Shown here: piece by piece, positions 1 to 64,000 of the stretch | Layout of the letters: each line of letters begins with the position of its first letter | Position numbering within the stretch: position 1 is the first letter of the stretch | Assembly: GCA_019739215.1 (NCBI GenBank) | Contig: JAHHDR010000027.1 | Span: 1-64,000 of the forward strand | Direction: 5' to 3' | Length of the DNA: 64,000 nucleotides | Origin: Rhizobium sp. | GTDB lineage: Bacteria > Pseudomonadota > Alphaproteobacteria > Rhizobiales > Rhizobiaceae | Program-made: the position numbers and the translations under genes | The notes under the pieces: model-generated | Told to the model about the DNA's origin: nothing | Databases searched by the model: none | What the model saw: the letters and a program-made list of their open reading frames with translations, nothing else

Positions 1-227
1 TTTCGATCGACAATGACCGCGAGGTGACCGACCGGCTGTGGAACCGCTTCATTGCCGCGTGGTTCGAGCATGGCAAGGACGATCCGAAACTCGCTTTGCT
101 TCGCTTCGACACCGAGCGCGCCGAAATCTGGGAAGATGAATGGAGCCTCGTGGCTGGCCTCAAGCTGCTGATGGGCATCGATCCTAAGAAGGACTACCAG
201 GACAAGGTGGCCGAAGTCTCACTCTGA
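1..227 (+). CDS. PNPOx-family general stress protein, 5'-truncated copy
   Basis: This is the C-terminal 74 or so residues of a pyridoxamine 5'-phosphate oxidase-like split-barrel protein (general stress protein 26 type). The first codon lies beyond the window edge. It is identical to the C-terminus of the complete gene at 15311-15793, which carries the full description. The copy exists only because of the inverted duplication, so it may not be a real second locus. Confidence 0.85.
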   Translation, partial: SIDNDREVTDRLWNRFIAAWFEHGKDDPKLALLRFDTERAEIWEDEWSLVAGLKLLMGIDPKKDYQDKVAEVSL

Positions 228-234
228 GGTTGAA

Positions 235-867
235 TCAGGTCAGCCGCGCGCTCCACGCCGCCACCGCGTCGGCCATCGAGCGCATATGATCGGCATGCGT
301 AAGGCCGGTCACGGCCTTGCGCGGCTTGAGATCGTGATCGCCATCGGCGAACCAGCGAATGGCGATCGAAGGTGAGAGCGTGTAGGCGGCGACTTCCTCC
401 TGACTGCCAAAGATATCCCGAGAGCCCTGGCAGATCAGTGCCGGCGTCCGCATCGCCTCGAGGTGAGCGGTGCGCAGTCGTTCCGGCTTGCCGGGTGGGT
501 GGAAGGGATAGCCCAGACACAGCAGCCCCGCGATACGGCCCGAAGCATGCTCCTTGTCGGCAATCATGCTCGCGACCCTGCCGCCCATGGATTTACCCCC
601 GATGACCAGTCGACCGGCCGGTGTCAGTGCTGCGATCGCCGCACGGTACTCACCCATCAGCATTTCGGCCTTGGGCGGCGGCTTGCGGCTCTCCGACGTC
701 CGCCGCGCGGCCATGTAGCCGAATTCAAATCGGGCCACTTGGAAGCCCCTTGCCGCGAGCGCGAAACTTGCGGCATTCATCGCGCTCGAATCCATCGCGC
801 CGCCGGCGCCATGCGCGAGAAGGATTGTGAATTCGGCCGTTTCGGAGCCTTCAAGCAGGAACATCAC
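235..867 (-). CDS. Alpha/beta hydrolase of the KANSL3/Tex30-like family (left copy)
   Basis: A 210-residue single-domain alpha/beta hydrolase with no signal peptide, so cytoplasmic. The N-terminus has the LLAHGAGG oxyanion-hole loop. The nucleophile elbow is GGKSMGGR (Ser near residue 93). A C-terminal GDHDL segment supplies the expected catalytic His, with an Asp in the GSRDIFG segment before it. The length and the GAGG and GKSMGG motifs fit the COG3571-type family, whose substrates are unknown. It converges with the PNPOx-family gene, with seven bases between the stop codons. It is duplicated exactly at 14671-15303. Confidence 0.85.
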   Translation of the reverse strand: MMFLLEGSETAEFTILLAHGAGGAMDSSAMNAASFALAARGFQVARFEFGYMAARRTSESRKPPPKAEMLMGEYRAAIAALTPAGRLVIGGKSMGGRVASMIADKEHASGRIAGLLCLGYPFHPPGKPERLRTAHLEAMRTPALICQGSRDIFGSQEEVAAYTLSPSIAIRWFADGDHDLKPRKAVTGLTHADHMRSMADAVAAWSARLT

Positions 868-960
868 CGTCGCCTTTCCGGGGGTTGACCGGTGATGTCA
901 TAGCGTATTTTGCTCGGTTCAAAGAGTTCGTGCTGGCGCACAGTGGCCTGCATCGCCGCT

Positions 961-990
961 TTGACACCCCGCTGGGCATAGTGGTATCAT
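961..990 (+). promoter_or_regulatory. Sigma70-type promoter TTGACA-N18-TATCAT
   Basis: TTGACA at 961-966 and TATCAT at 985-990 are separated by 18 bases. They lie about 60 bases before the ATG of the small membrane protein at 1051. The match to housekeeping consensus is good (6/6 and 5/6). The mirror copy is at 14548-14577 on the minus strand. Confidence 0.55.
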
Positions 991-1050
991 GCAGTTGCCG
1001 GCCGCGAGGGCATTGTGCAGCGGTCGCAGCACCGATCATGGGAGCAGACC

Positions 1051-1218
1051 ATGAACAGCAGCACACGCAACATCGTCATCGCCGCCATCGTCATAATTCT
1101 GGCAATTCTCGCCTATTACATGTGGGGTGGGGGCACTCCGGCAACGACGCCGGCGGCCACCACGACGCCTGCCGACACCACCGAGCCGGCAGCGGACACC
1201 AACACGCAGACGCAGTAA
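1051..1218 (+). CDS. Small single-pass membrane protein (left copy)
   Basis: A 55-residue protein whose ATG at 1051 follows a GGGAG ribosome site. Residues about 6-22 form one hydrophobic helix rich in Ile, Val, Ala and Leu. After the helix comes a short GGG turn and a roughly 30-residue tail made almost only of Thr, Pro, Ala, Asp and Glu, ending near TNTQTQ. It is probably an N-in, C-out anchored peptide with an extended periplasmic tail. No family was recognised. The upstream in-frame Met at 1015 has no ribosome site. Identical copy at 14320-14487. Confidence 0.6.
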   Translation: MNSSTRNIVIAAIVIILAILAYYMWGGGTPATTPAATTTPADTTEPAADTNTQTQ

Positions 1219-1284
1219 TCGCGCCGACGCCCGGACACCGGCGACGCCACGTATCAATTCGTGGCGCGCTCGTTGTTGGTCAGG

Positions 1285-1727
1285 TCAGACGGCAAGGTGT
1301 CGGGCGATATCGTCAACCGGCATGCCAGTCAGATCCTTGTCGAGTTCGCCGATCACGGCCGCGCGCACGCTGGCCGATATCGCGCTTCTGAGATGCGCCA
1401 GCGCCTTCGGCGGCGCGACCAGAACGATCGCCTGGTAGCCCTCGACACAGGCCCTGTCGATCGCCGCTGCCGTTTCCGCCATGAACCGCTCACCCGCCAT
1501 TGCATGCCAGTCAGTCTGCTCGACGGCGCTGCGATGGCTGCCGGAGAAGGCCCGCCCGGACGATCTGTGCCTTGCTCGTGCGTCGGAGGATTGTCCGGCG
1601 CTTCCAGCACCAACCGCACTTCCAGCGCGGGCGTTCCCGGCGAACCATTGTTCCTGATGAGAAGCGCCTTGCTGTAATCGGCCACGACGACGAGTCCGCC
1701 ATTCGGCACGCTGACTTTCTTGCTCAT
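1285..1727 (-). pseudogene. Host attachment (Host_attach/AtsE-like) family gene with frameshift (left copy)
   Basis: The protein resembles the host-attachment protein family (PF10116), about 145 residues. One frame encodes the N-terminal half (MSKKVSVPNGGLVVVADYSKA to about residue 60) and another the C-terminal half (TDWHAMAGERFMAE to DIARHLAV). The switch falls at a GGG run near 1555-1562, where restoring one G would give a continuous family-like protein. It is either a pseudogene or a homopolymer sequencing error, and the mirror copy at 13811-14253 carries the same indel. The start ATG follows GGAGG by 12 bases. Confidence 0.7.
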
Positions 1728-1768
1728 GACAGTGTCCATCCTCCGGTTTTCCGCACACATGTGCGCAC

Positions 1769-1797
1769 GACCTCAATGTTTCGCATTGATTGAGGTC
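1769..1797. promoter_or_regulatory. Inverted repeat between two small genes
   Basis: Two perfect 9-base arms (GACCTCAAT and ATTGAGGTC) with an 11-base loop lie between the host-attachment-like gene and the 65-residue protein gene, which run in the same direction. No T-run follows, so it could be an operator or a weak terminator. The mirror copy is at 13741-13769. Confidence 0.4.
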
Positions 1798-1827
1798 AAA
1801 TCGGTGGCGCCGGCGCGTGGACCGGTG

Positions 1828-2025
1828 TCAGCGGGCGGGCAGATCCTGTTTTTCGCCGGCGCTTCGCCCGTCCGAGCTGCGCGAGCGCTCCTCGATCCGG
1901 TCCTTGCCCTTTTTGAGATCCGACCCTTTGGCGCGCTCGACATCCCGTTCCTCCTGCCGCGTGGCCTCGTGAAGTGCCTTGGCAGCGGCATCGCCTGCGT
2001 TGGTTCCTGTCTGCTTGGTGGTCAT
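1828..2025 (-). CDS. Small, highly charged hydrophilic protein (left copy)
   Basis: A 65-residue protein with ATG at 2025 behind a GGAGAA ribosome site. It has no hydrophobic stretch. It is made of Lys, Arg, Asp, Glu, Gly, Ser and Ala, with blocks such as RQEERDVERAKG and GKDRIEERSRSS. This composition is like small stress-linked disordered proteins of rhizobia, but no family is recognised. A near-consensus EcfG promoter precedes it (see 13461-13485 on the mirror copy). Identical copy at 13513-13710. Confidence 0.6.
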   Translation of the reverse strand: MTTKQTGTNAGDAAAKALHEATRQEERDVERAKGSDLKKGKDRIEERSRSSDGRSAGEKQDLPAR

Positions 2026-2112
2026 GGGACTTCTCCGTTGCTGTCGATTCGAAATGCCCCGGCCGGCAACGGGTTCCATGGTGGAGCATGTTCAAGCCCA
2101 ACGTGATCATAC

Positions 2113-2124
2113 ATGTATAGACAT
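2113..2124 (+). promoter_or_regulatory. Putative HutC-type GntR operator before SDR gene
   Basis: The core GTATAGAC at 2115-2122 fits the HutC-subfamily GntR consensus GTnTAnAC. It lies 57 bases before the SDR start. The flanking ATG...ACATCATGG is repeated almost exactly before the ABC ATPase gene at 3049. The mirror copy is at 13414-13425. Confidence 0.5.
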
Positions 2125-2179
2125 CATGGGCGATGCGTGGTGTTCTTGCGCATGCCGACGTGAGCAAGGGGACTTTTTA

Positions 2180-2947
2180 ATGACCAAGGCGCTGTTCGAT
2201 CTTTCGGGTCGCAAGGCTCTCGTCACCGGAGGGAGCCGCGGTATTGGCCAGCAGATAGCCGTGGCATTGGCGGATGCGGGAGCCGACATCGCGATTACTG
2301 CCCGCAGCCTCGACGGCCTGGCCGAGACACAGGCAAGCATCGAAGACTCGGGTGCTCGTTGCGTCGCGCTGGCGCAGGACGTCCGCGACGTCGAGGGTTC
2401 GTCACGGGCTGTCGAAGCCGCCGCGGCGGCGCTGGGCGGCCTGGATATCCTGATCAACAATGCCGGCTTCGAGAATGTGCGGCCATCGATGGATGTTGAC
2501 GAGGCGCTGTGGGATTCGATCGTCGACACCAATCTCAAGGGCGCCTTCTTCTGCGCCCGAGCTGCCGGGCGGATCATGGCGGGGACGGGCGGCGGGGCGA
2601 TGGTCAACCTCTGCTCGCTGACATCCTTCGTCGGCATTCCGACGGCCGTGCCCTATGGCGCATCGAAGACCGGCCTGCTGGGGATGACCCGCGCGCTGGC
2701 CACCGAATGGGCGCCGCAGGGCATCCGCGTCAACGCCATCGCGCCCGGCTATTTCCGGACGGCGATGACCGAGGCGTTCTATGATGATCAGGACTGGCAG
2801 TCGCGCATGCTTGCAAAAATTCCGCAGGGCCGCTTCGGCGGTGATGGCGATATTGGGGGGGTGACGGTCTTCCTTTGCAGCGATGCCGCCGCCTATGTCA
2901 CCGGCCATTGCATTCCGGTCGACGGTGGATATCTCGCGTCGATCTGA
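2180..2947 (+). CDS. SDR-family NAD(P)-dependent oxidoreductase (left copy)
   Basis: A 255-residue classical short-chain dehydrogenase, the usual length for the family. The cofactor motif GGSRGIG is at residues 17-23 and NNAG near 93-96. The catalytic triad is Ser146, Tyr159 and Lys163 (YGASK), followed by the RVNAIAPGYFRT segment. It resembles gluconate 5-dehydrogenase and 3-ketoacyl reductase-like members. The substrate is unknown but is probably an alcohol or sugar acid. It is the first gene of a cluster with a PotABCD-type importer and a HisD paralog, and has its own putative GntR operator. Start at 2180: the longer in-frame start at 1979 would overlap the gene upstream. Identical copy at 12591-13358. 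Confidence 0.88.
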   Translation: MTKALFDLSGRKALVTGGSRGIGQQIAVALADAGADIAITARSLDGLAETQASIEDSGARCVALAQDVRDVEGSSRAVEAAAAALGGLDILINNAGFENVRPSMDVDEALWDSIVDTNLKGAFFCARAAGRIMAGTGGGAMVNLCSLTSFVGIPTAVPYGASKTGLLGMTRALATEWAPQGIRVNAIAPGYFRTAMTEAFYDDQDWQSRMLAKIPQGRFGGDGDIGGVTVFLCSDAAAYVTGHCIPVDGGYLASI

Positions 2948-3028
2948 CGTCAAAGTTTGACCTGTTTTTTCGCAAGTGCACAAGAATTGAGCAGGCCGTG
3001 AGCAAGCGCAAAAAACACGCAGATGGCG

Positions 3029-3057
3029 TTGACGTGACTTGTATGGATATGTATAGA
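3029..3057 (+). promoter_or_regulatory. Promoter TTGACG-N17-TATAGA overlapped by the operator
   Basis: TTGACG at 3029-3034 and TATAGA at 3052-3057 are 17 bases apart, about 60 bases before the ABC ATPase start. The -10 element is embedded in the putative GntR operator at 3049-3060, an arrangement expected for simple repression. The mirror copy is at 12481-12509. Confidence 0.5.
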
Positions 3058-3060
3058 CAA
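3049..3060 (+). promoter_or_regulatory. Putative HutC-type GntR operator before ABC transporter operon
   Basis: The core GTATAGAC at 3051-3058 matches GTnTAnAC. About 17 of 18 bases around it are shared with the site at 2113-2124. Two such sites in one cluster point to a common repressor, but no GntR gene lies in the window. The mirror copy is at 12478-12489. Confidence 0.5.
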
Positions 3061-3115
3061 CATGGCGTCAGCTCTCGGGCGGATGCGAAATCTTGCAGGG
3101 GATAGAAGGCTTATC

Positions 3116-4245
3116 ATGGTATCCGCCCTGGCCGAAAATCGCGTTCCAGCCGACTTGATCGCCGTGTCGGTCAAGGATGTCGGGATGCGTTTCGGCGATG
3201 TTCATGCGGTGCGCAGCGCCTCGTTCGATCTGCCAAAAGGCAAATTCCTGACGATCCTCGGCCCGTCCGGCTCGGGCAAGACCACGCTGCTCAGGATGAT
3301 AGCCGGCTTCGATGCGCCGACGTCGGGCGAAATCTATATCAGCGGCCAGCCTGTGAGTGCCGTGCCGCCGCATCTGCGCGCCATCGGCATGGTGTTCCAG
3401 AAGCTTGCACTCTTTCCGCACATGACAGCCGCTGAGAACGTCGCATTTCCGCTCAAGATGCGCCGCCATGATGCGCGAACGATACCGGCGAAGGTTGAGC
3501 GCTATCTCGAACTCGTGCGCCTTGGCGGGTACGGTTCGCGCCGCATCAACGAGTTGTCCGGCGGGCAGCAGCAGCGCGTTGCGATTGCCCGCGCGCTGGT
3601 CTTTGAGCCCGACCTGCTGTTGCTCGATGAGCCGCTCGCAGCGCTCGACCGCAAGCTGCGCGAGGAAATGCAGCTCGAGTTCCGCCGCATCCAGAAGGAG
3701 CTCGGCGTCACCACGATCAACGTCACCCACGACCAGCGCGAGGCGCTTGTCGTCTCCGACGAGGTCATCGTCATGGATGGTGGCGTGATCCAGCAGAAGG
3801 CAGCACCGGTCGGCGCCTACCGCAGCCCGGCCAATGCCTTCGTTGCCAATTTCATTGGCGTCACCAATTTCATCGAGGGCAAGGTCGTTTCCGTGTCGGG
3901 GCCTTCCGTGCAGGTCGAAGCCCATGGCCGGACGCTGTCGGGCGTTGCCGTCGGCGATGCGCTCGCAGCCGGCCGGCCCTGCTCGGGCGCGATCCGCGCC
4001 GAACAGATCCGGATCGCCGCCTCGGCCGACACATTGAGCGGTCTGGAAAACCGTCATGGATGGCACCGTCACCGATGCGATCTTCGAGGGCGAGCGCATC
4101 GTCTACGAGATCAGAGTCCCCCGGCCTCGGCAACGCGCTGATGCGCGTCTTCGACCACGATCCGGTCAATCACCTGCAATTCAGCCCCGGCGACGCTGTC
4201 TGCCTGGGTTGGAATGGCCGGGATATGCATGTCTTCAACAAGTAA
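3116..4245 (+). pseudogene. PotA-type ABC transporter ATPase, two frameshifts near the C-terminus (left copy)
   Basis: This is the ATPase of a spermidine/putrescine-type (POPT family) importer. Walker A GPSGSGKTT is at residues 49-57, the signature is LSGGQQQR, Walker B is LLLLDEP and the switch is NVTHDQ. A TOBE-like domain follows. The frame breaks twice: in AAAA near 4048 and in CCCCC near 4112. Removing one A and one C gives a continuous end through VMDGTVTDAIFEGE, PGLGNALMRVF and HVFNK, stopping at 4245, so each indel is one extra base. Both are probably homopolymer errors, although gene decay is possible. The start at 3116 has an AGAAGG site. Identical copy, same indels, at 11293-12422. 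Confidence 0.85.
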
Positions 4246-4276
4246 ACCAGAAGGTTTCAACAGAGGAGAACGCCAC

Positions 4277-5392
4277 ATGTCGCATGAGAAATTGGGAACT
4301 ATGCAGATCCGCCGCCGAACGCTGCTTGGCTCGTTTGCGGCCGTGGGCGCCAGCGCCGGCCTGTCGACGCTCGGCGTCAGCCGCGCCTTCGCCCAGGAGC
4401 CGGAAAAGCCGGCGGAAATCATCATCCGGGCCTGGGGCGGCAGCTGGGTCGACGCGCTGAAGGCCGGCGTGTCCGACAGCTTCACCAAGATGACCGGCAT
4501 CGCCGTCCGCCACGATCTCACCGAAGACAACGAGATCCAGCCCAAGGTCTGGGCCGCGGTGGCGCAGAACCGCGTGCCGCCGATCCACATCAACTGGGAC
4601 ACGACCACCAACGCCACCAAGTCGGCCTTGCGCGGCGTGACGGAAGACCTGTCCGACCTGCCCAACCTCAAGAACACCACCGATCTCGCCAAGCCGGTCG
4701 GCCTCGACGGCTATCCGATCGTCAACACCTACGGCTATGTCTATGTGCTGGCCTACCGCCCCTCGGCTTTCCCGGACGGACCGCCGAAGTCCTGGAAGGA
4801 CCTGCTCGATCCCAGGCTCAAGGGCCGCATCGCGCTCTACAATGACGGCATCGGCTTCCACTTCCCGGCGCAGGTCGCCGGTGGCGGCAAGCTCGAGGAT
4901 ATTCCGGGCAACATGCAGCCGGCCTGGGATTTCGTCGCCAAGATCAAGGAACAGCAGCCGCTGCTCGGCGAAGATCCCGATTTCACCACCTGGTTCCAGA
5001 AGGGCGAGATCGACGCGGCCTGCACGATCTCGACCAATGCCCGCGAAGCCCGGAAGAACGGCATCGACATCGCCTGGGTGGTTCCGGAAGAGGGCGCCAA
5101 GTTCGATACCGATGGTCTCTGGATCCCCAAGGGCCTGCCGAAAAACGAACTCTACTGGGCCAAGCAGTACATCAACCATGCCCTGACCAAGGAAGCCCAG
5201 CAGGTCTGGCTCGACGGCCTCGGCCTGCCGGGCGTCATCCCGGGCCTGACTCCGCCGGCCGATCTCGTGGGTGATCCGTCCTATCCGACCAAGGAAGAGG
5301 ACTTCAAGCACCTGATCCGGGTCTCCTCCAAGATCCAGGTCGAGAACGAGAGCGCCTGGTTCGCGAAGTTCAAGGAAATCATGCAGGGCTGA
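4277..5392 (+). CDS. ABC transporter substrate-binding protein, PotD-like, Tat signal (left copy)
   Basis: A 371-residue periplasmic solute-binding protein of the spermidine/putrescine-type family. The N-terminus has a twin-arginine signal (RRRTLLGS from residue 12, hydrophobic core, AFA-Q cleavage near 39), so it would be exported folded. The mature part starts with the family-like IIIRAWGGSW and contains IHINWDTTTN and NTYGYVYVLAYRP. The ligand cannot be named from sequence. The ATG at 4277 follows AGAGGAGAA. It follows the ATPase gene and is followed by a GC hairpin before the permease genes, as is usual where the binding protein needs higher expression. Identical copy at 10146-11261. Confidence 0.9.
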   Translation: MSHEKLGTMQIRRRTLLGSFAAVGASAGLSTLGVSRAFAQEPEKPAEIIIRAWGGSWVDALKAGVSDSFTKMTGIAVRHDLTEDNEIQPKVWAAVAQNRVPPIHINWDTTTNATKSALRGVTEDLSDLPNLKNTTDLAKPVGLDGYPIVNTYGYVYVLAYRPSAFPDGPPKSWKDLLDPRLKGRIALYNDGIGFHFPAQVAGGGKLEDIPGNMQPAWDFVAKIKEQQPLLGEDPDFTTWFQKGEIDAACTISTNAREARKNGIDIAWVVPEEGAKFDTDGLWIPKGLPKNELYWAKQYINHALTKEAQQVWLDGLGLPGVIPGLTPPADLVGDPSYPTKEEDFKHLIRVSSKIQVENESAWFAKFKEIMQG

Positions 5393-5402
5393 GTCCCTGA
5401 CG

Positions 5403-5424
5403 GCCCGCCGCTCCGGCGGCGGGC
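5403..5424 (+). promoter_or_regulatory. Intercistronic GC hairpin after the binding-protein gene
   Basis: A perfect 9-base-pair stem (GCCCGCCGC with GCGGCGGGC) has a TCCG loop, 11 bases after the binding-protein stop, with no T-run. It probably protects the upstream mRNA or attenuates expression of the permeases. The mirror copy is at 10114-10135. Confidence 0.6.
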
Positions 5425-5453
5425 TCCACCAAACCGGAAACTGGATCGGAACC

Positions 5454-6398
5454 ATGCGCTCTTCCCGTGTCGCATATCCGCTGACCTGGCGCGTCATGGA
5501 CGCGGCGGAGCGCGGTGCGGCCTTTCTCTGGCCACGACGCTTCAGGCGCGCCCTGCCGGCGCTGATGCTGATGCCGGCGATCGTGCTTGTCGGGCTTCTG
5601 GTCCTCGGCCTTTTCCAGATCGGAGATGCGAGCCTCAGGACGCTGGACACGTCCACCTTCCTGATGTCGGAGACTTACACGCTGGCGAACTACCAGCGGG
5701 CGCTCACCGAAAAATTCTTCATGACCGTGGCCGGTCGCAGCCTGATGGGCGCGCTGATCGTCACGGTCGTCACGCTGATCTTCGCCTTGCCCTATGCCTA
5801 TCTGATGGTGCGGACACCCTCGTCGGCGCTGCGCAAGTTTCTGCTTGTGGCGCTGTTCCTGCCGTTCTTCATCGGCCAGGTCGTGCGGGCCTATGGCTGG
5901 CTGATCATTCTCGGCAACCAGGGGATGGTCAACGAGGCGCTGGGCCTTGTCGGCGTGGCGCCGATCCGCCTGCTCTACAATTATCCCGCCGTCCTCTTCG
6001 GACTGGTGCAGTACATGTTGCCTTTCGCCGTGCTGATGCTGGCGCCTGCGCTCACGGCAATTCCCGCGGAGCTCGAATCCGCCGCGAACTCGCTGGGCGC
6101 CAACTGGGTGCGCACCTTCCGCCATATCGTGCTGCCGCTGGCGCGACCCGGCCTCGTCGGCGCCGGCCTCGTGGTGGTCACGCTGTCGCTCACCGATTTC
6201 GCCATCCCCGCCATTCTCGGCGGAGGGACGCAGGATTTCATCGCCAACGCCATCTACGATCAGTTCTTCCGCACCTCCGACCAAGGCCTCGGCGCCACGC
6301 TGTCGCTGCTGCTGGTGGCGGTCGGGTCGATGCTGGTCGGCGTGGTCTTCCTTTTGTTCGGTGCCGGCACGCTCGCGATGACCGGAGACCGAAAATGA
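5454..6398 (+). CDS. ABC transporter permease, PotB-like (left copy)
   Basis: A 314-residue inner-membrane permease with about six transmembrane helices. The first is at residues about 37-58. The cytoplasmic EAA loop reads ELESAANSLGANW followed by FRHIVLPLARPG and couples to the ATPase. It is one of two different permeases forming the channel of the POPT-type importer. Its last four bases overlap the start of the second permease (ATGA), so the two are translationally coupled. Identical copy at 9140-10084. Confidence 0.9.
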   Translation: MRSSRVAYPLTWRVMDAAERGAAFLWPRRFRRALPALMLMPAIVLVGLLVLGLFQIGDASLRTLDTSTFLMSETYTLANYQRALTEKFFMTVAGRSLMGALIVTVVTLIFALPYAYLMVRTPSSALRKFLLVALFLPFFIGQVVRAYGWLIILGNQGMVNEALGLVGVAPIRLLYNYPAVLFGLVQYMLPFAVLMLAPALTAIPAELESAANSLGANWVRTFRHIVLPLARPGLVGAGLVVVTLSLTDFAIPAILGGGTQDFIANAIYDQFFRTSDQGLGATLSLLLVAVGSMLVGVVFLLFGAGTLAMTGDRK

Positions 6399-7195
6399 CC
6401 GGTAGCCTCGGCAAGTCCGTGACGATCTGGGCCTTCGTCATGGCAGCATTGCTGATGCTGTCGGCGCCTACTGTTGTTGTGCTCGGGGCGTCCTTCACGT
6501 CTGGCAATATCATCACCTTCCCGCCGGATGGCTTTTCGCTCAAATGGTACGGCGCCATCGCCGGGGCGAGCGACCTGCGACAGGCTTTCGTCCGGTCGCT
6601 GATCGTGGCGGCGATCTGCACGCTGGTGGCGATCCCCGTCGGCACGCTGGCCGGCATCGCGCTGGCCAAGTACCGGATCCGCTTTGCCAACACGATCCAG
6701 ATCTACCTGCTGCTGCCCTTCACCATCCCGCTGATCGGCTCGGGAATCGGCATGATGCTGGTCTTCGGCAAGATGGGCGTGCTCGGCAGCCTCTGGCCGG
6801 TCGGCATCGCCTGCTGCGTCATCAACCTGCCGTTCATGATCTGGGCGGTCATGGCGAGCGCCAGCAATATTTCGCCCGATCTCGAGCTTGCTGCCGCCAA
6901 TTGCGGCGCGCCGCCGCTGCAATGCTTCCTCTACATCACGCTGCCGGCGGTGCTCCCCGGCGTCATCACCGGTTCGCTGCTGATGTTCATCTTGGCTCTC
7001 AACGAATTCCTGGTGAGCCTGCTGCTGGTCGATGCCCGCAGTGTGACGCTGCCGGTGCAGATCTACAATTCCATCCGCTCTATCATCACGCCGGATCTCG
7101 CCGCCATCTCGGTTGTGTTCATCGCCTGCGCCGCCATCGCCATCGCCCTTCTCGACAGGCTCGTCGGGCTCGACATCTTCCTGAAATCGAAATGA
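6395..7195 (+). CDS. ABC transporter permease, PotC-like (left copy)
   Basis: A 266-residue second permease with six predicted membrane helices. The EAA loop (DLELAAANCGAPPLQCFLYI followed by LPAVLPG) lies near residues 165-195. It pairs with the PotB-like subunit. It begins in a 4-base overlap with that gene and is followed after 40 bases by the HisD-like gene, so transporter and enzyme are probably co-transcribed. Identical copy at 8343-9143. Confidence 0.9.
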   Translation: MTGSLGKSVTIWAFVMAALLMLSAPTVVVLGASFTSGNIITFPPDGFSLKWYGAIAGASDLRQAFVRSLIVAAICTLVAIPVGTLAGIALAKYRIRFANTIQIYLLLPFTIPLIGSGIGMMLVFGKMGVLGSLWPVGIACCVINLPFMIWAVMASASNISPDLELAAANCGAPPLQCFLYITLPAVLPGVITGSLLMFILALNEFLVSLLLVDARSVTLPVQIYNSIRSIITPDLAAISVVFIACAAIAIALLDRLVGLDIFLKSK

Positions 7196-7235
7196 AGACG
7201 CGCCCGGACGGGCAACGCAATCCGAGGACAAGACC

Positions 7236-7821
7236 ATGACATCAGTGTCGTTCTACGAATATTCCAAGCTCGATGCCGAGGGGAAGGCAGCGCTTCTGCG
7301 CCGCTCCGAGGCGGATATTTCGAGCTTCGTCGAGAAGGTCGCGCCGATCCTCGAGGCCGTCCGCACCGAAGGCGACGCCGCACTCGCCCGTTTCGGCCGC
7401 GAACTCGACAAGGCCGACGTGACCGAGGCCAATCTCCAGGTGACCGAGGCGGAGTTCGACGCGGCCTTCAAGCTGGTCGACGAGAGCGTCATCGCCTCGA
7501 TCCGCTTCGGCATCGACAACATCCGCACCTTCCATGAAGAGCAGAAGCCCGAGGCGATGTGGCTCAAGGAAATCCGTCCGGGTGCCTTTGCCGGCGACCG
7601 CTTCACGCCGATCAAGTCGGTGGCGCTCTACGTGCCGCGTGGCAAGGGCTCGTTTCCGTCTGTGACGATGATGACCTCGGTCCCGGCCGTCGTCGCCGGC
7701 GTGCCTGATCTCGCCATCGTCACGCCGCCGGCCCCGGATGGCACTGTCGATGCCGCGACGCTGGTGGCCGCACGGCTTGCGGGCGTCGAGACCATCTACA
7801 AGATCGGCGGCGCGCTGGCGG
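7236..7821 (+). pseudogene. Histidinol dehydrogenase-like gene cut at the fold (left copy)
   Basis: The first 195 or so residues of a HisD-family (COG0141) NAD-dependent dehydrogenase, whose members are usually about 430 residues. The segment VALYVPRGKGSFPSVTMM resembles the HpsN-like paralogs (sulfopropanediol dehydrogenases) more than biosynthetic HisD, and the location beside a transporter suggests catabolism. The real frame continues through the spacer (VETIYKIGGA) and then runs into the mirrored arm. The open frame to 7910 is thus a chimera, with no catalytic C-terminal half. The usual Gln after GGA is replaced by Leu next to the junction. Confidence 0.8.
7717..7821. other. Spacer of the inverted duplication
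   Basis: These 105 bases are present once. They continue the HisD-like reading frame of the left arm without a break (residues about 161-195, ending in a GGALAVA stretch). The spacer is therefore native sequence attached to the left arm, and the breakpoint is at its right edge, where the sequence jumps to the complement of base 7716. Confidence 0.9.
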
Positions 7822-8302
7822 TGGCGAGATCAGGCACGCCGGCGACGACGGCCGGGACCGAGGTCATCATCGTCACAGACGGAAACGAGCCCTTGCCACG
7901 CGGCACGTAGAGCGCCACCGACTTGATCGGCGTGAAGCGGTCGCCGGCAAAGGCACCCGGACGGATTTCCTTGAGCCACATCGCCTCGGGCTTCTGCTCT
8001 TCATGGAAGGTGCGGATGTTGTCGATGCCGAAGCGGATCGAGGCGATGACGCTCTCGTCGACCAGCTTGAAGGCCGCGTCGAACTCCGCCTCGGTCACCT
8101 GGAGATTGGCCTCGGTCACGTCGGCCTTGTCGAGTTCGCGGCCGAAACGGGCGAGTGCGGCGTCGCCTTCGGTGCGGACGGCCTCGAGGATCGGCGCGAC
8201 CTTCTCGACGAAGCTCGAAATATCCGCCTCGGAGCGGCGCAGAAGCGCTGCCTTCCCCTCGGCATCGAGCTTGGAATATTCGTAGAACGACACTGATGTC
8301 AT
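7822..8302 (-). pseudogene. Histidinol dehydrogenase-like gene cut at the fold (right copy)
   Basis: The first 160 residues are identical to the left copy. The frame then enters the spacer on the wrong strand and stops at 7796 after a few unrelated residues (ATASAPPIL). The zinc-binding and catalytic half is missing. If the fold is an artefact, this is the native 5' part of an intact gene whose remainder lies outside the assembled sequence. It is the last gene of the SDR/ABC cluster. Confidence 0.8.
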
Positions 8303-8342
8303 GGTCTTGTCCTCGGATTGCGTTGCCCGTCCGGGCGCGTCT

Positions 8343-9143
8343 TCATTTCGATTTCAGGAAGATGTCGAGCCCGACGAGCCTGTCGAGAAGGGCGATGGCG
8401 ATGGCGGCGCAGGCGATGAACACAACCGAGATGGCGGCGAGATCCGGCGTGATGATAGAGCGGATGGAATTGTAGATCTGCACCGGCAGCGTCACACTGC
8501 GGGCATCGACCAGCAGCAGGCTCACCAGGAATTCGTTGAGAGCCAAGATGAACATCAGCAGCGAACCGGTGATGACGCCGGGGAGCACCGCCGGCAGCGT
8601 GATGTAGAGGAAGCATTGCAGCGGCGGCGCGCCGCAATTGGCGGCAGCAAGCTCGAGATCGGGCGAAATATTGCTGGCGCTCGCCATGACCGCCCAGATC
8701 ATGAACGGCAGGTTGATGACGCAGCAGGCGATGCCGACCGGCCAGAGGCTGCCGAGCACGCCCATCTTGCCGAAGACCAGCATCATGCCGATTCCCGAGC
8801 CGATCAGCGGGATGGTGAAGGGCAGCAGCAGGTAGATCTGGATCGTGTTGGCAAAGCGGATCCGGTACTTGGCCAGCGCGATGCCGGCCAGCGTGCCGAC
8901 GGGGATCGCCACCAGCGTGCAGATCGCCGCCACGATCAGCGACCGGACGAAAGCCTGTCGCAGGTCGCTCGCCCCGGCGATGGCGCCGTACCATTTGAGC
9001 GAAAAGCCATCCGGCGGGAAGGTGATGATATTGCCAGACGTGAAGGACGCCCCGAGCACAACAACAGTAGGCGCCGACAGCATCAGCAATGCTGCCATGA
9101 CGAAGGCCCAGATCGTCACGGACTTGCCGAGGCTACCGGTCAT
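8343..9143 (-). CDS. ABC transporter permease, PotC-like (right copy)
   Basis: Identical to the gene at 6395-7195: 266 residues, six helices, EAA loop for ATPase contact. It is the second inner-membrane subunit of the PotABCD-type importer. It overlaps the PotB-like permease by four bases (9140-9143) and precedes the truncated HisD-like gene by 40 bases. Confidence 0.9.
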   Translation of the reverse strand: MTGSLGKSVTIWAFVMAALLMLSAPTVVVLGASFTSGNIITFPPDGFSLKWYGAIAGASDLRQAFVRSLIVAAICTLVAIPVGTLAGIALAKYRIRFANTIQIYLLLPFTIPLIGSGIGMMLVFGKMGVLGSLWPVGIACCVINLPFMIWAVMASASNISPDLELAAANCGAPPLQCFLYITLPAVLPGVITGSLLMFILALNEFLVSLLLVDARSVTLPVQIYNSIRSIITPDLAAISVVFIACAAIAIALLDRLVGLDIFLKSK

Positions 9144-10084
9144 TTTCGGTCTCCGGTCATCGCGAGCGTGCCGGCACCGAACAAAAGGAAGACCACGCCG
9201 ACCAGCATCGACCCGACCGCCACCAGCAGCAGCGACAGCGTGGCGCCGAGGCCTTGGTCGGAGGTGCGGAAGAACTGATCGTAGATGGCGTTGGCGATGA
9301 AATCCTGCGTCCCTCCGCCGAGAATGGCGGGGATGGCGAAATCGGTGAGCGACAGCGTGACCACCACGAGGCCGGCGCCGACGAGGCCGGGTCGCGCCAG
9401 CGGCAGCACGATATGGCGGAAGGTGCGCACCCAGTTGGCGCCCAGCGAGTTCGCGGCGGATTCGAGCTCCGCGGGAATTGCCGTGAGCGCAGGCGCCAGC
9501 ATCAGCACGGCGAAAGGCAACATGTACTGCACCAGTCCGAAGAGGACGGCGGGATAATTGTAGAGCAGGCGGATCGGCGCCACGCCGACAAGGCCCAGCG
9601 CCTCGTTGACCATCCCCTGGTTGCCGAGAATGATCAGCCAGCCATAGGCCCGCACGACCTGGCCGATGAAGAACGGCAGGAACAGCGCCACAAGCAGAAA
9701 CTTGCGCAGCGCCGACGAGGGTGTCCGCACCATCAGATAGGCATAGGGCAAGGCGAAGATCAGCGTGACGACCGTGACGATCAGCGCGCCCATCAGGCTG
9801 CGACCGGCCACGGTCATGAAGAATTTTTCGGTGAGCGCCCGCTGGTAGTTCGCCAGCGTGTAAGTCTCCGACATCAGGAAGGTGGACGTGTCCAGCGTCC
9901 TGAGGCTCGCATCTCCGATCTGGAAAAGGCCGAGGACCAGAAGCCCGACAAGCACGATCGCCGGCATCAGCATCAGCGCCGGCAGGGCGCGCCTGAAGCG
10001 TCGTGGCCAGAGAAAGGCCGCACCGCGCTCCGCCGCGTCCATGACGCGCCAGGTCAGCGGATATGCGACACGGGAAGAGCGCAT
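9140..10084 (-). CDS. ABC transporter permease, PotB-like (right copy)
   Basis: Identical to the gene at 5454-6398: the 314-residue first permease subunit of the POPT-type importer, with the EAA loop in the second half of the protein. It stands between the GC hairpin at 10114-10135 and the overlapping PotC-like gene. Confidence 0.9.
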   Translation of the reverse strand: MRSSRVAYPLTWRVMDAAERGAAFLWPRRFRRALPALMLMPAIVLVGLLVLGLFQIGDASLRTLDTSTFLMSETYTLANYQRALTEKFFMTVAGRSLMGALIVTVVTLIFALPYAYLMVRTPSSALRKFLLVALFLPFFIGQVVRAYGWLIILGNQGMVNEALGLVGVAPIRLLYNYPAVLFGLVQYMLPFAVLMLAPALTAIPAELESAANSLGANWVRTFRHIVLPLARPGLVGAGLVVVTLSLTDFAIPAILGGGTQDFIANAIYDQFFRTSDQGLGATLSLLLVAVGSMLVGVVFLLFGAGTLAMTGDRK

Positions 10085-10113
10085 GGTTCCGATCCAGTTT
10101 CCGGTTTGGTGGA

Positions 10114-10135
10114 GCCCGCCGCCGGAGCGGCGGGC
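10114..10135 (-). promoter_or_regulatory. Intercistronic GC hairpin (right copy)
   Basis: Mirror of 5403-5424, a 9-base-pair stem with a 4-base loop between the binding-protein and permease genes. It has no T-run, so it probably stabilises or attenuates rather than fully terminates. Confidence 0.6.
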
Positions 10136-10145
10136 CGTCAGGGAC

Positions 10146-11261
10146 TCAGCCCTGCATGATTTCCTTGAACTTCGCGAACCAGGCGCTCTCGTTCTCGACC
10201 TGGATCTTGGAGGAGACCCGGATCAGGTGCTTGAAGTCCTCTTCCTTGGTCGGATAGGACGGATCACCCACGAGATCGGCCGGCGGAGTCAGGCCCGGGA
10301 TGACGCCCGGCAGGCCGAGGCCGTCGAGCCAGACCTGCTGGGCTTCCTTGGTCAGGGCATGGTTGATGTACTGCTTGGCCCAGTAGAGTTCGTTTTTCGG
10401 CAGGCCCTTGGGGATCCAGAGACCATCGGTATCGAACTTGGCGCCCTCTTCCGGAACCACCCAGGCGATGTCGATGCCGTTCTTCCGGGCTTCGCGGGCA
10501 TTGGTCGAGATCGTGCAGGCCGCGTCGATCTCGCCCTTCTGGAACCAGGTGGTGAAATCGGGATCTTCGCCGAGCAGCGGCTGCTGTTCCTTGATCTTGG
10601 CGACGAAATCCCAGGCCGGCTGCATGTTGCCCGGAATATCCTCGAGCTTGCCGCCACCGGCGACCTGCGCCGGGAAGTGGAAGCCGATGCCGTCATTGTA
10701 GAGCGCGATGCGGCCCTTGAGCCTGGGATCGAGCAGGTCCTTCCAGGACTTCGGCGGTCCGTCCGGGAAAGCCGAGGGGCGGTAGGCCAGCACATAGACA
10801 TAGCCGTAGGTGTTGACGATCGGATAGCCGTCGAGGCCGACCGGCTTGGCGAGATCGGTGGTGTTCTTGAGGTTGGGCAGGTCGGACAGGTCTTCCGTCA
10901 CGCCGCGCAAGGCCGACTTGGTGGCGTTGGTGGTCGTGTCCCAGTTGATGTGGATCGGCGGCACGCGGTTCTGCGCCACCGCGGCCCAGACCTTGGGCTG
11001 GATCTCGTTGTCTTCGGTGAGATCGTGGCGGACGGCGATGCCGGTCATCTTGGTGAAGCTGTCGGACACGCCGGCCTTCAGCGCGTCGACCCAGCTGCCG
11101 CCCCAGGCCCGGATGATGATTTCCGCCGGCTTTTCCGGCTCCTGGGCGAAGGCGCGGCTGACGCCGAGCGTCGACAGGCCGGCGCTGGCGCCCACGGCCG
11201 CAAACGAGCCAAGCAGCGTTCGGCGGCGGATCTGCATAGTTCCCAATTTCTCATGCGACAT
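10146..11261 (-). CDS. ABC transporter substrate-binding protein, PotD-like, Tat signal (right copy)
   Basis: Identical to the gene at 4277-5392: a 371-residue periplasmic binding protein with a twin-arginine signal peptide (RRRTLLGS, cleavage after AFA). It would capture an unknown small cationic or organic ligand for the adjacent permeases. Confidence 0.9.
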   Translation of the reverse strand: MSHEKLGTMQIRRRTLLGSFAAVGASAGLSTLGVSRAFAQEPEKPAEIIIRAWGGSWVDALKAGVSDSFTKMTGIAVRHDLTEDNEIQPKVWAAVAQNRVPPIHINWDTTTNATKSALRGVTEDLSDLPNLKNTTDLAKPVGLDGYPIVNTYGYVYVLAYRPSAFPDGPPKSWKDLLDPRLKGRIALYNDGIGFHFPAQVAGGGKLEDIPGNMQPAWDFVAKIKEQQPLLGEDPDFTTWFQKGEIDAACTISTNAREARKNGIDIAWVVPEEGAKFDTDGLWIPKGLPKNELYWAKQYINHALTKEAQQVWLDGLGLPGVIPGLTPPADLVGDPSYPTKEEDFKHLIRVSSKIQVENESAWFAKFKEIMQG

Positions 11262-11292
11262 GTGGCGTTCTCCTCTGTTGAAACCTTCTGGT

Positions 11293-12422
11293 TTACTTGT
11301 TGAAGACATGCATATCCCGGCCATTCCAACCCAGGCAGACAGCGTCGCCGGGGCTGAATTGCAGGTGATTGACCGGATCGTGGTCGAAGACGCGCATCAG
11401 CGCGTTGCCGAGGCCGGGGGACTCTGATCTCGTAGACGATGCGCTCGCCCTCGAAGATCGCATCGGTGACGGTGCCATCCATGACGGTTTTCCAGACCGC
11501 TCAATGTGTCGGCCGAGGCGGCGATCCGGATCTGTTCGGCGCGGATCGCGCCCGAGCAGGGCCGGCCGGCTGCGAGCGCATCGCCGACGGCAACGCCCGA
11601 CAGCGTCCGGCCATGGGCTTCGACCTGCACGGAAGGCCCCGACACGGAAACGACCTTGCCCTCGATGAAATTGGTGACGCCAATGAAATTGGCAACGAAG
11701 GCATTGGCCGGGCTGCGGTAGGCGCCGACCGGTGCTGCCTTCTGCTGGATCACGCCACCATCCATGACGATGACCTCGTCGGAGACGACAAGCGCCTCGC
11801 GCTGGTCGTGGGTGACGTTGATCGTGGTGACGCCGAGCTCCTTCTGGATGCGGCGGAACTCGAGCTGCATTTCCTCGCGCAGCTTGCGGTCGAGCGCTGC
11901 GAGCGGCTCATCGAGCAACAGCAGGTCGGGCTCAAAGACCAGCGCGCGGGCAATCGCAACGCGCTGCTGCTGCCCGCCGGACAACTCGTTGATGCGGCGC
12001 GAACCGTACCCGCCAAGGCGCACGAGTTCGAGATAGCGCTCAACCTTCGCCGGTATCGTTCGCGCATCATGGCGGCGCATCTTGAGCGGAAATGCGACGT
12101 TCTCAGCGGCTGTCATGTGCGGAAAGAGTGCAAGCTTCTGGAACACCATGCCGATGGCGCGCAGATGCGGCGGCACGGCACTCACAGGCTGGCCGCTGAT
12201 ATAGATTTCGCCCGACGTCGGCGCATCGAAGCCGGCTATCATCCTGAGCAGCGTGGTCTTGCCCGAGCCGGACGGGCCGAGGATCGTCAGGAATTTGCCT
12301 TTTGGCAGATCGAACGAGGCGCTGCGCACCGCATGAACATCGCCGAAACGCATCCCGACATCCTTGACCGACACGGCGATCAAGTCGGCTGGAACGCGAT
12401 TTTCGGCCAGGGCGGATACCAT
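11293..12422 (-). pseudogene. PotA-type ABC transporter ATPase with two frameshifts (right copy)
   Basis: Identical to 3116-4245, including the extra base in the A-run (near 11490) and in the C-run (near 11426). The Walker A, LSGGQQQR and Walker B motifs are intact, and only the C-terminal TOBE-like region is out of frame. Identical indels in both arms show that the arms share one origin, either a recent duplication or one consensus used twice. Confidence 0.85.
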
Positions 12423-12477
12423 GATAAGCCTTCTATCCCCTGCAAGATTTCGCATCCGCCCGAGAGCTGACGCCATG

Positions 12478-12489
12478 TTGTCTATACAT
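12478..12489 (-). promoter_or_regulatory. Putative HutC-type GntR operator (right copy, ABC operon)
   Basis: Mirror of 3049-3060. The GTnTAnAC core overlaps the -10 element of the TTGACG-N17-TATAGA promoter (12481-12509, minus strand) that would drive the ABC-HisD operon. Confidence 0.5.
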
Positions 12490-12590
12490 ATCCATACAAG
12501 TCACGTCAACGCCATCTGCGTGTTTTTTGCGCTTGCTCACGGCCTGCTCAATTCTTGTGCACTTGCGAAAAAACAGGTCAAACTTTGACG

Positions 12591-13358
12591 TCAGATCGAC
12601 GCGAGATATCCACCGTCGACCGGAATGCAATGGCCGGTGACATAGGCGGCGGCATCGCTGCAAAGGAAGACCGTCACCCCCCCAATATCGCCATCACCGC
12701 CGAAGCGGCCCTGCGGAATTTTTGCAAGCATGCGCGACTGCCAGTCCTGATCATCATAGAACGCCTCGGTCATCGCCGTCCGGAAATAGCCGGGCGCGAT
12801 GGCGTTGACGCGGATGCCCTGCGGCGCCCATTCGGTGGCCAGCGCGCGGGTCATCCCCAGCAGGCCGGTCTTCGATGCGCCATAGGGCACGGCCGTCGGA
12901 ATGCCGACGAAGGATGTCAGCGAGCAGAGGTTGACCATCGCCCCGCCGCCCGTCCCCGCCATGATCCGCCCGGCAGCTCGGGCGCAGAAGAAGGCGCCCT
13001 TGAGATTGGTGTCGACGATCGAATCCCACAGCGCCTCGTCAACATCCATCGATGGCCGCACATTCTCGAAGCCGGCATTGTTGATCAGGATATCCAGGCC
13101 GCCCAGCGCCGCCGCGGCGGCTTCGACAGCCCGTGACGAACCCTCGACGTCGCGGACGTCCTGCGCCAGCGCGACGCAACGAGCACCCGAGTCTTCGATG
13201 CTTGCCTGTGTCTCGGCCAGGCCGTCGAGGCTGCGGGCAGTAATCGCGATGTCGGCTCCCGCATCCGCCAATGCCACGGCTATCTGCTGGCCAATACCGC
13301 GGCTCCCTCCGGTGACGAGAGCCTTGCGACCCGAAAGATCGAACAGCGCCTTGGTCAT
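12591..13358 (-). CDS. SDR-family NAD(P)-dependent oxidoreductase (right copy)
   Basis: Identical to 2180-2947: a 255-residue short-chain dehydrogenase with GGSRGIG and the Ser146-Tyr159-Lys163 triad. It leads the cluster of SDR, ABC importer and HisD-like enzyme. The two dehydrogenases may oxidise the imported compound in successive steps, which is inferred from position only. Confidence 0.88.
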   Translation of the reverse strand: MTKALFDLSGRKALVTGGSRGIGQQIAVALADAGADIAITARSLDGLAETQASIEDSGARCVALAQDVRDVEGSSRAVEAAAAALGGLDILINNAGFENVRPSMDVDEALWDSIVDTNLKGAFFCARAAGRIMAGTGGGAMVNLCSLTSFVGIPTAVPYGASKTGLLGMTRALATEWAPQGIRVNAIAPGYFRTAMTEAFYDDQDWQSRMLAKIPQGRFGGDGDIGGVTVFLCSDAAAYVTGHCIPVDGGYLASI

Positions 13359-13413
13359 TAAAAAGTCCCCTTGCTCACGTCGGCATGCGCAAGAACACCA
13401 CGCATCGCCCATG

Positions 13414-13425
13414 ATGTCTATACAT
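13414..13425 (-). promoter_or_regulatory. Putative HutC-type GntR operator (right copy, SDR gene)
   Basis: Mirror of 2113-2124, with core GTnTAnAC, 56 bases upstream of the SDR start on the minus strand. Confidence 0.5.
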
Positions 13426-13460
13426 GTATGATCACGTTGGGCTTGAACATGCTCCACCAT

Positions 13461-13485
13461 GGAACCCGTTGCCGGCCGGGGCATT
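13461..13485 (+). promoter_or_regulatory. Near-consensus EcfG stress promoter GGAAC-N16-CATT
   Basis: GGAAC at 13461-13465 is followed after 16 bases by CATT, one base from the EcfG -10 core CGTT. It lies 28 bases before the ATG of the small charged protein at 13513. The mirror copy is at 2053-2077 on the minus strand. It would place that protein in the general stress response. Confidence 0.4.
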
Positions 13486-13512
13486 TCGAATCGACAGCAA
13501 CGGAGAAGTCCC

Positions 13513-13710
13513 ATGACCACCAAGCAGACAGGAACCAACGCAGGCGATGCCGCTGCCAAGGCACTTCACGAGGCCACGCGGCAGGAGGAACGGGATGTCG
13601 AGCGCGCCAAAGGGTCGGATCTCAAAAAGGGCAAGGACCGGATCGAGGAGCGCTCGCGCAGCTCGGACGGGCGAAGCGCCGGCGAAAAACAGGATCTGCC
13701 CGCCCGCTGA
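13513..13710 (+). CDS. Small, highly charged hydrophilic protein (right copy)
   Basis: Identical to the 65-residue protein at 1828-2025. It is disordered-looking, without hydrophobic segments, and preceded by a GGAGAA ribosome site and a near-consensus EcfG promoter. The function is unknown. It is transcribed towards the host-attachment-like gene, with an inverted repeat at 13741-13769 between them. Confidence 0.6.
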   Translation: MTTKQTGTNAGDAAAKALHEATRQEERDVERAKGSDLKKGKDRIEERSRSSDGRSAGEKQDLPAR

Positions 13711-13810
13711 CACCGGTCCACGCGCCGGCGCCACCGATTTGACCTCAATCAATGCGAAACATTGAGGTCGTGCGCACATGTGTGCGGAAAACCGGAGGAT
13801 GGACACTGTC

Positions 13811-14253
13811 ATGAGCAAGAAAGTCAGCGTGCCGAATGGCGGACTCGTCGTCGTGGCCGATTACAGCAAGGCGCTTCTCATCAGGAACAATGGTTCGCCG
13901 GGAACGCCCGCGCTGGAAGTGCGGTTGGTGCTGGAAGCGCCGGACAATCCTCCGACGCACGAGCAAGGCACAGATCGTCCGGGCGGGCCTTCTCCGGCAG
14001 CCATCGCAGCGCCGTCGAGCAGACTGACTGGCATGCAATGGCGGGTGAGCGGTTCATGGCGGAAACGGCAGCGGCGATCGACAGGGCCTGTGTCGAGGGC
14101 TACCAGGCGATCGTTCTGGTCGCGCCGCCGAAGGCGCTGGCGCATCTCAGAAGCGCGATATCGGCCAGCGTGCGCGCGGCCGTGATCGGCGAACTCGACA
14201 AGGATCTGACTGGCATGCCGGTTGACGATATCGCCCGACACCTTGCCGTCTGA
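13811..14253 (+). pseudogene. Host attachment (Host_attach/AtsE-like) family gene with frameshift (right copy)
   Basis: Identical to 1285-1727. Two frames each encode half of a PF10116-like protein of about 147 residues, and the break is at the GGG run near 13980. Adding one G would join the halves as RPGRAFSGSH. A GGAGG site lies 12 bases before the ATG. In a finished genome this would probably be an intact gene. Confidence 0.7.
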
Positions 14254-14319
14254 CCTGACCAACAACGAGCGCGCCACGAATTGATACGTGGCGTCGCCGG
14301 TGTCCGGGCGTCGGCGCGA

Positions 14320-14487
14320 TTACTGCGTCTGCGTGTTGGTGTCCGCTGCCGGCTCGGTGGTGTCGGCAGGCGTCGTGGTGGCCGCCGGCGTCGTTGCCGG
14401 AGTGCCCCCACCCCACATGTAATAGGCGAGAATTGCCAGAATTATGACGATGGCGGCGATGACGATGTTGCGTGTGCTGCTGTTCAT
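14320..14487 (-). CDS. Small single-pass membrane protein (right copy)
   Basis: Identical to 1051-1218: 55 residues, one N-terminal helix and a Thr/Pro/Ala-rich tail. Its promoter is mirrored at 14548-14577. It is divergent from the alpha/beta hydrolase gene at 14671. Confidence 0.6.
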   Translation of the reverse strand: MNSSTRNIVIAAIVIILAILAYYMWGGGTPATTPAATTTPADTTEPAADTNTQTQ

Positions 14488-14670
14488 GGTCTGCTCCCAT
14501 GATCGGTGCTGCGACCGCTGCACAATGCCCTCGCGGCCGGCAACTGCATGATACCACTATGCCCAGCGGGGTGTCAAAGCGGCGATGCAGGCCACTGTGC
14601 GCCAGCACGAACTCTTTGAACCGAGCAAAATACGCTATGACATCACCGGTCAACCCCCGGAAAGGCGACG

Positions 14671-15303
14671 GTGATGTTCCTGCTTGAAGGCTCCGAAACG
14701 GCCGAATTCACAATCCTTCTCGCGCATGGCGCCGGCGGCGCGATGGATTCGAGCGCGATGAATGCCGCAAGTTTCGCGCTCGCGGCAAGGGGCTTCCAAG
14801 TGGCCCGATTTGAATTCGGCTACATGGCCGCGCGGCGGACGTCGGAGAGCCGCAAGCCGCCGCCCAAGGCCGAAATGCTGATGGGTGAGTACCGTGCGGC
14901 GATCGCAGCACTGACACCGGCCGGTCGACTGGTCATCGGGGGTAAATCCATGGGCGGCAGGGTCGCGAGCATGATTGCCGACAAGGAGCATGCTTCGGGC
15001 CGTATCGCGGGGCTGCTGTGTCTGGGCTATCCCTTCCACCCACCCGGCAAGCCGGAACGACTGCGCACCGCTCACCTCGAGGCGATGCGGACGCCGGCAC
15101 TGATCTGCCAGGGCTCTCGGGATATCTTTGGCAGTCAGGAGGAAGTCGCCGCCTACACGCTCTCACCTTCGATCGCCATTCGCTGGTTCGCCGATGGCGA
15201 TCACGATCTCAAGCCGCGCAAGGCCGTGACCGGCCTTACGCATGCCGATCATATGCGCTCGATGGCCGACGCGGTGGCGGCGTGGAGCGCGCGGCTGACC
15301 TGA
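14671..15303 (+). CDS. Alpha/beta hydrolase of the KANSL3/Tex30-like family (right copy)
   Basis: Identical to 235-867: 210 residues, LLAHGAGG oxyanion loop, GKSMGG nucleophile elbow and GDHDL catalytic His segment. It converges on the PNPOx-family gene with seven bases between the stops. The substrate is unknown. Confidence 0.85.
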   Translation: MMFLLEGSETAEFTILLAHGAGGAMDSSAMNAASFALAARGFQVARFEFGYMAARRTSESRKPPPKAEMLMGEYRAAIAALTPAGRLVIGGKSMGGRVASMIADKEHASGRIAGLLCLGYPFHPPGKPERLRTAHLEAMRTPALICQGSRDIFGSQEEVAAYTLSPSIAIRWFADGDHDLKPRKAVTGLTHADHMRSMADAVAAWSARLT

Positions 15304-15310
15304 TTCAACC

Positions 15311-15793
15311 TCAGAGTGAGACTTCGGCCACCTTGTCCTGGTAGTCCTTCTTAGGATCGATGCCCATCAGCAGCTTGAGGCCAGCCACGAGGCTCCATTC
15401 ATCTTCCCAGATTTCGGCGCGCTCGGTGTCGAAGCGAAGCAAAGCGAGTTTCGGATCGTCCTTGCCATGCTCGAACCACGCGGCAATGAAGCGGTTCCAC
15501 AGCCGGTCGGTCACCTCGCGGTCATTGTCGATCGAAAGCATGCCATGGACGGTGGCGAACAGGCTGTGACCCTTCGAGGCGAACGTGAAGGTCGAACGCT
15601 GCCGGACCTGGATGTTCCGGACGATCGCCGTGTCCTTCGAGGTGAAGAACCAGATCGGTCCGGACCGCCCCTCGACCTGCGCCGTCATCGGACGGGCATG
15701 GCCGTCGTCGACACCGGTCAGGCCGAGCATGACGGTCATGTCGTCCGCAAGCGCGAGCCAGAATTTTTCTTCGAGCTTTTCAGGGCTGGTCAT
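15311..15793 (-). CDS. Pyridoxamine 5'-phosphate oxidase-family general stress protein
   Basis: A complete 160-residue cytoplasmic protein of the split beta-barrel flavin-binding fold, like general stress protein 26 (COG3871). The barrel core shows GHARPMTAQVEG, IWFFTSKDT and FASKGHSLFATVHG. It has no extra domains. Relatives bind FMN, FAD or F420, and the reaction here is unknown. A consensus EcfG promoter (GGAAC-N16-CGTT, 15824-15848) ends about 30 bases before the start, so it should belong to the general stress regulon. The left end of the window holds a truncated second copy, and only bases up to 15537 lie in the inverted repeat. Confidence 0.88.
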   Translation of the reverse strand: MTSPEKLEEKFWLALADDMTVMLGLTGVDDGHARPMTAQVEGRSGPIWFFTSKDTAIVRNIQVRQRSTFTFASKGHSLFATVHGMLSIDNDREVTDRLWNRFIAAWFEHGKDDPKLALLRFDTERAEIWEDEWSLVAGLKLLMGIDPKKDYQDKVAEVSL

Positions 15794-15823
15794 GGTCCGG
15801 TCTCCTTTGGCATTCGACCGGAA

Positions 15824-15848
15824 AACGGACCACGTGGAATTCGGTTCC
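15824..15848 (-). promoter_or_regulatory. Consensus EcfG general stress promoter GGAAC-N16-CGTT
   Basis: On the minus strand GGAAC (15844-15848) and CGTT (15824-15827) are exactly 16 bases apart. This matches the alphaproteobacterial EcfG consensus fully, about 30 bases before the ATG of the PNPOx-family gene at 15793. Confidence 0.75.
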
Positions 15849-15857
15849 CCCGCGGGG

Positions 15858-15887
15858 GAAGGCGCCGCCGGTCACCGGCGGCGCCTT
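15858..15887 (-). terminator. GC-rich hairpin after osmC
   Basis: AAGGCGCCGCCG pairs with CGGCGGCGCCTT across a 5-base loop just downstream of the osmC stop. The T-run expected of a strong intrinsic terminator is absent, so efficiency is uncertain. Confidence 0.5.
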
Positions 15888-15891
15888 ATCG

Positions 15892-16326
15892 TCAGCCGAG
15901 GCGCGCGTTCAGCGAGACCTCGATGGCACCCAGCGCGCGGGACACCGGGCAGCCGGCCTTGGCCTTGTCCGCCAGTTCCTTGAACTTGGCCTCATCGATG
16001 CCCGGCACCGTGCCGACCAGTTCGATTGTGCTGCTCTTGATCGTGGCGCCGCCGTCGCTCGTGTCGAGATCGACGGTCGCGGTGGCATCGAGCTTGGTTG
16101 CCGGTGTGCCGTTCTCGGCGAGGAAATGCGAGAGTTGCATGGCGAAGCAGCCGGCATGGGCTGCGGCGATCAGTTCCTCCGGATTGGTGCCGGACTGGCC
16201 GGACTCGTCCTGGAAGCGGCCCTTGAACGAATAGGGCAGGCTCGAAAGCGCGCCGCTTTGCGAGGTCAGGTTGCCGGTGCCGTCGGCAAGGGCGCCCTGC
16301 CAGATGGCGGTTGCACGTCTCTTCAT
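15892..16326 (-). CDS. osmC: OsmC-family peroxiredoxin
   Basis: A 144-residue OsmC/Ohr-fold thiol peroxidase that reduces organic hydroperoxides in the cytoplasm as a dimer. Both redox cysteines are present: Cys60 in AHAGCFAM and Cys126 in AGCPVSRAL. The N-terminus RRATAIWQG and the SGTNPEELIAAA segment fit the OsmC rather than the Ohr branch. An AGGAGGAAG site precedes the start. It is transcribed alone, with a hairpin behind it, next to the stress gene at 15311. Confidence 0.92.
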   Translation of the reverse strand: MKRRATAIWQGALADGTGNLTSQSGALSSLPYSFKGRFQDESGQSGTNPEELIAAAHAGCFAMQLSHFLAENGTPATKLDATATVDLDTSDGGATIKSSTIELVGTVPGIDEAKFKELADKAKAGCPVSRALGAIEVSLNARLG

Positions 16327-16394
16327 GGTCTTCCTCCTTGATTGTGAACAGTCCGATATAGGCTTTTACGATAACAAGGTCGTGGCGAAAGAGT

Positions 16395-16892
16395 TCAGAA
16401 CTTCGGCAGTTCGATCTTGAGATACTGGTCGAGCGCTTCGATGATCATCCGGTGGTCGTCGAGTTGCGGCAGCCCAGATACGGTGACTGCAGCGACGACA
16501 CCGGCTTTCTTGATCCGGATCGGGAAACTGCCGCCATGGGCGGCATAGTTGAGCATGTCGATGCCCATGTCGGGATTGATCACCCGGCCCTTGAGGCCCA
16601 GCGTGTCGCCGAACTGGAGCGAGGACATGTGATAGCGCAGCACGACATTGCTCTTGCGGCGGACCCACTCGTCATTGTCAGGCGTGGCCCCGGGCATCGC
16701 CGCATGAAACAGCGCGCGGTCTGCGGTGCGGATATTGACCACCACGGGCGCGCGCTTTCCGCGGGCGATGCCAAAGACGACCGAACCGAAATCGAAAGCG
16801 ATTTCTTCCGAGAAGCTCTGGAACTGCGCCATCTGCTCCTGCTTCTTGAGGATCGCCAGCCGCGCCTCGCGTTCCTTTTCCACTTCGCTCAC
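16395..16892 (-). CDS. UPF0303/heme-degrading-domain (HbpS-like) family protein
   Basis: About 165 residues of the UPF0303 family (DUF336/HbpS-GlcG-like fold). Typical blocks are FDFGSVVFGIA, APVVVNIRTADRALFHAAMPG, NPDMGIDMLNYAAHGGSFPI and TVSGLPQLDDHRMI. The biochemical role of the family is not firmly known. GTG at 16892 is the likely start because it overlaps the nudC stop in a GTGA, giving translational coupling. The alternative ATG at 16907 overlaps nudC by 19 bases. The two genes probably form one operon. Confidence 0.85.
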   Translation of the reverse strand: MSEVEKEREARLAILKKQEQMAQFQSFSEEIAFDFGSVVFGIARGKRAPVVVNIRTADRALFHAAMPGATPDNDEWVRRKSNVVLRYHMSSLQFGDTLGLKGRVINPDMGIDMLNYAAHGGSFPIRIKKAGVVAAVTVSGLPQLDDHRMIIEALDQYLKIELPKF

Positions 16893-17866
16893 CGCGTTTC
16901 CTCCCATTCGGGCCAGTCGACCCAGTCCTGGATCAGCCGGTAGGCGATTGCCCCGCTGACCGGCACGTTGATGCCATCCTCATGTGTGCCCGCGATCATC
17001 CGGCGCACGTCGTCACGTGTGAACCAGCGGCAATCCTCGAGTTCGGTCTCGTCGCGCTTGATCTCGAAGCTCTCGGCGCATCCATAGCAGCCGATCATCA
17101 GCGAATGCGGCATCGGCCAGGGCTGTGATGCGTGATAGCGAACCGCTCCGACCTCTATGCCCGATTCCTCGAATGTCTCGCGGCGCACCGCCTGCTCGAT
17201 CGTTTCGCCGGGTTCGAGGAACCCTGCGAGACAGGAATACATGCCGGGATTGAAATGCGGGGACCGCCCCAGCAGCGCCCGGTCGCCCTCGGCATCGACC
17301 GTCAGCATGATCACGACCGGGTCGGTGCGCGGGAAATACTGCGTATCGCAGGATGTGCATCGACGGCGATAGCCGCCGGCTTCCATGCGCGTCTCCGCCC
17401 CGCAGCGGCCGCAGTGTCGGGTGGCGCGGTTCCAGGTGAGAAGGCTTGACGCCTGGGCGAATTCCCCCAACAGGGCCTCGCTGACCAGTTCCTCGCGCAT
17501 CAGCGTGCGGCCGTCGGCAAATTTCAGATGGTCTACCGCCTGGTCGGGGTCGATGCCGACCGGGACCGCGACGCGCGGCTCGCCCGTCTTCTCGTAGCCG
17601 AGCAGGATGGCGCTCTCCCAGTCCGGCTCGAGATCCATCAGTTCGAAGGGCGCAAACAGCGGATCGAGGATCTGCTCCTCGTGCTTGAGCGCCAGCCGCC
17701 CGCGCGCGAAAGCGAAGACATGGACATTGTCGCTCTTCAGCGCCTTTTCCACGCAGTCTTCCGGCCGGTTTTCGGATTGCCGGTCGAGGCGGTTTCCGGC
17801 ATAGGCCACGAGGTCGGACGGCTCGGAGTGAGGCGAGAGGACATCGAACATCGTCGTCTTGGGCAT
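16889..17866 (-). CDS. nudC: NADH pyrophosphatase (NAD-cap hydrolase)
   Basis: A 325-residue Nudix hydrolase that splits NADH into NMNH and AMP and removes NAD caps from RNA. The order is an N-terminal domain, a zinc ribbon (Cys152, Cys155, Cys170, Cys173), then the Nudix box GFLEPGETIEQAVRRE with EESGI (about 215-236). The NudC-specific SQPWPMPHS follows at 247-255. It is coupled to the UPF0303 gene downstream and follows the HIT gene, which is transcribed in the same direction and ends 15 bases before it. Confidence 0.95.
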   Translation of the reverse strand: MPKTTMFDVLSPHSEPSDLVAYAGNRLDRQSENRPEDCVEKALKSDNVHVFAFARGRLALKHEEQILDPLFAPFELMDLEPDWESAILLGYEKTGEPRVAVPVGIDPDQAVDHLKFADGRTLMREELVSEALLGEFAQASSLLTWNRATRHCGRCGAETRMEAGGYRRRCTSCDTQYFPRTDPVVIMLTVDAEGDRALLGRSPHFNPGMYSCLAGFLEPGETIEQAVRRETFEESGIEVGAVRYHASQPWPMPHSLMIGCYGCAESFEIKRDETELEDCRWFTRDDVRRMIAGTHEDGINVPVSGAIAYRLIQDWVDWPEWEETR

Positions 17867-17881
17867 CAGCAGATATTTCCT

Positions 17882-18286
17882 TCAGATCGCCTTGAGCATC
17901 TTTTCGATCAGCGCCGTCTTCTCGTCGGCGCCATAGGGTTCGCGGCTGCCGAAGCCCCAGACGGGGCCTGGCCAGTTCGGATCATCCTCGTGGCGCGCGA
18001 TGACATGGACATGCAACTGCCGGACAATGTTGCCAAGCGCACCGACATTGATTTTGGTGGCAGCGGTGGTTTTCTTCAAGGCCTCGGCGGCGAGATTGGT
18101 CTCGAATGTGAGTAGCGCCTGGTCGAGGGGCTTGAGCTCGAACAGTTCCTCGATTGCCGGCCGTTGCGGCACCAGGATCAGCCATGGCCAGCGCCGGTCG
18201 TCCATCAGCCGGAGTTGGCAGAGGCCGAGCGTGACGACGAACATGCTGTCGCCGGAAAGCCTCTCATTCAGCTCGAAAGCCGCCAC
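17882..18286 (-). CDS. HIT-family (histidine triad) protein
   Basis: About 134 residues with the triad QLHVHVIAR near the middle. The downstream WPGPVWGFG and the upstream RLMDDRRWPWLILVP are typical of the DUF/HIT group of rhizobia. HIT proteins hydrolyse or transfer nucleotides. GTG at 18286 is preceded by GGAGG at good distance, while the first in-frame ATG at 18310 has no ribosome site. It probably forms an operon with nudC. Confidence 0.88.
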   Translation of the reverse strand: MAAFELNERLSGDSMFVVTLGLCQLRLMDDRRWPWLILVPQRPAIEELFELKPLDQALLTFETNLAAEALKKTTAATKINVGALGNIVRQLHVHVIARHEDDPNWPGPVWGFGSREPYGADEKTALIEKMLKAI

Positions 18287-18394
18287 ACCCGCCTCCATCC
18301 ACCGCATCATTCATGCGTCCATCGGCAGCGACAATGCGCGAGTGGGGGCGGCGCGTCGAGAGGAAATCGTGGGCTGCAGCTTCATGCAGGCCTG

Positions 18395-18931
18395 CTATCT
18401 GCCTTTCCAGTCCGAGCGCGTCGCCTCGTACCAGACCTCGCCTTCCTCGCTGCCCGGGATTGGTTGGGGCAGGTCGACATGATCCGTGTGCGTGTGTTTC
18501 ATGCCGATCTTCTCCATCACGCGGCGCGATGCATGGTTCACGGCCATGGTGGTCGCCACGATCCTGTCATAGCCGCAATGCCCGAACCCGAAATCCACAA
18601 GCGCCCGGCTTCCCTCCGAGGCGAGCCCCTGCCCCCAGTCCGTCCGGCGAAGACGATAGCCCAGTTCGGCCAGCGTCCCGCTCTCGGGCCACAGGCAGAA
18701 CCAGCCGACAAATGCTCCGTTGCCCTTCCGAGACGCCGTCCAGACATGGGGCTCTGATCCCCTGGGCATGAGGAATGTCGCATGCGGATCCGCGGCCTCG
18801 CGATCGACGGCGTGCCCTCCATTGAGAAAGCGCATGACCTCCGGGTCACGCTCGAGCGCGATGAAGTCCGCACTGTCGCCCGGGCAGCAGGGGCGCAGCG
18901 TCATCCGGATTGTCTGCAAAACAGCCGTCAT
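18395..18931 (-). CDS. GNAT-family N-acetyltransferase (RimJ/RimL-like)
   Basis: A 178-residue acetyl-CoA-dependent transferase of the Acetyltransf_3 group. It starts with TIRMTLRPC, has the acetyl-CoA loop region DWGQGLASEGSRALVDFGF and the NHASRRVMEKIGM motif near the C-terminus. The acceptor is unknown. The ATG at 18931 is chosen because the longer frame to 19132 would run through the SRP RNA gene. Confidence 0.88.
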   Translation of the reverse strand: MTAVLQTIRMTLRPCCPGDSADFIALERDPEVMRFLNGGHAVDREAADPHATFLMPRGSEPHVWTASRKGNGAFVGWFCLWPESGTLAELGYRLRRTDWGQGLASEGSRALVDFGFGHCGYDRIVATTMAVNHASRRVMEKIGMKHTHTDHVDLPQPIPGSEEGEVWYEATRSDWKGR

Positions 18932-19019
18932 GAAAATTTCCCTCGGCGTCGCAGGCGCCATAGCTGCAGATAATTTCAGGTTTGGCTTGCAATCGAAAGC
19001 GAGATTGACGATATGAGCG

Positions 19020-19121
19020 ATGGGAGGCTGGTGGTGGACGCGCCACTCGCCAACCGGGTCAGGTCCGGAAGGAAGCAGCCCCAACGAGTTCCGGTACGGG
19101 TCATCGTGCTGGCCTCCCACC
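19020..19121 (+). ncRNA. ffs: Signal recognition particle RNA, small bacterial type
   Basis: About 100 bases with the invariant SRP core: GGTCAGGTCC, the GGAA tetraloop and AGCAGCC near 19058-19080. The ends pair (GGGAGGC at 19022-19028 with GCCTCCC at 19112-19118) to form the single long hairpin. With Ffh it targets nascent membrane proteins. The position just before dnaX is the usual one in alphaproteobacteria. Confidence 0.95.
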
Positions 19122-19218
19122 CTCAACGACAATGCCGGATAATTCGGTCGGCGGAATTCTCATTTCCGCCCGATGCGTCTAACGTTGTCCGCGAGGAATC
19201 GGACCGAAGCAGGAAGCG

Positions 19219-21066
19219 ATGGCAGCAGGCGACAACATGCCAGGGCAGGATGGTTCTGGGCAGGATGGCCAGAAGACCGGCTATCGCGTGCTCGCGCGGA
19301 AATATCGCCCCAAGGATTTCTCCGACCTGATGGTCGGCCAGGAAGCGATGGTGAAGACCCTCACCAACGCCTTTGAAAGCGGCCGCATCGCCCAGGCCTA
19401 CATGCTGACCGGCGTCCGCGGCGTCGGCAAGACCACGACGGCCCGCATCCTTGCCCGTGCGCTCAACTACAAGACCGACACGATCGACAAGCCCACGATC
19501 GACCTGCGCGAGCCCGGCATCCACTGCCAGGCCATCATGGAAGGTCGCCATGTCGATGTCATCGAGATGGACGCTGCATCCCATACCGGCATCGACGACA
19601 TCAGAGAGATCATCGAGCAGGTGCGCTACCGGCCGGCTTCGGCGCGCTACAAGGTCTACATCATCGACGAAGTCCACATGCTGTCGACGGCGGCCTTCAA
19701 CGGGCTGCTCAAGACGCTCGAAGAGCCACCGGAGCATGTCAAGTTCATCTTCGCCACGACGGAAATCCGCAAGGTTCCCGTCACCGTGCTCTCCCGCTGC
19801 CAGCGTTTCGACCTGCGCCGCATCCCGGCCGCCGATCTCGCAGGGCTTTTCAGCACGATCTCCGAGAAAGAAGGCATCGAAGCCGAGCCGGACGCGCTCG
19901 CCCTGATCGCGCGCGCCGCCGAGGGCTCGGCCCGTGACGGGCTTTCGCTGCTCGACCAGGCGATCGCGCACGGCTCCGGCCATGTCGAGACGGCGGCGGT
20001 GCGCGCGATGCTGGGCCTCGCCGACCGCGCTCGCATCGTCGACCTGTTCCGCCAGATCGCGCGGGGTGATGTCGCCGCGGCGCTGCGCGAATTCAACACC
20101 CAGTACGAGGCCGGCGCCAATCCCGTCGTGGTCCTCACTGACCTTGCCGATTTCACCCATCTCGTAACCCGGCTGAAATTCATTCCCGAAGCGGCCGAGG
20201 ACGCCTCGCTCAGCGAAGTCGAGCGCCGCGAGGGCGCGGAATTCGCAGGCGCGATTGCAGTGACGACACTGTCGCGCATCTGGCAGATGCTGCTCAAGGG
20301 CATTCCCGAGGCGGAGAACTCGTCACGACCCCTGGGCGCTGCCGAGATGGTTATAATCCGCCTGGCCCATGCCGGCAGCCTGCCTGCGCCCGAGGATGCC
20401 GCGCGGCGTATTGCGGGGCTTCTGTCGGGCGACACAGGGGTGCAACCCTCGACCCCGCGCCAGAACGGCAACAATTCCGGCGCATCCGGCGACAGCCGGA
20501 CGACGACCGAAGCGCGCGCGCCAGAGATGATGGCGGGCAGTTCATCGCGGGGGCCGACCGCGATGCTGTCGGCCGTGCCGCGGAGCACGCCCGAAACCCG
20601 GATGGAAGCGGCGCCTGCGCCGAAGCTCGAGGAAAAGCCCGAGCCGAAGGTCCACCTCAAGGCGCTGGCCGACATCGCCAATCTCGCCGGCGAAAACCGC
20701 GACATGAAGCTCAAGGCGCAACTCCGCCAGTTCGTGCGCCCCGTGCGGATGGAACCCGGCAGGCTCGAGATCGCGCTGTCGCCCGACGCGCCGAAATCGA
20801 TCGCCAACGACCTGTTCGTCCGCCTCAAGGAATGGACGGGCATCCACTGGAATGTCAGTATTGTCAGCGGACCCGGCGGCCTGACACTGGTGGAGACAGA
20901 GGCCAAGCAGCGCGACGAGCGCCTTACCGACGCGCGCTCAGATCCGGATGTTGCCGCCATTCTGGCGCGCTTCCCCGGCGCGCGCATCACCGACGTCCGC
21001 GTCAATCAAGCCGATCTGGACGAGGAAGCCGCCGCTGAGCCGGAGCTTCCAGACGACAATGAATAA
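19219..21066 (+). CDS. dnaX: DNA polymerase III subunits gamma and tau
   Basis: A 615-residue clamp-loader AAA+ ATPase. It starts with YRVLARKYRPKDFSDLMVGQ, has Walker A GVRGVGKTTTAR, Walker B IIDEVHMLS, LLKTLEEPPEHVKF and the arginine finger in TVLSRCQRFDLRR. A long linker (about 390-490) leads to the tau-type C-terminal domain that contacts the polymerase. The four-cysteine zinc module seen in E. coli is reduced to one Cys (GIHCQAIMEG), as in other rhizobia. AGGAAG precedes the ATG. No slippery A-run for programmed gamma production was noticed. It leads the dnaX-ybaB pair. Confidence 0.96.
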   Translation: MAAGDNMPGQDGSGQDGQKTGYRVLARKYRPKDFSDLMVGQEAMVKTLTNAFESGRIAQAYMLTGVRGVGKTTTARILARALNYKTDTIDKPTIDLREPGIHCQAIMEGRHVDVIEMDAASHTGIDDIREIIEQVRYRPASARYKVYIIDEVHMLSTAAFNGLLKTLEEPPEHVKFIFATTEIRKVPVTVLSRCQRFDLRRIPAADLAGLFSTISEKEGIEAEPDALALIARAAEGSARDGLSLLDQAIAHGSGHVETAAVRAMLGLADRARIVDLFRQIARGDVAAALREFNTQYEAGANPVVVLTDLADFTHLVTRLKFIPEAAEDASLSEVERREGAEFAGAIAVTTLSRIWQMLLKGIPEAENSSRPLGAAEMVIIRLAHAGSLPAPEDAARRIAGLLSGDTGVQPSTPRQNGNNSGASGDSRTTTEARAPEMMAGSSSRGPTAMLSAVPRSTPETRMEAAPAPKLEEKPEPKVHLKALADIANLAGENRDMKLKAQLRQFVRPVRMEPGRLEIALSPDAPKSIANDLFVRLKEWTGIHWNVSIVSGPGGLTLVETEAKQRDERLTDARSDPDVAAILARFPGARITDVRVNQADLDEEAAAEPELPDDNE

Positions 21067-21078
21067 CAGGAGATCCCG

Positions 21079-21402
21079 ATGAAAGACCTCATGGGCATGA
21101 TGGGCAAGGTCAAGGAAATGCAGGCCAAGATGGAGAAGGTGCAGGCGGAAATCGCCAGCCTCTCGATCGAAGGCAAGTCCGGCGGCGGCATGGTGACCGT
21201 CACGCTCGACGGCAAGGGCCAGATGACCGGCATCAAGATCGACCCCTCCATGTTCAAGGAAGACGATGTCGAGATCCTCGAAGACCTGATCGTCGCCGCC
21301 CACAAGGACGCCAAGGACAAGGGCGAAGCCCAGGCCCAGGAAAAGATGGCCTCGATCACGGCCGGCCTGCCGCTGCCCCCCGGCATGAAGTTTCCGTTCT
21401 AG
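21079..21402 (+). CDS. ybaB: YbaB/EbfC-family nucleoid-associated protein
   Basis: A 107-residue DNA-binding dimer, usual length. It has the amphipathic N-terminal helix [17 protein letters not shown], the central [13 protein letters not shown] sheet and the C-terminal PPGMKFPF. It starts 12 bases after dnaX with a CAGGAG site, so it is co-transcribed with it. recR, normally next, is displaced by an RTX and a MOSC gene. Confidence 0.95.
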
Positions 21403-21778
21403 TCGCACTATCTGACGGCCCGATATGCAAGATAGATCATGGTTTCGAAAAGAGGCCGTGGCCAAACGTATGCGAGATCGCCCACGTGACCCGCGACGGC
21501 TTCCGGTCGGTTGTCGTGCCGTCGGCCCACCATCAGCACAAGACATCCGCTCAGTCCCAGGTTCGCCACGGGCGCCGCCGTATCCGGCCGCGCCGTGTTC
21601 GGCGGGCGGCCGCGAGCGCACTGCGGCCGCTGTCTGGCCGTGAGATCGTCCAAATCACCTGGATTTTGAGCGGAGTTTTCGTCTGTCGCCGCTAAGTTTT
21701 CGAAAATAATTCTTTCTTGATCTTGAGATAATCTTCTGCACTAATAGTTTAGAAAGTATTGAAATCGGGGAGGACATA
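21403..21778. other. Intergenic region before RTX gene
   Basis: 376 bases without a convincing gene. The last 110 bases are AT-rich compared with the surroundings. They hold a weak promoter (TTGATC 21717-21722, 17 bases, ACTAAT 21740-21745) and a GGGGAGGA ribosome site. The first part is GC-rich and may hold the ybaB 3' end signals, but no clear terminator was seen. Confidence 0.5.
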
Positions 21779-22975
21779 TTGGCCAAACTCAAGGGAAACA
21801 ACAAGGACAACACTATACAGGGAAAGAGTCAGGATGACACGATCCTTGGCCTTGGTGGAAACGATGATCTGGACGGTGGCGCTGGCAATGACGTGATTCG
21901 CGGCGGCAACGGAAATGACAGGCTTGCCGGGGGCCTCGGCAATGACAAGATGTATGGCGATAAGGGCAACGACACCTTCGACGTGAGTTCCGGCAAGGAC
22001 CGTATCGATGGCGGCAAGGGCGTCGACATGCTCTCCTTCGATCGTGCCGAGTCCGCGGTCATGCTCGACCTCACGACAGGCTCGGTAGACGTTATGGTCG
22101 ACGGCATCGCGTCAACGACGACATTCAAGAAGATCGAGGGCGTATACGGATCGGAATTCGGCGACACGATCGTCGGCGACAATGGCGACAACTATCTCTA
22201 TTCACTCGAAGGCAATGACACAGTCTATGGCGGCGCCGGCGACGACGAGTTCAATGGATATTATGGCGACGACCAGATGTTCGGCGAAGAGGGAGATGAC
22301 ACGTTCCTCGTCCAGATCGGCAACGATACCGTCGACGGTGGTGAAGGGTCCGACAGCCTGGACTTCTATTTTTCGACCACTGCCGTCAATGTTTCGCTGT
22401 CCAGCGGCACCGTTAATTTCTATCGCAACGGCAACAGCGGTATCACGACTTTCGTCAACATCGAGGAAGTCGACGGTTCGGGCTATAGCGACAGGATCGA
22501 AGGCGATGGAAGCTCCAATATCCTCGAAGCCTACTATGGCAATGACACCGTATTCGGAATGGCTGGAGACGACATGCTGGACGGCGAGCAGGGCAATGAC
22601 ACGCTGACAGGCGGCGCGGGCCGTGACGGCTTCGTGTTCTCGACCACTCTCGACGCAGCCGGGAACGTCGACCGCATCGAGGACTTCGTCGTGGCGGACG
22701 ATTCGATCTACCTCGACACATCTGTCTTCCGGACCCTCAAGGGCACAGGTCCCCTGCTCGAATTCGCAGGCTACGAATTCGCTGCCCTTCGCTCCCAGCA
22801 GTTCCAGAGCGGCAGCGGCAGTGCTGCCGAGAACAAGGACGTCCGGATCATCTACGACTCCGACACGGGCATGCTTTACTACGATTCCAACGGCAATCGC
22901 GCCGGTCAGTCCGTCGCCTTCGCCGAACTCGACACCGGCTTGGACCTGACGGCAGCGGATTTCTTTGTGGTCTAG
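21779..22975 (+). CDS. RTX (hemolysin-type calcium-binding repeat) protein
   Basis: A 398-residue acidic protein of RTX nonapeptide repeats. Blocks of GGxGxDxxx occur near residues 20-75, 125-190 and 245-290, each followed by a beta-rich segment (MLSFDRAESAVMLDLTTGSV and a related DFYFSTTAVNVSLSSG). A C-terminal M10-like domain (DRIEDFVVADDSIYLDTSVF, ending LTAADFFVV) is the expected type I secretion signal. There is no enzymatic domain and no N-terminal signal. The start is TTG behind GGGGAGG. No type I exporter genes are nearby. It is probably a secreted Ca-binding surface or matrix protein. Confidence 0.85.
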   Translation: MAKLKGNNKDNTIQGKSQDDTILGLGGNDDLDGGAGNDVIRGGNGNDRLAGGLGNDKMYGDKGNDTFDVSSGKDRIDGGKGVDMLSFDRAESAVMLDLTTGSVDVMVDGIASTTTFKKIEGVYGSEFGDTIVGDNGDNYLYSLEGNDTVYGGAGDDEFNGYYGDDQMFGEEGDDTFLVQIGNDTVDGGEGSDSLDFYFSTTAVNVSLSSGTVNFYRNGNSGITTFVNIEEVDGSGYSDRIEGDGSSNILEAYYGNDTVFGMAGDDMLDGEQGNDTLTGGAGRDGFVFSTTLDAAGNVDRIEDFVVADDSIYLDTSVFRTLKGTGPLLEFAGYEFAALRSQQFQSGSGSAAENKDVRIIYDSDTGMLYYDSNGNRAGQSVAFAELDTGLDLTAADFFVV

Positions 22976-23031
22976 CCTTGAGGGAAGCCGCCGTAGCCGC
23001 CCGCGGGTTGTTCGCGCTGGCGGCGAGGCCG

Positions 23032-23646
23032 TCAGCGCGTCAGAAACGCCCTGAGCTTGTGGTGGATCGGCGCTGCGAGATAGCGCGCCAGTTCCGCACC
23101 TTCCAAGGTCATGCCATTCGTACGCATCAGTTCCGGCATGGTGATCCGTTCGCCTCCGAAGGGGATATGCTGCACATGGTCGCCTGCGCGGATCGAGCCC
23201 TCGCGGATGACCCGCGCATACGCGCCCGGCCGCGCCGCCCTTGTGTAGCGCTTGACGAACATCCGGTCGTCCATGCGTGCCGAAAACGTTGCGCAGGGCA
23301 TCCGGGCGGACGTGACCTCAAGCAGGATCTCGCCGATCTCGAAGCGGTCTCCGACGGCCACTTGCCTGTTGTCGAGGCCGCCGACCACCAGATTTTCGCC
23401 GAACGTGCCGAACGGAAGCTCCATGTCGAGCTCAGTCTTCCACCAGTCGAGATCGATCGAGCCTTCCAGATAGACGGCCTGGTCGGGCCCGCCATGATGT
23501 TTGCGATCGACAATCCGGTCGCCGGCAAGGCCTTCGCTGTCTACCAGCACCGGATGATCCACCGGCTCCTTGAAAATGCCGGTTTTCGCCGCTTTTCGTC
23601 CGGGTGTCGGACGGACGGCGCCGATGCAGACCGCAAGAAGTTTCAT
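23032..23646 (-). CDS. MOSC domain protein (YiiM-like)
   Basis: A 204-residue molybdenum-cofactor sulfurase C-terminal-type domain. Family features are the KLLAVCIGAVRP start, HHGGPDQAVYLE, PFGTFGENLVVGGL, VGDRFEIGEILLEVTSARMPC with the conserved Cys, and a C-terminal 3-alpha extension. Relatives bind molybdenum cofactor and reduce N-hydroxylated compounds. The ATG at 23646 follows CTGGAGGATC. It is divergent from recR. Confidence 0.88.
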   Translation of the reverse strand: MKLLAVCIGAVRPTPGRKAAKTGIFKEPVDHPVLVDSEGLAGDRIVDRKHHGGPDQAVYLEGSIDLDWWKTELDMELPFGTFGENLVVGGLDNRQVAVGDRFEIGEILLEVTSARMPCATFSARMDDRMFVKRYTRAARPGAYARVIREGSIRAGDHVQHIPFGGERITMPELMRTNGMTLEGAELARYLAAPIHHKLRAFLTR

Positions 23647-23704
23647 CCGGCTGATCCTCCAGATTTGATTCACACGCATTCCCTTATCGGCTAGAACCCA
23701 CCCC

Positions 23705-24310
23705 ATGGCAAAGCGAGTCACCGGACCCGAAATCGAAAAACTCATCCAGTTGCTGGCAAAGGTCCCGGGGCTCGGGCCGCGGTCGGCCCGGCGTGCGGCG
23801 CTGCATCTGGTGAAAAAGAAGGACCAGCTTCTCGGCCCTTTGGCCGGCGCAATGGCCGAGGCCCATCAGAAGGTGCGGATCTGCTCGTGCTGCGGCAATG
23901 TCGACACGATCGACCCGTGTACCGTCTGCATCGACGACCGCCGCGATCATTCCATGATCATCATGGTCGAGGATGTCTCCGACCTCTGGGCGCTGGAGCG
24001 GGCCGGGGCGATGAATGCGGCCTATCACGTTCTCGGCGGCACGCTGTCGCCGCTCGATGGCATCGGGCCCGACGACCTGAATATCCGCGGCCTCATCGAC
24101 CGGGTGATGAAGGGTGGCGTGCGCGAGATCATCATTGCGGTCAACGCCACCGTCGAGGGACAGACCACCGCGCATTACATCACCAGCCAGCTCGCCGGCC
24201 TCGATATCAGGATCACCCGCCTTGCCCATGGCGTACCCGTGGGCGGCGAGCTTGACTATCTCGACGAAGGCACGCTGACGGCTGCGCTTCGATCCCGCAC
24301 CGCGATCTAA
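23705..24310 (+). CDS. recR: Recombination protein RecR
   Basis: A 201-residue member of the RecFOR pathway, loading RecA at gaps. It has an N-terminal helix-hairpin-helix ([16 protein letters not shown]), a zinc finger (Cys60, Cys63, Cys72, Cys75), a Toprim domain ([15 protein letters not shown]) and a C-terminal Walker-like segment near LDYLDEGTL. Length is typical. It is usually directly behind ybaB. Here an RTX gene and a divergent MOSC gene intervene. Confidence 0.96.
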
Positions 24311-24328
24311 AAGCACAGGAGAACCGCC

Positions 24329-25555
24329 TTGCTGCGCATTGTTGTCGCCCTCATGCTGACCCTGTCCTGCCTCCCTGCCCTCGCCGCGTCGCAGGCGAAA
24401 GTTGAAAGGCAGTTCGCCGCCTGGATCGAAAGCGACGTCTGGCCGGGCGCGCAGGCCAATGGGGTGTCGCGAAAGTCCTTCGAGCGTGCCTTCAGGGGCG
24501 TGAAGATCAACTGGAAGCTGCCGGACCTGACCCCGCCAGGCGAGAAGCCGAAGACCAGGAAGAAGCAGAGCCAGGCCGAGTTCTCCTCTCCAGGCCCCTA
24601 TTTCGACGAGAAGCGGCTGGCCGGCCTCACAGCCACCGGCCGGTCCCTCGCCACGACTCACGCCCGCCTCCTCGGCAAGATCGAGAAGAAATACGGCGTG
24701 CCGGGCGAGATCGTCCTCGCCATCTGGGGCCGGGAGAGCGGCTATGGCCGGGCGAAGATCACGTCATCCGAGATCGACGTTCTCGCCACGTTGGCCTTCA
24801 TGGGCGATCGCCGGGAGCTGTTCATGAAGGAACTGCTGGCCGCGCTCGTGATGGTCGAGCAAGGCACCGATCCCGCCAGGATGAAGGGTTCCTGGGCGGG
24901 TGCCATGGGCCAGCCCCAGTTTATGCCGTCGAGCTACCTCAAATACGCCGTCGATTTCGATGGTGACGGCAGCAAGGACATCTGGAACTCGGTGCCGGAC
25001 GCGCTCGGCTCGATCGCCAACTATCTGGTGCAGAAGGGTTGGCAGTCGGGCCGCACCTGGGGCTTCGAAGTCCGCATTCCCGACGCGGTCAGTTGCGCAC
25101 GGGAGGGCCCGGATCTACAAAAGCCGATCGCCTACTGGTCGAAGATTGGCATCGAACGCGTCAGCGGCACGCCCTTTCCCAGGAATGAATTCAAGTCCAA
25201 CGGCATGATGCTGGTGCCGGCCGGCCGCCATGGGCCGGAGTTCATCGTCACCCCGAATTTCTATGTGCTCAAGGAATACAACAATTCCGATCTCTACGCC
25301 CTGTTCATCGGCAATCTCGCCGATCGGATCGCCTCGAAGTCCGGCGCGTTCAAGGGCAGGTGGGGCAAGGTCGGCCATATGTACCGCTCGGACGTCGAGA
25401 AGATGCAGAAGGGCCTAAACAAGCTGGGCCACGATGTCGGCCGGATCGACGGACTGCCGGGCTACAAGACACGCCGCTCGATCGGCCGCTGGCAGGAAGA
25501 GAACGGCATGGTACCGACCTGCTATCCCGAAGAGGACATGCTCGGGAAACTGTAG
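24329..25555 (+). CDS. Lytic murein transglycosylase (MltB-like) with peptidoglycan-binding domain
   Basis: A 408-residue periplasmic enzyme that cleaves MurNAc-GlcNAc bonds. It has a signal peptide (residues 1-20, cleaved near ALAAS) and an SLT_2 catalytic domain with the catalytic Glu136 in WGRESGYG. GSWAGAMGQPQFMPSSY and DFDGDGSKDIW follow. A C-terminal peptidoglycan-binding domain has LNKLGHDVGRIDGLPG. The start is TTG behind CAGGAG, 19 bases after recR, suggesting co-transcription. Confidence 0.92.
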   Translation: MLRIVVALMLTLSCLPALAASQAKVERQFAAWIESDVWPGAQANGVSRKSFERAFRGVKINWKLPDLTPPGEKPKTRKKQSQAEFSSPGPYFDEKRLAGLTATGRSLATTHARLLGKIEKKYGVPGEIVLAIWGRESGYGRAKITSSEIDVLATLAFMGDRRELFMKELLAALVMVEQGTDPARMKGSWAGAMGQPQFMPSSYLKYAVDFDGDGSKDIWNSVPDALGSIANYLVQKGWQSGRTWGFEVRIPDAVSCAREGPDLQKPIAYWSKIGIERVSGTPFPRNEFKSNGMMLVPAGRHGPEFIVTPNFYVLKEYNNSDLYALFIGNLADRIASKSGAFKGRWGKVGHMYRSDVEKMQKGLNKLGHDVGRIDGLPGYKTRRSIGRWQEENGMVPTCYPEEDMLGKL

Positions 25556-25638
25556 CCCGCCGGCAAGGCGATCGAGGAAAGGTTGCTTCCACTTATGAGG
25601 CGCAGCCGGGCACGCGGTTGCCTGCCCGGCTTCAGGGT

Positions 25639-26067
25639 TTACGAAAGAGCGTCGGCGAGACCGCCGATGATGACGGTCCAGCCCTCCTGGTGGCCATTGC
25701 GAGCCTCCTCGCTGCGGAATTTGACATGGCGCAGCGTCAGGTCCGTCGTGCCGGGCTTTGGCTCGGTGAGATCGATGGTCACCACGCTGTCGTCGAGCGA
25801 ATAGGGCGACTCCCAGGTGAAGACGAGGCGGGAATGCGGGTCGATCTCGAGATAGGTCCCGGCATGCGGAATCTCCTTGTCGCCGTTCATCATCACGATC
25901 GAGAACCGGCCGCCCTTGACCGGGTCGTTGCTGACCCTTGATGACGCCGAGCCACCCATCGGGGTGGCCATGAATTTCGCCAGCATGTCCGGCGAGAGCC
26001 AGGCTTTGAACACCGCCTCCCGGGAAGCTGGTATGGTGCGGTTGACAGTCAGTTCGAGTTCACTCAT
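25639..26067 (-). CDS. AHSA1/SRPBCC-domain protein
   Basis: A 142-residue START-like fold (Activator of Hsp90 ATPase homolog 1 family). Blocks are VNRTIPASREAVFKAWLSP, GTYLEIDPHSRLVFTWESP and the C-terminal NGHQEGWTVIIGGLADAL. The start at 26067 overlaps the upstream ArsR gene by eight bases, so the two are translationally coupled. ArsR plus AHSA1 pairs are common in alphaproteobacteria. The ligand is unknown. Confidence 0.9.
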   Translation of the reverse strand: MSELELTVNRTIPASREAVFKAWLSPDMLAKFMATPMGGSASSRVSNDPVKGGRFSIVMMNGDKEIPHAGTYLEIDPHSRLVFTWESPYSLDDSVVTIDLTEPKPGTTDLTLRHVKFRSEEARNGHQEGWTVIIGGLADALS

Positions 26068-26395
26068 CGCGTTGGTCCTTGTTTGCGAGCACGTCTTCAA
26101 GCGCCGCGAGGCGCAGTTCCCATATGGACTTCAGTTGCGCGAACCAGCCTTCGGTCATCCTCAGCGGTTCGAGCTCGGCCGCGATGAAGTGCTCGCGGCC
26201 CATGGTCCGGCGGGTGACCAGTCCCGCCTCCTCCAGCACCTTGATGTGCTTTGACACGGAGTTGAGGGACATGTCGAAATGGGCGGCGAGCGCGGTCACC
26301 CTCAACGCGCCCTCTTGCACGAGCAGCGTCAGGATCTGTCGCCGGGTCGTATCGCCGGCGGCCTTCAAGATTCGTGACAGAGCATCTTCGTCCAT
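26060..26395 (-). CDS. ArsR-family transcriptional regulator
   Basis: A 111-residue winged helix-turn-helix repressor. The recognition region is LRVTALAAHFDMSLNSVSKHIKVLEEAGLV, with the wing RRTMGREHFI. It lacks metal-binding cysteines, so it is not an arsenic sensor, and it fits the SRPBCC-linked group. Two related operator-like repeats lie within 60 bases upstream (26399-26418 and 26435-26454), indicating autoregulation of the two-gene operon. Confidence 0.92.
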   Translation of the reverse strand: MDEDALSRILKAAGDTTRRQILTLLVQEGALRVTALAAHFDMSLNSVSKHIKVLEEAGLVTRRTMGREHFIAAELEPLRMTEGWFAQLKSIWELRLAALEDVLANKDQRDE

Positions 26396-26398
26396 TCA

Positions 26399-26418
26399 TT
26401 CACCCTATTGGTTGAATA
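26399..26418. promoter_or_regulatory. ArsR operator site 1
   Basis: TTCACCCTATTGGTTGAATA has its reverse complement repeated with about 17 of 20 matches at 26435-26454, in opposite orientation. It fits the ArsR-type TCAACCN4-6GGTTGAA pattern and lies directly before the regulator start at 26395. Confidence 0.55.
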
Positions 26419-26434
26419 TTTCATTCCGACTGGA

Positions 26435-26454
26435 TAGTCAACCATATGGGTGAA
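26435..26454. promoter_or_regulatory. ArsR operator site 2
   Basis: TAGTCAACCATATGGGTGAA is the second half of an inverted pair with site 1, 36 bases apart, so the two would lie on similar faces of the helix. Confidence 0.5.
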
Positions 26455-26591
26455 TATTTCCGACCACAATATGCTGCACCGCGCCGATGAGCCAAAAAAG
26501 ACGGGCCTCGCTCGTGAGCGGCCAGATGCCCGGGTCACCCGGTGATCCCACATCGGCCGCAATCGTATCAACGATGCAGGCTGGGCGAGAC

Positions 26592-27293
26592 ATGGACACA
26601 TTGACCACACTGGATGCGGGCTACCGGGCGATTGTGATCGGCGCGACCGGAGGCATCGGCGCGGGCTTCGTGCGCTGCCTGGAGAAAGACCCGCGGTGTG
26701 CGGACATCGCCACGCTGTCCCGCAGCACGGACGGCCTTGACATGACGGACGAAGCGTCGATCGCCGATCACGCCGCGCGACTTCACGGCCGGGAATTCCA
26801 GCTCATCCTTTGCGCAACCGGCGCGCTCACGATCGACGGAACAGGCCCGGAGAAAACAATCCGTAGCATCGATCCCGCGGCGATGGCACGACAGTTCGCA
26901 CTCAATGCAATCGGGCCGGCCCTGATCCTCAAGCATTTTGCGCCGCTGCTGGCCAGACGCAAGCGCGCCCTGTTCGCATTGCTGTCGGCGCGGGTCGGAT
27001 CGATCAGCGACAACCGGCTCGGCGGCTGGATTTCCTACCGGGCATCAAAGGCCGCCCTCAACCAGATCGTCTGCACCAGCGCCATCGAAATCGCCCGGTC
27101 GCGACCGGACGCTGTCGTTGCGGCGCTGCATCCCGGAACGGTCGAGACAGGCCTGTCCTCATCCTATTCGCCCGCGCATGCCGTCTTGCAGCCGGATGAA
27201 AGCGCAGCGTCCATGCTGTCGGTACTGGATCGACTGCAGCCACCGGATTCGGGCGGCTTCTTTGCCTATGACGGCACTCGTATCGCCTGGTGA
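26592..27293 (+). CDS. SDR-family NAD(P)-dependent oxidoreductase
   Basis: About 233 residues of a short-chain dehydrogenase close to the CsgA/sniffer-like group. The cofactor motif is GATGGIG. Ser of LLSARVGSI and YRASK supply the active site, and AALHPGTVETGLS follows. The N-terminus is uncertain: ATG at 26592 precedes the conserved fold directly, while ATG at 26487 would add 35 residues without homology appeal. It is divergent from the ArsR operon. Confidence 0.85.
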   Translation: MDTLTTLDAGYRAIVIGATGGIGAGFVRCLEKDPRCADIATLSRSTDGLDMTDEASIADHAARLHGREFQLILCATGALTIDGTGPEKTIRSIDPAAMARQFALNAIGPALILKHFAPLLARRKRALFALLSARVGSISDNRLGGWISYRASKAALNQIVCTSAIEIARSRPDAVVAALHPGTVETGLSSSYSPAHAVLQPDESAASMLSVLDRLQPPDSGGFFAYDGTRIAW

Positions 27294-27387
27294 CCGCCGG
27301 TCGCCGGCCACACCGCTTCTGGCGATTCCCCTTGCAATCTTCCGTTAACAAGTCTATAGCGCGGTCAAATTCTTGATCACCTGATGA

Positions 27388-27418
27388 AGAGTGGGGCCGC
27401 GAGGACCCGCTCTTTTTT
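27388..27418 (+). terminator. Intrinsic terminator or attenuator in the rimP leader
   Basis: AGAGTGGG (27388-27395) pairs with CCCGCTCT (27406-27413) around a 10-base loop, followed by six T. It lies 35 bases before rimP. It may end upstream transcription or act as an attenuator of the rimP-nusA-infB operon, which is known to be autoregulated by NusA in other bacteria. Confidence 0.7.
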
Positions 27419-27453
27419 GTTACCTCCAGCCAGGCTGGATGAAACGAGAGACG

Positions 27454-28050
27454 ATGAGCGAAACGGGTCTTGAACCGAGACTGATCACCGAGACGGGCAT
27501 CGATGCGCGGGTCGCATCGATCATCGAGCCGACCATCAACGAGATGGGCTACCAGCTCGTGCGCGTCAAGCTTTCCGGCCAGAACGGGCTCACCCTGCAG
27601 ATCATGGCCGAGCGGCCCGATGGCATCATGACCGTCAGCGACTGCGAGAAACTGTCCATGGCGATCTCCCCGGTCCTCGATGTTGAAGACCCGATCGACA
27701 AGGCGTATCATCTCGAAGTGTCGTCGCCGGGTATCGACCGGCCGATGGTCCGGAAATCCGACTTCGCCAAATGGACCGGCCATGTGGTGAAGTTTGAAAC
27801 CTCCGTCATGGTCGAGGGCCGCAAGCGTTTTCGCGGCACGATCAGAAGCGTTTCCGAGGATGCCTTCGTGCTTGACCGCGAGGCCGTGGGCAAGGACGAG
27901 GAGCCCTTGGTCACCATTCCGTTCAACACGCTCTCGGACGCCCGCCTGATCCTGACCGACGAGTTGATCCGCGATGCGTTGAAGGCCGACAAGGCCGCGC
28001 GTGCCGCCGCAAACGAGAATTTTGAAGACGAGGATGATGCCGACGCCTGA
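27454..28050 (+). CDS. rimP: Ribosome maturation factor RimP
   Basis: A 198-residue 30S assembly factor. The N-terminal domain has [15 protein letters not shown] and [28 protein letters not shown], and the C-terminal SH3-like domain starts near [12 protein letters not shown]. An acidic tail (FEDEDDADA) ends it. The ATG at 27454 begins MSETGLEPR. It is the first gene of the rimP-nusA-ylxR-infB cluster, behind a possible attenuator. Confidence 0.95.
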
Positions 28051-28103
28051 CGGCGCGGCTCACACCCCAGGACAATCCGACCATCAGCATTGGAGACTTC
28101 GAG

Positions 28104-29717
28104 ATGGTAGTGAGTGCAAACAGGCTGGAGTTGCTCCAGATCGCCGACGCGGTCGCCCGCGAAAAGTCGATCGACCGGGAAATCGTGCTCGCCGCGATGG
28201 CCGATGCGATCCAGAAGGCGGCGCGCTCGCGCTACGGCACGGAGTCCAACATCAAGGCCGACATCAACCCGAAGACCGGCGAGATGAAGCTGCAGCGCCT
28301 TCTCGAAGTCGTCGAGCACGCCGAAGACTATTCCAAGGAAATTCCGCTGCTGCTGGCCCGTGACCGCAACCCGGACGCCCAGATCGGCGACTTCATCGCC
28401 GACCCGCTGCCGCCGATGGATTTCGGCCGAATCGCCGCCCAGTCGGCCAAGCAGGTCATCGTGCAGAAGGTGCGCGAGGCCGAGCGTGACCGCCAGTTCG
28501 ACGAATATAAGGACCGGATCGGCGAAATCATCAACGGCACCGTCAAGCGCGTCGAATACGGCAATGTCATCGTCGACCTCGGCCGGGGCGAAGGCATTAT
28601 CCGCCGCGACGAGATGATTCCGCGCGAAGCCATGCGCCCGGGCGACCGCGTCCGCGCTTATGTCTATGACGTGCGCCGCGAACAGCGCGGTCCGCAGATC
28701 TTCCTGTCGCGCACTCATCCGCAGTTCATGGTCAAGCTCTTCACCATGGAAGTGCCGGAAATCTACGACGGCATCATCGAGATCCGCTCGGTCGCCCGCG
28801 ACCCAGGCTCGCGTGCCAAGATCGCCGTTATCTCCAATGATTCGTCCATCGATCCGGTCGGCGCCTGCGTCGGTATGCGCGGCTCCCGCGTCCAGGCCGT
28901 CGTCGGCGAACTCCAGGGCGAGAAGATCGACATCATTCCCTGGTCCAACGATCCGGCCAACTTCATCGTCAACGCACTCCAGCCGGCCGAAGTCGCCAAG
29001 GTCGTTCTCGACGAGGATGCCGAGCGCATCGAAGTCGTGGTGCCGGACGAACAGCTGTCGCTGGCCATCGGCCGCCGCGGCCAGAACGTCCGCCTCGCCT
29101 CGCAGCTGACCGGCTGGGACATCGACATCCTGACCGAAGCCGAAGAGTCCGGCCGCCGCCAGAAGGAATTCAACGAACGCACCGCGCTGTTCATGGAAGC
29201 GCTCGACGTCGACGAGATGGTCGGCCAGGTCCTCGCGTCCGAAGGCTTCGCCCAGGTCGAGGAACTCGCCTATGTCGATGCCAGCGAGATCGCTTCGATC
29301 GATGGCTTCGACGACGAGACCGCCGAGGAAATCCAGAACCGCGCCAAGGAATATCTCGGACGGATCGAGGCCGAAATGGATGCCAGGCGCAAGGAACTTG
29401 GCGTCGAGGACGAACTCTATCAGATCCAGGGCCTGAACGCCCAGATGCTGGTCGCGCTCGGCGAAGACGGCATCAAGACGATCGAGGATTTCGCCGGCTG
29501 CGCCGCAGACGACCTCGTCGGCTGGACCGAGAAGAAGAACGGGGAAACCAAGCGTTTCGAAGGCCTGCTGCAGAAATTCGACATTTCGCGCACCGACGCC
29601 GAGGCGATGATCGTTCAGGCACGGCTCGCGGCCGGCTGGATCACCGAAGAGGATCTGGCGCGTGAAGCCGAGCAGCTTGCCGCCGAAGGCGCCGAGGAAG
29701 ACGAAACCGTCGCCTGA
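28104..29717 (+). CDS. nusA: Transcription termination/antitermination protein NusA
   Basis: A 537-residue RNA polymerase-binding factor. The order is N-terminal domain ([20 protein letters not shown]), S1 domain ([22 protein letters not shown]), two KH domains ([15 protein letters not shown] and [13 protein letters not shown]) and C-terminal acidic helix-hairpin-helix repeats ([15 protein letters not shown] and [15 protein letters not shown]). Full length for an alphaproteobacterium. A GGAGA site precedes the start. Confidence 0.97.
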
Positions 29718-29752
29718 GGCGAAGGTTTCGCGGGCGTAGTTTGGGGTCATTC

Positions 29753-30385
29753 ATGACGGTGGACGAGGACGAGTTACCGATGAATGACCGCATGTGCATC
29801 GTGACACGCGAAAGCGCGCCGGCGGAGGAGCTGATCCGTTTCGTTGCCGGCCCAGACGGAACGGTCGTGCCGGATCTGAAGCGCCAGCTTCCAGGCCGCG
29901 GCTGCTCGGTCAAGGCGAGCCGGGCACTCGTCGACCAGGCGGTGAAGAAGCAGATTTTTGCCCGAGCCTTGAAAACGGACGTCAAGGCACTACCTGAGCT
30001 TGGCGCCCAAGTGGATCGTCTGCTCGTCACCCAATTGACCGGCATGATGAGCATGGCCCGCAAGGCGGGGCAATTTATCTCAGGCACGATGAAGGTCGAT
30101 GACGCTGTCCGCACCGGACGCGGCATCGCCGTGTTCCACGCCACCGACGCCGCAGGCGACGGCATCCGCAAGATTACGCAGGCCCGCACGGCTGTGAAAT
30201 TCATGACGGACGAGGAAGAGGAAATACCCGCATTCCGGCTTCTGTCATACGACGAAATGCAGGAACTGATGGGCGATAATGCATTTATCCACGCCGTGGC
30301 GCTTGCAGGGCAGGCCGGTGAGGGTGTAGTGAAGCGCGCGAAACTGCTCGAAACTTATCGTGGCGGCATCGCCAGATCTATGTGA
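29753..30385 (+). CDS. YlxR-family RNA-binding protein with L7Ae-like domain
   Basis: A 210-residue two-domain protein. The N-terminal YlxR (DUF448) part has [19 protein letters not shown] and [11 protein letters not shown]. The C-terminal L7Ae-like part has [28 protein letters not shown]. The fusion is standard in alphaproteobacteria, and the protein sits between nusA and infB as expected. It probably binds RNA near the ribosome or RNase P. The Met at 29753 is preferred, and Met at 29780 is an alternative. Confidence 0.92.
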
Positions 30386-30474
30386 CGGCAGCGACGCCCG
30401 CGAGACTTTTGAACGAATGGAGCTCCACCACCGATGACAAGGTGGCGCGGCAGCTTTGGAAAAACGGAAGCGGA

Positions 30475-33129
30475 ATGACGGACAACAACGACGACAAGAC
30501 ACTCCACGTAACGGGAAAGAAGACCTTGACGCTGAAGCCATCCGGGCTGGCGCAGGGCACCGTGCGCCAGGACATGGGCCGGGGCCGGACGAAAGCTGTC
30601 GTCGTGGAAACCCGCAAGCGCCGTCCGGGCGGCCATGACGACAAGCCACAGGTGGTGGTGCCGATCCAGCCTCGTCCGCAGCCCCATGTGGCGCAGCAGC
30701 CGTCGCGTGCCCATGTCGAGCAGCGCCGGCCCGAGCCGCAGCGTCCGACAGGCAATGTGCTGAACCAGCTTTCCGCCAGCGAAATCGACGCGCGCCGACG
30801 TGCCCTTGCCGAGGCCGCGATCCGCGATGCCGAAGAGGCCAAGGTTCGCGCCGAGGAAGATGCGCGTCGCGCCAAGGCTGCTGTCGAAGAAGCCGCGCGC
30901 CGCGCCGAGGAAGATGCCCTGCGCAAGGCCGAGGAAGCATTGCGCCCCCCGGTGGAGACGCCACCAGTCGAGGCAAAGGTCGAGGCCCCGGTCGTCGAAG
31001 AGCGCCGGCCACAGCCCACCGCGGAAATCGTGCGCCGACCGCAACCCGGCCAACCCCCGGTCGCAGGACGCCCGGGTGCAGCCGCGCCCGCGCCGGGCGG
31101 CGCTGTCCCACCCGGCCGCGCGCCGCGTGGTCGCGGTGCCGAGGAAGAGGACGATCGGCGCAGCCCGCCGCGCGGCCGCGTTCCGGCCGCCCGCATCGAG
31201 GCACCCAAGCCGACCCGCAAGGTTGAAGACGTCAGGCGTGCGCCGTCCAAGGTCGTCGTCACCGATGGCGAGGATGACGGCAATCCCGGTCGCGGCCGCT
31301 CGCTGTCGGCCATGCGCCGCCGGCAGGAGAAGTTCCGCCGCAGCCAGATGCAGGAAGTTCGCGAGAAGGTTCTGCGCGAAGTCGTCCTGCCTGAGACCAT
31401 CTCGATCCAGGAACTCAGCCAGCGCATGTCCGAGCGTTCGGTCGACGTCATCAAGTTCCTGATGAAGGAAGGCCAGATGATGAAGGCGGGCGACATCATC
31501 GATGCCGACCTCGCCGAGCTGATCGCCGTCGAATTCGGCCATACCGTGAAGCGCGTGTCGGAGTCCGACGTCGAAACCGGCATCTTCGGCCGAGAAGACG
31601 ACGAAGCCGAAATGGTGTCGCGCCCGCCGGTCGTGACCATCATGGGTCACGTCGACCACGGCAAGACATCGCTGCTGGACGCCATCCGCAACACGACAGT
31701 CGTTTCCGGCGAAGCCGGCGGCATTACCCAGCATATCGGCGCCTACCAGGTCGAGAAGAACGGTCACAAGATCACCTTCATCGACACGCCGGGCCACGCA
31801 GCCTTCACGGCGATGCGTGCGCGCGGCGCACAGGTCACCGATATCGCGATCCTGGTGGTGGCAGCCGATGACAGCGTGATGCCGCAGACGATCGAATCGA
31901 TCAACCACGCCAAGGCGGCCGGCGTGCCGATCATCGTGGCGATCAACAAGGTCGACAAGCCCTCGGCCAATGCCCAGAAGGTTCGCACCGAACTGCTTCA
32001 GCATGAAGTCTTCGTGGAATCCATGGGCGGTGAAGTGCTCGACGTCGAGGTTTCGGCGAAGACGGGCTCCGGTCTTGACAAGCTTCTCGAAGCCATCCTG
32101 CTGCAGTCCGAAATCCTCGACCTCAAGGCCGATCCCTCCCGGACGGCCGAAGGTTCGGTGGTGGAAGCCAAGCTCGATCGCGGCCGTGGCTCCGTTGCCA
32201 CCGTGCTCGTTCAGAAGGGTACGCTGCGTCCCGGACAGATCATCGTCGCCGGCGACCAGTGGGGTCGCGTCCGCGCGCTGGTCAACGACCGTGGCGAGCA
32301 TATCAAGGAAGCCGGACCGGCAACTCCGGTCGAGATTCTCGGCCTCCAGGGCACGCCGCAGGCCGGCGACAAGTTCGCCGTTGCCGAGAACGAGGGCCGT
32401 GCCCGTGAAATCGCTGAATACCGTCAGCGCCTGACGCGCGAAAAGGCTGTGGCTCGTCATGCCGGCCAGCGCGGTTCGCTCGAACAGATGATGACGCAGC
32501 TCACCGCTGCCGGCGTCAAGGAATTCCCGCTCGTGATCAAGGGCGACGTGCAGGGCTCGATCGAAGCCATTGCCGGCGCGCTCGACAAGATCTCGACCGA
32601 CGAAGTCCGTGCCCGCATCGTCCACTCCGGCGCCGGTGCGATCACCGAATCCGATATCTCGCTTGCCGAGGCATCGGGTGCCGCCATCATCGGCTTCAAC
32701 GTGCGTGCCAATCCGCAGGCCCGCGATGCCGCCGAACGGGCCGGTATCGAGATCCGCTATTACAACATCATCTACGACCTCACGGATGACGTGAAGGCTG
32801 CGATGTCGGGCCTGCTTTCGCCCGAACGCCGCGAAACCTTCATCGGCTACGCGACGATCAAGGAAGTCTTCAACATCACCAAGGTCGGCAAGGTCGCCGG
32901 TTGCCAGGTTACCGAAGGCAAGGTCGAGCGCGGCGTCGGCGTCCGCCTGCTGCGCGAGAACGTCGTCATCCACGAAGGCAAGCTCAAGACGCTCAAGCGC
33001 TTCAAGGACGAAGTTTCCGAAGTGCAGGTCGGTCAGGAATGCGGCATGGCCTTCGAAAACTACGAAGACATTCGTGCCGGCGACGTCATCGAATGCTTCC
33101 GCGTCGAGCACATCACGCGTACGCTGTGA
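30475..33129 (+). CDS. infB: Translation initiation factor IF-2
   Basis: An 884-residue GTPase that brings initiator tRNA to the 30S subunit. A long charged N-terminal region with Ala/Glu/Arg coiled-coil repeats (about 105-170) and a Pro/Arg-rich linker precede the IF2_N domain. The G domain has GHVDHGKT near residue 391, DTPGHAAF and NKVDKP. Domain II and the C-terminal tRNA-binding domain end in [15 protein letters not shown]. The start at 30475 ([12 protein letters not shown]) has a GGAAGCGG site. A Met at 30382 lies further upstream in frame and lacks family similarity. Confidence 0.97.
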
Positions 33130-33590
33130 TGGGCGCATTGCTTCTTGCGAGAACGATCAGAATGGCGGCTCCGGCCGCCATTTTCATCTTGCTGCCTGGC
33201 CTCGCCATGGCCGAAGTCTGCGACAAGGGCTCACTGAACCTCGCCGAGCACCTCCCGATCCTCGACCAGTTCCTGGCCTCTACGGGTGACGGCGCCCAAT
33301 TGCGCAAGTTCTTCACGCCGGAAGCGCTGGTCACAGGCGCCATTCTGATCTGGCTTCTGACCAGCAGCGGCACCCGCGCCACCATGACGGCGATTGCCTG
33401 GTTCGTCTGCCTTGCCATCTACCACGCCGTCACCTATCTCTCGATCGACCTCGCCGACCCCTATTTCCAGGCGGCGATCAAGGAGGGATGCGTCGAGAAT
33501 TCGCCGCGGCAGATCCTCAGCAATCTCGGCTTCGCCGTGATCGCGGCTCTGTTGACCTGGCAGCGGATCCGGCGCCGGCGATCGGCCTGA
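33129..33590 (+). CDS. Hypothetical inner-membrane protein
   Basis: A 153-residue unrecognised membrane protein. Residues about 12-29 look like a signal or first helix (IFILLPGLAMA). Two more helices lie near 66-100 and one near 130-145, with a short basic C-terminus. Its ATG overlaps the infB stop (TGATG), so it would be translationally coupled to IF-2. It is not part of the common infB operon and was probably inserted between infB and rbfA. Confidence 0.6.
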   Translation: MGALLLARTIRMAAPAAIFILLPGLAMAEVCDKGSLNLAEHLPILDQFLASTGDGAQLRKFFTPEALVTGAILIWLLTSSGTRATMTAIAWFVCLAIYHAVTYLSIDLADPYFQAAIKEGCVENSPRQILSNLGFAVIAALLTWQRIRRRRSA

Positions 33591-33692
33591 TCGCGACGAG
33601 GCACTTGCCACCGGGCGGGAGCACCGCGGCGCCGTCATGGAAATGCGTCCGACAGCCGTTATGCAGTCACAGACAAGCATAAGAGAACGACC

Positions 33693-34319
33693 ATGCGCTA
33701 TGATCCCGCCGACCGCATCCTGTCCCTCTCCTTCATTCGCGATCCCAGGGAGCATGCCGACATGATGCTCGAGGCCGGTCGGCGCATGACCACCGCCACC
33801 AATCCATTCTCCGCATGGGCGGGCGTCGGCGTCATGGTAGGGTTCGGCGCAATCGTCGGCATCAGCATGGAAGTCTACCGCCGCCAGGTGTTGCCCCTCG
33901 TCGTCGATCCGGCGCAGACCGCGCCGCTCTCCACGGCACTGCTGCAGTTCCTGCCGCTGATCGTGTTGACCGGGTTGCTCTACGTCGTCCTCTTCATCCG
34001 CATCGTCCGCCAGCGGCAAAAGGCACTGATATCAAGGCTCGCACCCGGACTGGTCGTCGATGTCGACATCTTCACCAAGGGCATCATATCCTCAAGCGGC
34101 CAGTTCACGGTAATGATCGACTGGCCAGCGATCCGGGACATTTTCGTCGAGGATGACCGCATCGAGATCGAAAGCGAAGGTATCCTGATCTACGCGCCAG
34201 TGCGTGCTTTCCCGAACCGCGCGGCGTTCAACGCCGCCGCGCGGGAGATACGCGATCTTTGGCGCGAGGCGGTCCGGCTCGAGCGCGACCGGCAGATGGT
34301 GGCGGCGGGACTGGACTGA
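33693..34319 (+). CDS. YcxB-like family membrane protein
   Basis: A 208-residue protein with two transmembrane helices (about 43-60 and 82-106) followed by a cytoplasmic YcxB-like domain. That domain has the typical [22 protein letters not shown] and YAPVRAFPN pattern. The function of this family is unknown. It lies between infB and rbfA together with another membrane protein gene. Confidence 0.7.
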
Positions 34320-34411
34320 ACGATCGCCCGGTCTTGACCTTTTGCCGCAAAAGAGTCATTGACCCGCGCTTGATGAAGTCGACGCCAGAGGCGTCGCAAG
34401 ATTGGATCCAA

Positions 34412-34816
34412 ATGCCGAAACCAACCAACTCCGCGCCTTCGCAGCGCATGCTGCGCGTGGGCGAGCAGGTCCGATCCGCGCTGACGCAAGTCCTGCAGCG
34501 CCGCGAGATCGCCGACCCCGTGATCGACAGTGCCGTGATCTCGATCTCGGAGGTCCGGATGTCCACGGACCTGAGGGTCGCCACCGCCTTTGTCACGCCG
34601 CTCGGAAACACGGACCACGACCAGATCGTGGCCGCGCTCAACCGCAGCGCCAAATTCATCCGCGGCAAGATGGGTCCGGCCCTTCGCCAGATGAAGTTTA
34701 TGCCGGAAGTGCGCTTCAAGGACGACACCAGCTTCGAGAACTTCCGCAAGATCGACGAACTCCTGAAGTCGCCGGAAGTTCAGCGCGACCTCGACACGCA
34801 AGAAGAAAAAGACTGA
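34412..34816 (+). CDS. rbfA: 30S ribosome-binding factor RbfA
   Basis: A 134-residue KH-fold 30S maturation and cold-adaptation factor. Family blocks are [39 protein letters not shown], and [19 protein letters not shown] with FKDDTSFEN. The start at 34412 begins [10 protein letters not shown]; the frame extends upstream into the YcxB-like gene but without homology. The stop is directly followed by the truB ATG. Confidence 0.95.
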
Positions 34817-35747
34817 ATGTCCAAGCCGAGAAAACCCAAGGGCCGCCCGATTTCAGGCTGGCTGATCCTCGACAAGCCGGTCGACTTCGGTTCGACCGAA
34901 GCCGTTTCCAAGATCAAGTGGCTGTTCAAGGCACAGAAGGCGGGACATGCGGGAACCCTCGACCCCCTCGCCTCCGGCATGCTCCCCATCGCGCTCGGCG
35001 ACGCCACCAAGACCGTGCCTTACGTCATGGATGGCCGCAAGATCTACGAATTCACCGTGACATGGGGCGAGGAGCGTTCGACGGACGACCTTGAGGGAGA
35101 GGTGACGCAGAGTTCGGACACGCGCCCGGCCGAACAGGTAATCCGCGACCTGCTTCCAAAATACACCGGCGTCATCCAGCAGATCCCGCCGCAATTCTCC
35201 GCCATCAAGATAGCTGGCGAACGCGCCTATGATCTCGCCCGTGAAGGCGGAATCGTGGAGATTCCGTCGCGCGAAGTCGAGATCCACCGCCTGACGCTGC
35301 TGAAGGCGGAGACCGACAGGGCGCATTTCGAGGTCGAATGCGGCAAGGGCACCTATGTGCGCTCGCTGGCGCGCGACTTTGGCCGGGAACTCGGCTGCTA
35401 CGGTCATGTCTCGGACCTTCGCCGCACCTATGTCGCGCCTTTCGGCGAGGACCAGATGGTGCCGCTCGCCAAGCTCGTCGAACTCGAAACAGTCGAGGAC
35501 CAGGACGAAAGGCTCGCGGCACTCGATGCTTTTCTCATCGACACCGCCGAAGCGCTCTCCACCCTGCCACACCTCGCCGTCAGCGACGACCAGGCCCGCC
35601 GCATCCGCTCTGGCAACCCGATCATCCTGCGCGGTCGCGATGCGCCGCTTCCCTGCCCCGAGGCCTATGCCACGGTTTCCGGCGCGCTGCTCGCGATCGG
35701 TGCAATAGAGGAAGGCGAATTTCGGCCGAGACGGGTTTTTCGGCTGA
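34817..35747 (+). CDS. truB: tRNA pseudouridine55 synthase, 3' end altered by a homopolymer indel
   Basis: Makes pseudouridine 55 in the T loop of tRNAs. [17 protein letters not shown] and the catalytic Asp in [14 protein letters not shown] are near the N-terminus, then [31 protein letters not shown] and the PUA-like end GEFRPRRVF. As given, the frame reads on to 36019 through an oppositely oriented tautomerase gene. The five T at 35736-35740 are the likely cause: with four T the protein would end RVFG-stop at 35747, about 309 residues, the normal length. It follows rbfA with no gap. Confidence 0.92.
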
Positions 35748-35781
35748 CGGTCGACCGCAGGATCGCACGTCTCGGCAGAAC

Positions 35782-35985
35782 CTACGCCTGCCGCTTCCGG
35801 AACTCCTCCACCGGCAGACCACCGACGCCCCAGTCCTCCAGGGCGACCTCTTCGAACACGACCCAGGTTCCGCTCGGATCCTTGTCGAGAACACGAACCA
35901 GGAGATCGGTCACCCCTTTCATGATCTCGGCCTTCTGCTCGCGCGTCGCGCCCTCGCGGGTTATCTTGATGTTCACATATGGCAT
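35782..35985 (-). CDS. 4-oxalocrotonate tautomerase family protein
   Basis: A 67-residue tautomerase subunit. After Met removal Pro1 ([14 protein letters not shown]) is the catalytic base. [24 protein letters not shown] and [15 protein letters not shown] follow the family, with the Arg and Trp/Phe pocket residues. Family members usually work as hexamers. A GGGAGGACG site precedes the start. It is transcribed against truB, and its full length is covered by the frameshifted truB reading frame. Confidence 0.9.
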
Positions 35986-36178
35986 AACGTCCTCCCATCC
36001 AATGACAGCGCTACCATGAAAATGCAGCCCTTGCCATCAGGCGCTTGGGCGCGATGGACGGGCAAGCGTCGACGTTTGATCTGCAACCTTCCGATCCGAA
36101 TGCGGACCGGGCTTGAACCTTCGCCCGTTCACCTGCAAGACTGAAGATCTCTCGGGACGGACAGTTGAAGGGGATTCG

Positions 36179-38146
36179 ATGGCGGCCGAAAGCGTTTCAC
36201 ATGGGTTCGATCTCGTTCCGGTCGTCACGCTGCTGGCGGCGGGCGTCGTCGCTGTTCCGCTGTTCCGGAAGCTGGGCCTCGATTCCGTGCTTGGCTATCT
36301 CGCCGCCGGACTTGTCATCGGACCTTTCGGTCTGGGTCTTTTCTCAGACCCGCAGACCATCATCCACGTCGCCGAACTCGGCGTAGTGATGTTCCTCTTC
36401 GTCATAGGGCTCGAAATGCAGCCATCGCGCCTCTGGAGCCTGCGGCGTCAGATCATCGGGCTGGGCCTGGCCCAGGTGGTCACCTGCGGGTTGCTCGCGA
36501 CGGGCGTCGGGCTGGCGCTCGGCTATTCCCTGCCGGTGTCCTTCGTGCTTGGCATGGGCTTTGTGCTGACGTCGACGGCGATCGTCTTCCAGATGCTCAA
36601 CGATCGCGGCGAACTCTCTGCACCCCAAGGGCAGAAGATCGTGTCGATCCTGCTGCTCGAGGATCTCGCCATCGTGCCCCTGCTCGCCGCCGTCGCCTTC
36701 CTGGCGCCCGGTGGCAGCCAGGCCGGGCTTGGCGACCAGGTCCAGCAGGTCGGCATTGCCGTCGGCGCCGTCCTGCTTCTGGTCCTGATCGGGCGCTACC
36801 TGCTAAACCCGATGTTCCGGATCCTCGCCAATGCCGGCGCGCGCGAAGTGATGACCGCCGCGGCACTGCTGGTGGTCCTCGGCGCCGCGCTGCTGATGGC
36901 CCTGGGCGGCCTGTCGATGGCGATGGGGGCCTTTCTCGCGGGCGTCCTGTTGTCCGAGAGTACCTTCCGGCACCAGTTGGAAGCCGATATCGAGCCGTTT
37001 CGCGGAATATTGCTCGGCCTCTTCTTTCTCGGCGTCGGCATGGCGCTCGATGTCGGCTTGGTGATCGGAAATCTCGGCTTCATAACCCTGGCCGTCATCG
37101 CGCTGATGGCGATCAAGGGGATGGGGATCTACCTCGTGGCCCGCCTGCTCGGTGCATCGGGCCGCGAGGCACTGGATCGCGCCGTTATCATGGCCCAGGG
37201 CGGCGAATTCGCCTTCGTGCTTTTTGCGGCAGCACTGACGGCCAATGTCATCGACGGCACCACGAGCGCAATCTTCACCTCGGCAGTGATCATATCCATG
37301 GTGCTGACCCCGTTTCTCGGGATGGGGCTTCGCCGGCTGATGCCCGAACCGGGCCCGTCGGCGGATGGAGTCGAGGCGCCGGACGGCCTCACGGGAAGCG
37401 TGCTGATCATCGGCTTCGGCCGCTTCGGCCAGATGGCCAGCCAACCGCTTCTGGCGCGCGGTTTCGATGTCTCGGTCATAGACATGGATGTCGAGATGAT
37501 CGAGGCGGCGGCCAAGTTCGGCTTCAAGGTCTATTACGGCGACGGGACCCGCCTCGATATCCTGCATGCGGCCGGCGTCGACCACGCAAGGATCGTGATG
37601 ATCTGCGTCGAGCGCGCGGAGACGGCCATCCGGATCGCAGAACTCATGAAGTCGGAGCACCCGCTCGTTCCCGTCATGGCGCGCTCCTTCGACCGGGGCA
37701 CCACGCTCGCCCTGATCAAGGCCGGTGTCGACTACGAACTCCGGGAGACACTGGAGTCTGCTTTCGTCTTCGGGCGGACTGCGCTGGTCAAGCTCGGGAT
37801 CCGCGAGGAGGAGGCCGACGAACTGATCGAAGACACAAGGCGCCGGGATCTGCAAAGGCTCGAAATGCAGATGGCGGGCGACTTCTACGCCGGACAGGAG
37901 CACTTCCTCAACAACCAGATCCCCCCGGCACCGTTCAACACGCCGCGCCGGACAGGGCGCGCGGGCAACGCGGAAGCCGCTGCGGTGCTGGACCTCGACC
38001 CTTCAGGAAAGCGCGTCTCCAGACGGCGCGTGATCGCCTGCCGAAGCTCTCGCGAGCATTTCCTGCCTCCCAACGGCGGGCAGACGATGGCCGCTTTGCT
38101 CGAATTCCGGGCCGGCCCTTCCCTTTCCCGTCGATTTCGTTTATAG
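36179..38146 (+). CDS. KefB/KefC-type monovalent cation:proton antiporter (CPA2)
   Basis: A 655-residue inner-membrane antiporter. About 12-13 helices cover residues 10-390, with the CPA2 motifs LGYLAAGLVIGPFG and LVVLGAALLMALGGLSMAMGAFLAG and the QGGEFAFVLFAAA segment. A cytoplasmic TrkA-N/RCK domain starts near 405 with the nucleotide loop GFGRFGQ and has YYGDGTRLDIL. It probably exchanges K+ for H+ under nucleotide control. The last 60 residues are basic and low in similarity, and a six-C run at 37921 could hide an indel. It separates truB from rpsO. Confidence 0.9.
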   Translation: MAAESVSHGFDLVPVVTLLAAGVVAVPLFRKLGLDSVLGYLAAGLVIGPFGLGLFSDPQTIIHVAELGVVMFLFVIGLEMQPSRLWSLRRQIIGLGLAQVVTCGLLATGVGLALGYSLPVSFVLGMGFVLTSTAIVFQMLNDRGELSAPQGQKIVSILLLEDLAIVPLLAAVAFLAPGGSQAGLGDQVQQVGIAVGAVLLLVLIGRYLLNPMFRILANAGAREVMTAAALLVVLGAALLMALGGLSMAMGAFLAGVLLSESTFRHQLEADIEPFRGILLGLFFLGVGMALDVGLVIGNLGFITLAVIALMAIKGMGIYLVARLLGASGREALDRAVIMAQGGEFAFVLFAAALTANVIDGTTSAIFTSAVIISMVLTPFLGMGLRRLMPEPGPSADGVEAPDGLTGSVLIIGFGRFGQMASQPLLARGFDVSVIDMDVEMIEAAAKFGFKVYYGDGTRLDILHAAGVDHARIVMICVERAETAIRIAELMKSEHPLVPVMARSFDRGTTLALIKAGVDYELRETLESAFVFGRTALVKLGIREEEADELIEDTRRRDLQRLEMQMAGDFYAGQEHFLNNQIPPAPFNTPRRTGRAGNAEAAAVLDLDPSGKRVSRRRVIACRSSREHFLPPNGGQTMAALLEFRAGPSLSRRFRL

Positions 38147-38248
38147 GCCGCGCCAGCGAGAACCAAGTTCCCCGCTATCACTGGCCAGAGCTGGACGACA
38201 TCCCGGCTTTGGGCGTCTCAAAAATCCAAAATTCGAAAGGATTGCCCG

Positions 38249-38518
38249 ATGTCGCTGACTACTGAGCGCAAGGCTGAGCTTATCAAGGAATACGCAACCG
38301 TACAGGGCGATACCGGTTCTCCGGAAGTCCAGGTCGCGATCCTGACCGAGCGGATCAACACCCTGACCGACCACTTCAAGGCCCACAAGAAGGACAACCA
38401 CTCCCGTCGTGGTCTTCTGAAGATGGTTTCGAGCCGCCGTTCGCTTCTTGACTACCTCAAGAAGAAGGACGAAGGCCGTTACACGAAGCTGATCCAGGCT
38501 CTCGGCATTCGCCGCTAA
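38249..38518 (+). CDS. rpsO: 30S ribosomal protein S15
   Basis: An 89-residue primary 16S rRNA-binding protein of the small-subunit platform. Typical blocks are [29 protein letters not shown] and [12 protein letters not shown] with [20 protein letters not shown] site precedes the start. It is followed by two leader hairpins and then pnp, the conserved rpsO-pnp order. Confidence 0.98.
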
Positions 38519-38526
38519 CATCTTTC

Positions 38527-38560
38527 GGCGGGAGGGGCGACCCTTCCGCCGGTTTCATTT
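38527..38560 (+). terminator. rpsO terminator-like hairpin
   Basis: GGCGGGAGGG (38527-38536) pairs with CCCTTCCGCC (38541-38550, one G-T pair) and is followed by GGTTTCATTT. It begins nine bases after the rpsO stop. It probably ends part of the rpsO transcripts before pnp. Confidence 0.6.
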
Positions 38561-38561
38561 C

Positions 38562-38581
38562 ATGCCGGGCGACCCCGGCAT
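38562..38581 (+). promoter_or_regulatory. pnp leader hairpin
   Basis: ATGCCGGG pairs with CCCGGCAT around a 4-base loop, about 190 bases before the pnp ATG. In E. coli such leader hairpins are RNase III targets for pnp autoregulation; a similar role here is inference. Confidence 0.4.
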
Positions 38582-38771
38582 CCTGTCTCCCGGATAGGCC
38601 GGGCGCGGGACCTGAACAGCCCATCATGGGGCAGGATTGCAGTCTGTTTCCGCGGCAAGCGCCGCACGAAACAAGAACCAGACCGCTGTCTTGCCCGTGA
38701 TGTGCACAACAAAAAGAGTGTCCGGTCCTGCCTCGCAGCAGGATTGGCCGCGCACATCGGAAGGACAAGAT

Positions 38772-40910
<2,139 letters not shown>

Positions 40911-40936
40911 TAGTCTCCGCAAATCCTGGCATCACG

Positions 40937-40964
40937 AGGCGCGGGTCACGACCCGCGCCTTTTC
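40937..40964 (+). terminator. pnp intrinsic terminator
   Basis: A 10-base-pair perfect stem (AGGCGCGGGT with ACCCGCGCCT) has a CACG loop followed by four T, 27 bases after the pnp stop. Confidence 0.85.
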
Positions 40965-40982
40965 ATATGAGAGAGACCGACC

Positions 40983-41996
40983 ATGCGCGAAGCCGTAAAG
41001 ACCCTGTTCCATCCCTTTGAAACCAATGTGCTGACGCCGCCGCCAGCCGGCGAGCGCGTGCTCTTCCTTGGCGCCGAGACAGGCTATGCGCTGCCCGAAG
41101 GCTTCGCCGCCGAGATGGAAGTGGTGCAGGCATTCCGCCCAATTTACAACGCGCTGCAGAAGCGTGGCGTCGATGCCCAGCCCGAAATCACGGGCACCGA
41201 TTTCGACATGGCGCTAATATTGATGACGCGCCACAAGGGCCAGAACGAGAACTTCCTCGCCGAGGCGCTTTCGCGCCTGAAGCCGGGCGGCCGGATCGTG
41301 ATGGCCGGATCGAAGGAAGATGGCGTACAGTCGCTGCGCAAGAAGCTGGTCTCGCTGGAGGTCGAGGTCGAGCACCTCGCCAAGTACCACGCCCAGGCTT
41401 TCTGGCTCACGCGTCCGCAGGATCCGGCGTTGCTCATCGCGGCGCTGCGCGCCAAGCCGAGCTTCGTCGCCGACAAGTTCGTGACCGCGCCCGGCATGTT
41501 CTCACATGGCGAGGTTGATGCCGGTTCGCTCTATCTCGCGCGCTACCTGCCGACGGACTTCCGCAAGCATGCGGCGGACTTTGGCGCCGGATGGGGATAT
41601 CTGACCGTAGCCCTTGCCGAACTTTCCCCCAGCATCGAAGGCATCGACCTCTACGAGGCCGATCATGCGGCGCTGCAGGCCGCGCGCAAGAATGTCGATC
41701 ACCTCTGCCCAAAGCTCCAGACACGCTATCACTGGCTTGATCTCGCGCGCGAGGAGGTCAAGGCACGCTACGACCTTATCGTCATGAACCCCCCGTTCCA
41801 CGAAGGCCATGCCACCGAGCCTGGCCTCGGCCAGGCGATGATTCGCAAGGCATCCGAGTCGCTGCGCACCGGCGGCGAACTGCTGATGGTTGCCAATCGC
41901 GGCCTGCCCTACGAGCCGGTCCTGAAGGAGCTGTTCAGGACCAGCGGCGAAACGGCACGCAATGCCCGCTACAAGGTTCTCTGGGCGAAGAAATAG
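40983..41996 (+). CDS. rsmC: Class I SAM-dependent methyltransferase, RsmC-like
   Basis: A 337-residue protein with the two-domain RsmC/RlmG layout. The degenerate N-terminal MTase-like domain runs to about residue 160. The C-terminal catalytic domain has the SAM loop DFGAGWGYL and the guanine-N2 MTase motif NPPFHEG. E. coli RsmC makes m2G1207 of 16S rRNA. Orthology is probable but the target is inferred. A GAGAGACC site precedes the start. It is followed by a long inverted repeat at 42017-42053. Confidence 0.85.
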   Translation: MREAVKTLFHPFETNVLTPPPAGERVLFLGAETGYALPEGFAAEMEVVQAFRPIYNALQKRGVDAQPEITGTDFDMALILMTRHKGQNENFLAEALSRLKPGGRIVMAGSKEDGVQSLRKKLVSLEVEVEHLAKYHAQAFWLTRPQDPALLIAALRAKPSFVADKFVTAPGMFSHGEVDAGSLYLARYLPTDFRKHAADFGAGWGYLTVALAELSPSIEGIDLYEADHAALQAARKNVDHLCPKLQTRYHWLDLAREEVKARYDLIVMNPPFHEGHATEPGLGQAMIRKASESLRTGGELLMVANRGLPYEPVLKELFRTSGETARNARYKVLWAKK

Positions 41997-42016
41997 CCTA
42001 TCCAACCCATTGATAT

Positions 42017-42053
42017 ATCAAGCATATGCCCATACTGCGAGCATATGCTTGAT
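42017..42053. promoter_or_regulatory. 13-base inverted repeat containing two GCATATGC palindromes
   Basis: ATCAAGCATATGC and GCATATGCTTGAT are perfect inverted arms around an 11-base loop. Each arm holds the palindrome GCATATGC, and the two centres are 19 bases apart. It lies 80 bases before the AraC gene and just after rsmC. It could be the AraC-family operator, or a terminator of rsmC (GATTTT follows). Confidence 0.55.
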
Positions 42054-42132
42054 TTTGAGTTTCAGTAGACCTTTCTTGCGAACAAGGCTACTATTGCTCC
42101 GTTATGCCATATTCTTAACTTTTGGCGCCAAG

Positions 42133-43158
42133 ATGTCACCAGCCAACTCCGCAAGCGATCGCTACACCGCCGCCGCCGGCCTTGGCTCTGCCGTCGGCGA
42201 TGCCGCGCGCCAGTATGGCCTCGATCTCGCACCGATTTGCGCCGCTCTGGATATCGATCCCGAAGATTTCACGAAACTCACCGGACGCGTAAGCCTGGAC
42301 CGACTTTGCCGCCTGCTGGAGACCTGCGCGCTGCTCACCAAGGATGAAGCCTTCGGTCTGAAATGCGTCGATTATTTCAAGCCGGGCGCGACCGGACCCT
42401 TTGGCTTCGGCCTGATGCACGCCCCCACCGCCCTCGATTTCCTTCGTTTCATGGCGGATCACAGCGAATATGCTTCGGAGAAGAGTTACTCGAAGCTGAC
42501 AATCGACGGCAATGGCGGCGAGATCGTCTGGACGTTTTCACCGCTGATCGTCAAGCGCGACCAGTTTTTCGACATGGACATGGCCCTCATCATCGCCCGC
42601 CTTCGCGCCATACTCGGACCATCCGTCGACTCGCTGGAGATCGGCATGGAGCGCCCCAAGCCGCACAACCTCGCACCCTACCGCGAGCGCCTGACAAAAA
42701 GATTGCAGTTCGGCAGGAAAATCAATTCCTTACGGCTGCCTGCCGAGTTCTTCGGCGTCGAGAATCCCAAAGGCGACGCGCGGCTGTTTCAGCTTATGGA
42801 CCTGCAATGCCGTGCCTTGAAGCCGGAAGTCTCGGACCAGACCGACTTCAGCCAGGAACTGCGCGAGTTCGTGCTCAGCCACATCGCGGACAATGTCGTC
42901 GGCCTGTCCGAGGCGGCAAAGTACTTTCATGTCTCCGAGCGAACGCTGCAGCGCCGCCTGGCCGAGGCGGGTACCAGTCTTGCCGATCTTCGCGACGAGG
43001 TGCGGCGTGAACTCGCAGCACGACTGCTTGAGGAAACGGATCTGAGCGCATCCGAAATCGCCAGTCGGCTTGGCTACTCGCAGCCCAGCGCCTTCACGCG
43101 CTCCACGGTGCGATGGTTCGGGGCAACACCCCGTGCGTTCCGCAAGGCCAGCGCCTAG
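42133..43158 (+). CDS. AraC-family transcriptional regulator with Arabinose_bd-type N-terminal domain
   Basis: A 341-residue activator or repressor. The N-terminal half matches the OruR/VirF-like ligand domain (LCRLLETCALLTKDEAFGLK and GPFGFGLMHAPTALDFLRFM). The C-terminal AraC helix-turn-helix pair has LSEAAKYFHVSERTLQRRL and SASEIASRLGYSQPSAFTR with WFGATPRAFRK. The effector is unknown. The ATG at 42133 has no strong ribosome site. The strong inverted repeat upstream may be its own operator. Confidence 0.9.
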   Translation: MSPANSASDRYTAAAGLGSAVGDAARQYGLDLAPICAALDIDPEDFTKLTGRVSLDRLCRLLETCALLTKDEAFGLKCVDYFKPGATGPFGFGLMHAPTALDFLRFMADHSEYASEKSYSKLTIDGNGGEIVWTFSPLIVKRDQFFDMDMALIIARLRAILGPSVDSLEIGMERPKPHNLAPYRERLTKRLQFGRKINSLRLPAEFFGVENPKGDARLFQLMDLQCRALKPEVSDQTDFSQELREFVLSHIADNVVGLSEAAKYFHVSERTLQRRLAEAGTSLADLRDEVRRELAARLLEETDLSASEIASRLGYSQPSAFTRSTVRWFGATPRAFRKASA

Positions 43159-43383
43159 GCCCGGAAATATGACGGCTGCATATTAGCAGACTCTTTATGC
43201 CCCATGACGGCACGAATATTGGCGCGTCATGTGAATGCAAATGACGCAGCATCGTAATATATCAGCACCATTCGAACCGATAAGGCTGTCAAGCCTCGAG
43301 GCCAAGCAAGGCCGCGGGGCTGAATTCATTAGGGGCAACGGTTCGGCCAAAACCTCTTAATCCAGCAGGGCTCGGGAGGCCGC

Positions 43384-43647
43384 TTGCGACGTATGGAAAG
43401 CTTGATGAGTCAGGGACTGAAGCATACCGCCGGCACGAACACATCAGAGCTTTCCCGTCTGGAACTGATTGGCCTCACGCTTGCCGCGAACGGCATCTCC
43501 ACGACGGAATCCGCCGCGCGTCTGGGCATGCGCGAAGAGGATCTGGAGAATGCCTTGACCGGGGCTGAGCAGAAGCTCGGCGCCCGCAATCGCATGCAGG
43601 CAGTCGCGGCTGCCATCCAGCAGGGCTTGATCGGAATCGAGGTGTAG
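43384..43647 (+). CDS. Stand-alone LuxR/GerE-type helix-turn-helix protein
   Basis: An 87-residue protein that is essentially one LuxR-type DNA-binding domain. LSRLELIGLTLAANGISTTESAARLGM is followed by the EQKLGARNRMQAVAAAIQQGLI end helix. There is no receiver or ligand domain. GGGAGG is seven bases before a TTG at 43384; ATG at 43393 or 43405 are alternatives. It may act as a small regulator or dimerise with a larger LuxR protein. A structured element follows at 43678. Confidence 0.75.
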   Translation: MRRMESLMSQGLKHTAGTNTSELSRLELIGLTLAANGISTTESAARLGMREEDLENALTGAEQKLGARNRMQAVAAAIQQGLIGIEV

Positions 43648-43677
43648 GGGTAACCCTCGCAGGGCCGATTCCGATCC

Positions 43678-43775
43678 GGGTGCTGCGGGCGCCTTTCGAC
43701 ACAGCCACCGAACCTCCTCCCTCTCCGGTTCGGCGGTGTCGTTGTCCGATGGCGGCGGACCCGCCCGCAGCACCC
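43678..43775 (+). ncRNA. Putative structured RNA, three-way junction with CCUCCUCCC loop
   Basis: A 14-base-pair perfect closing stem (43678-43691 with 43762-43775) encloses two hairpins. The first has stems CGACAC/GTGTCG and CCGAACC/GGTTCGG with a pyrimidine loop. The second is GTCCG/CGGAC with a 7-base loop. The first loop carries CCTCCTCCC at 43713-43721, the anti-Shine-Dalgarno motif of CcsR/Cuckoo-type alphaproteobacterial small RNAs. It lies in the gap between two convergent genes and could be a processed 3' UTR RNA or only a bidirectional terminator. Confidence 0.45.
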
Positions 43776-43800
43776 AAGATCTCTTAGTCGCCGACGCCGG

Positions 43801-44043
43801 CTACTGGGGAATATGCTCAGAGAGCGGCGGCAACTGCACGGCGCCTTCGGGTCTCACTTCTTCAACACCCTCGATGAGCCGCAAGTCCTTCATGATGGCC
43901 TCATCGCCGCTACCGAATACTGCACCGGTCACTCGATCCACGGCCTCGACTTCCAGGCCCTGCCTGGCCATCGCCTCGGCGATCTTGTCGGTATCTGGCA
44001 GATGCATTTCATCAATCACGATGGCAAGATTGAGTTTGCTCAT
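43801..44043 (-). CDS. Small subtilisin-propeptide-like (inhibitor I9-like) protein
   Basis: An 80-residue cytoplasmic protein without a signal peptide. The predicted pattern is beta-alpha-beta-beta-alpha-beta: LNLAIVIDEM, a helix with DKIAEAMARQG, LEVEAVDRVTGAVFGSG, a helix around AIMKDLRLIEG, then VEEVRPEGAVQL. The GAVFGSG strand and the final VEEVRPEG resemble subtilisin propeptides. It lies 98 bases behind a subtilase gene on the same strand, so a role as trans-acting chaperone or inhibitor is inferred. Annotations of relatives as ketohydroxyglutarate aldolase are implausible for this size. Confidence 0.6.
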   Translation of the reverse strand: MSKLNLAIVIDEMHLPDTDKIAEAMARQGLEVEAVDRVTGAVFGSGDEAIMKDLRLIEGVEEVRPEGAVQLPPLSEHIPQ

Positions 44044-44141
44044 CCTTACGTCCTTCCGTGGGCATTCGGCAGGGAGGCCGAACACGCCTGCGGTCGCAGA
44101 TCACAGGCTCTACTACCTGAAGAATAGCCCCTGCGACACCC

Positions 44142-45407
44142 TTATGCAAGATCGCCGGACGGCGCCTGGACCAGCCCGGCTCCCACGTCGCGGGTCAGTT
44201 GGCCGTCCAGTGGACGCGCCGTTGACGTCAGAATGTCCCACAAGGCTCGCCCTCGAAGCGCAGGATTTGACTCGGCCCAGAGCGCGGCAACACCTGCGAC
44301 ATGGGGGCACGCCATGCTCGTGCCGTTCAAAGCGCGATACCGCCTGGGCACCGGCACCGTGGAGAAGACGTTCGTGCCGGGCGCCACCAGATCAATATTG
44401 CCCCCATCGGGGTTGATCCCTCCGTTCGAGAAGGATGCAGGCTTGAAGAAGGGATCGACGGCGCCGACCGCAAGGATCGACGGCGCATTCGCAGGCGATC
44501 CCACCGGCGAAATGGACCCGAAGTCACGGTTGCTTTCATTGCCCGCCGCGGCCACGATCAGGCAGCCATTATCCAATGCCCTGCGGGCCGCACGTTCATA
44601 GAGCAGGCTCGCCCGTCCGCCCTCCCCCACAGGCGCGCCAAGGGACATGGAGATGACCTCACATCCGATGTCGATGGCCCAGTTCATTCCGGCGATGATA
44701 TTCCGCTCGGCGCCGGATCCGGCATTGTTCAGCACCTTGCCGACGCAGAGCCCCGCCTCCGGAGCCACGCCATAGCGCGGCACGCCAGGTTGGCGCGTAC
44801 CCCCGATAGCGGTGCCCGCGCAATGCGTGCCATGTCCTTGAAGATCTTCCACGGTTTCGCCAGACACGAAGCTCCTGCTGTCGACGATCCGGCCTGTGAA
44901 ATCCGGGTGGCTGGCATCAATGCCTGTGTCCAGAATGGCGACCTTGATGTCTTTTCCGGTAAAGGGTGAGGCCAATGCGCCCACTGCCTGCACACCCCAC
45001 GTCGCAACCGTCGCATCGCGGAATTCCTGCTGCGCAAACAGATAGAACTCCGGGCGATCCTCGGCCACATCCCTATCGGCGCGAATTGCGTTGATGGCAG
45101 CCTGCCCACCGCTGGGCGCGATAGGTATGATCGCGGCATGCAGGTCTTCGATGAGGATCATATCCCGCGTATCGAACGGGACGGAGGCAAGTTCGCTCAT
45201 CCCCACGATATTGGTGCCCGTGCGGAACATCGCCGACATTCTGCGGGATGCGACACCCATCGCGGCGCCCTCCCTGAACACGACGATCGTCGCACCCGTA
45301 CGTCTCGGCAGCAAGGCGGTGAGAAAGGGATTTGGCTGGTGCGCCTGATCGCCAGCAATCTCCTCCGCCCCTGGTGCCTCCGCTTTTTCCTCTCCTTCCA
45401 TTTGCAT
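44142..45407 (-). CDS. S8-family serine peptidase (subtilase)
   Basis: A 421-residue subtilisin-like protease. An N-terminal region (about 30-125) ends in a propeptide-like fold. The catalytic domain has Asp160 (ILDTGID), His192 (GHGTHCAG), oxyanion Asn290 (AAAGNES) and Ser364 (NGTSMACPHVAG). The catalytic set is complete. No signal peptide is visible, so it is cytoplasmic or exported by an unknown route. ATG at 45407 follows GGGGAG. A small I9-like protein gene lies downstream. Confidence 0.92.
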   Translation of the reverse strand: MQMEGEEKAEAPGAEEIAGDQAHQPNPFLTALLPRRTGATIVVFREGAAMGVASRRMSAMFRTGTNIVGMSELASVPFDTRDMILIEDLHAAIIPIAPSGGQAAINAIRADRDVAEDRPEFYLFAQQEFRDATVATWGVQAVGALASPFTGKDIKVAILDTGIDASHPDFTGRIVDSRSFVSGETVEDLQGHGTHCAGTAIGGTRQPGVPRYGVAPEAGLCVGKVLNNAGSGAERNIIAGMNWAIDIGCEVISMSLGAPVGEGGRASLLYERAARRALDNGCLIVAAAGNESNRDFGSISPVGSPANAPSILAVGAVDPFFKPASFSNGGINPDGGNIDLVAPGTNVFSTVPVPRRYRALNGTSMACPHVAGVAALWAESNPALRGRALWDILTSTARPLDGQLTRDVGAGLVQAPSGDLA

Positions 45408-45483
45408 CAAGCTCCCCTTTCAACCCAGAAGGGCATCATAGGAGCTCTATCCAAAATTGCAATATCTAACAAGACAACCCGAA

Positions 45484-46290
45484 TCATTCCTGATCCGCGC
45501 GGTTAAGCGCATCCAGGACCGGCATCGAGGTGATGTTGTAGCCCGAGTCCACATAGTGGATCTCGCCCGTCACGCCCCGCGACATCTCCGAGAGCAGATA
45601 GACTGCCGACTGGCCGACATCCTCGATGGTCACCGTGCGGCGCATCGGAGAGTTCTTCTGCTGCCAGTTGAGCATGGCGCGGGCATCCGAGATCCCAGCG
45701 CCAGCCAACGTCCGGATCGGGCCGGCAGATATCGCATTGACGCGGATGCCGCGCGGGCCGAAGTCGCTGGCGAGATAGCGCACCGAAGCCTCGAGCGCCG
45801 CCTTGGCGACACCCATGACATTGTAGTTCGGCATGATGCGCTGTGAGCCGTTATAGGTCAGCGTCAGCATCGAACCGCTGTCGCCCATCAGCGACGCGGC
45901 ACGCCTGGCGACTTCCGTGAAGGAGAAGCAGGAGATCACCATCGTGCGGCTGAAATTGTCGCGCGACGTGTCGGCATAAAGACCCTTCAGTTCGTTCTTG
46001 TCGGAGAAGCCGATGGCGTGGACGACGAAATCCAGCCCGCCCCAGCGCTCCTTCAGGGCATCGAAGACCTGGTCCACGGATGCGATATTCTCGACGTCGC
46101 ATTCCAGCAGGAAGTCAGACCCGACTTCCGCGGCCAACGGCTTGACCCGCTTGCCCAGCGCCTCGCCCTGGTAGGTGAAGGCAAGCTCGGCGCCCTGCGC
46201 GGCGCAGGCCTTGGCGATGCCCCAGGCGATGGAATGGCTGTTGGCGACACCCATGATGAGGCCGCGTTTGCCCTGCATGATCCCCGTCAT
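45484..46290 (-). CDS. fabI: Enoyl-ACP reductase (NADH)
   Basis: A 268-residue final-step reductase of the fatty acid elongation cycle. The N-terminal GVANSHSIAWGIAKA cofactor loop and the active-site residues Tyr146, Tyr156 and Lys163 (YNVMGVAK) align exactly with E. coli numbering. It is the last gene of fabA-fabB-fabI, 13 bases from fabB. This FabI is probably the paralog dedicated to the unsaturated branch, as in other rhizobia. Confidence 0.96.
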   Translation of the reverse strand: MTGIMQGKRGLIMGVANSHSIAWGIAKACAAQGAELAFTYQGEALGKRVKPLAAEVGSDFLLECDVENIASVDQVFDALKERWGGLDFVVHAIGFSDKNELKGLYADTSRDNFSRTMVISCFSFTEVARRAASLMGDSGSMLTLTYNGSQRIMPNYNVMGVAKAALEASVRYLASDFGPRGIRVNAISAGPIRTLAGAGISDARAMLNWQQKNSPMRRTVTIEDVGQSAVYLLSEMSRGVTGEIHYVDSGYNITSMPVLDALNRADQE

Positions 46291-46302
46291 CGGAACTCCT
46301 GA

Positions 46303-47523
46303 TCAACCGTTGAAGCGTTCGAAGACAAGCGTGGCGTTGGTGCCGCCGAAGCCGAAGGAATTCGACAGCGCCGTGTCGATCTTTGCATCGTCGATGCGCT
46401 TGCGAACGATCGGCACGCCTTCGAACTCGGGATCAAGGGTCTGGATATGCGCGCTTTCGCCGATGAAGCGCTCCTGCATCATCAAGATCGAATAGATCGC
46501 TTCCTGCACGCCGGCAGCGCCCAGCGAATGGCCGGTCAGCGACTTGGTTGACTGGATGTGGGGCATGTCGTCGCCGAAGACGGTGCGGATCGCGCCGATT
46601 TCCTTCTGGTCGCCGACCGGCGTCGAGGTGCCGTGCGTGTTGACATAGTCGACACGATTCTTGACCGTTGCGAGCGCCTGCTTCATGCAGCGGATAGCGC
46701 CCTCGCCCGACGGAGCGACCATGTCGTAGCCATCGGATGTCGCGCCGTAGCCGGTGAGTTCGCAATAGATCTTGGCGCCGCGCGCCTTGGCGTGCTCGAG
46801 TTCCTCGAGGATCAGCACGCCCGCGCCGCCGGCGATGACGAAACCATCGCGGTCGGCATCATAGGCGCGCGAGGCGCGGTCGGGCGTGTCGTTGTATTTC
46901 GAGGACATCGCGCCCATGGCATCAAACAGGTTCGACATCGTCCAGTCGAGGTCCTCGTGGCCGCCGGCGAACATCATGTCCTGCTTGCCCCACTGGATCA
47001 TCTCGGCGGCATTGCCGATGCAATGCGCCGAGGTCGAACAGGCCGACGAGATCGAATAGTTGACACCATGGATCTTGAACCAGGTGGCGAGCGTGGCCGA
47101 CGCGGTGGATGACATCGCCTTCGGCACGGCGAAGGGGCCGATGCGCTTGGGGCTACCGTTCTGCCGGGTGGTCTCGGCCGCTTCGACGATGACCTTTGTC
47201 GAAGGACCACCCGAGCCCATGATGATACCGGTGCGCTCGTTGGAGATGTCGTTCTCCTCGACGCCGGAATCGGCGATCGCCTGCAGCATGGCGATGTGGT
47301 TCCACTGCCCGCCTTGCGACAGGAAGCGTGTGGCGCGGCGGTCGACCATTCCGGTCGTGTCGAGATTGGGCTGGCCCCAGACCTGGCACTTGAAGCCGTG
47401 TTCGGCAAAATCTTCCGAGCGGCTGATGCCGGATTTGGCGTTCCTCAGGGATTCCGTGACTTCGGCGGCATTGTTGCCGATCGAAGACACGATTCCGAGG
47501 CCGGTGACAACGACACGTCTCAT
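46303..47523 (-). CDS. fabB: 3-oxoacyl-ACP synthase I
   Basis: A 406-residue condensing enzyme that elongates cis-3-decenoyl-ACP in the unsaturated fatty acid branch. The catalytic set is Cys162 (SSACSTSAH), His in [11 protein letters not shown] and His in [11 protein letters not shown], with the C-terminal [10 protein letters not shown]. The sequence starts [15 protein letters not shown]. It follows fabA by about 50 bases. Confidence 0.96.
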
Positions 47524-47576
47524 GGTTTCAGACCTTATCTATGTTCAAATCATTGCGGGAGCGTCGGCGCGACCGC

Positions 47577-48092
47577 TCACTCCGCCTTGTCCTTGGAGAG
47601 ACCCACGCGCAGGTCCGTCGCCTGATAGATAGTCTCTCCGTCTGCCTTCAGCCAGCCGTCGGCGGTGCCGAGCACGAGCCGGCCGCGCATGACGCGCTTG
47701 AAGTCGATGCCATATTCGAGAAGCTTCACGTTGGGGCGGACCATGCCCTTGAACTTCACTTCGCCGGTGGAGAGCGCCATGCCGCGGCCGGGCTCACCAA
47801 GCCAGCCGAGGAAGAAGCCGGTCAACTGCCACATGCCGTCGAGGCCGAGGCAGCCCGGCATGATCGGATTGCCTTCGAAGTGGCAGGGGAAGTACCAGTC
47901 GTCGGGGCGGACATCATATTCGGCGCGGATATAGCCCTTGTCGAAGGCACCGCCGGTTTCCGAGATCTCGGTGATGCGGTGGACCATCAGCATCGGCGGC
48001 AGCGGCAGTTGCGCATTGCCCGGCCCGAACAACTCGCCATGCGCACAGGTCAGAATCTCCTCGTAGGTGTAGCTGGATTTCTGGACCGGCAT
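47577..48092 (-). CDS. fabA: 3-hydroxydecanoyl-ACP dehydratase/isomerase
   Basis: A 171-residue enzyme introducing the cis double bond at C10. His71 ([13 protein letters not shown]) and Asp85 (CLGLDGMWQ) form the active site. Start at [12 protein letters not shown], 48092. It leads the fabA-fabB-fabI operon and is divergent from irr, a conserved rhizobial arrangement. About 230 bases of shared control region lie between them. Confidence 0.96.
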
Positions 48093-48279
48093 GACTGGCT
48101 GCTTCCTCACTCTGTCTTGTCCGCACCTGCCGCCCGGTGAGCGTGGTGCTTGTTTTCGTGCCCGCCAATATAGGATCGATCAGAAAAAAGCCAACCCAAA
48201 TAGCTCAATCCCCTGCGCTATCGGACCCTGTTGACGCAAAAGCTGTTGAAAGCCGGCAGTCGGCAGGTTATATCGTTGA

Positions 48280-48299
48280 CCAAAATACTCCTATTTTGG
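48280..48299. promoter_or_regulatory. 20-base palindrome before irr
   Basis: CCAAAATA and TATTTTGG form perfect 8-base arms around CTCC, 21 bases before the irr ATG. The size and AT content fit a Fur-superfamily or other dimeric repressor site, or an mRNA leader hairpin. It does not match the published ICE-box pattern closely. Confidence 0.45.
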
Positions 48300-48320
48300 C
48301 GACTGGAACCAACAGCAACG

Positions 48321-48740
48321 ATGGCGACCACCCAATCCAAAGAGACCGAGACGAGATTGCGGCACGCGGGGCTCAGGCCGACGCGCCAGCGCATGGCACT
48401 CGCGACCCTTCTCTATGCCAAGGGCGACCGTCACCTGACTGTCGAGGAACTTCACGAGGAAGCGACCACGGCCGGTATCGATGTGTCGCTCGCCACGGTC
48501 TACAACACCCTGCACCAGTTCACGGAAGCGCGAATGATCCGCGTGCTCGCCGTCGAGGGCAGCCGCACGTATTTCGACACGAACGTGTCGGACCACCACC
48601 ATTTCTTCATCGAGGGCCGCAATCAGGTGCTCGATATCCCGACGTCCAACATCACGATCAACAACCTGCCGGCACCGCCCGAAGGTATGGAGATCGCCCA
48701 TGTCGACGTGGTGATCCGCCTGCGCGAGAAGTCGAAGTAA
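48321..48740 (+). CDS. irr: Iron response regulator Irr (Fur superfamily)
   Basis: A 139-residue heme-responsive regulator. The winged helix holds RLRHAGLRPTRQRMALATLL and VSLATVYNTLHQF. The His cluster DHHHFF (His92-94) is the heme-binding region typical of Irr. The N-terminal heme regulatory Cys of Bradyrhizobium is absent, as in Rhizobium. Under low iron it represses heme and iron-enzyme genes and activates uptake. The start at 48321 begins MATTQSKETE. A 20-base palindrome lies just upstream. Confidence 0.93.
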   Translation: MATTQSKETETRLRHAGLRPTRQRMALATLLYAKGDRHLTVEELHEEATTAGIDVSLATVYNTLHQFTEARMIRVLAVEGSRTYFDTNVSDHHHFFIEGRNQVLDIPTSNITINNLPAPPEGMEIAHVDVVIRLREKSK

Positions 48741-48747
48741 TCCTGTC

Positions 48748-49389
48748 CTACATCACATCGTCAGGATGCCGGCCCGGTCTTCCCTTGTAGACCGGGAAAG
48801 TCCAGCCGTAGCGCAGCGCGCCACCGCGAATGACGAAGGCCGCAGCCATGGCGATCAGGAAGCAGGCGATCTGGCTCAGGCCCAGCATGTCGGCGCCGGT
48901 ATAGACCGCGGCTCCCACCATCGCCGCCGACACATAGATCTCGGGACGCAGCAGCACAGAAGGTTCTCCCGCGAGGATATCGCGCAGTATGCCGCCGAAA
49001 GCCGCCGTGAGCATGCCTGTGACGATGGCGACCACCGGCGATCCGGTCGCCGCGAGCCCCTTGGCAGCACCGACCGCGGCATAGGCGGAAAGCCCGATGG
49101 CATCGAGCCAGAGCAGCAGGCGGTAGCGCGACTCGATGAGATGGGCCGTGAAGTAGAGCGCGACAGCGGCAGCGATGCAGACGAGCAGGTAGTTCGGGTT
49201 CTTCACCCAGAACACCGGCAACTGGCCCAGGATCAGGTCACGGAATGTTCCTCCGCCGATACCGGCGGCGGCGGCGAGGAAGATGAAGCCGATCAGGTCA
49301 AGCTGCTTGCGGCTTGCGGAGAGCGCTCCCGTCGCGGCGAAAACCGATATTGCCAGGTAATCGAGAATTTCGAGAATCGTCATGTCCAT
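48748..49389 (-). CDS. TRIC-family cation channel (UPF0126)
   Basis: A 213-residue inner-membrane protein with seven helices in two homologous halves. Each half holds a glycine hinge motif: GIGGGTFRDLILGQLP and AFGGILRDILAGEPS. Bacterial TRIC homologs form trimeric K+-permeable channels. It converges on irr with seven bases between the stops. It is a single gene with no clear operon partner. Confidence 0.92.
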   Translation of the reverse strand: MDMTILEILDYLAISVFAATGALSASRKQLDLIGFIFLAAAAGIGGGTFRDLILGQLPVFWVKNPNYLLVCIAAAVALYFTAHLIESRYRLLLWLDAIGLSAYAAVGAAKGLAATGSPVVAIVTGMLTAAFGGILRDILAGEPSVLLRPEIYVSAAMVGAAVYTGADMLGLSQIACFLIAMAAAFVIRGGALRYGWTFPVYKGRPGRHPDDVM

Positions 49390-49515
49390 CCCCCGCGAAC
49401 GGACCTTTTGGACGACGCGCGGGCGGCAAAGTCAATCCGCCCTCCCGGAAGCCGATCTTCAACCAGCCTTTTGCTTCACGAGCGACCGGCGGAGGTCCGC
49501 CGGTCGCTCGCCTGG

Positions 49516-50304
49516 TCACATCGCGGGGAGGACCGCGATCGACCGGATCGCCTCGCTCGCACCGGTCACGTCGCCGGCTTTCGTCGCAGCACCCGTCTCC
49601 AGGTTGACTGTGTAGAGCGTCGTGCCGTTGACCAGCCATGCCGTGTTGACCCCGGCACTGTCCGTATGGATGTCGAAGGCGTAGTTCGAAGCGGGATTGT
49701 CGATGCCGAGCTTGCCAATCGCCTTCAGCGTGCCGTCATTCGGCTTGGTCTGCTGGATCAGCCCGACGATCGTGGCATCGATATTGTACATCGCCGTCTT
49801 CTCGGGCTTGCCGAAGGAATTGGTGTAGGCCGCCGCCACGATGTTCGGCGTCTCCCCCTTGTGCATGTCGCCATCCTCGAAGGCCAGGCCGCCATCGACA
49901 GTCACGGCACCCGTATCCGGGTGAACGCGATGGTTGGTCGTCGCGGCCATGAAACGCAGGCGGTCCGCGGCCGGATTGAAATCGACGATAACGGGCGCAT
50001 CGCCGATCGTCAGCGGCTTGTCCATGGCGGCCACTTCAGTCGCGGCACCCGTTGCCAGGTCGATCGTCACGATCCGGCTGTCGGGCGTCACGCCCACAAG
50101 GCTGTTGTTGCCTGGCCGAAGGTCAAGGCCAACCAGCCGGTCAACGCCTGTCACGTCCATTGTTTTCGTGACCTCGGGCTTGTCGGTGTCGAACATGACC
50201 AGCGTCCTGTCCCCCGTAAGCCCCACTGCCGGGGCTGCGAGGCCCTGCGTGGCTGCAGCGAAGAGCGCGGTCGTGGCCGCGAGGCTTGCGATCAAGTGCT
50301 TCAT
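49516..50304 (-). CDS. DUF4394 secreted protein
   Basis: A 262-residue exported protein with a signal peptide (residues 1-23, cleaved near GLAAP) followed by a repeated beta-rich DUF4394 domain. Blocks are GLDLRPGNNSLVGVTPDSRIVTIDL and VDFNPAADRLRFMAATTNHRVHPDTG, suggesting a propeller. The function is unknown. It is divergent from an ECF sigma gene and shares the same promoter signature (TGCATCCA-N10-CGnnGTGT), so it is probably the main target of that sigma factor. Confidence 0.85.
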   Translation of the reverse strand: MKHLIASLAATTALFAAATQGLAAPAVGLTGDRTLVMFDTDKPEVTKTMDVTGVDRLVGLDLRPGNNSLVGVTPDSRIVTIDLATGAATEVAAMDKPLTIGDAPVIVDFNPAADRLRFMAATTNHRVHPDTGAVTVDGGLAFEDGDMHKGETPNIVAAAYTNSFGKPEKTAMYNIDATIVGLIQQTKPNDGTLKAIGKLGIDNPASNYAFDIHTDSAGVNTAWLVNGTTLYTVNLETGAATKAGDVTGASEAIRSIAVLPAM

Positions 50305-50359
50305 GGTTTGTCTCCTATCCCGAATAAGGCCGGCCGAATGACCGGTCCCAGGCTGTAGG

Positions 50360-50385
50360 ACACGCCGGCACGCCGAATGGATGCA
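50360..50385 (-). promoter_or_regulatory. Putative ECF promoter driving the DUF4394 gene
   Basis: On the minus strand TGCATCCA (50378-50385) is followed after exactly 10 bases by CGGCGTGT (50360-50367). The divergent promoter has identical spacing and matching bases. It starts about 55 bases before the DUF4394 ATG at 50304. Confidence 0.65.
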
Positions 50386-50401
50386 GGGCCGCCAAAAAAA
50401 A

Positions 50402-50427
50402 TGCATCCAATCTTCACCGCGATGTGT
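50402..50427 (+). promoter_or_regulatory. Putative ECF promoter driving sigma/anti-sigma genes
   Basis: TGCATCCA (50402-50409), 10 bases, CGATGTGT (50420-50427). With the mirror promoter it shares all eight -35 bases and the -10 pattern CGnnGTGT, indicating autoregulation by the ECF factor encoded at 50508. Confidence 0.65.
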
Positions 50428-50507
50428 ATGGCTGGAAGGAGCGTGCCACTGGACCTCTCACGACCTGACATGCAAGCAATGGCGCGACATGGGATGCCGA
50501 GACAAGA

Positions 50508-51074
50508 ATGAGCGAGTTTTCGATGCAGCATGCCGAGATAGACCTGGCCGACAGCCTTGCGCGCTGCGCAAAGGGCGAGCGGGCCGCATTGCAGGCAATC
50601 TTTGCTGCGGAGGGCGGGCGGCTGATCGCCGTTGCCCAGCGCGTCGTTCGCCGCCGGGAACTGGCGGAGGAAGTTGTTCAGGACGCGTTCGTGCAGATAT
50701 GGACGAAAGCGCACCAATACGCGCCGGAGCGTGGATCGGCGCGCGGCTGGATCTACGCGATCGTCCGCAACCGCGCGATCAACCTCACCCGCGACATGTG
50801 GCGGGAAGAGACGACGGAGCCCGAAGTACTGGCGGCACTGAGCGACGCCGAACAGGAAGATCCCGCCCAGGTGGCATGGTCCGAACTCGATATCCGAAGC
50901 CGTCTGCGGACCTGTCTCGAAGGCCTTGACGAGATCAAGCGTCGCAGCATCCTCATGGCCTACGTATCCGGGTACTCCCACGGCGAAATAGCCGGACGCC
51001 TGAAAGTGCCGCTCGGGACCACCAAGGCGTGGATAAGGCGGGGTCTCAACACCCTGCGGGATTGCATGGCATGA
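50508..51074 (+). CDS. ECF-family RNA polymerase sigma factor (SigK-like)
   Basis: A 188-residue sigma70-family factor with regions 2 and 4 only. Region 2 is AVAQRVVRRRELAEEVVQDAFVQIW with GWIYAIVRNRAIN. Region 4 is LDEIKRRSILMAYVSGYSHGEIAGRLKVPLGTTKAWIRRGL. The RskA-type anti-sigma gene overlaps its stop (ATGA). It probably responds to an envelope or redox signal and transcribes itself and the DUF4394 gene. Start MSEFSMQHAEI; ATG at 50523 is an alternative. Confidence 0.93.
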   Translation: MSEFSMQHAEIDLADSLARCAKGERAALQAIFAAEGGRLIAVAQRVVRRRELAEEVVQDAFVQIWTKAHQYAPERGSARGWIYAIVRNRAINLTRDMWREETTEPEVLAALSDAEQEDPAQVAWSELDIRSRLRTCLEGLDEIKRRSILMAYVSGYSHGEIAGRLKVPLGTTKAWIRRGLNTLRDCMA

Positions 51075-51790
51075 CACAGGAAAGGTCATCGATCGACGAA
51101 CTCGCCGACGACTACGTGCTCGGGCTTCTCGATCCGTCCGCGCAACTGGAGGCCGAGGCCCGCATCGAACGCGACGCCGATTTCCGCCGCGCCGTGGCCG
51201 CGAGCCGGGACCGCTTTCTGGAACTCGACCTCACGGCGCGGCCTACGGTGCCATCTGAAACGCTCTGGCAGCGGATTGCCCAGCAGGTTGAGGCGGTTCC
51301 GGTTGTCAGATCGCCCCGGCCCGGCGCCCCCCGGCCTTCGGCTGCAAACCAGAATGACCGAAAATCCTGGTGGCGCGGCCTGGCCATGGCCTCGACCGCA
51401 GCCTCCGTGCTGTTGGGCGTGCTGCTGGTGCGCGCGATCCTGTCCGTGCCGGATCCCGTGGTGATCGCCGTCCTTGTGGATCAATCGGGTCAGCCGCTGG
51501 CGATTGTCGAGGATTATGGCAATGCGGCTGCGAAGGTGACGGCGCTGACGGACTTTGCCATACCCGAGGACAAGTCGATGCAGGTCTGGACGCTTCCGTC
51601 CGAGGAGCGCGGTCCGGTCTCGCTGGGGCTGCTGACGTCGTCAGCTTCCGATATCCTGCACGGCCCGGAACTGCCCAGTCCGAAGGAAGGGCAACTTTAC
51701 GAGATTACGCTCGAGCCGCGCAATGGATCGCCCACCGGACGACCCACCGGGGCCATTCTGGTGAAGGGCTTCGCGAAAACGGTGCGATGA
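51071..51790 (+). CDS. Anti-sigma factor, RskA family
   Basis: A 239-residue single-pass inner-membrane protein. The cytoplasmic N-terminal anti-sigma domain contains DELADDYVLGLLDPSAQLEAEARIERDADF. The helix is near 102-124 (AMASTAASVLLGVLLVRAIL). The periplasmic RskA domain has the typical VWTLPSEERGPVSLGLL and LYEITLEPRNGSPTGRPTG. There is no zinc motif (HxxxCxxC). Its ATG overlaps the sigma stop, ensuring stoichiometric synthesis. Regulated proteolysis would release the sigma factor, by analogy. Confidence 0.93.
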   Translation: MTQERSSIDELADDYVLGLLDPSAQLEAEARIERDADFRRAVAASRDRFLELDLTARPTVPSETLWQRIAQQVEAVPVVRSPRPGAPRPSAANQNDRKSWWRGLAMASTAASVLLGVLLVRAILSVPDPVVIAVLVDQSGQPLAIVEDYGNAAAKVTALTDFAIPEDKSMQVWTLPSEERGPVSLGLLTSSASDILHGPELPSPKEGQLYEITLEPRNGSPTGRPTGAILVKGFAKTVR

Positions 51791-51808
51791 ACCTCGCCCG
51801 GCGCGGTC

Positions 51809-52591
51809 TCACGGCGCCAGCGGATCCGCCTGCCCTCTCAACCGCGCAACCAGTATCGCCCCCCATTCCCGCGCGGCTGTCGACGCGAGTTGCGCATTGA
51901 GCGACGGCTGCGTGAAATCGAGCCGGAGTTCGACGCGGCCGCTCGCGCGATAGTCGCTCGACCAGGGCACCGTCGCCAGGCCTGCCTGGTCGAAAAGCGC
52001 CTTGGCGCGCGGCATATGATAGGCCGAGGTGATCAGCAGGCAATCCGAGAGCCCGTTGGCCGCCAGCAGCGCCTTGGTCTCGCCGACATTTTCAGCGGTG
52101 TTGCGCGATGCCGTCTCGCGGATGATGCGGGACGGGTCCACGCCCATGGCCTCGAAGTAGGCGGGCGACAGGTCGGCGTCGCCCTTGTAGTCGCCGGAGA
52201 ACGATCCGTCTCCGCCGGACACGAGGATCTTCGCTTCGGGATAGAGCCGGGCCAGCCGCGCCGCCTCGATGAAGCGGTCGGCCGCCTGGTTCATCTCCAT
52301 GCCGCCGCGACCGGCCGTGACTTCGAGGTCGAAGGCGCCACCGAGCACGATCATGCAGGCCGGCGGCGTAGCCAGCGTCGGCCGCGGATAGCGCGCCTCC
52401 AGCGCCTGCAGGCTCCATGCGCCGATCGAGGTGAAGAGCACCATGAACAGGATCGTGCCTGCCATGAGCGACAGGAACCCCGCCAGCACCCTGCGTCCCA
52501 GGAGAAGCGCGAGAAACGCGAGCACCTTGCAGATCAGCGCCAGCGTCAGCGGCTGGGCGACGATCCAGAGAACTTTTCCTGTCACGAACAT
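51809..52591 (-). CDS. YdcF/ElyC family (DUF218) membrane protein
   Basis: A 260-residue protein with two N-terminal helices (about 13-30 and 36-57) and a periplasmic or cytoplasmic DUF218 domain. Its blocks are IVLGGAF, AKILVSGGDGSF, ETASRNTAENVGETKALL and LLITSAYHMPRAKALF. E. coli ElyC acts in envelope and peptidoglycan-precursor homeostasis. It lies near the ECF pair but is oppositely oriented and converges with it. Confidence 0.9.
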   Translation of the reverse strand: MFVTGKVLWIVAQPLTLALICKVLAFLALLLGRRVLAGFLSLMAGTILFMVLFTSIGAWSLQALEARYPRPTLATPPACMIVLGGAFDLEVTAGRGGMEMNQAADRFIEAARLARLYPEAKILVSGGDGSFSGDYKGDADLSPAYFEAMGVDPSRIIRETASRNTAENVGETKALLAANGLSDCLLITSAYHMPRAKALFDQAGLATVPWSSDYRASGRVELRLDFTQPSLNAQLASTAAREWGAILVARLRGQADPLAP

Positions 52592-52610
52592 CGGATGTCG
52601 CTATCCCTGC

Positions 52611-53804
52611 TCAGGCGCCACGGCCGAGAACGACAGGTTCGGGTGATGCCGCCGCCGGCGCGCCCTTGCGCTTGAGGTAGACGATCAGGGCCGCGACCAG
52701 CACGCCCGCGCCGATGATGCCCAGCGCCAGCAGGGGCCGGTATGCGAACCAGCCGATCGCGATCGTGACCGGCCCGACGATCAGGGTCAGCACCAGCGCA
52801 ATGATGGCGGTGCCGCCACGGACCAGCGAACCGACGAAGGGGATGAGGTCGCCGATCACGCCAAACAGGCCGAAGAAAAGCTGGAAACCGATGAAGATGC
52901 CGATGAGACCTGCGACGCGCACCACCCAGGTGATGACTGTGTTCTCGGTCTGTGCCTGCTCGAACATGGCGGCCGCTTCCTTCTTGCCGGCGGCGCTCAG
53001 GAATACCTCGCGACCGTTCGAGGTTTGGTAGGCCACCAGCGTGTCGCCCTGCTGCTTGCCGACAAAGCTTGCCTCGGCGAGATCGGTGCGCTCGAAGCGA
53101 ACCTTCAGGTCTCCGATCTGCGGCGACGTCGACGACGTGCCGATATAGACCTCGCCCTGGTTGAGCCGGACCGGCCGCGACGTGGCGATGTTGTCCGCCA
53201 TCCGGTCGGCATCGGCCTGGGTCAATGGAATGGTCTTTTCGTCGCCCAGATTGGCGACCGAGGACCCCGCTAGCTTGAACGCCCCGACATTGGCGCTCTC
53301 GACGGTGGCGGTGTTGGCAGGCACGGCGAAATCCGGGTTCTGATGGCCGGCCGGCACCTTGAAATTGGACGAATCCACCCGACGCGACCGCCATTCCTTG
53401 GCGTAGGAATAGGTCGTGGTGGTCTCCTCACTCCCGCCGACATTCTTCTCGGTCTTGCTCTCGCTCTTCTCCACCCACTGGTACATCTCGACTTCGCGGG
53501 CAATGGCGAGGGCACCATCGGCGCGAATGCCGAAATCGGGATCGGAAATCACGCCGTTGGGCGTGACGGCACCGCTGATATGAATGAGCTTTCCATCGTT
53601 TACGGCATTGACCGAGCCACTGTCCACGGAGACGACGAGGCCGGCACCCTCAGCCAGGGCGCGATAGGTCTGGATGGCCCTACCCTCGTTCCAGAACAGG
53701 AAATAGATTGCGACAAGCACCAAAACGATGCCGACCAGCGTGCCGATCAGCCCATTCTTGAGCTTGCTGAACCACGAGGTTCGTGTGGTCTCGGTAAAAG
53801 TCAT
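52611..53804 (-). CDS. TMEM43 (LUMA) family membrane protein
   Basis: A 397-residue bacterial homolog of the eukaryotic nuclear-envelope protein TMEM43 (PF07787). One N-terminal helix (about 19-37, followed by the family-typical FWNEGRAIQT) precedes a roughly 250-residue periplasmic loop (YQWVEKSESKTEKNVGGSEE). Three or four C-terminal helices (about 295-380) hold FFGLFGVIGDLIPFVGSLV. Function in bacteria is unknown. It lies 19 bases upstream of the DUF218 gene on the same strand, so the two are probably co-transcribed. Confidence 0.88.
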   Translation of the reverse strand: MTFTETTRTSWFSKLKNGLIGTLVGIVLVLVAIYFLFWNEGRAIQTYRALAEGAGLVVSVDSGSVNAVNDGKLIHISGAVTPNGVISDPDFGIRADGALAIAREVEMYQWVEKSESKTEKNVGGSEETTTTYSYAKEWRSRRVDSSNFKVPAGHQNPDFAVPANTATVESANVGAFKLAGSSVANLGDEKTIPLTQADADRMADNIATSRPVRLNQGEVYIGTSSTSPQIGDLKVRFERTDLAEASFVGKQQGDTLVAYQTSNGREVFLSAAGKKEAAAMFEQAQTENTVITWVVRVAGLIGIFIGFQLFFGLFGVIGDLIPFVGSLVRGGTAIIALVLTLIVGPVTIAIGWFAYRPLLALGIIGAGVLVAALIVYLKRKGAPAAASPEPVVLGRGA

Positions 53805-53913
53805 CCCTGTCTCCCCAGCCGAAAAGCGCCCCGAACGCCGCCGATCCTACCATAGGGCTCGAAGCGGCAATAGAACAACGGCGCTTGATCCGCGCATATT
53901 CGGCACCAGAAAC

Positions 53914-53945
53914 AAAAAAGGCCCGGGATGCTTCCATCCCGGGCC
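53914..53945 (-). terminator. Intrinsic terminator of the cytochrome c gene
   Basis: On the minus strand an 11-base-pair stem (GGCCCGGGATG with CATCCCGGGCC) and 4-base loop are followed by six T, 22 bases after the cytochrome stop. Confidence 0.9.
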
Positions 53946-53966
53946 CTGGACTTTCGGAAAAGCGAC

Positions 53967-54524
53967 TTACTGGCCGACGGGTGCCGCCGGCACGGGCAGC
54001 GGCGAATCCGACTGCGAGTTCAGGTAGGCGATGATGTCGGCGCGCTCCTGGTCCTTCTTGTCGCCGGCAAAGCCCATCGATGTGCCCTTGACGTATTTCT
54101 TCGGAGCGAGAAGGAAGCCGTTCAGGTGATCGAAGTCCCAGACCTTTCCACCCTCGGCGAAAGCCTTCATGGCAGCGGAATAGCCGAAATCGGCAACATG
54201 GGCGATCTCGCGACCAACGACACCGTGAAGGTTCGGGCCAACCTTGTTGCCCGCGCCCTTCTCGGTGCTGTGACAGCTCGCGCACTTCTTGAAGAGCTGT
54301 TCGCCCTTGGCCGGATCAGCCGTCGCCAGGAGCTGGGCGATCGGAACAGCGGGAGCTTCTTCCTTGGCGCCTTCGGCGCTGGCCACTTCCTCGCCCTCGA
54401 TGATGTAGCCGGGCTTCTCCGGGGTTTCGGCATGATACAGCCCCTCGGACGCCAACGAGACCGAGAACAGCACGAAGACCGTTCCGAGCAGCGCGCCCAA
54501 TGCCATATTCATATAAGCACTCAT
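53967..54524 (-). CDS. cycM: Membrane-anchored class I cytochrome c (CycM-like)
   Basis: A 185-residue inner-membrane electron carrier. An uncleaved N-terminal helix (about 6-26) anchors it, a 40-residue acidic Ala/Glu/Pro linker follows, and the heme site CASCH is at 81-85. The distal Met is in the GTSMGFAG segment. It shuttles electrons from the bc1 complex to an aa3 oxidase in relatives. It is divergent from kdsB, as in rhizobia, and ends in a strong terminator. Confidence 0.92.
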
Positions 54525-54671
54525 CTTGCAAAGCTCCCTTGCCGCCGTCCCGAACGGCGCATCTTGAAATCGCGCGGAACCTATGTCTTCTGGGCAAAAA
54601 GTGCAACCATCAAACCACAGGGTCTGGTGAGACTAATTGACACTTTTTCAAGAGTTTTTGAAGGCCCATAA

Positions 54672-55421
54672 ATGACCCCGGCAACATTCGACAACACCAT
54701 CGTTCTCATCCCTGCGCGCATGGCCTCGACGCGGCTTCCGGGCAAGCCGCTGGCAGCCATTGCCGGCCTGCCCATGATCGTGCAGGTGGCACGGCGCGCG
54801 CATGAAGCCGGCATTGGCCGCGTGACCGTCGCGGTCGATCACGAGGACATCTTGAATGCCGTGAAGCACGCGGGCTTCGAGGCCGTTATGACCATGGTCA
54901 CCCACCAGTCCGGCTCGGACCGCATCCACGAGGCGCTCGGCCATGCCGATCCCGCCGGACGCGCCGAATATATCGTCAACGTCCAGGGCGACCTGCCGAC
55001 GATCGAGCCGGAGACAATCCGCGCCAGCCTCCGGCCGCTGGAGAACGAGGCGACCGACATCGCGACATTGACCGTCGAGATCACCCACGAGGACGAGAAG
55101 ACCAACCCGAACGTGGTGAAGATCGTCGGCTCGCCGCTCTCCGACAGTCGATTGCGCGCACTCTACTTTACCCGTGCCACCGCACCCTATGGCAACGGGC
55201 CGCTCTACCATCACATCGGGCTCTATGCCTATCGTCGCCAGGCGCTCGAGCGCTTCGTCATGCTCAGGCCCTCGGTGTTGGAGAAGCGCGAATCCCTCGA
55301 GCAACTCCGGGCGCTCGAGGCCGGCATGCGCATCGACGCGGAAATCGTTGACTCGGTCCCGCTCGGTGTCGATACTCCCGCCGACCTCGAACGGGCCAAA
55401 GCCATCCTTGGCGGCAGGTAA
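54672..55421 (+). CDS. kdsB: 3-deoxy-manno-octulosonate cytidylyltransferase
   Basis: A 249-residue enzyme that activates Kdo with CTP for lipopolysaccharide. Nucleotide motifs are [15 protein letters not shown] near the N-terminus and [11 protein letters not shown], with [13 protein letters not shown] and the [10 protein letters not shown] and [16 protein letters not shown] blocks. The length is normal. Its stop is 36 bases before pheA. Confidence 0.96.
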
Positions 55422-55457
55422 CCAAGACAAGAATAAGAAGCAGGGCGGAATTTCCCC

Positions 55458-56327
55458 ATGATCGTCAAGACCAATCGCATCGCCTTCCAGGGCGAGTTCG
55501 GCGCCAATTCCGACATGGCCGCGCGCGATGTATTTCCCAGCCTCTCGCCGCTGCCCTGCCCGACCTTCGAGGATGCCTTCGCCGCCGTGGAAAACGGCGA
55601 TGCCGATCTCGCGATGATTCCGATCGAGAATACGCTCGCCGGCCGCGTCGCCGACATCCATCGCCTGCTACCCGAATCGCGGCTGCACATAACGGGCGAG
55701 TATTTCATGCCGATCCGGTTCCAGCTCATGGTCCTGCCGGGCGTCAAGCACAGCGACATCATGACGGTCCACAGCCATATCCATGCGCTCGGCCAGTGCC
55801 GCAAGATCGTTCGCCACAATGGCTGGAAGGCCGTGGTCGCGGGCGACACGGCAGGCGCTGCCAAACTCGTGTCAGAGACCGGCGACCGGACAATGGCCGC
55901 ACTTGCCCCGCGCCTGGCCGCGGATCTCTACGGCCTCGAGATCATCGAGGAGAATGTCGAGGACGACGAAAACAACGTCACCCGCTTCGTCGTGCTGTCC
56001 CGCGAGCCGCAGGCTATCAAGCGCGACGCCGCGGACGAGAAGCTGGTCACCACCTTCATCTTCAACGTCCGCAACATTCCCGCCGCCCTCTACAAGGCCA
56101 TGGGCGGCTTCGCCACCAACGGCATCAACATGACCAAGCTCGAGAGCTACCAGATCGGCGGCAAGTTCGTGGCCACCCAGTTCTATGCCGATATCGAGGG
56201 CCATCCCGATGACGAGAACGTCAAGCGTGCGCTCGACGAACTCCGCTACTTCTCGACCCAGCTCCATATCCTGGGGACCTACAAGGCGCATCCGATGCGC
56301 GGCACGTTGCTCGAAGGAGAAGCATGA
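55458..56327 (+). CDS. pheA: Prephenate dehydratase
   Basis: A 289-residue stand-alone enzyme converting prephenate to phenylpyruvate, without a chorismate mutase domain. The catalytic domain has RIAFQGEFGANSDMAA, IPIENTLAGRV and the NVTRFVVLSR motif with the catalytic Thr. The C-terminal ACT domain binds Phe, and its usual ESRP is ESYQIGG here, as in other rhizobia. It overlaps the next gene by four bases (ATGA). Confidence 0.96.
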   Translation: MIVKTNRIAFQGEFGANSDMAARDVFPSLSPLPCPTFEDAFAAVENGDADLAMIPIENTLAGRVADIHRLLPESRLHITGEYFMPIRFQLMVLPGVKHSDIMTVHSHIHALGQCRKIVRHNGWKAVVAGDTAGAAKLVSETGDRTMAALAPRLAADLYGLEIIEENVEDDENNVTRFVVLSREPQAIKRDAADEKLVTTFIFNVRNIPAALYKAMGGFATNGINMTKLESYQIGGKFVATQFYADIEGHPDDENVKRALDELRYFSTQLHILGTYKAHPMRGTLLEGEA

Positions 56328-56563
56328 TGATCTGCGTGTTCGTCCAGCTGCAGTGCCGGCCCGGCACGGCCTATGATGTCGCCGACCGGCTCTATGAGCG
56401 CGAGATCTGCTCGGAGCTCTATTCGACCAGCGGCGAATATGACCTCATGGCCAAGATCTACATCCCCGAAGATACAGATGTCGGCCATTACATCAACAAC
56501 AAGGTGCTCGACATCGACGGCATCGTCCGCTCGCTGACGACCATGACCTTCAAGGCCTTCTGA
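56324..56563 (+). CDS. Stand-alone Lrp/AsnC ligand-binding (RAM) domain protein
   Basis: A 79-residue protein equal to the effector domain of Lrp-family regulators without the DNA-binding part. Blocks are VQLQCRPGTAYDVADRLYERE, SGEYDLMAKIYIP and DGIVRSLTTMTFKAF. Such domains bind amino acids as dimers or octamers. Its overlap with pheA suggests aromatic amino acid sensing, possibly by contact with PheA or a full Lrp protein, which is inference. Confidence 0.88.
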   Translation: MMICVFVQLQCRPGTAYDVADRLYEREICSELYSTSGEYDLMAKIYIPEDTDVGHYINNKVLDIDGIVRSLTTMTFKAF

Positions 56564-56572
56564 TCGCTTCGC

Positions 56573-56854
56573 TCAGTAGCGTTGCTTGTATTTCCTGTAT
56601 TCGATCAGGTTGGGCGGACGGTTCGAGCCGACCGTGGCCCGCCCGTAACGGCAGCTGTAGGTCCGGTAGGCGAGGCCGTTGCGATAGCGTGTCGCATGCT
56701 GCCGCTCCAGCCGGCTGGTGCAGACCGTATCGAGTTGCCTCTCCTCCTCGGTTGCCGGATCCTTCACCCCGGGGAGATTCTTGAATGCGTCCTTCGCCGC
56801 CGCGGAGAATGGCAGGACGGATACGATCAACAGGGCAAGCACGAGCCGCTTCAT
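56573..56854 (-). CDS. Small exported hypothetical protein
   Basis: A 93-residue unrecognised protein with a clear signal peptide (KRLVLALLIVSVLPFSAAAK, cleavage near residue 20). The mature part has two cysteines (DTVCTSRL and YSCRYGR) that could form a disulfide. It is rich in Arg and Tyr and ends EYRKYKQRY. The ATG at 56854 has GGAAG nearby. It converges with the Lrp-domain gene. Confidence 0.65.
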   Translation of the reverse strand: MKRLVLALLIVSVLPFSAAAKDAFKNLPGVKDPATEEERQLDTVCTSRLERQHATRYRNGLAYRTYSCRYGRATVGSNRPPNLIEYRKYKQRY

Positions 56855-56987
56855 GGAATCCTCTTCGTTGTCAGGAAGATAAGCGGCGCCGCGGCCGGCG
56901 TAAAGACAACTCCCCGTCATTGCCGGCGCTTTGTGTCGGCGGCTTTTTGAGCTATAGCCGCTCCAAACACACTTCGGGGACCGGGCG

Positions 56988-57614
56988 ATGAGCGATTCGA
57001 TCAGGCTGCACAGGGGCGATATTTCGGCGGAGGCGGCCGAGCGCTATACGGGCGCCATCGCCATCGATACCGAGACGCTGGGGCTCGTTCCGCGGCGAGA
57101 TCGGCTCTGCGTCGTGCAGCTCTCGCCTGGCGACGGCACCGCCGACGTGATCCAGATCGACAGGGGCCAGACGGAAGCGCCCAACCTCGTCGCCATGATG
57201 GCCGATCCGATCCGGCAGAAGATCTTCCATTTCGGCCGCTTCGACATCGCGGTGCTGTTCCACACCTTCGGCGTCACCACGACACCCGTGTTCTGCACCA
57301 AGATCGCCTCGCGGCTGAGCCGCACCTATACCGACCGGCACGGCCTCAAGGACAATCTCAAGGAACTGCTTGAAGTCGACATTTCCAAGGTGCAGCAGTC
57401 CTCCGACTGGGCGGCGGAAACGCTCACGCCGGCACAGCTCGAATATGCCGCCTCAGACGTGCTCCATCTCCACGCGCTGCGCGAAAGGCTGACCGAGCGG
57501 CTGATTCGCGACGGCCGCTGGGACATGGCGGTCGCCTGCTTCGAATTCCTGCCCGTTCGCGCCAAGCTCGATCTCCTGGGCTGGGAAGAGACCGACATCT
57601 TCGCCCATAGCTGA
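56988..57614 (+). CDS. Ribonuclease D-like 3'-5' exonuclease
   Basis: A 208-residue DEDDy exonuclease domain only. Motif Exo I is AIAIDTETLG (Asp27, Glu29), Exo II HFGRFDIAVL and Exo III YAASDVLHLHAL. The HRDC domains of full RNase D are missing, which is usual for the short rhizobial form. A role in tRNA or small RNA 3' trimming is probable. Confidence 0.92.
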   Translation: MSDSIRLHRGDISAEAAERYTGAIAIDTETLGLVPRRDRLCVVQLSPGDGTADVIQIDRGQTEAPNLVAMMADPIRQKIFHFGRFDIAVLFHTFGVTTTPVFCTKIASRLSRTYTDRHGLKDNLKELLEVDISKVQQSSDWAAETLTPAQLEYAASDVLHLHALRERLTERLIRDGRWDMAVACFEFLPVRAKLDLLGWEETDIFAHS

Positions 57615-57622
57615 GGTCGCGA

Positions 57623-58210
57623 TCAGCCGCCGAAAAGGGAGAAGTTCTGGGCACTGAGTTCGGCGATCCGGACGTCGAGCAGGATCAGGATATCGCCATT
57701 GCCGAAATCCATGATCGTATTGCCGTCCTCCTGCTGCATGCCCGCGCGCAATTGCGCGAAATTGCTGACGCCGAAATTATAGTTGATGAGCATGGTGATG
57801 AGATCGCCATCGCGGCCGCGCGGCTGGAAGTCGGTGATGATGTCGATCCCGTGGCCGCCGCCGAACAGAAAATCGCCGTTCGCGGTATAGAGAAAATTGT
57901 CGAGACCGCTGCCCCCGGTCAGCACGTCGCGACCGACATCGCCTGACAGCGTATCGTCGCCGGGACCGCCGATCAGGCGGTCGTTACCGCCCTGGCCCAT
58001 GACGTAGTCGAAGCCCGCGCCGCCATTCAGCCTGTCGTTGCCCCAACTGCCCAGAAGGGAGTCGTTTCCGCCCCGACCGTTATACCTGTCACGTCCGCTG
58101 TCCCCGACAAAGATATCGTCCTCGTTGGAGCCATTCTTGCGGAAAATGAAGTCGTCGGCCTGACTGCTGATTTCGTCGTGCCGGAAACGGGAGTGCTTGA
58201 CCTTGCTCAT
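57623..58210 (-). CDS. RTX calcium-binding repeat protein
   Basis: A 195-residue protein with about six nonapeptide repeats (GRGGNDSLLGSWGNDRLNGG onward, residues 40-105). A C-terminal M10-like domain follows: IDIITDFQPRGRDGD, then FAQLRAGMQQEDGNTIMDF and an end in LSAQNFSLFGG, the typical type I secretion signal. Its C-terminal domain is paralogous to that of the next RTX protein. Start taken at MSKVKHSRF, 58210; longer frames upstream lack repeats. No exporter lies nearby. Confidence 0.82.
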   Translation of the reverse strand: MSKVKHSRFRHDEISSQADDFIFRKNGSNEDDIFVGDSGRDRYNGRGGNDSLLGSWGNDRLNGGAGFDYVMGQGGNDRLIGGPGDDTLSGDVGRDVLTGGSGLDNFLYTANGDFLFGGGHGIDIITDFQPRGRDGDLITMLINYNFGVSNFAQLRAGMQQEDGNTIMDFGNGDILILLDVRIAELSAQNFSLFGG

Positions 58211-58460
58211 CTCTGCGCCCAATTCTGCAATCATGCGGGCCGGCGTGCCAAAGCCACTGCCCGTTCGCCGGCAATGTCGCGAGGGCCTTTTCAGAAAGCT
58301 CCCGTCTGAAGACGGCCGGCAGGCTGTTACGATAGTCCGACCGCAGGAGATGTCAGTCCGCCAATGAGGGGACACCACCGGCAAAAAGTGCCGGCTGCGC
58401 AGCCGTGGGGACCAGGCACCCCATGTTTGATGCGTTTATCCGCATTGAATAGGCGCATGT
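58211..58460. other. Intergenic region between two RTX genes
   Basis: 250 bases between tandem RTX genes on the minus strand. They should contain the promoter of the downstream RTX gene. No clear terminator, repeat or conserved gene was seen. Confidence 0.4.
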
Positions 58461-59042
58461 TCAGAGAAGATGCGGGCCCGCCGCTCCGATAGACTCAATG
58501 AAGAAGTCATCAGCGCTCAGCTGGCGGATGCTGACGTTTTCAAGCACCAGGATGTCGACGCCGCCGAAACTCAGCACCACATCCTTGCCGTCCTGGAACA
58601 TCATGTCGCGAAGCTGGGAAAATTCGGTAATGTCCAGCTCCGGCTCGATAAATATACTGACATATTCTCCCGGCTTGCGCGGCTGGAAGTCCGTGATGAT
58701 GTCGAGATTTGATCCGTTGACGTAGGAAGGCAGTGCCAGAAAGCGGAACATGTCCGCACCCGGGCCACCACTCATGATGTCCTTGTGCATGCCGCCTTCG
58801 ATCGTATCGTTGCCCGGGCCACCGATGATCCTGTCTTTCCCACGATCGCCGTAAATGATATCGGCTCCGCGGCCGCCTGAGATCCGATCGCTGCCTTCGT
58901 TTCCAAAAACAACGTCGGCGCCGCCATGCCCGAAACAGAGGTCGCCGCCGAACGAGCCGTGGAAGACGTCGGGGCCGTCTGTACCGTCAATGCGGCGGGA
59001 AACAACTTCACTCTCACCAAATTTGGTCCGCCGATCCTTCAT
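58461..59042 (-). CDS. RTX calcium-binding repeat protein, paralog
   Basis: A 193-residue protein with about seven nonapeptide repeats (DGTDGPDVFHGSFGGDLCFG to IMSGGPGADMF, residues 19-100). A C-terminal domain then shows LDIITDFQPRKPGE, FSQLRDMMFQDGKDVVLSFG and LSADDFFIESIG. The last 90 residues share the layout of the neighbour at 57623, suggesting tandem duplication. Probably exported by type I secretion encoded elsewhere. Confidence 0.82.
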   Translation of the reverse strand: MKDRRTKFGESEVVSRRIDGTDGPDVFHGSFGGDLCFGHGGADVVFGNEGSDRISGGRGADIIYGDRGKDRIIGGPGNDTIEGGMHKDIMSGGPGADMFRFLALPSYVNGSNLDIITDFQPRKPGEYVSIFIEPELDITEFSQLRDMMFQDGKDVVLSFGGVDILVLENVSIRQLSADDFFIESIGAAGPHLL

Positions 59043-59145
59043 CCGCCCATCCTTGAATTTCAGAGGCTGAAACGTTTGGTATCAAAGGACGAGCCTGCGA
59101 ACAAAGGCATTGTCGCTTGCCGCAATCGGGAATGCAACCACTCGA

Positions 59146-60039
59146 ATGACACGTGAGACCCTGCCGCAACACGAAACCGGCCCCTATCTCGAGCCGTTGC
59201 GGGCCTTGGTGCGCGCCTGGCTGGCGCGGCTGCCATGGTGGCTGTCGGAATTCATCCTGTTCGGCCTGAAGCAGGCCTGGGCCTGCCTCTTTGCCGGCAT
59301 CATGCTGGGGCTGATGATCGCCACGAAAATCGGATGGCAACCGGGCTGGTGGCTCCATCGCTATGATTTCCTCTTCCTCGTCGCAATGGCGATCCAGGGC
59401 CTGTTCCTGCGGTTCCGGCTGGAGAGCTGGGACGAAGCCCGGGTGATCTTCATCTACCATGTCACCGGCACGGTGATGGAGATCTTCAAGGTCCATATGG
59501 GGTCATGGACCTATCCCGAGCCCGCGATCGTCCAGATCGCCGGGGTGCCGCTGTTCACGGGTTTCCTCTATGCCTCCGTCGGCTCGTTCATCGCTCGCAC
59601 GATCCGCATCTTCGACATGCGCTTCACCCACTATCCGCCGGGCTGGCTGACCGGCCTTCTCGCCGTGGCGATCTATGTCAACTTCTTCAGCCACCATTTC
59701 CTGCCGGACATCCGCTACCCGCTTTTCGCGGCGACGATCATCGTCTTCTGGCGGGTTAACATCCATTTCACCACCGATCGCACCACGCTGAGCATGCCGC
59801 TGACCGTCGCGGCCTTTCTGTCATCGCTCTTTCTCTGGCTGGCAGAGAATATCGGCACGGTCACCGGCACATGGCTCTATCCGTCACAGAAGGTCTGGCA
59901 CATGGTATCGCTTGGCAAGCTCGGGTCGTGGTACCTTCTGCTCTATGTCAGCTTCGTATTGGTGACGATCGTCCTCAAGCCGAAGGCGCCGAGTGCGCGC
60001 GCAACGGCCGAGCCGGCGGTCGTCGCATCGACGGGATAG
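59146..60039 (+). CDS. DUF817 family membrane protein
   Basis: A 297-residue inner-membrane protein with about eight helices. Family blocks are WWLSEFILFGLKQAWACLFAG, WDEARVIFIYHVTGTVMEIFKV, GSWTYPEPA and WLYPSQKVWHMVSLGKLGSWYLL. Conserved Trp, His and Glu residues lie in or near the membrane, but no function is established. ATG at 59146 is preferred over a TTG at 59110. Confidence 0.88.
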   Translation: MTRETLPQHETGPYLEPLRALVRAWLARLPWWLSEFILFGLKQAWACLFAGIMLGLMIATKIGWQPGWWLHRYDFLFLVAMAIQGLFLRFRLESWDEARVIFIYHVTGTVMEIFKVHMGSWTYPEPAIVQIAGVPLFTGFLYASVGSFIARTIRIFDMRFTHYPPGWLTGLLAVAIYVNFFSHHFLPDIRYPLFAATIIVFWRVNIHFTTDRTTLSMPLTVAAFLSSLFLWLAENIGTVTGTWLYPSQKVWHMVSLGKLGSWYLLLYVSFVLVTIVLKPKAPSARATAEPAVVASTG

Positions 60040-60089
60040 GACATCACAGCCGCGTAGCGAAAACATGCCATGCTGACCAGGGATCGATC

Positions 60090-60632
60090 ATGACGGAACG
60101 GACCTACATCGCGCTGCTGCGCGGCATCAATGTTGGTGGCAAGGTGCTGAAGATGGCGGATCTCAGGGCGGCGGTCGCGGCACTGGGCTTCGATGATGTC
60201 CGAACCTATCTCCAGAGTGGCAACATGGTGTTCGGAGCCGCGAAGACCGAAGTTGGCGCGCTCTCGCGAAGGATCTCGGATGCGATACGCGATCACGCAT
60301 CGCTGGATGTGGCGGTGATGGTCCGCGATGCGGAAGCCTGGACCAGGATGGTCGCCGCCAACCCCTATCCCAGCGCCGCACTTTTTCCGAAGACCGTCCA
60401 TGCCTTCATCCTCGACGGTGTTCCCGACTCCGCCCGGCTCGACACATTGCGGGCAAGGCAACCGGCGAACGAGGAATGGCAATTGATCGACGGCACGCTC
60501 TACCTCCACACGCCGGATGGCTTCGGCAGATCCGTGCTTGGAGGGACGATCGAGAGATTAATCAAGGTGCCGGCAACGGCGCGGAACTGGAACACGGTCC
60601 TTTCCCTGCGGGACATGGCCTGCGTCTCATGA
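60090..60632 (+). CDS. DUF1697 family protein
   Basis: A 180-residue soluble protein. The family signature YIALLRGINVGGKVLKMADLR is at the start, followed by YLQSGNMVF, HAFILDG and a C-terminal GTIERLIKVPATARNWNTVL. The function is unknown. It follows the DUF817 gene by 50 bases on the same strand. Confidence 0.9.
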   Translation: MTERTYIALLRGINVGGKVLKMADLRAAVAALGFDDVRTYLQSGNMVFGAAKTEVGALSRRISDAIRDHASLDVAVMVRDAEAWTRMVAANPYPSAALFPKTVHAFILDGVPDSARLDTLRARQPANEEWQLIDGTLYLHTPDGFGRSVLGGTIERLIKVPATARNWNTVLSLRDMACVS

Positions 60633-60989
60633 GCCGGCAGGGGACGTCTTTCTCGACACGCCGAGCCGGGCCACGACTGCGCCGGGGATTCCATAGCGGG
60701 CGATAACGTCCCGGCCGTTGCGCAGGCCGCACATCTCGCGCTGGATGAACAGCGCATAGACCTCCGTTGCCGCCGCGTCGGTCAGTGCCTCCCGTTCTTC
60801 GTCGGTGGCGGCAGACGTCAGCCGCCGCAAGGCCGCCTCCGCGCGAAGCCCGGCCCGGCCCAGCGCATCGGCCCTTTCGGCCATCAGCTCGTATTCGAGG
60901 ACACTGAGCGGCGACGTGCCGCCAGAACTGTGCTGGTACTGCGAGGGAGGACGCAACGACACGGGATCTGTTAGCCTTGTATTAACCAT
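60627..60989 (-). CDS. Small hypothetical protein (possibly DUF6665-like)
   Basis: A 120-residue soluble protein of mostly helical character: LSVLEYELMAERADALGRAGLRAEAAL, then DEEREALTDAAATEVYALFIQREMCGLRN and RYGIPGAVVARLG. The pattern is shared with small rhizobial proteins, but a firm family assignment cannot be made here. It converges with DUF1697 with a six-base overlap of the 3' ends. Confidence 0.6.
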   Translation of the reverse strand: MVNTRLTDPVSLRPPSQYQHSSGGTSPLSVLEYELMAERADALGRAGLRAEAALRRLTSAATDEEREALTDAAATEVYALFIQREMCGLRNGRDVIARYGIPGAVVARLGVSRKTSPAGS

Positions 60990-61137
60990 TCTTTGCGAGC
61001 ATCCTTCGGATATAGGCAGTTCCGGGCGCAATGCAAATCAGCGCCACTCCGCGAGAATTTCGCCGAAGGGATCGCCAAGGGCCGCATGAGCGGCTTCGTG
61101 TCCGCCTTGCACGTTTCAATCATCCAAAGGTCCAGCC

Positions 61138-62811
61138 ATGCTGACGTCGCCTGTCAACGTCGTTGCAGCCGCATCCAATGGCGCAGCCCTCAAGCCGAAC
61201 GCCTCGGCGCCTGATCACGGTCCGCGCCGCGAGCCTCAGCTTCTGCAGGTTGCGCAGGCGATGGCCCCGGATGCGATGATCGAGCCGACCCTGCCGTCGA
61301 ACTCCCTGCTGACCCATGTCAATGCAGTGGCGGCGACCGCCGGAAACCGCACCATCCTGCAGGAGCTCAGCCTCAATCTGGCGGCAACCCTCAGGATCGC
61401 CCGCCGCCCCGAGGAAAACCTCACGGCCCTTTTCCTGCGCATCCTTGCCGCGATCGAAGCGGTGCCGCAGGCCGAACGACTGGCGATTGAGATCAAGGCG
61501 GGACTGAAGCCGCTCAAGATCACGCTGTCCGACCTCGCGATGGCATTGCGCAAGCCCGACGGACCGGAAGCCGCCCGGCTGACCGCCATCGCCGAGGCGC
61601 CCACCGCCATTCCCGGGCGCACGGCCGCCAACGCGGCAAACGCCAGCTATCTGAAGGAAGGCACGGACGACGGGCATGCGGAGGAGACCCTTGCCATGCG
61701 GGCCGCCGCCCGCAACAGCGCCGCCGGCCAGGGCCTGTTTTCTGCTGAGAATCGAATTCGTCCCGCCGACACGCGACCCGTCGATGCCAAGGTGCTGCAA
61801 TCCCACCTCAAGACCATGTTCGAGCCGGGCGACGCCAGGAAGCCGCAAACTGCGGAAGGCCGTGTCGACCCGCTCCACGCCGCTGCATCCGACAGTCCCG
61901 ACGAAGGCGGCGGGGAACCCGTGCGGCAAAGCGGCGCCAAACTGCCGGAGCGTGAACTGAAGCAGCCCGAGACACGGCCGGCACCGCCGCAACAGCCGGC
62001 TCCGGGCCGGGTCGGCGAACAGGTCGCGATATCCTCCGCCAGCCTCAAGCTCGATCCGCCAACGGTCGAGAAGATACGCAACGCGGCTCAGGCAATCGCC
62101 GAGCAGGACGCCGAATCCCAGCGGCAGGAGCCCGCGCAGCCGACGTCGGACGCTACAGACGACCGGCGGCTCCAGACCATGTTGACGCTCAAGGGCCTTG
62201 CCGAGGTTGTCGCAACGCTGCCCGCCAAGGCCGCCGAACTACTGGCAACCGTCGTGGCGGACGCCGCATCCCCTGTTCCCGGCACGAACGGCCCCGGCGC
62301 ACTGGACACGCCGGCTGCGCAGGATGACGAAACCCAGCAAACCGCCCTCGCGACCGGCGACGACACGCTGGCCGGAGACGGTTCCGAACCTCCCGCTGCG
62401 AACGAGATCCTGGCGGAGCAGTCCACCGAGTTGGACGCCGCGCCGTCAACTGAACGGCCCGAGGGCCGGAACGCGGCTGTCGTGACCGAGGAACGTCAGG
62501 CCGCCCAGCCCGAACGTCTGCCCGCCGGCCGTGCGGACCTTGTCCAGCACGCGGTGCCCTTTGCCTACGCGCCGCTCCAGCCGGCCCGCGAGGAGATGGT
62601 CGATGCGGTCGAGGAAGAGGAGACCGGCGACCCGCGTGACGAGGAAGAAGAGCCTGATGGCGACGAGGATCGCGATCCGCGCCGTCCACGCGACGAGTAT
62701 GATGCCATCCATGATCCGCTCCCCGAGGACGAACCGGCAGTCGTCATTACCCGGGATTCGTCGGAAGCCGATCGGGCCTTCGCGCTCTATCAGCGGATGG
62801 GCGGCTTCTGA
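61138..62811 (+). CDS. Large, largely disordered acidic hypothetical protein
   Basis: A 557-residue protein with no recognised catalytic domain. Residues about 60-165 form a helical segment (ILQELSLNLAATLRIARRPEEN, LFLRILAAIEAVPQAERLAIEI). Residues 170-480 are Pro/Ala/Glu/Gln-rich and low in complexity, and residues 490-540 are very acidic (EEEETGDPRDEEEEPDGDED). It has no signal peptide. The layout recalls flagellar hook-length or other ruler-like proteins, but no signature supports that. It converges on rpsA. Confidence 0.6.
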   Translation: MLTSPVNVVAAASNGAALKPNASAPDHGPRREPQLLQVAQAMAPDAMIEPTLPSNSLLTHVNAVAATAGNRTILQELSLNLAATLRIARRPEENLTALFLRILAAIEAVPQAERLAIEIKAGLKPLKITLSDLAMALRKPDGPEAARLTAIAEAPTAIPGRTAANAANASYLKEGTDDGHAEETLAMRAAARNSAAGQGLFSAENRIRPADTRPVDAKVLQSHLKTMFEPGDARKPQTAEGRVDPLHAAASDSPDEGGGEPVRQSGAKLPERELKQPETRPAPPQQPAPGRVGEQVAISSASLKLDPPTVEKIRNAAQAIAEQDAESQRQEPAQPTSDATDDRRLQTMLTLKGLAEVVATLPAKAAELLATVVADAASPVPGTNGPGALDTPAAQDDETQQTALATGDDTLAGDGSEPPAANEILAEQSTELDAAPSTERPEGRNAAVVTEERQAAQPERLPAGRADLVQHAVPFAYAPLQPAREEMVDAVEEEETGDPRDEEEEPDGDEDRDPRRPRDEYDAIHDPLPEDEPAVVITRDSSEADRAFALYQRMGGF

Positions 62812-62863
62812 ACCCTGCCAAGGTTTGCTGTTGATGGCGCGACAGGGGCCAGCGCCTCGCAGC

Positions 62864-62893
62864 AAAAAACCCGCCGGAGCGATCCGGCGGGTT
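62864..62893 (-). terminator. rpsA intrinsic terminator
   Basis: On the minus strand a 9-base-pair stem (CCCGCCGGA with TCCGGCGGG) and 4-base loop are followed by six T, 28 bases after the rpsA stop. It may also serve the converging gene at 61138. Confidence 0.88.
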
Positions 62894-62920
62894 CCTTGAT
62901 TTCAGATTGGCAGCAGAGGC

Positions 62921-64000
62921 TTATTCGCCGCCGCGGTTCTTCAGAGCCGCGCCGAGAATGTCGCCGAGCGACGCACCGGAGTCGGACGAACCGAACTGTG
63001 CGACGGCTTCCTTCTCTTCGGCAATTTCCAGCGCCTTGATCGAGAGCTGAACCTTGCGGTCCTTCTTCGAGAAGTTGGTGACGCGGGCGTCAACAACCTG
63101 GCCGACCTGGAAGCGCTCTGGGCGCTGTTCGTCACGGTCACGCGACAGGTCCGCACGGCGGATGAACGAGGTGAGCTCTTCGTGGTTGACGAGCTTCACT
63201 TCGATGCCGCCATCGGAGATGCCGGTGACTTCGCACGAGACGACTGCGTTCTTGCGCAGGTCGCCCGACGATGCGGCGTCGCCGACGGCATCCTTGCCGA
63301 GCTGCTTGATGCCGAGCGAGATGCGCTCCTTCTCGACGTCGACGTCGAGAACCTGGGCGCTGACCATGTCACCCTTGTTGAACTCCTCGATGACCTGTTC
63401 GCCCGGACGGTTCCAGTCGAGGTCGGAGAGGTGGACCATGCCGTCGACATCGCCATCGAGACCGATGAACAGGCCGAATTCGGTCTTGTTCTTGACTTCG
63501 CCTTCAACGACGGAGCCGGCCGGATGCGAGTTGGCGAATGCCTGCCAGGGGTTCTCGAGGGTCTGCTTGAGACCGAGCGAGATACGGCGCTTGGACGGAT
63601 CGACCTCGAGCACGACGACGTCGACTTCCTGAGTCGTCGACAGGATCTTGCCGGGGTGGACGTTCTTCTTGGTCCAGGACATTTCGGAGATGTGGATCAG
63701 GCCTTCGATGCCCGGCTCCAGCTCGACGAACGCACCGTAGTCGGTGATGTTCGTGACGGTGCCGCGGATCTTCTTGCCGACCGGGTACTTCGCGCCGATA
63801 TCGCCCCAGGGATCCGACTCGAGCTGCTTCATGCCGAGCGAGATACGATGGGTTTCCTGGTTGATGCGGATGATCTGCACCTTGACCTGCTGGCCAATGG
63901 ACAGGATTTCCGACGGATGGTTGACGCGACGCCATGCCATGTCGGTGACATGGAGCAGGCCATCGATGCCGCCGAGATCGACGAACGCACCGTAATCGGT
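62921..64000 (-). CDS. rpsA: 30S ribosomal protein S1, C-terminal part
   Basis: The last 359 residues of S1; the gene continues past the window edge. Four to five S1 OB-fold repeats are visible, each with a TDYGAFVELEPG-like or TEFGLFIGLDGD-like block. A final divergent repeat (VKLVNHEELTSFIRRADL) and a conserved tail precede the end ILGAALKNRGGE. S1 unfolds mRNA on the 30S subunit. Codon use is strongly biased as in highly expressed genes. A strong terminator follows. Confidence 0.97.
   Translation of the reverse strand, partial: TDYGAFVDLGGIDGLLHVTDMAWRRVNHPSEILSIGQQVKVQIIRINQETHRISLGMKQLESDPWGDIGAKYPVGKKIRGTVTNITDYGAFVELEPGIEGLIHISEMSWTKKNVHPGKILSTTQEVDVVVLEVDPSKRRISLGLKQTLENPWQAFANSHPAGSVVEGEVKNKTEFGLFIGLDGDVDGMVHLSDLDWNRPGEQVIEEFNKGDMVSAQVLDVDVEKERISLGIKQLGKDAVGDAASSGDLRKNAVVSCEVTGISDGGIEVKLVNHEELTSFIRRADLSRDRDEQRPERFQVGQVVDARVTNFSKKDRKVQLSIKALEIAEEKEAVAQFGSSDSGASLGDILGAALKNRGGE

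Follow-up and report, generated by a model that had tools for sequence, protein, structure and literature searches.

A 7.7-kb palindrome at the start of a Rhizobium contig is most likely an amplification fold-back artefact

Is the large inverted duplication with which a contig of Rhizobium sp. begins a part of the organism, or of the way in which its sequence was obtained? The window, meaning the whole 64,000-nucleotide stretch of DNA that was analysed (G000:C27:1-64000), is taken from contig C27 (71,449 bp) of a draft assembly (G000) with 47 contigs and 5,957,730 bases, estimated to be 84.63% complete and 5.44% contaminated. When positions 1-15537 are compared base by base with their reverse complement, all 67 mismatched positions fall within 7717-7821, both of these end positions included, so that the segments 1-7716 and 7822-15537 are exact reverse complements with no mismatch. 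The palindrome has arms of 7716 bases each and a spacer of 105 bases; a repeat search that extends through mismatches returns arms of 7730 nt with 77 nt between them. A perfect match of 7.7 kb rules out chance. Base 1 of the window is also base 1 of the contig, so that the left arm is truncated where the contig ends and has no defined biological length.

Which of the two arms is real can be read from their outer edges. A pyridoxamine 5'-phosphate oxidase-like gene (15311-15793, - strand; PF16242 in the profile scan, E 1.6e-34, profile positions 4-137 of 149) runs intact across base 15537, the outer edge of the right arm, whereas its mirror copy, judged from the mirror coordinates, is truncated at base 1. 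Since this gene is whole over one edge but cut at the other, the left arm (1-7716, + strand), which ends mid-gene at the contig start, is taken to be a false, chimeric copy that was added, and the right arm (7822-15537, - strand), continuous with its unique flank, to be genuine chromosome. In addition, each of the best eight related loci listed is colinear with the whole or most of the stretch from 7805 to about 13,346. The original prediction had described an exact inverted duplication of these two segments around a 105-base spacer, with a left arm that begins mid-gene at base 1, and both parts of this description are borne out.

The right arm contains a transport and catabolic cluster. Five of its genes are on the - strand and were assigned by a profile scan of their mirror copies on the + strand: two ABC permeases (PF00528) at 8343-9143 (mirror 6395-7195) and 9140-10084 (mirror 5454-6398), an extracellular solute-binding protein (PF13416) at 10146-11324 (mirror 4214-5392), an ABC transporter ATPase (PF00005) at 11397-12476 (mirror 3062-4141) and a short-chain dehydrogenase (SDR, PF13561) at 12591-13559 (mirror 1979-2947). 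An alpha/beta hydrolase (PF20408, by profile scan) follows on the + strand at 14671-15303, with its mirror at 235-867 on the - strand.

The fold itself lies within a hisD-like gene. Open reading frames and PF00815 matches identify the spacer, or fold-back loop (7717-7821, + strand), as hisD coding sequence that is present once and is in frame with the left arm. The + strand open reading frame at 7236-7910, a hisD-like 5' fragment (PF00815) made of left arm and spacer, reads HisD across the spacer and ends in unrelated codons of the right arm. On the - strand, the open reading frame 8302-7796 is a hisD-like 5' fragment that represents the real start of the gene, broken at the fold, and its HisD reading is lost at the arm edge. 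The match extends over PF00815 profile positions 2-178 on the + copy as against 2-164 on the - copy. A PF00815 profile search of the assembly does not find the 3' half of the cut gene; its matches are the 5' halves on C27, two in number, and two complete paralogues, one located on C23 and the other on C2.

The related loci indicate what should have followed. Of 88 loci (some of them being one genome met twice), 84 have a match that runs as far as the spacer's end and enough further sequence to read on; each of the 84 continues with bases that fit Val-Ala codons (TNGCN), and at that very place the window turns back. The relatives have TGGC at the switch in 24 of the 84 loci and TGGCG in six, and these bases would pair with CGCCA at 7712-7716. 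Because the true continuation of the hisD-like gene in C27 is missing, the bases shared at its switch can be guessed from the relatives only. Beside the fold, the window has CTG at 7815-7817 and the hisD-like fragment reads GGALA, while the equivalent codon is CAG (Gln) in all 25 relatives listed, out of the 84. The CTG may reflect true divergence, or else an error of copying or reading at the switch.

A single real rearrangement should stand alone, which makes a scan of the contig ends the decisive test. We scanned the outer 20 kb (or the whole of a shorter contig) at all 94 contig ends, together with some interior stretches, for inverted duplications with arms of at least 400 bases; the sequence scanned amounts to 2,254,972 of the 5,957,730 bases, of which 509,513 are more than 20 kb from a contig end. 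Fold-backs are found at 28 of the 94 ends, on 24 of the 47 contigs, and four contigs (C15, C16, C24 and C46) have one at both ends. Such a spread over many unrelated sites in one library is what chimeras of multiple displacement amplification (MDA) would give. Every one of the 28 reaches to within 149 bases of the contig end, and 24 reach exactly to it. Their left arms measure 5,012-18,965 bases (median 10,876) and their spacers 1-718 bases (median 33), some being of 1-3 bases. No fold-back was found entirely within a contig, in a scan that read 509,513 bases more than 20 kb from the ends and that could miss fold-backs inside contigs or with arms much longer than 20 kb.

The two arms of a pair are 98.6-100% identical, being perfect in six of the 28, C27 included, and 98.6-99.99% in the remainder. 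The differences over the 28 pairs are mostly indels (354 gap columns versus 66 mismatches), which is in keeping with a long-read consensus; as a raw count, 187 of the 354 gap columns fall in runs of at least three equal bases. As a comparison, contig starts were taken from two genomes of the same genus (G003 and G005, ten starts each, starts only). Two of the G005 starts (L230 and L233), made up entirely of N, produced spurious k-mer counts and were excluded; the 18 readable starts (10 of 10 in G003, 8 of 10 in G005) contain no inverted duplication, though these genomes may have been sequenced by other methods and would then be a weak control for method. The 80 related loci compared, mostly away from contig ends, likewise contain none.

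For five of the 28 centres, the unfolded sequence is present in the same assembly: both ends of C46, C16 (crossed by C1), C35 (crossed by C5) and C17 (crossed by C26). The C16 fold is crossed by C1 at 100% identity over 1477 bases on one side and 94% over 3.5 kb on the other, the C35 fold by C5 at 91%, and the C17 fold by C26 at 99.8%. The segments C46:8379-9983 and C46:120528-122132 are the same in direct orientation (1605 bases, 100%), and by this overlap of its inner ends C46 itself crosses both of its folds. At the switch the bases shared number four (C46 start), nine (C46 end), five (C16) and six (C35, counted with shorter stretches owing to indels). C17 folds at a hairpin, which, read by eye, also stands in C26 in a normal setting. 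For the other 22 centres, C27 among them, no straight-through sequence is found in the 2,254,972 bases read.

Two further candidates were put aside. The start of C26 against C31 would have been a sixth straight-through case, but the match, at only 82.5-83.1%, may involve a paralogue or a contig end that is unpolished; C12 matches C25 over 1223 bases (100%), stopping short of the fold. Some contig-end overlaps are also imperfect: C5:1-3110, C1:1-6901 and C30:1-841 match their overlap partners at only 89-91%, for which unpolished long-read sequence or paralogy might account. C46 has a RepC-type match at 76756-77277 (PF03428); its real part is probably circular, with a length of about 112,149 bp, and C46 is likely a repABC-type plasmid with a fold-back at each contig end.

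Combining the information from the window, the contig ends and the straight-through copies, we consider the C27 palindrome most likely to be a fold-back artefact of isothermal whole-genome amplification (MDA, phi29 polymerase) that has come to lie at a contig end. That it is an artefact of one kind or the other, from amplification or from the library, is close to certain, and the palindrome, though present in the assembled sequence, very probably does not exist in the organism. Its second segment is an inverted copy of adjacent sequence (no mismatch over 7716 bases, 105 bases between), as in inverted MDA chimeras. In the mechanism that we propose, a 3' end would have paired during MDA, through a few bases, with a strand lying at a distance of 105 bases and would have been extended backwards, giving a molecule of template plus complement; a long read of this chimeric molecule would then have been assembled at the edge of C27, with the 105-base spacer as the loop, the last copied stretch of the hisD-like gene. 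Both the amplification step and the long reads are what we infer from the sequence. The perfect identity of the C27 arms speaks against an artefact, since single uncorrected long reads would differ, whereas polishing could map the same reads to both arms and so make them alike. The number of fold-backs, their loops and the shared bases fit amplification best.

Published chimeras offer a close parallel. According to PMC1855051 (Lasken and Stockwell 2007), 406 of 475 MDA chimeras were inverted and 76.8% were primed at two or more complementary bases, the explanation given there being that displaced 3' ends prime on nearby displaced strands. These chimeras resemble ours in the inverted second segment and the nearby genomic join, and resemble four other fold-backs of this assembly in the few complementary bases at the switch; they differ in that they come from 454 pyrosequencing reads, while here arms of 5-19 kb have survived into contigs. 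With long reads, PMC6218980 (Pacasus) gives the share of palindromic reads after amplification as 47.8% and 43.6% in two PacBio sets from Arabidopsis and 11.8% in one from gorilla, compared with 0.5% in the unamplified control, with inverted duplications in the gorilla assembly no longer detected after the reads were split; PMC13265396 describes palindromic reads as pervasive after MDA with nanopore sequencing. What these two sources report is alike in having template and complement in one long read, to the harm of the assembly, but their data are from plant, ape and tardigrade, whereas ours are remnants at the contig ends of a bacterial draft.

The same kind of artefact could also come from ordinary long-read library preparation or base calling without whole-genome amplification, as a nanopore fold-back or as a missed PacBio hairpin adapter, and this we consider unlikely, if still worth serious thought. 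A missed adapter should leave almost no genomic spacer, and this variant was dropped with 105 genomic bases at C27 and 1-718 (median 33) over the 28 fold-backs. For a library origin in general, the preponderance of indels in the arm differences (354 gap columns to 66 mismatches) is a point in favour, as are the reports that fold-backs make up about 0.55-0.6% of nanopore genomic reads (PMC12870357, which quotes another study for 1-4%, and in some tumour data up to 20-30%, in unamplified nanopore sequencing) and that nanopore ligation preparation yields inverted-repeat chimeras in microbial DNA (PMC13141652). With rates as high as those quoted for unamplified DNA, the amplification step is not proven. 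However, 28 of 94 contig ends is high for the low read rates, even if assembly may concentrate chimeras at ends, and the 4-9 shared bases together with loops of up to 718 suggest priming by an annealed 3' end. The fold-backs of Breakinator (PMC12870357) differ from ours in not being tied to amplification and in usually forming a low share of genomic reads; 200 bases is exceeded here by one spacer of 718 bases (C40) and two of 219. PacBio HiFi data are described in the same source as virtually without fold-backs.

The original prediction leaned towards an artefact of a contig start, either a fold-back read or an amplification chimera, and this agrees with a window that begins at the contig start and with the 28 of 94 ends that look alike. 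Its alternative, a real and recent amplification of the transport and catabolic cluster in the cell, for which an inverted duplication could have arisen by snap-back replication or tandem inversion duplication, has become very improbable. Snap-back replication at short inverted repeats can form such junctions in cells, and the perfect C27 arms count in its favour. However, this reading would place 28 large palindromes in a single genome, all of them in contact with a contig end, and in the same assembly the sequence is found unfolded at five of the 28 centres. A real amplification should also have unique sequence on both sides of the junction, whereas the left arm here reaches base 1 of the contig; a real flank might be concealed beyond that end, so that this point is not proof by itself. 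No point of rejoining is seen past the left arm, the missing hisD-like 3' half is not found in the assembly, and nothing similar appears in the 80 related loci or the 18 readable contig starts, so that little is left for amplification in the cell. It is scarcely credible that the strain itself has many large snap-back palindromes, for example through a defect in palindrome removal, with the assembly breaking at each. Some other biological palindrome, for example at the end of a linear replicon closed by a hairpin, would fit contig ends that stand next to folds, but we give it a negligible chance: the C27 fold is inside hisD coding sequence, and the 28 sites with loops of 1-718 bases include both ends of C46, which overlaps itself as a circle would.

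An amplification chimera of this kind has consequences for the use of the assembly. The false terminal arms total 311,637 bases, or 5.2% of the assembly, which is near the estimated contamination of 5.44%, and the two figures may be linked. Some genes are doubled by the arms and others truncated, and gene counts, copy numbers and claims of amplification near the contig ends of this assembly are not to be trusted. The palindrome should be taken as a warning and not as biology, and such errors are quickly spotted when each contig end is compared with its reverse complement. At the other end of the same contig, C27:71095-71449 overlaps C34:1-357 (357 aligned columns, 99.4%), and the two contigs probably join there.
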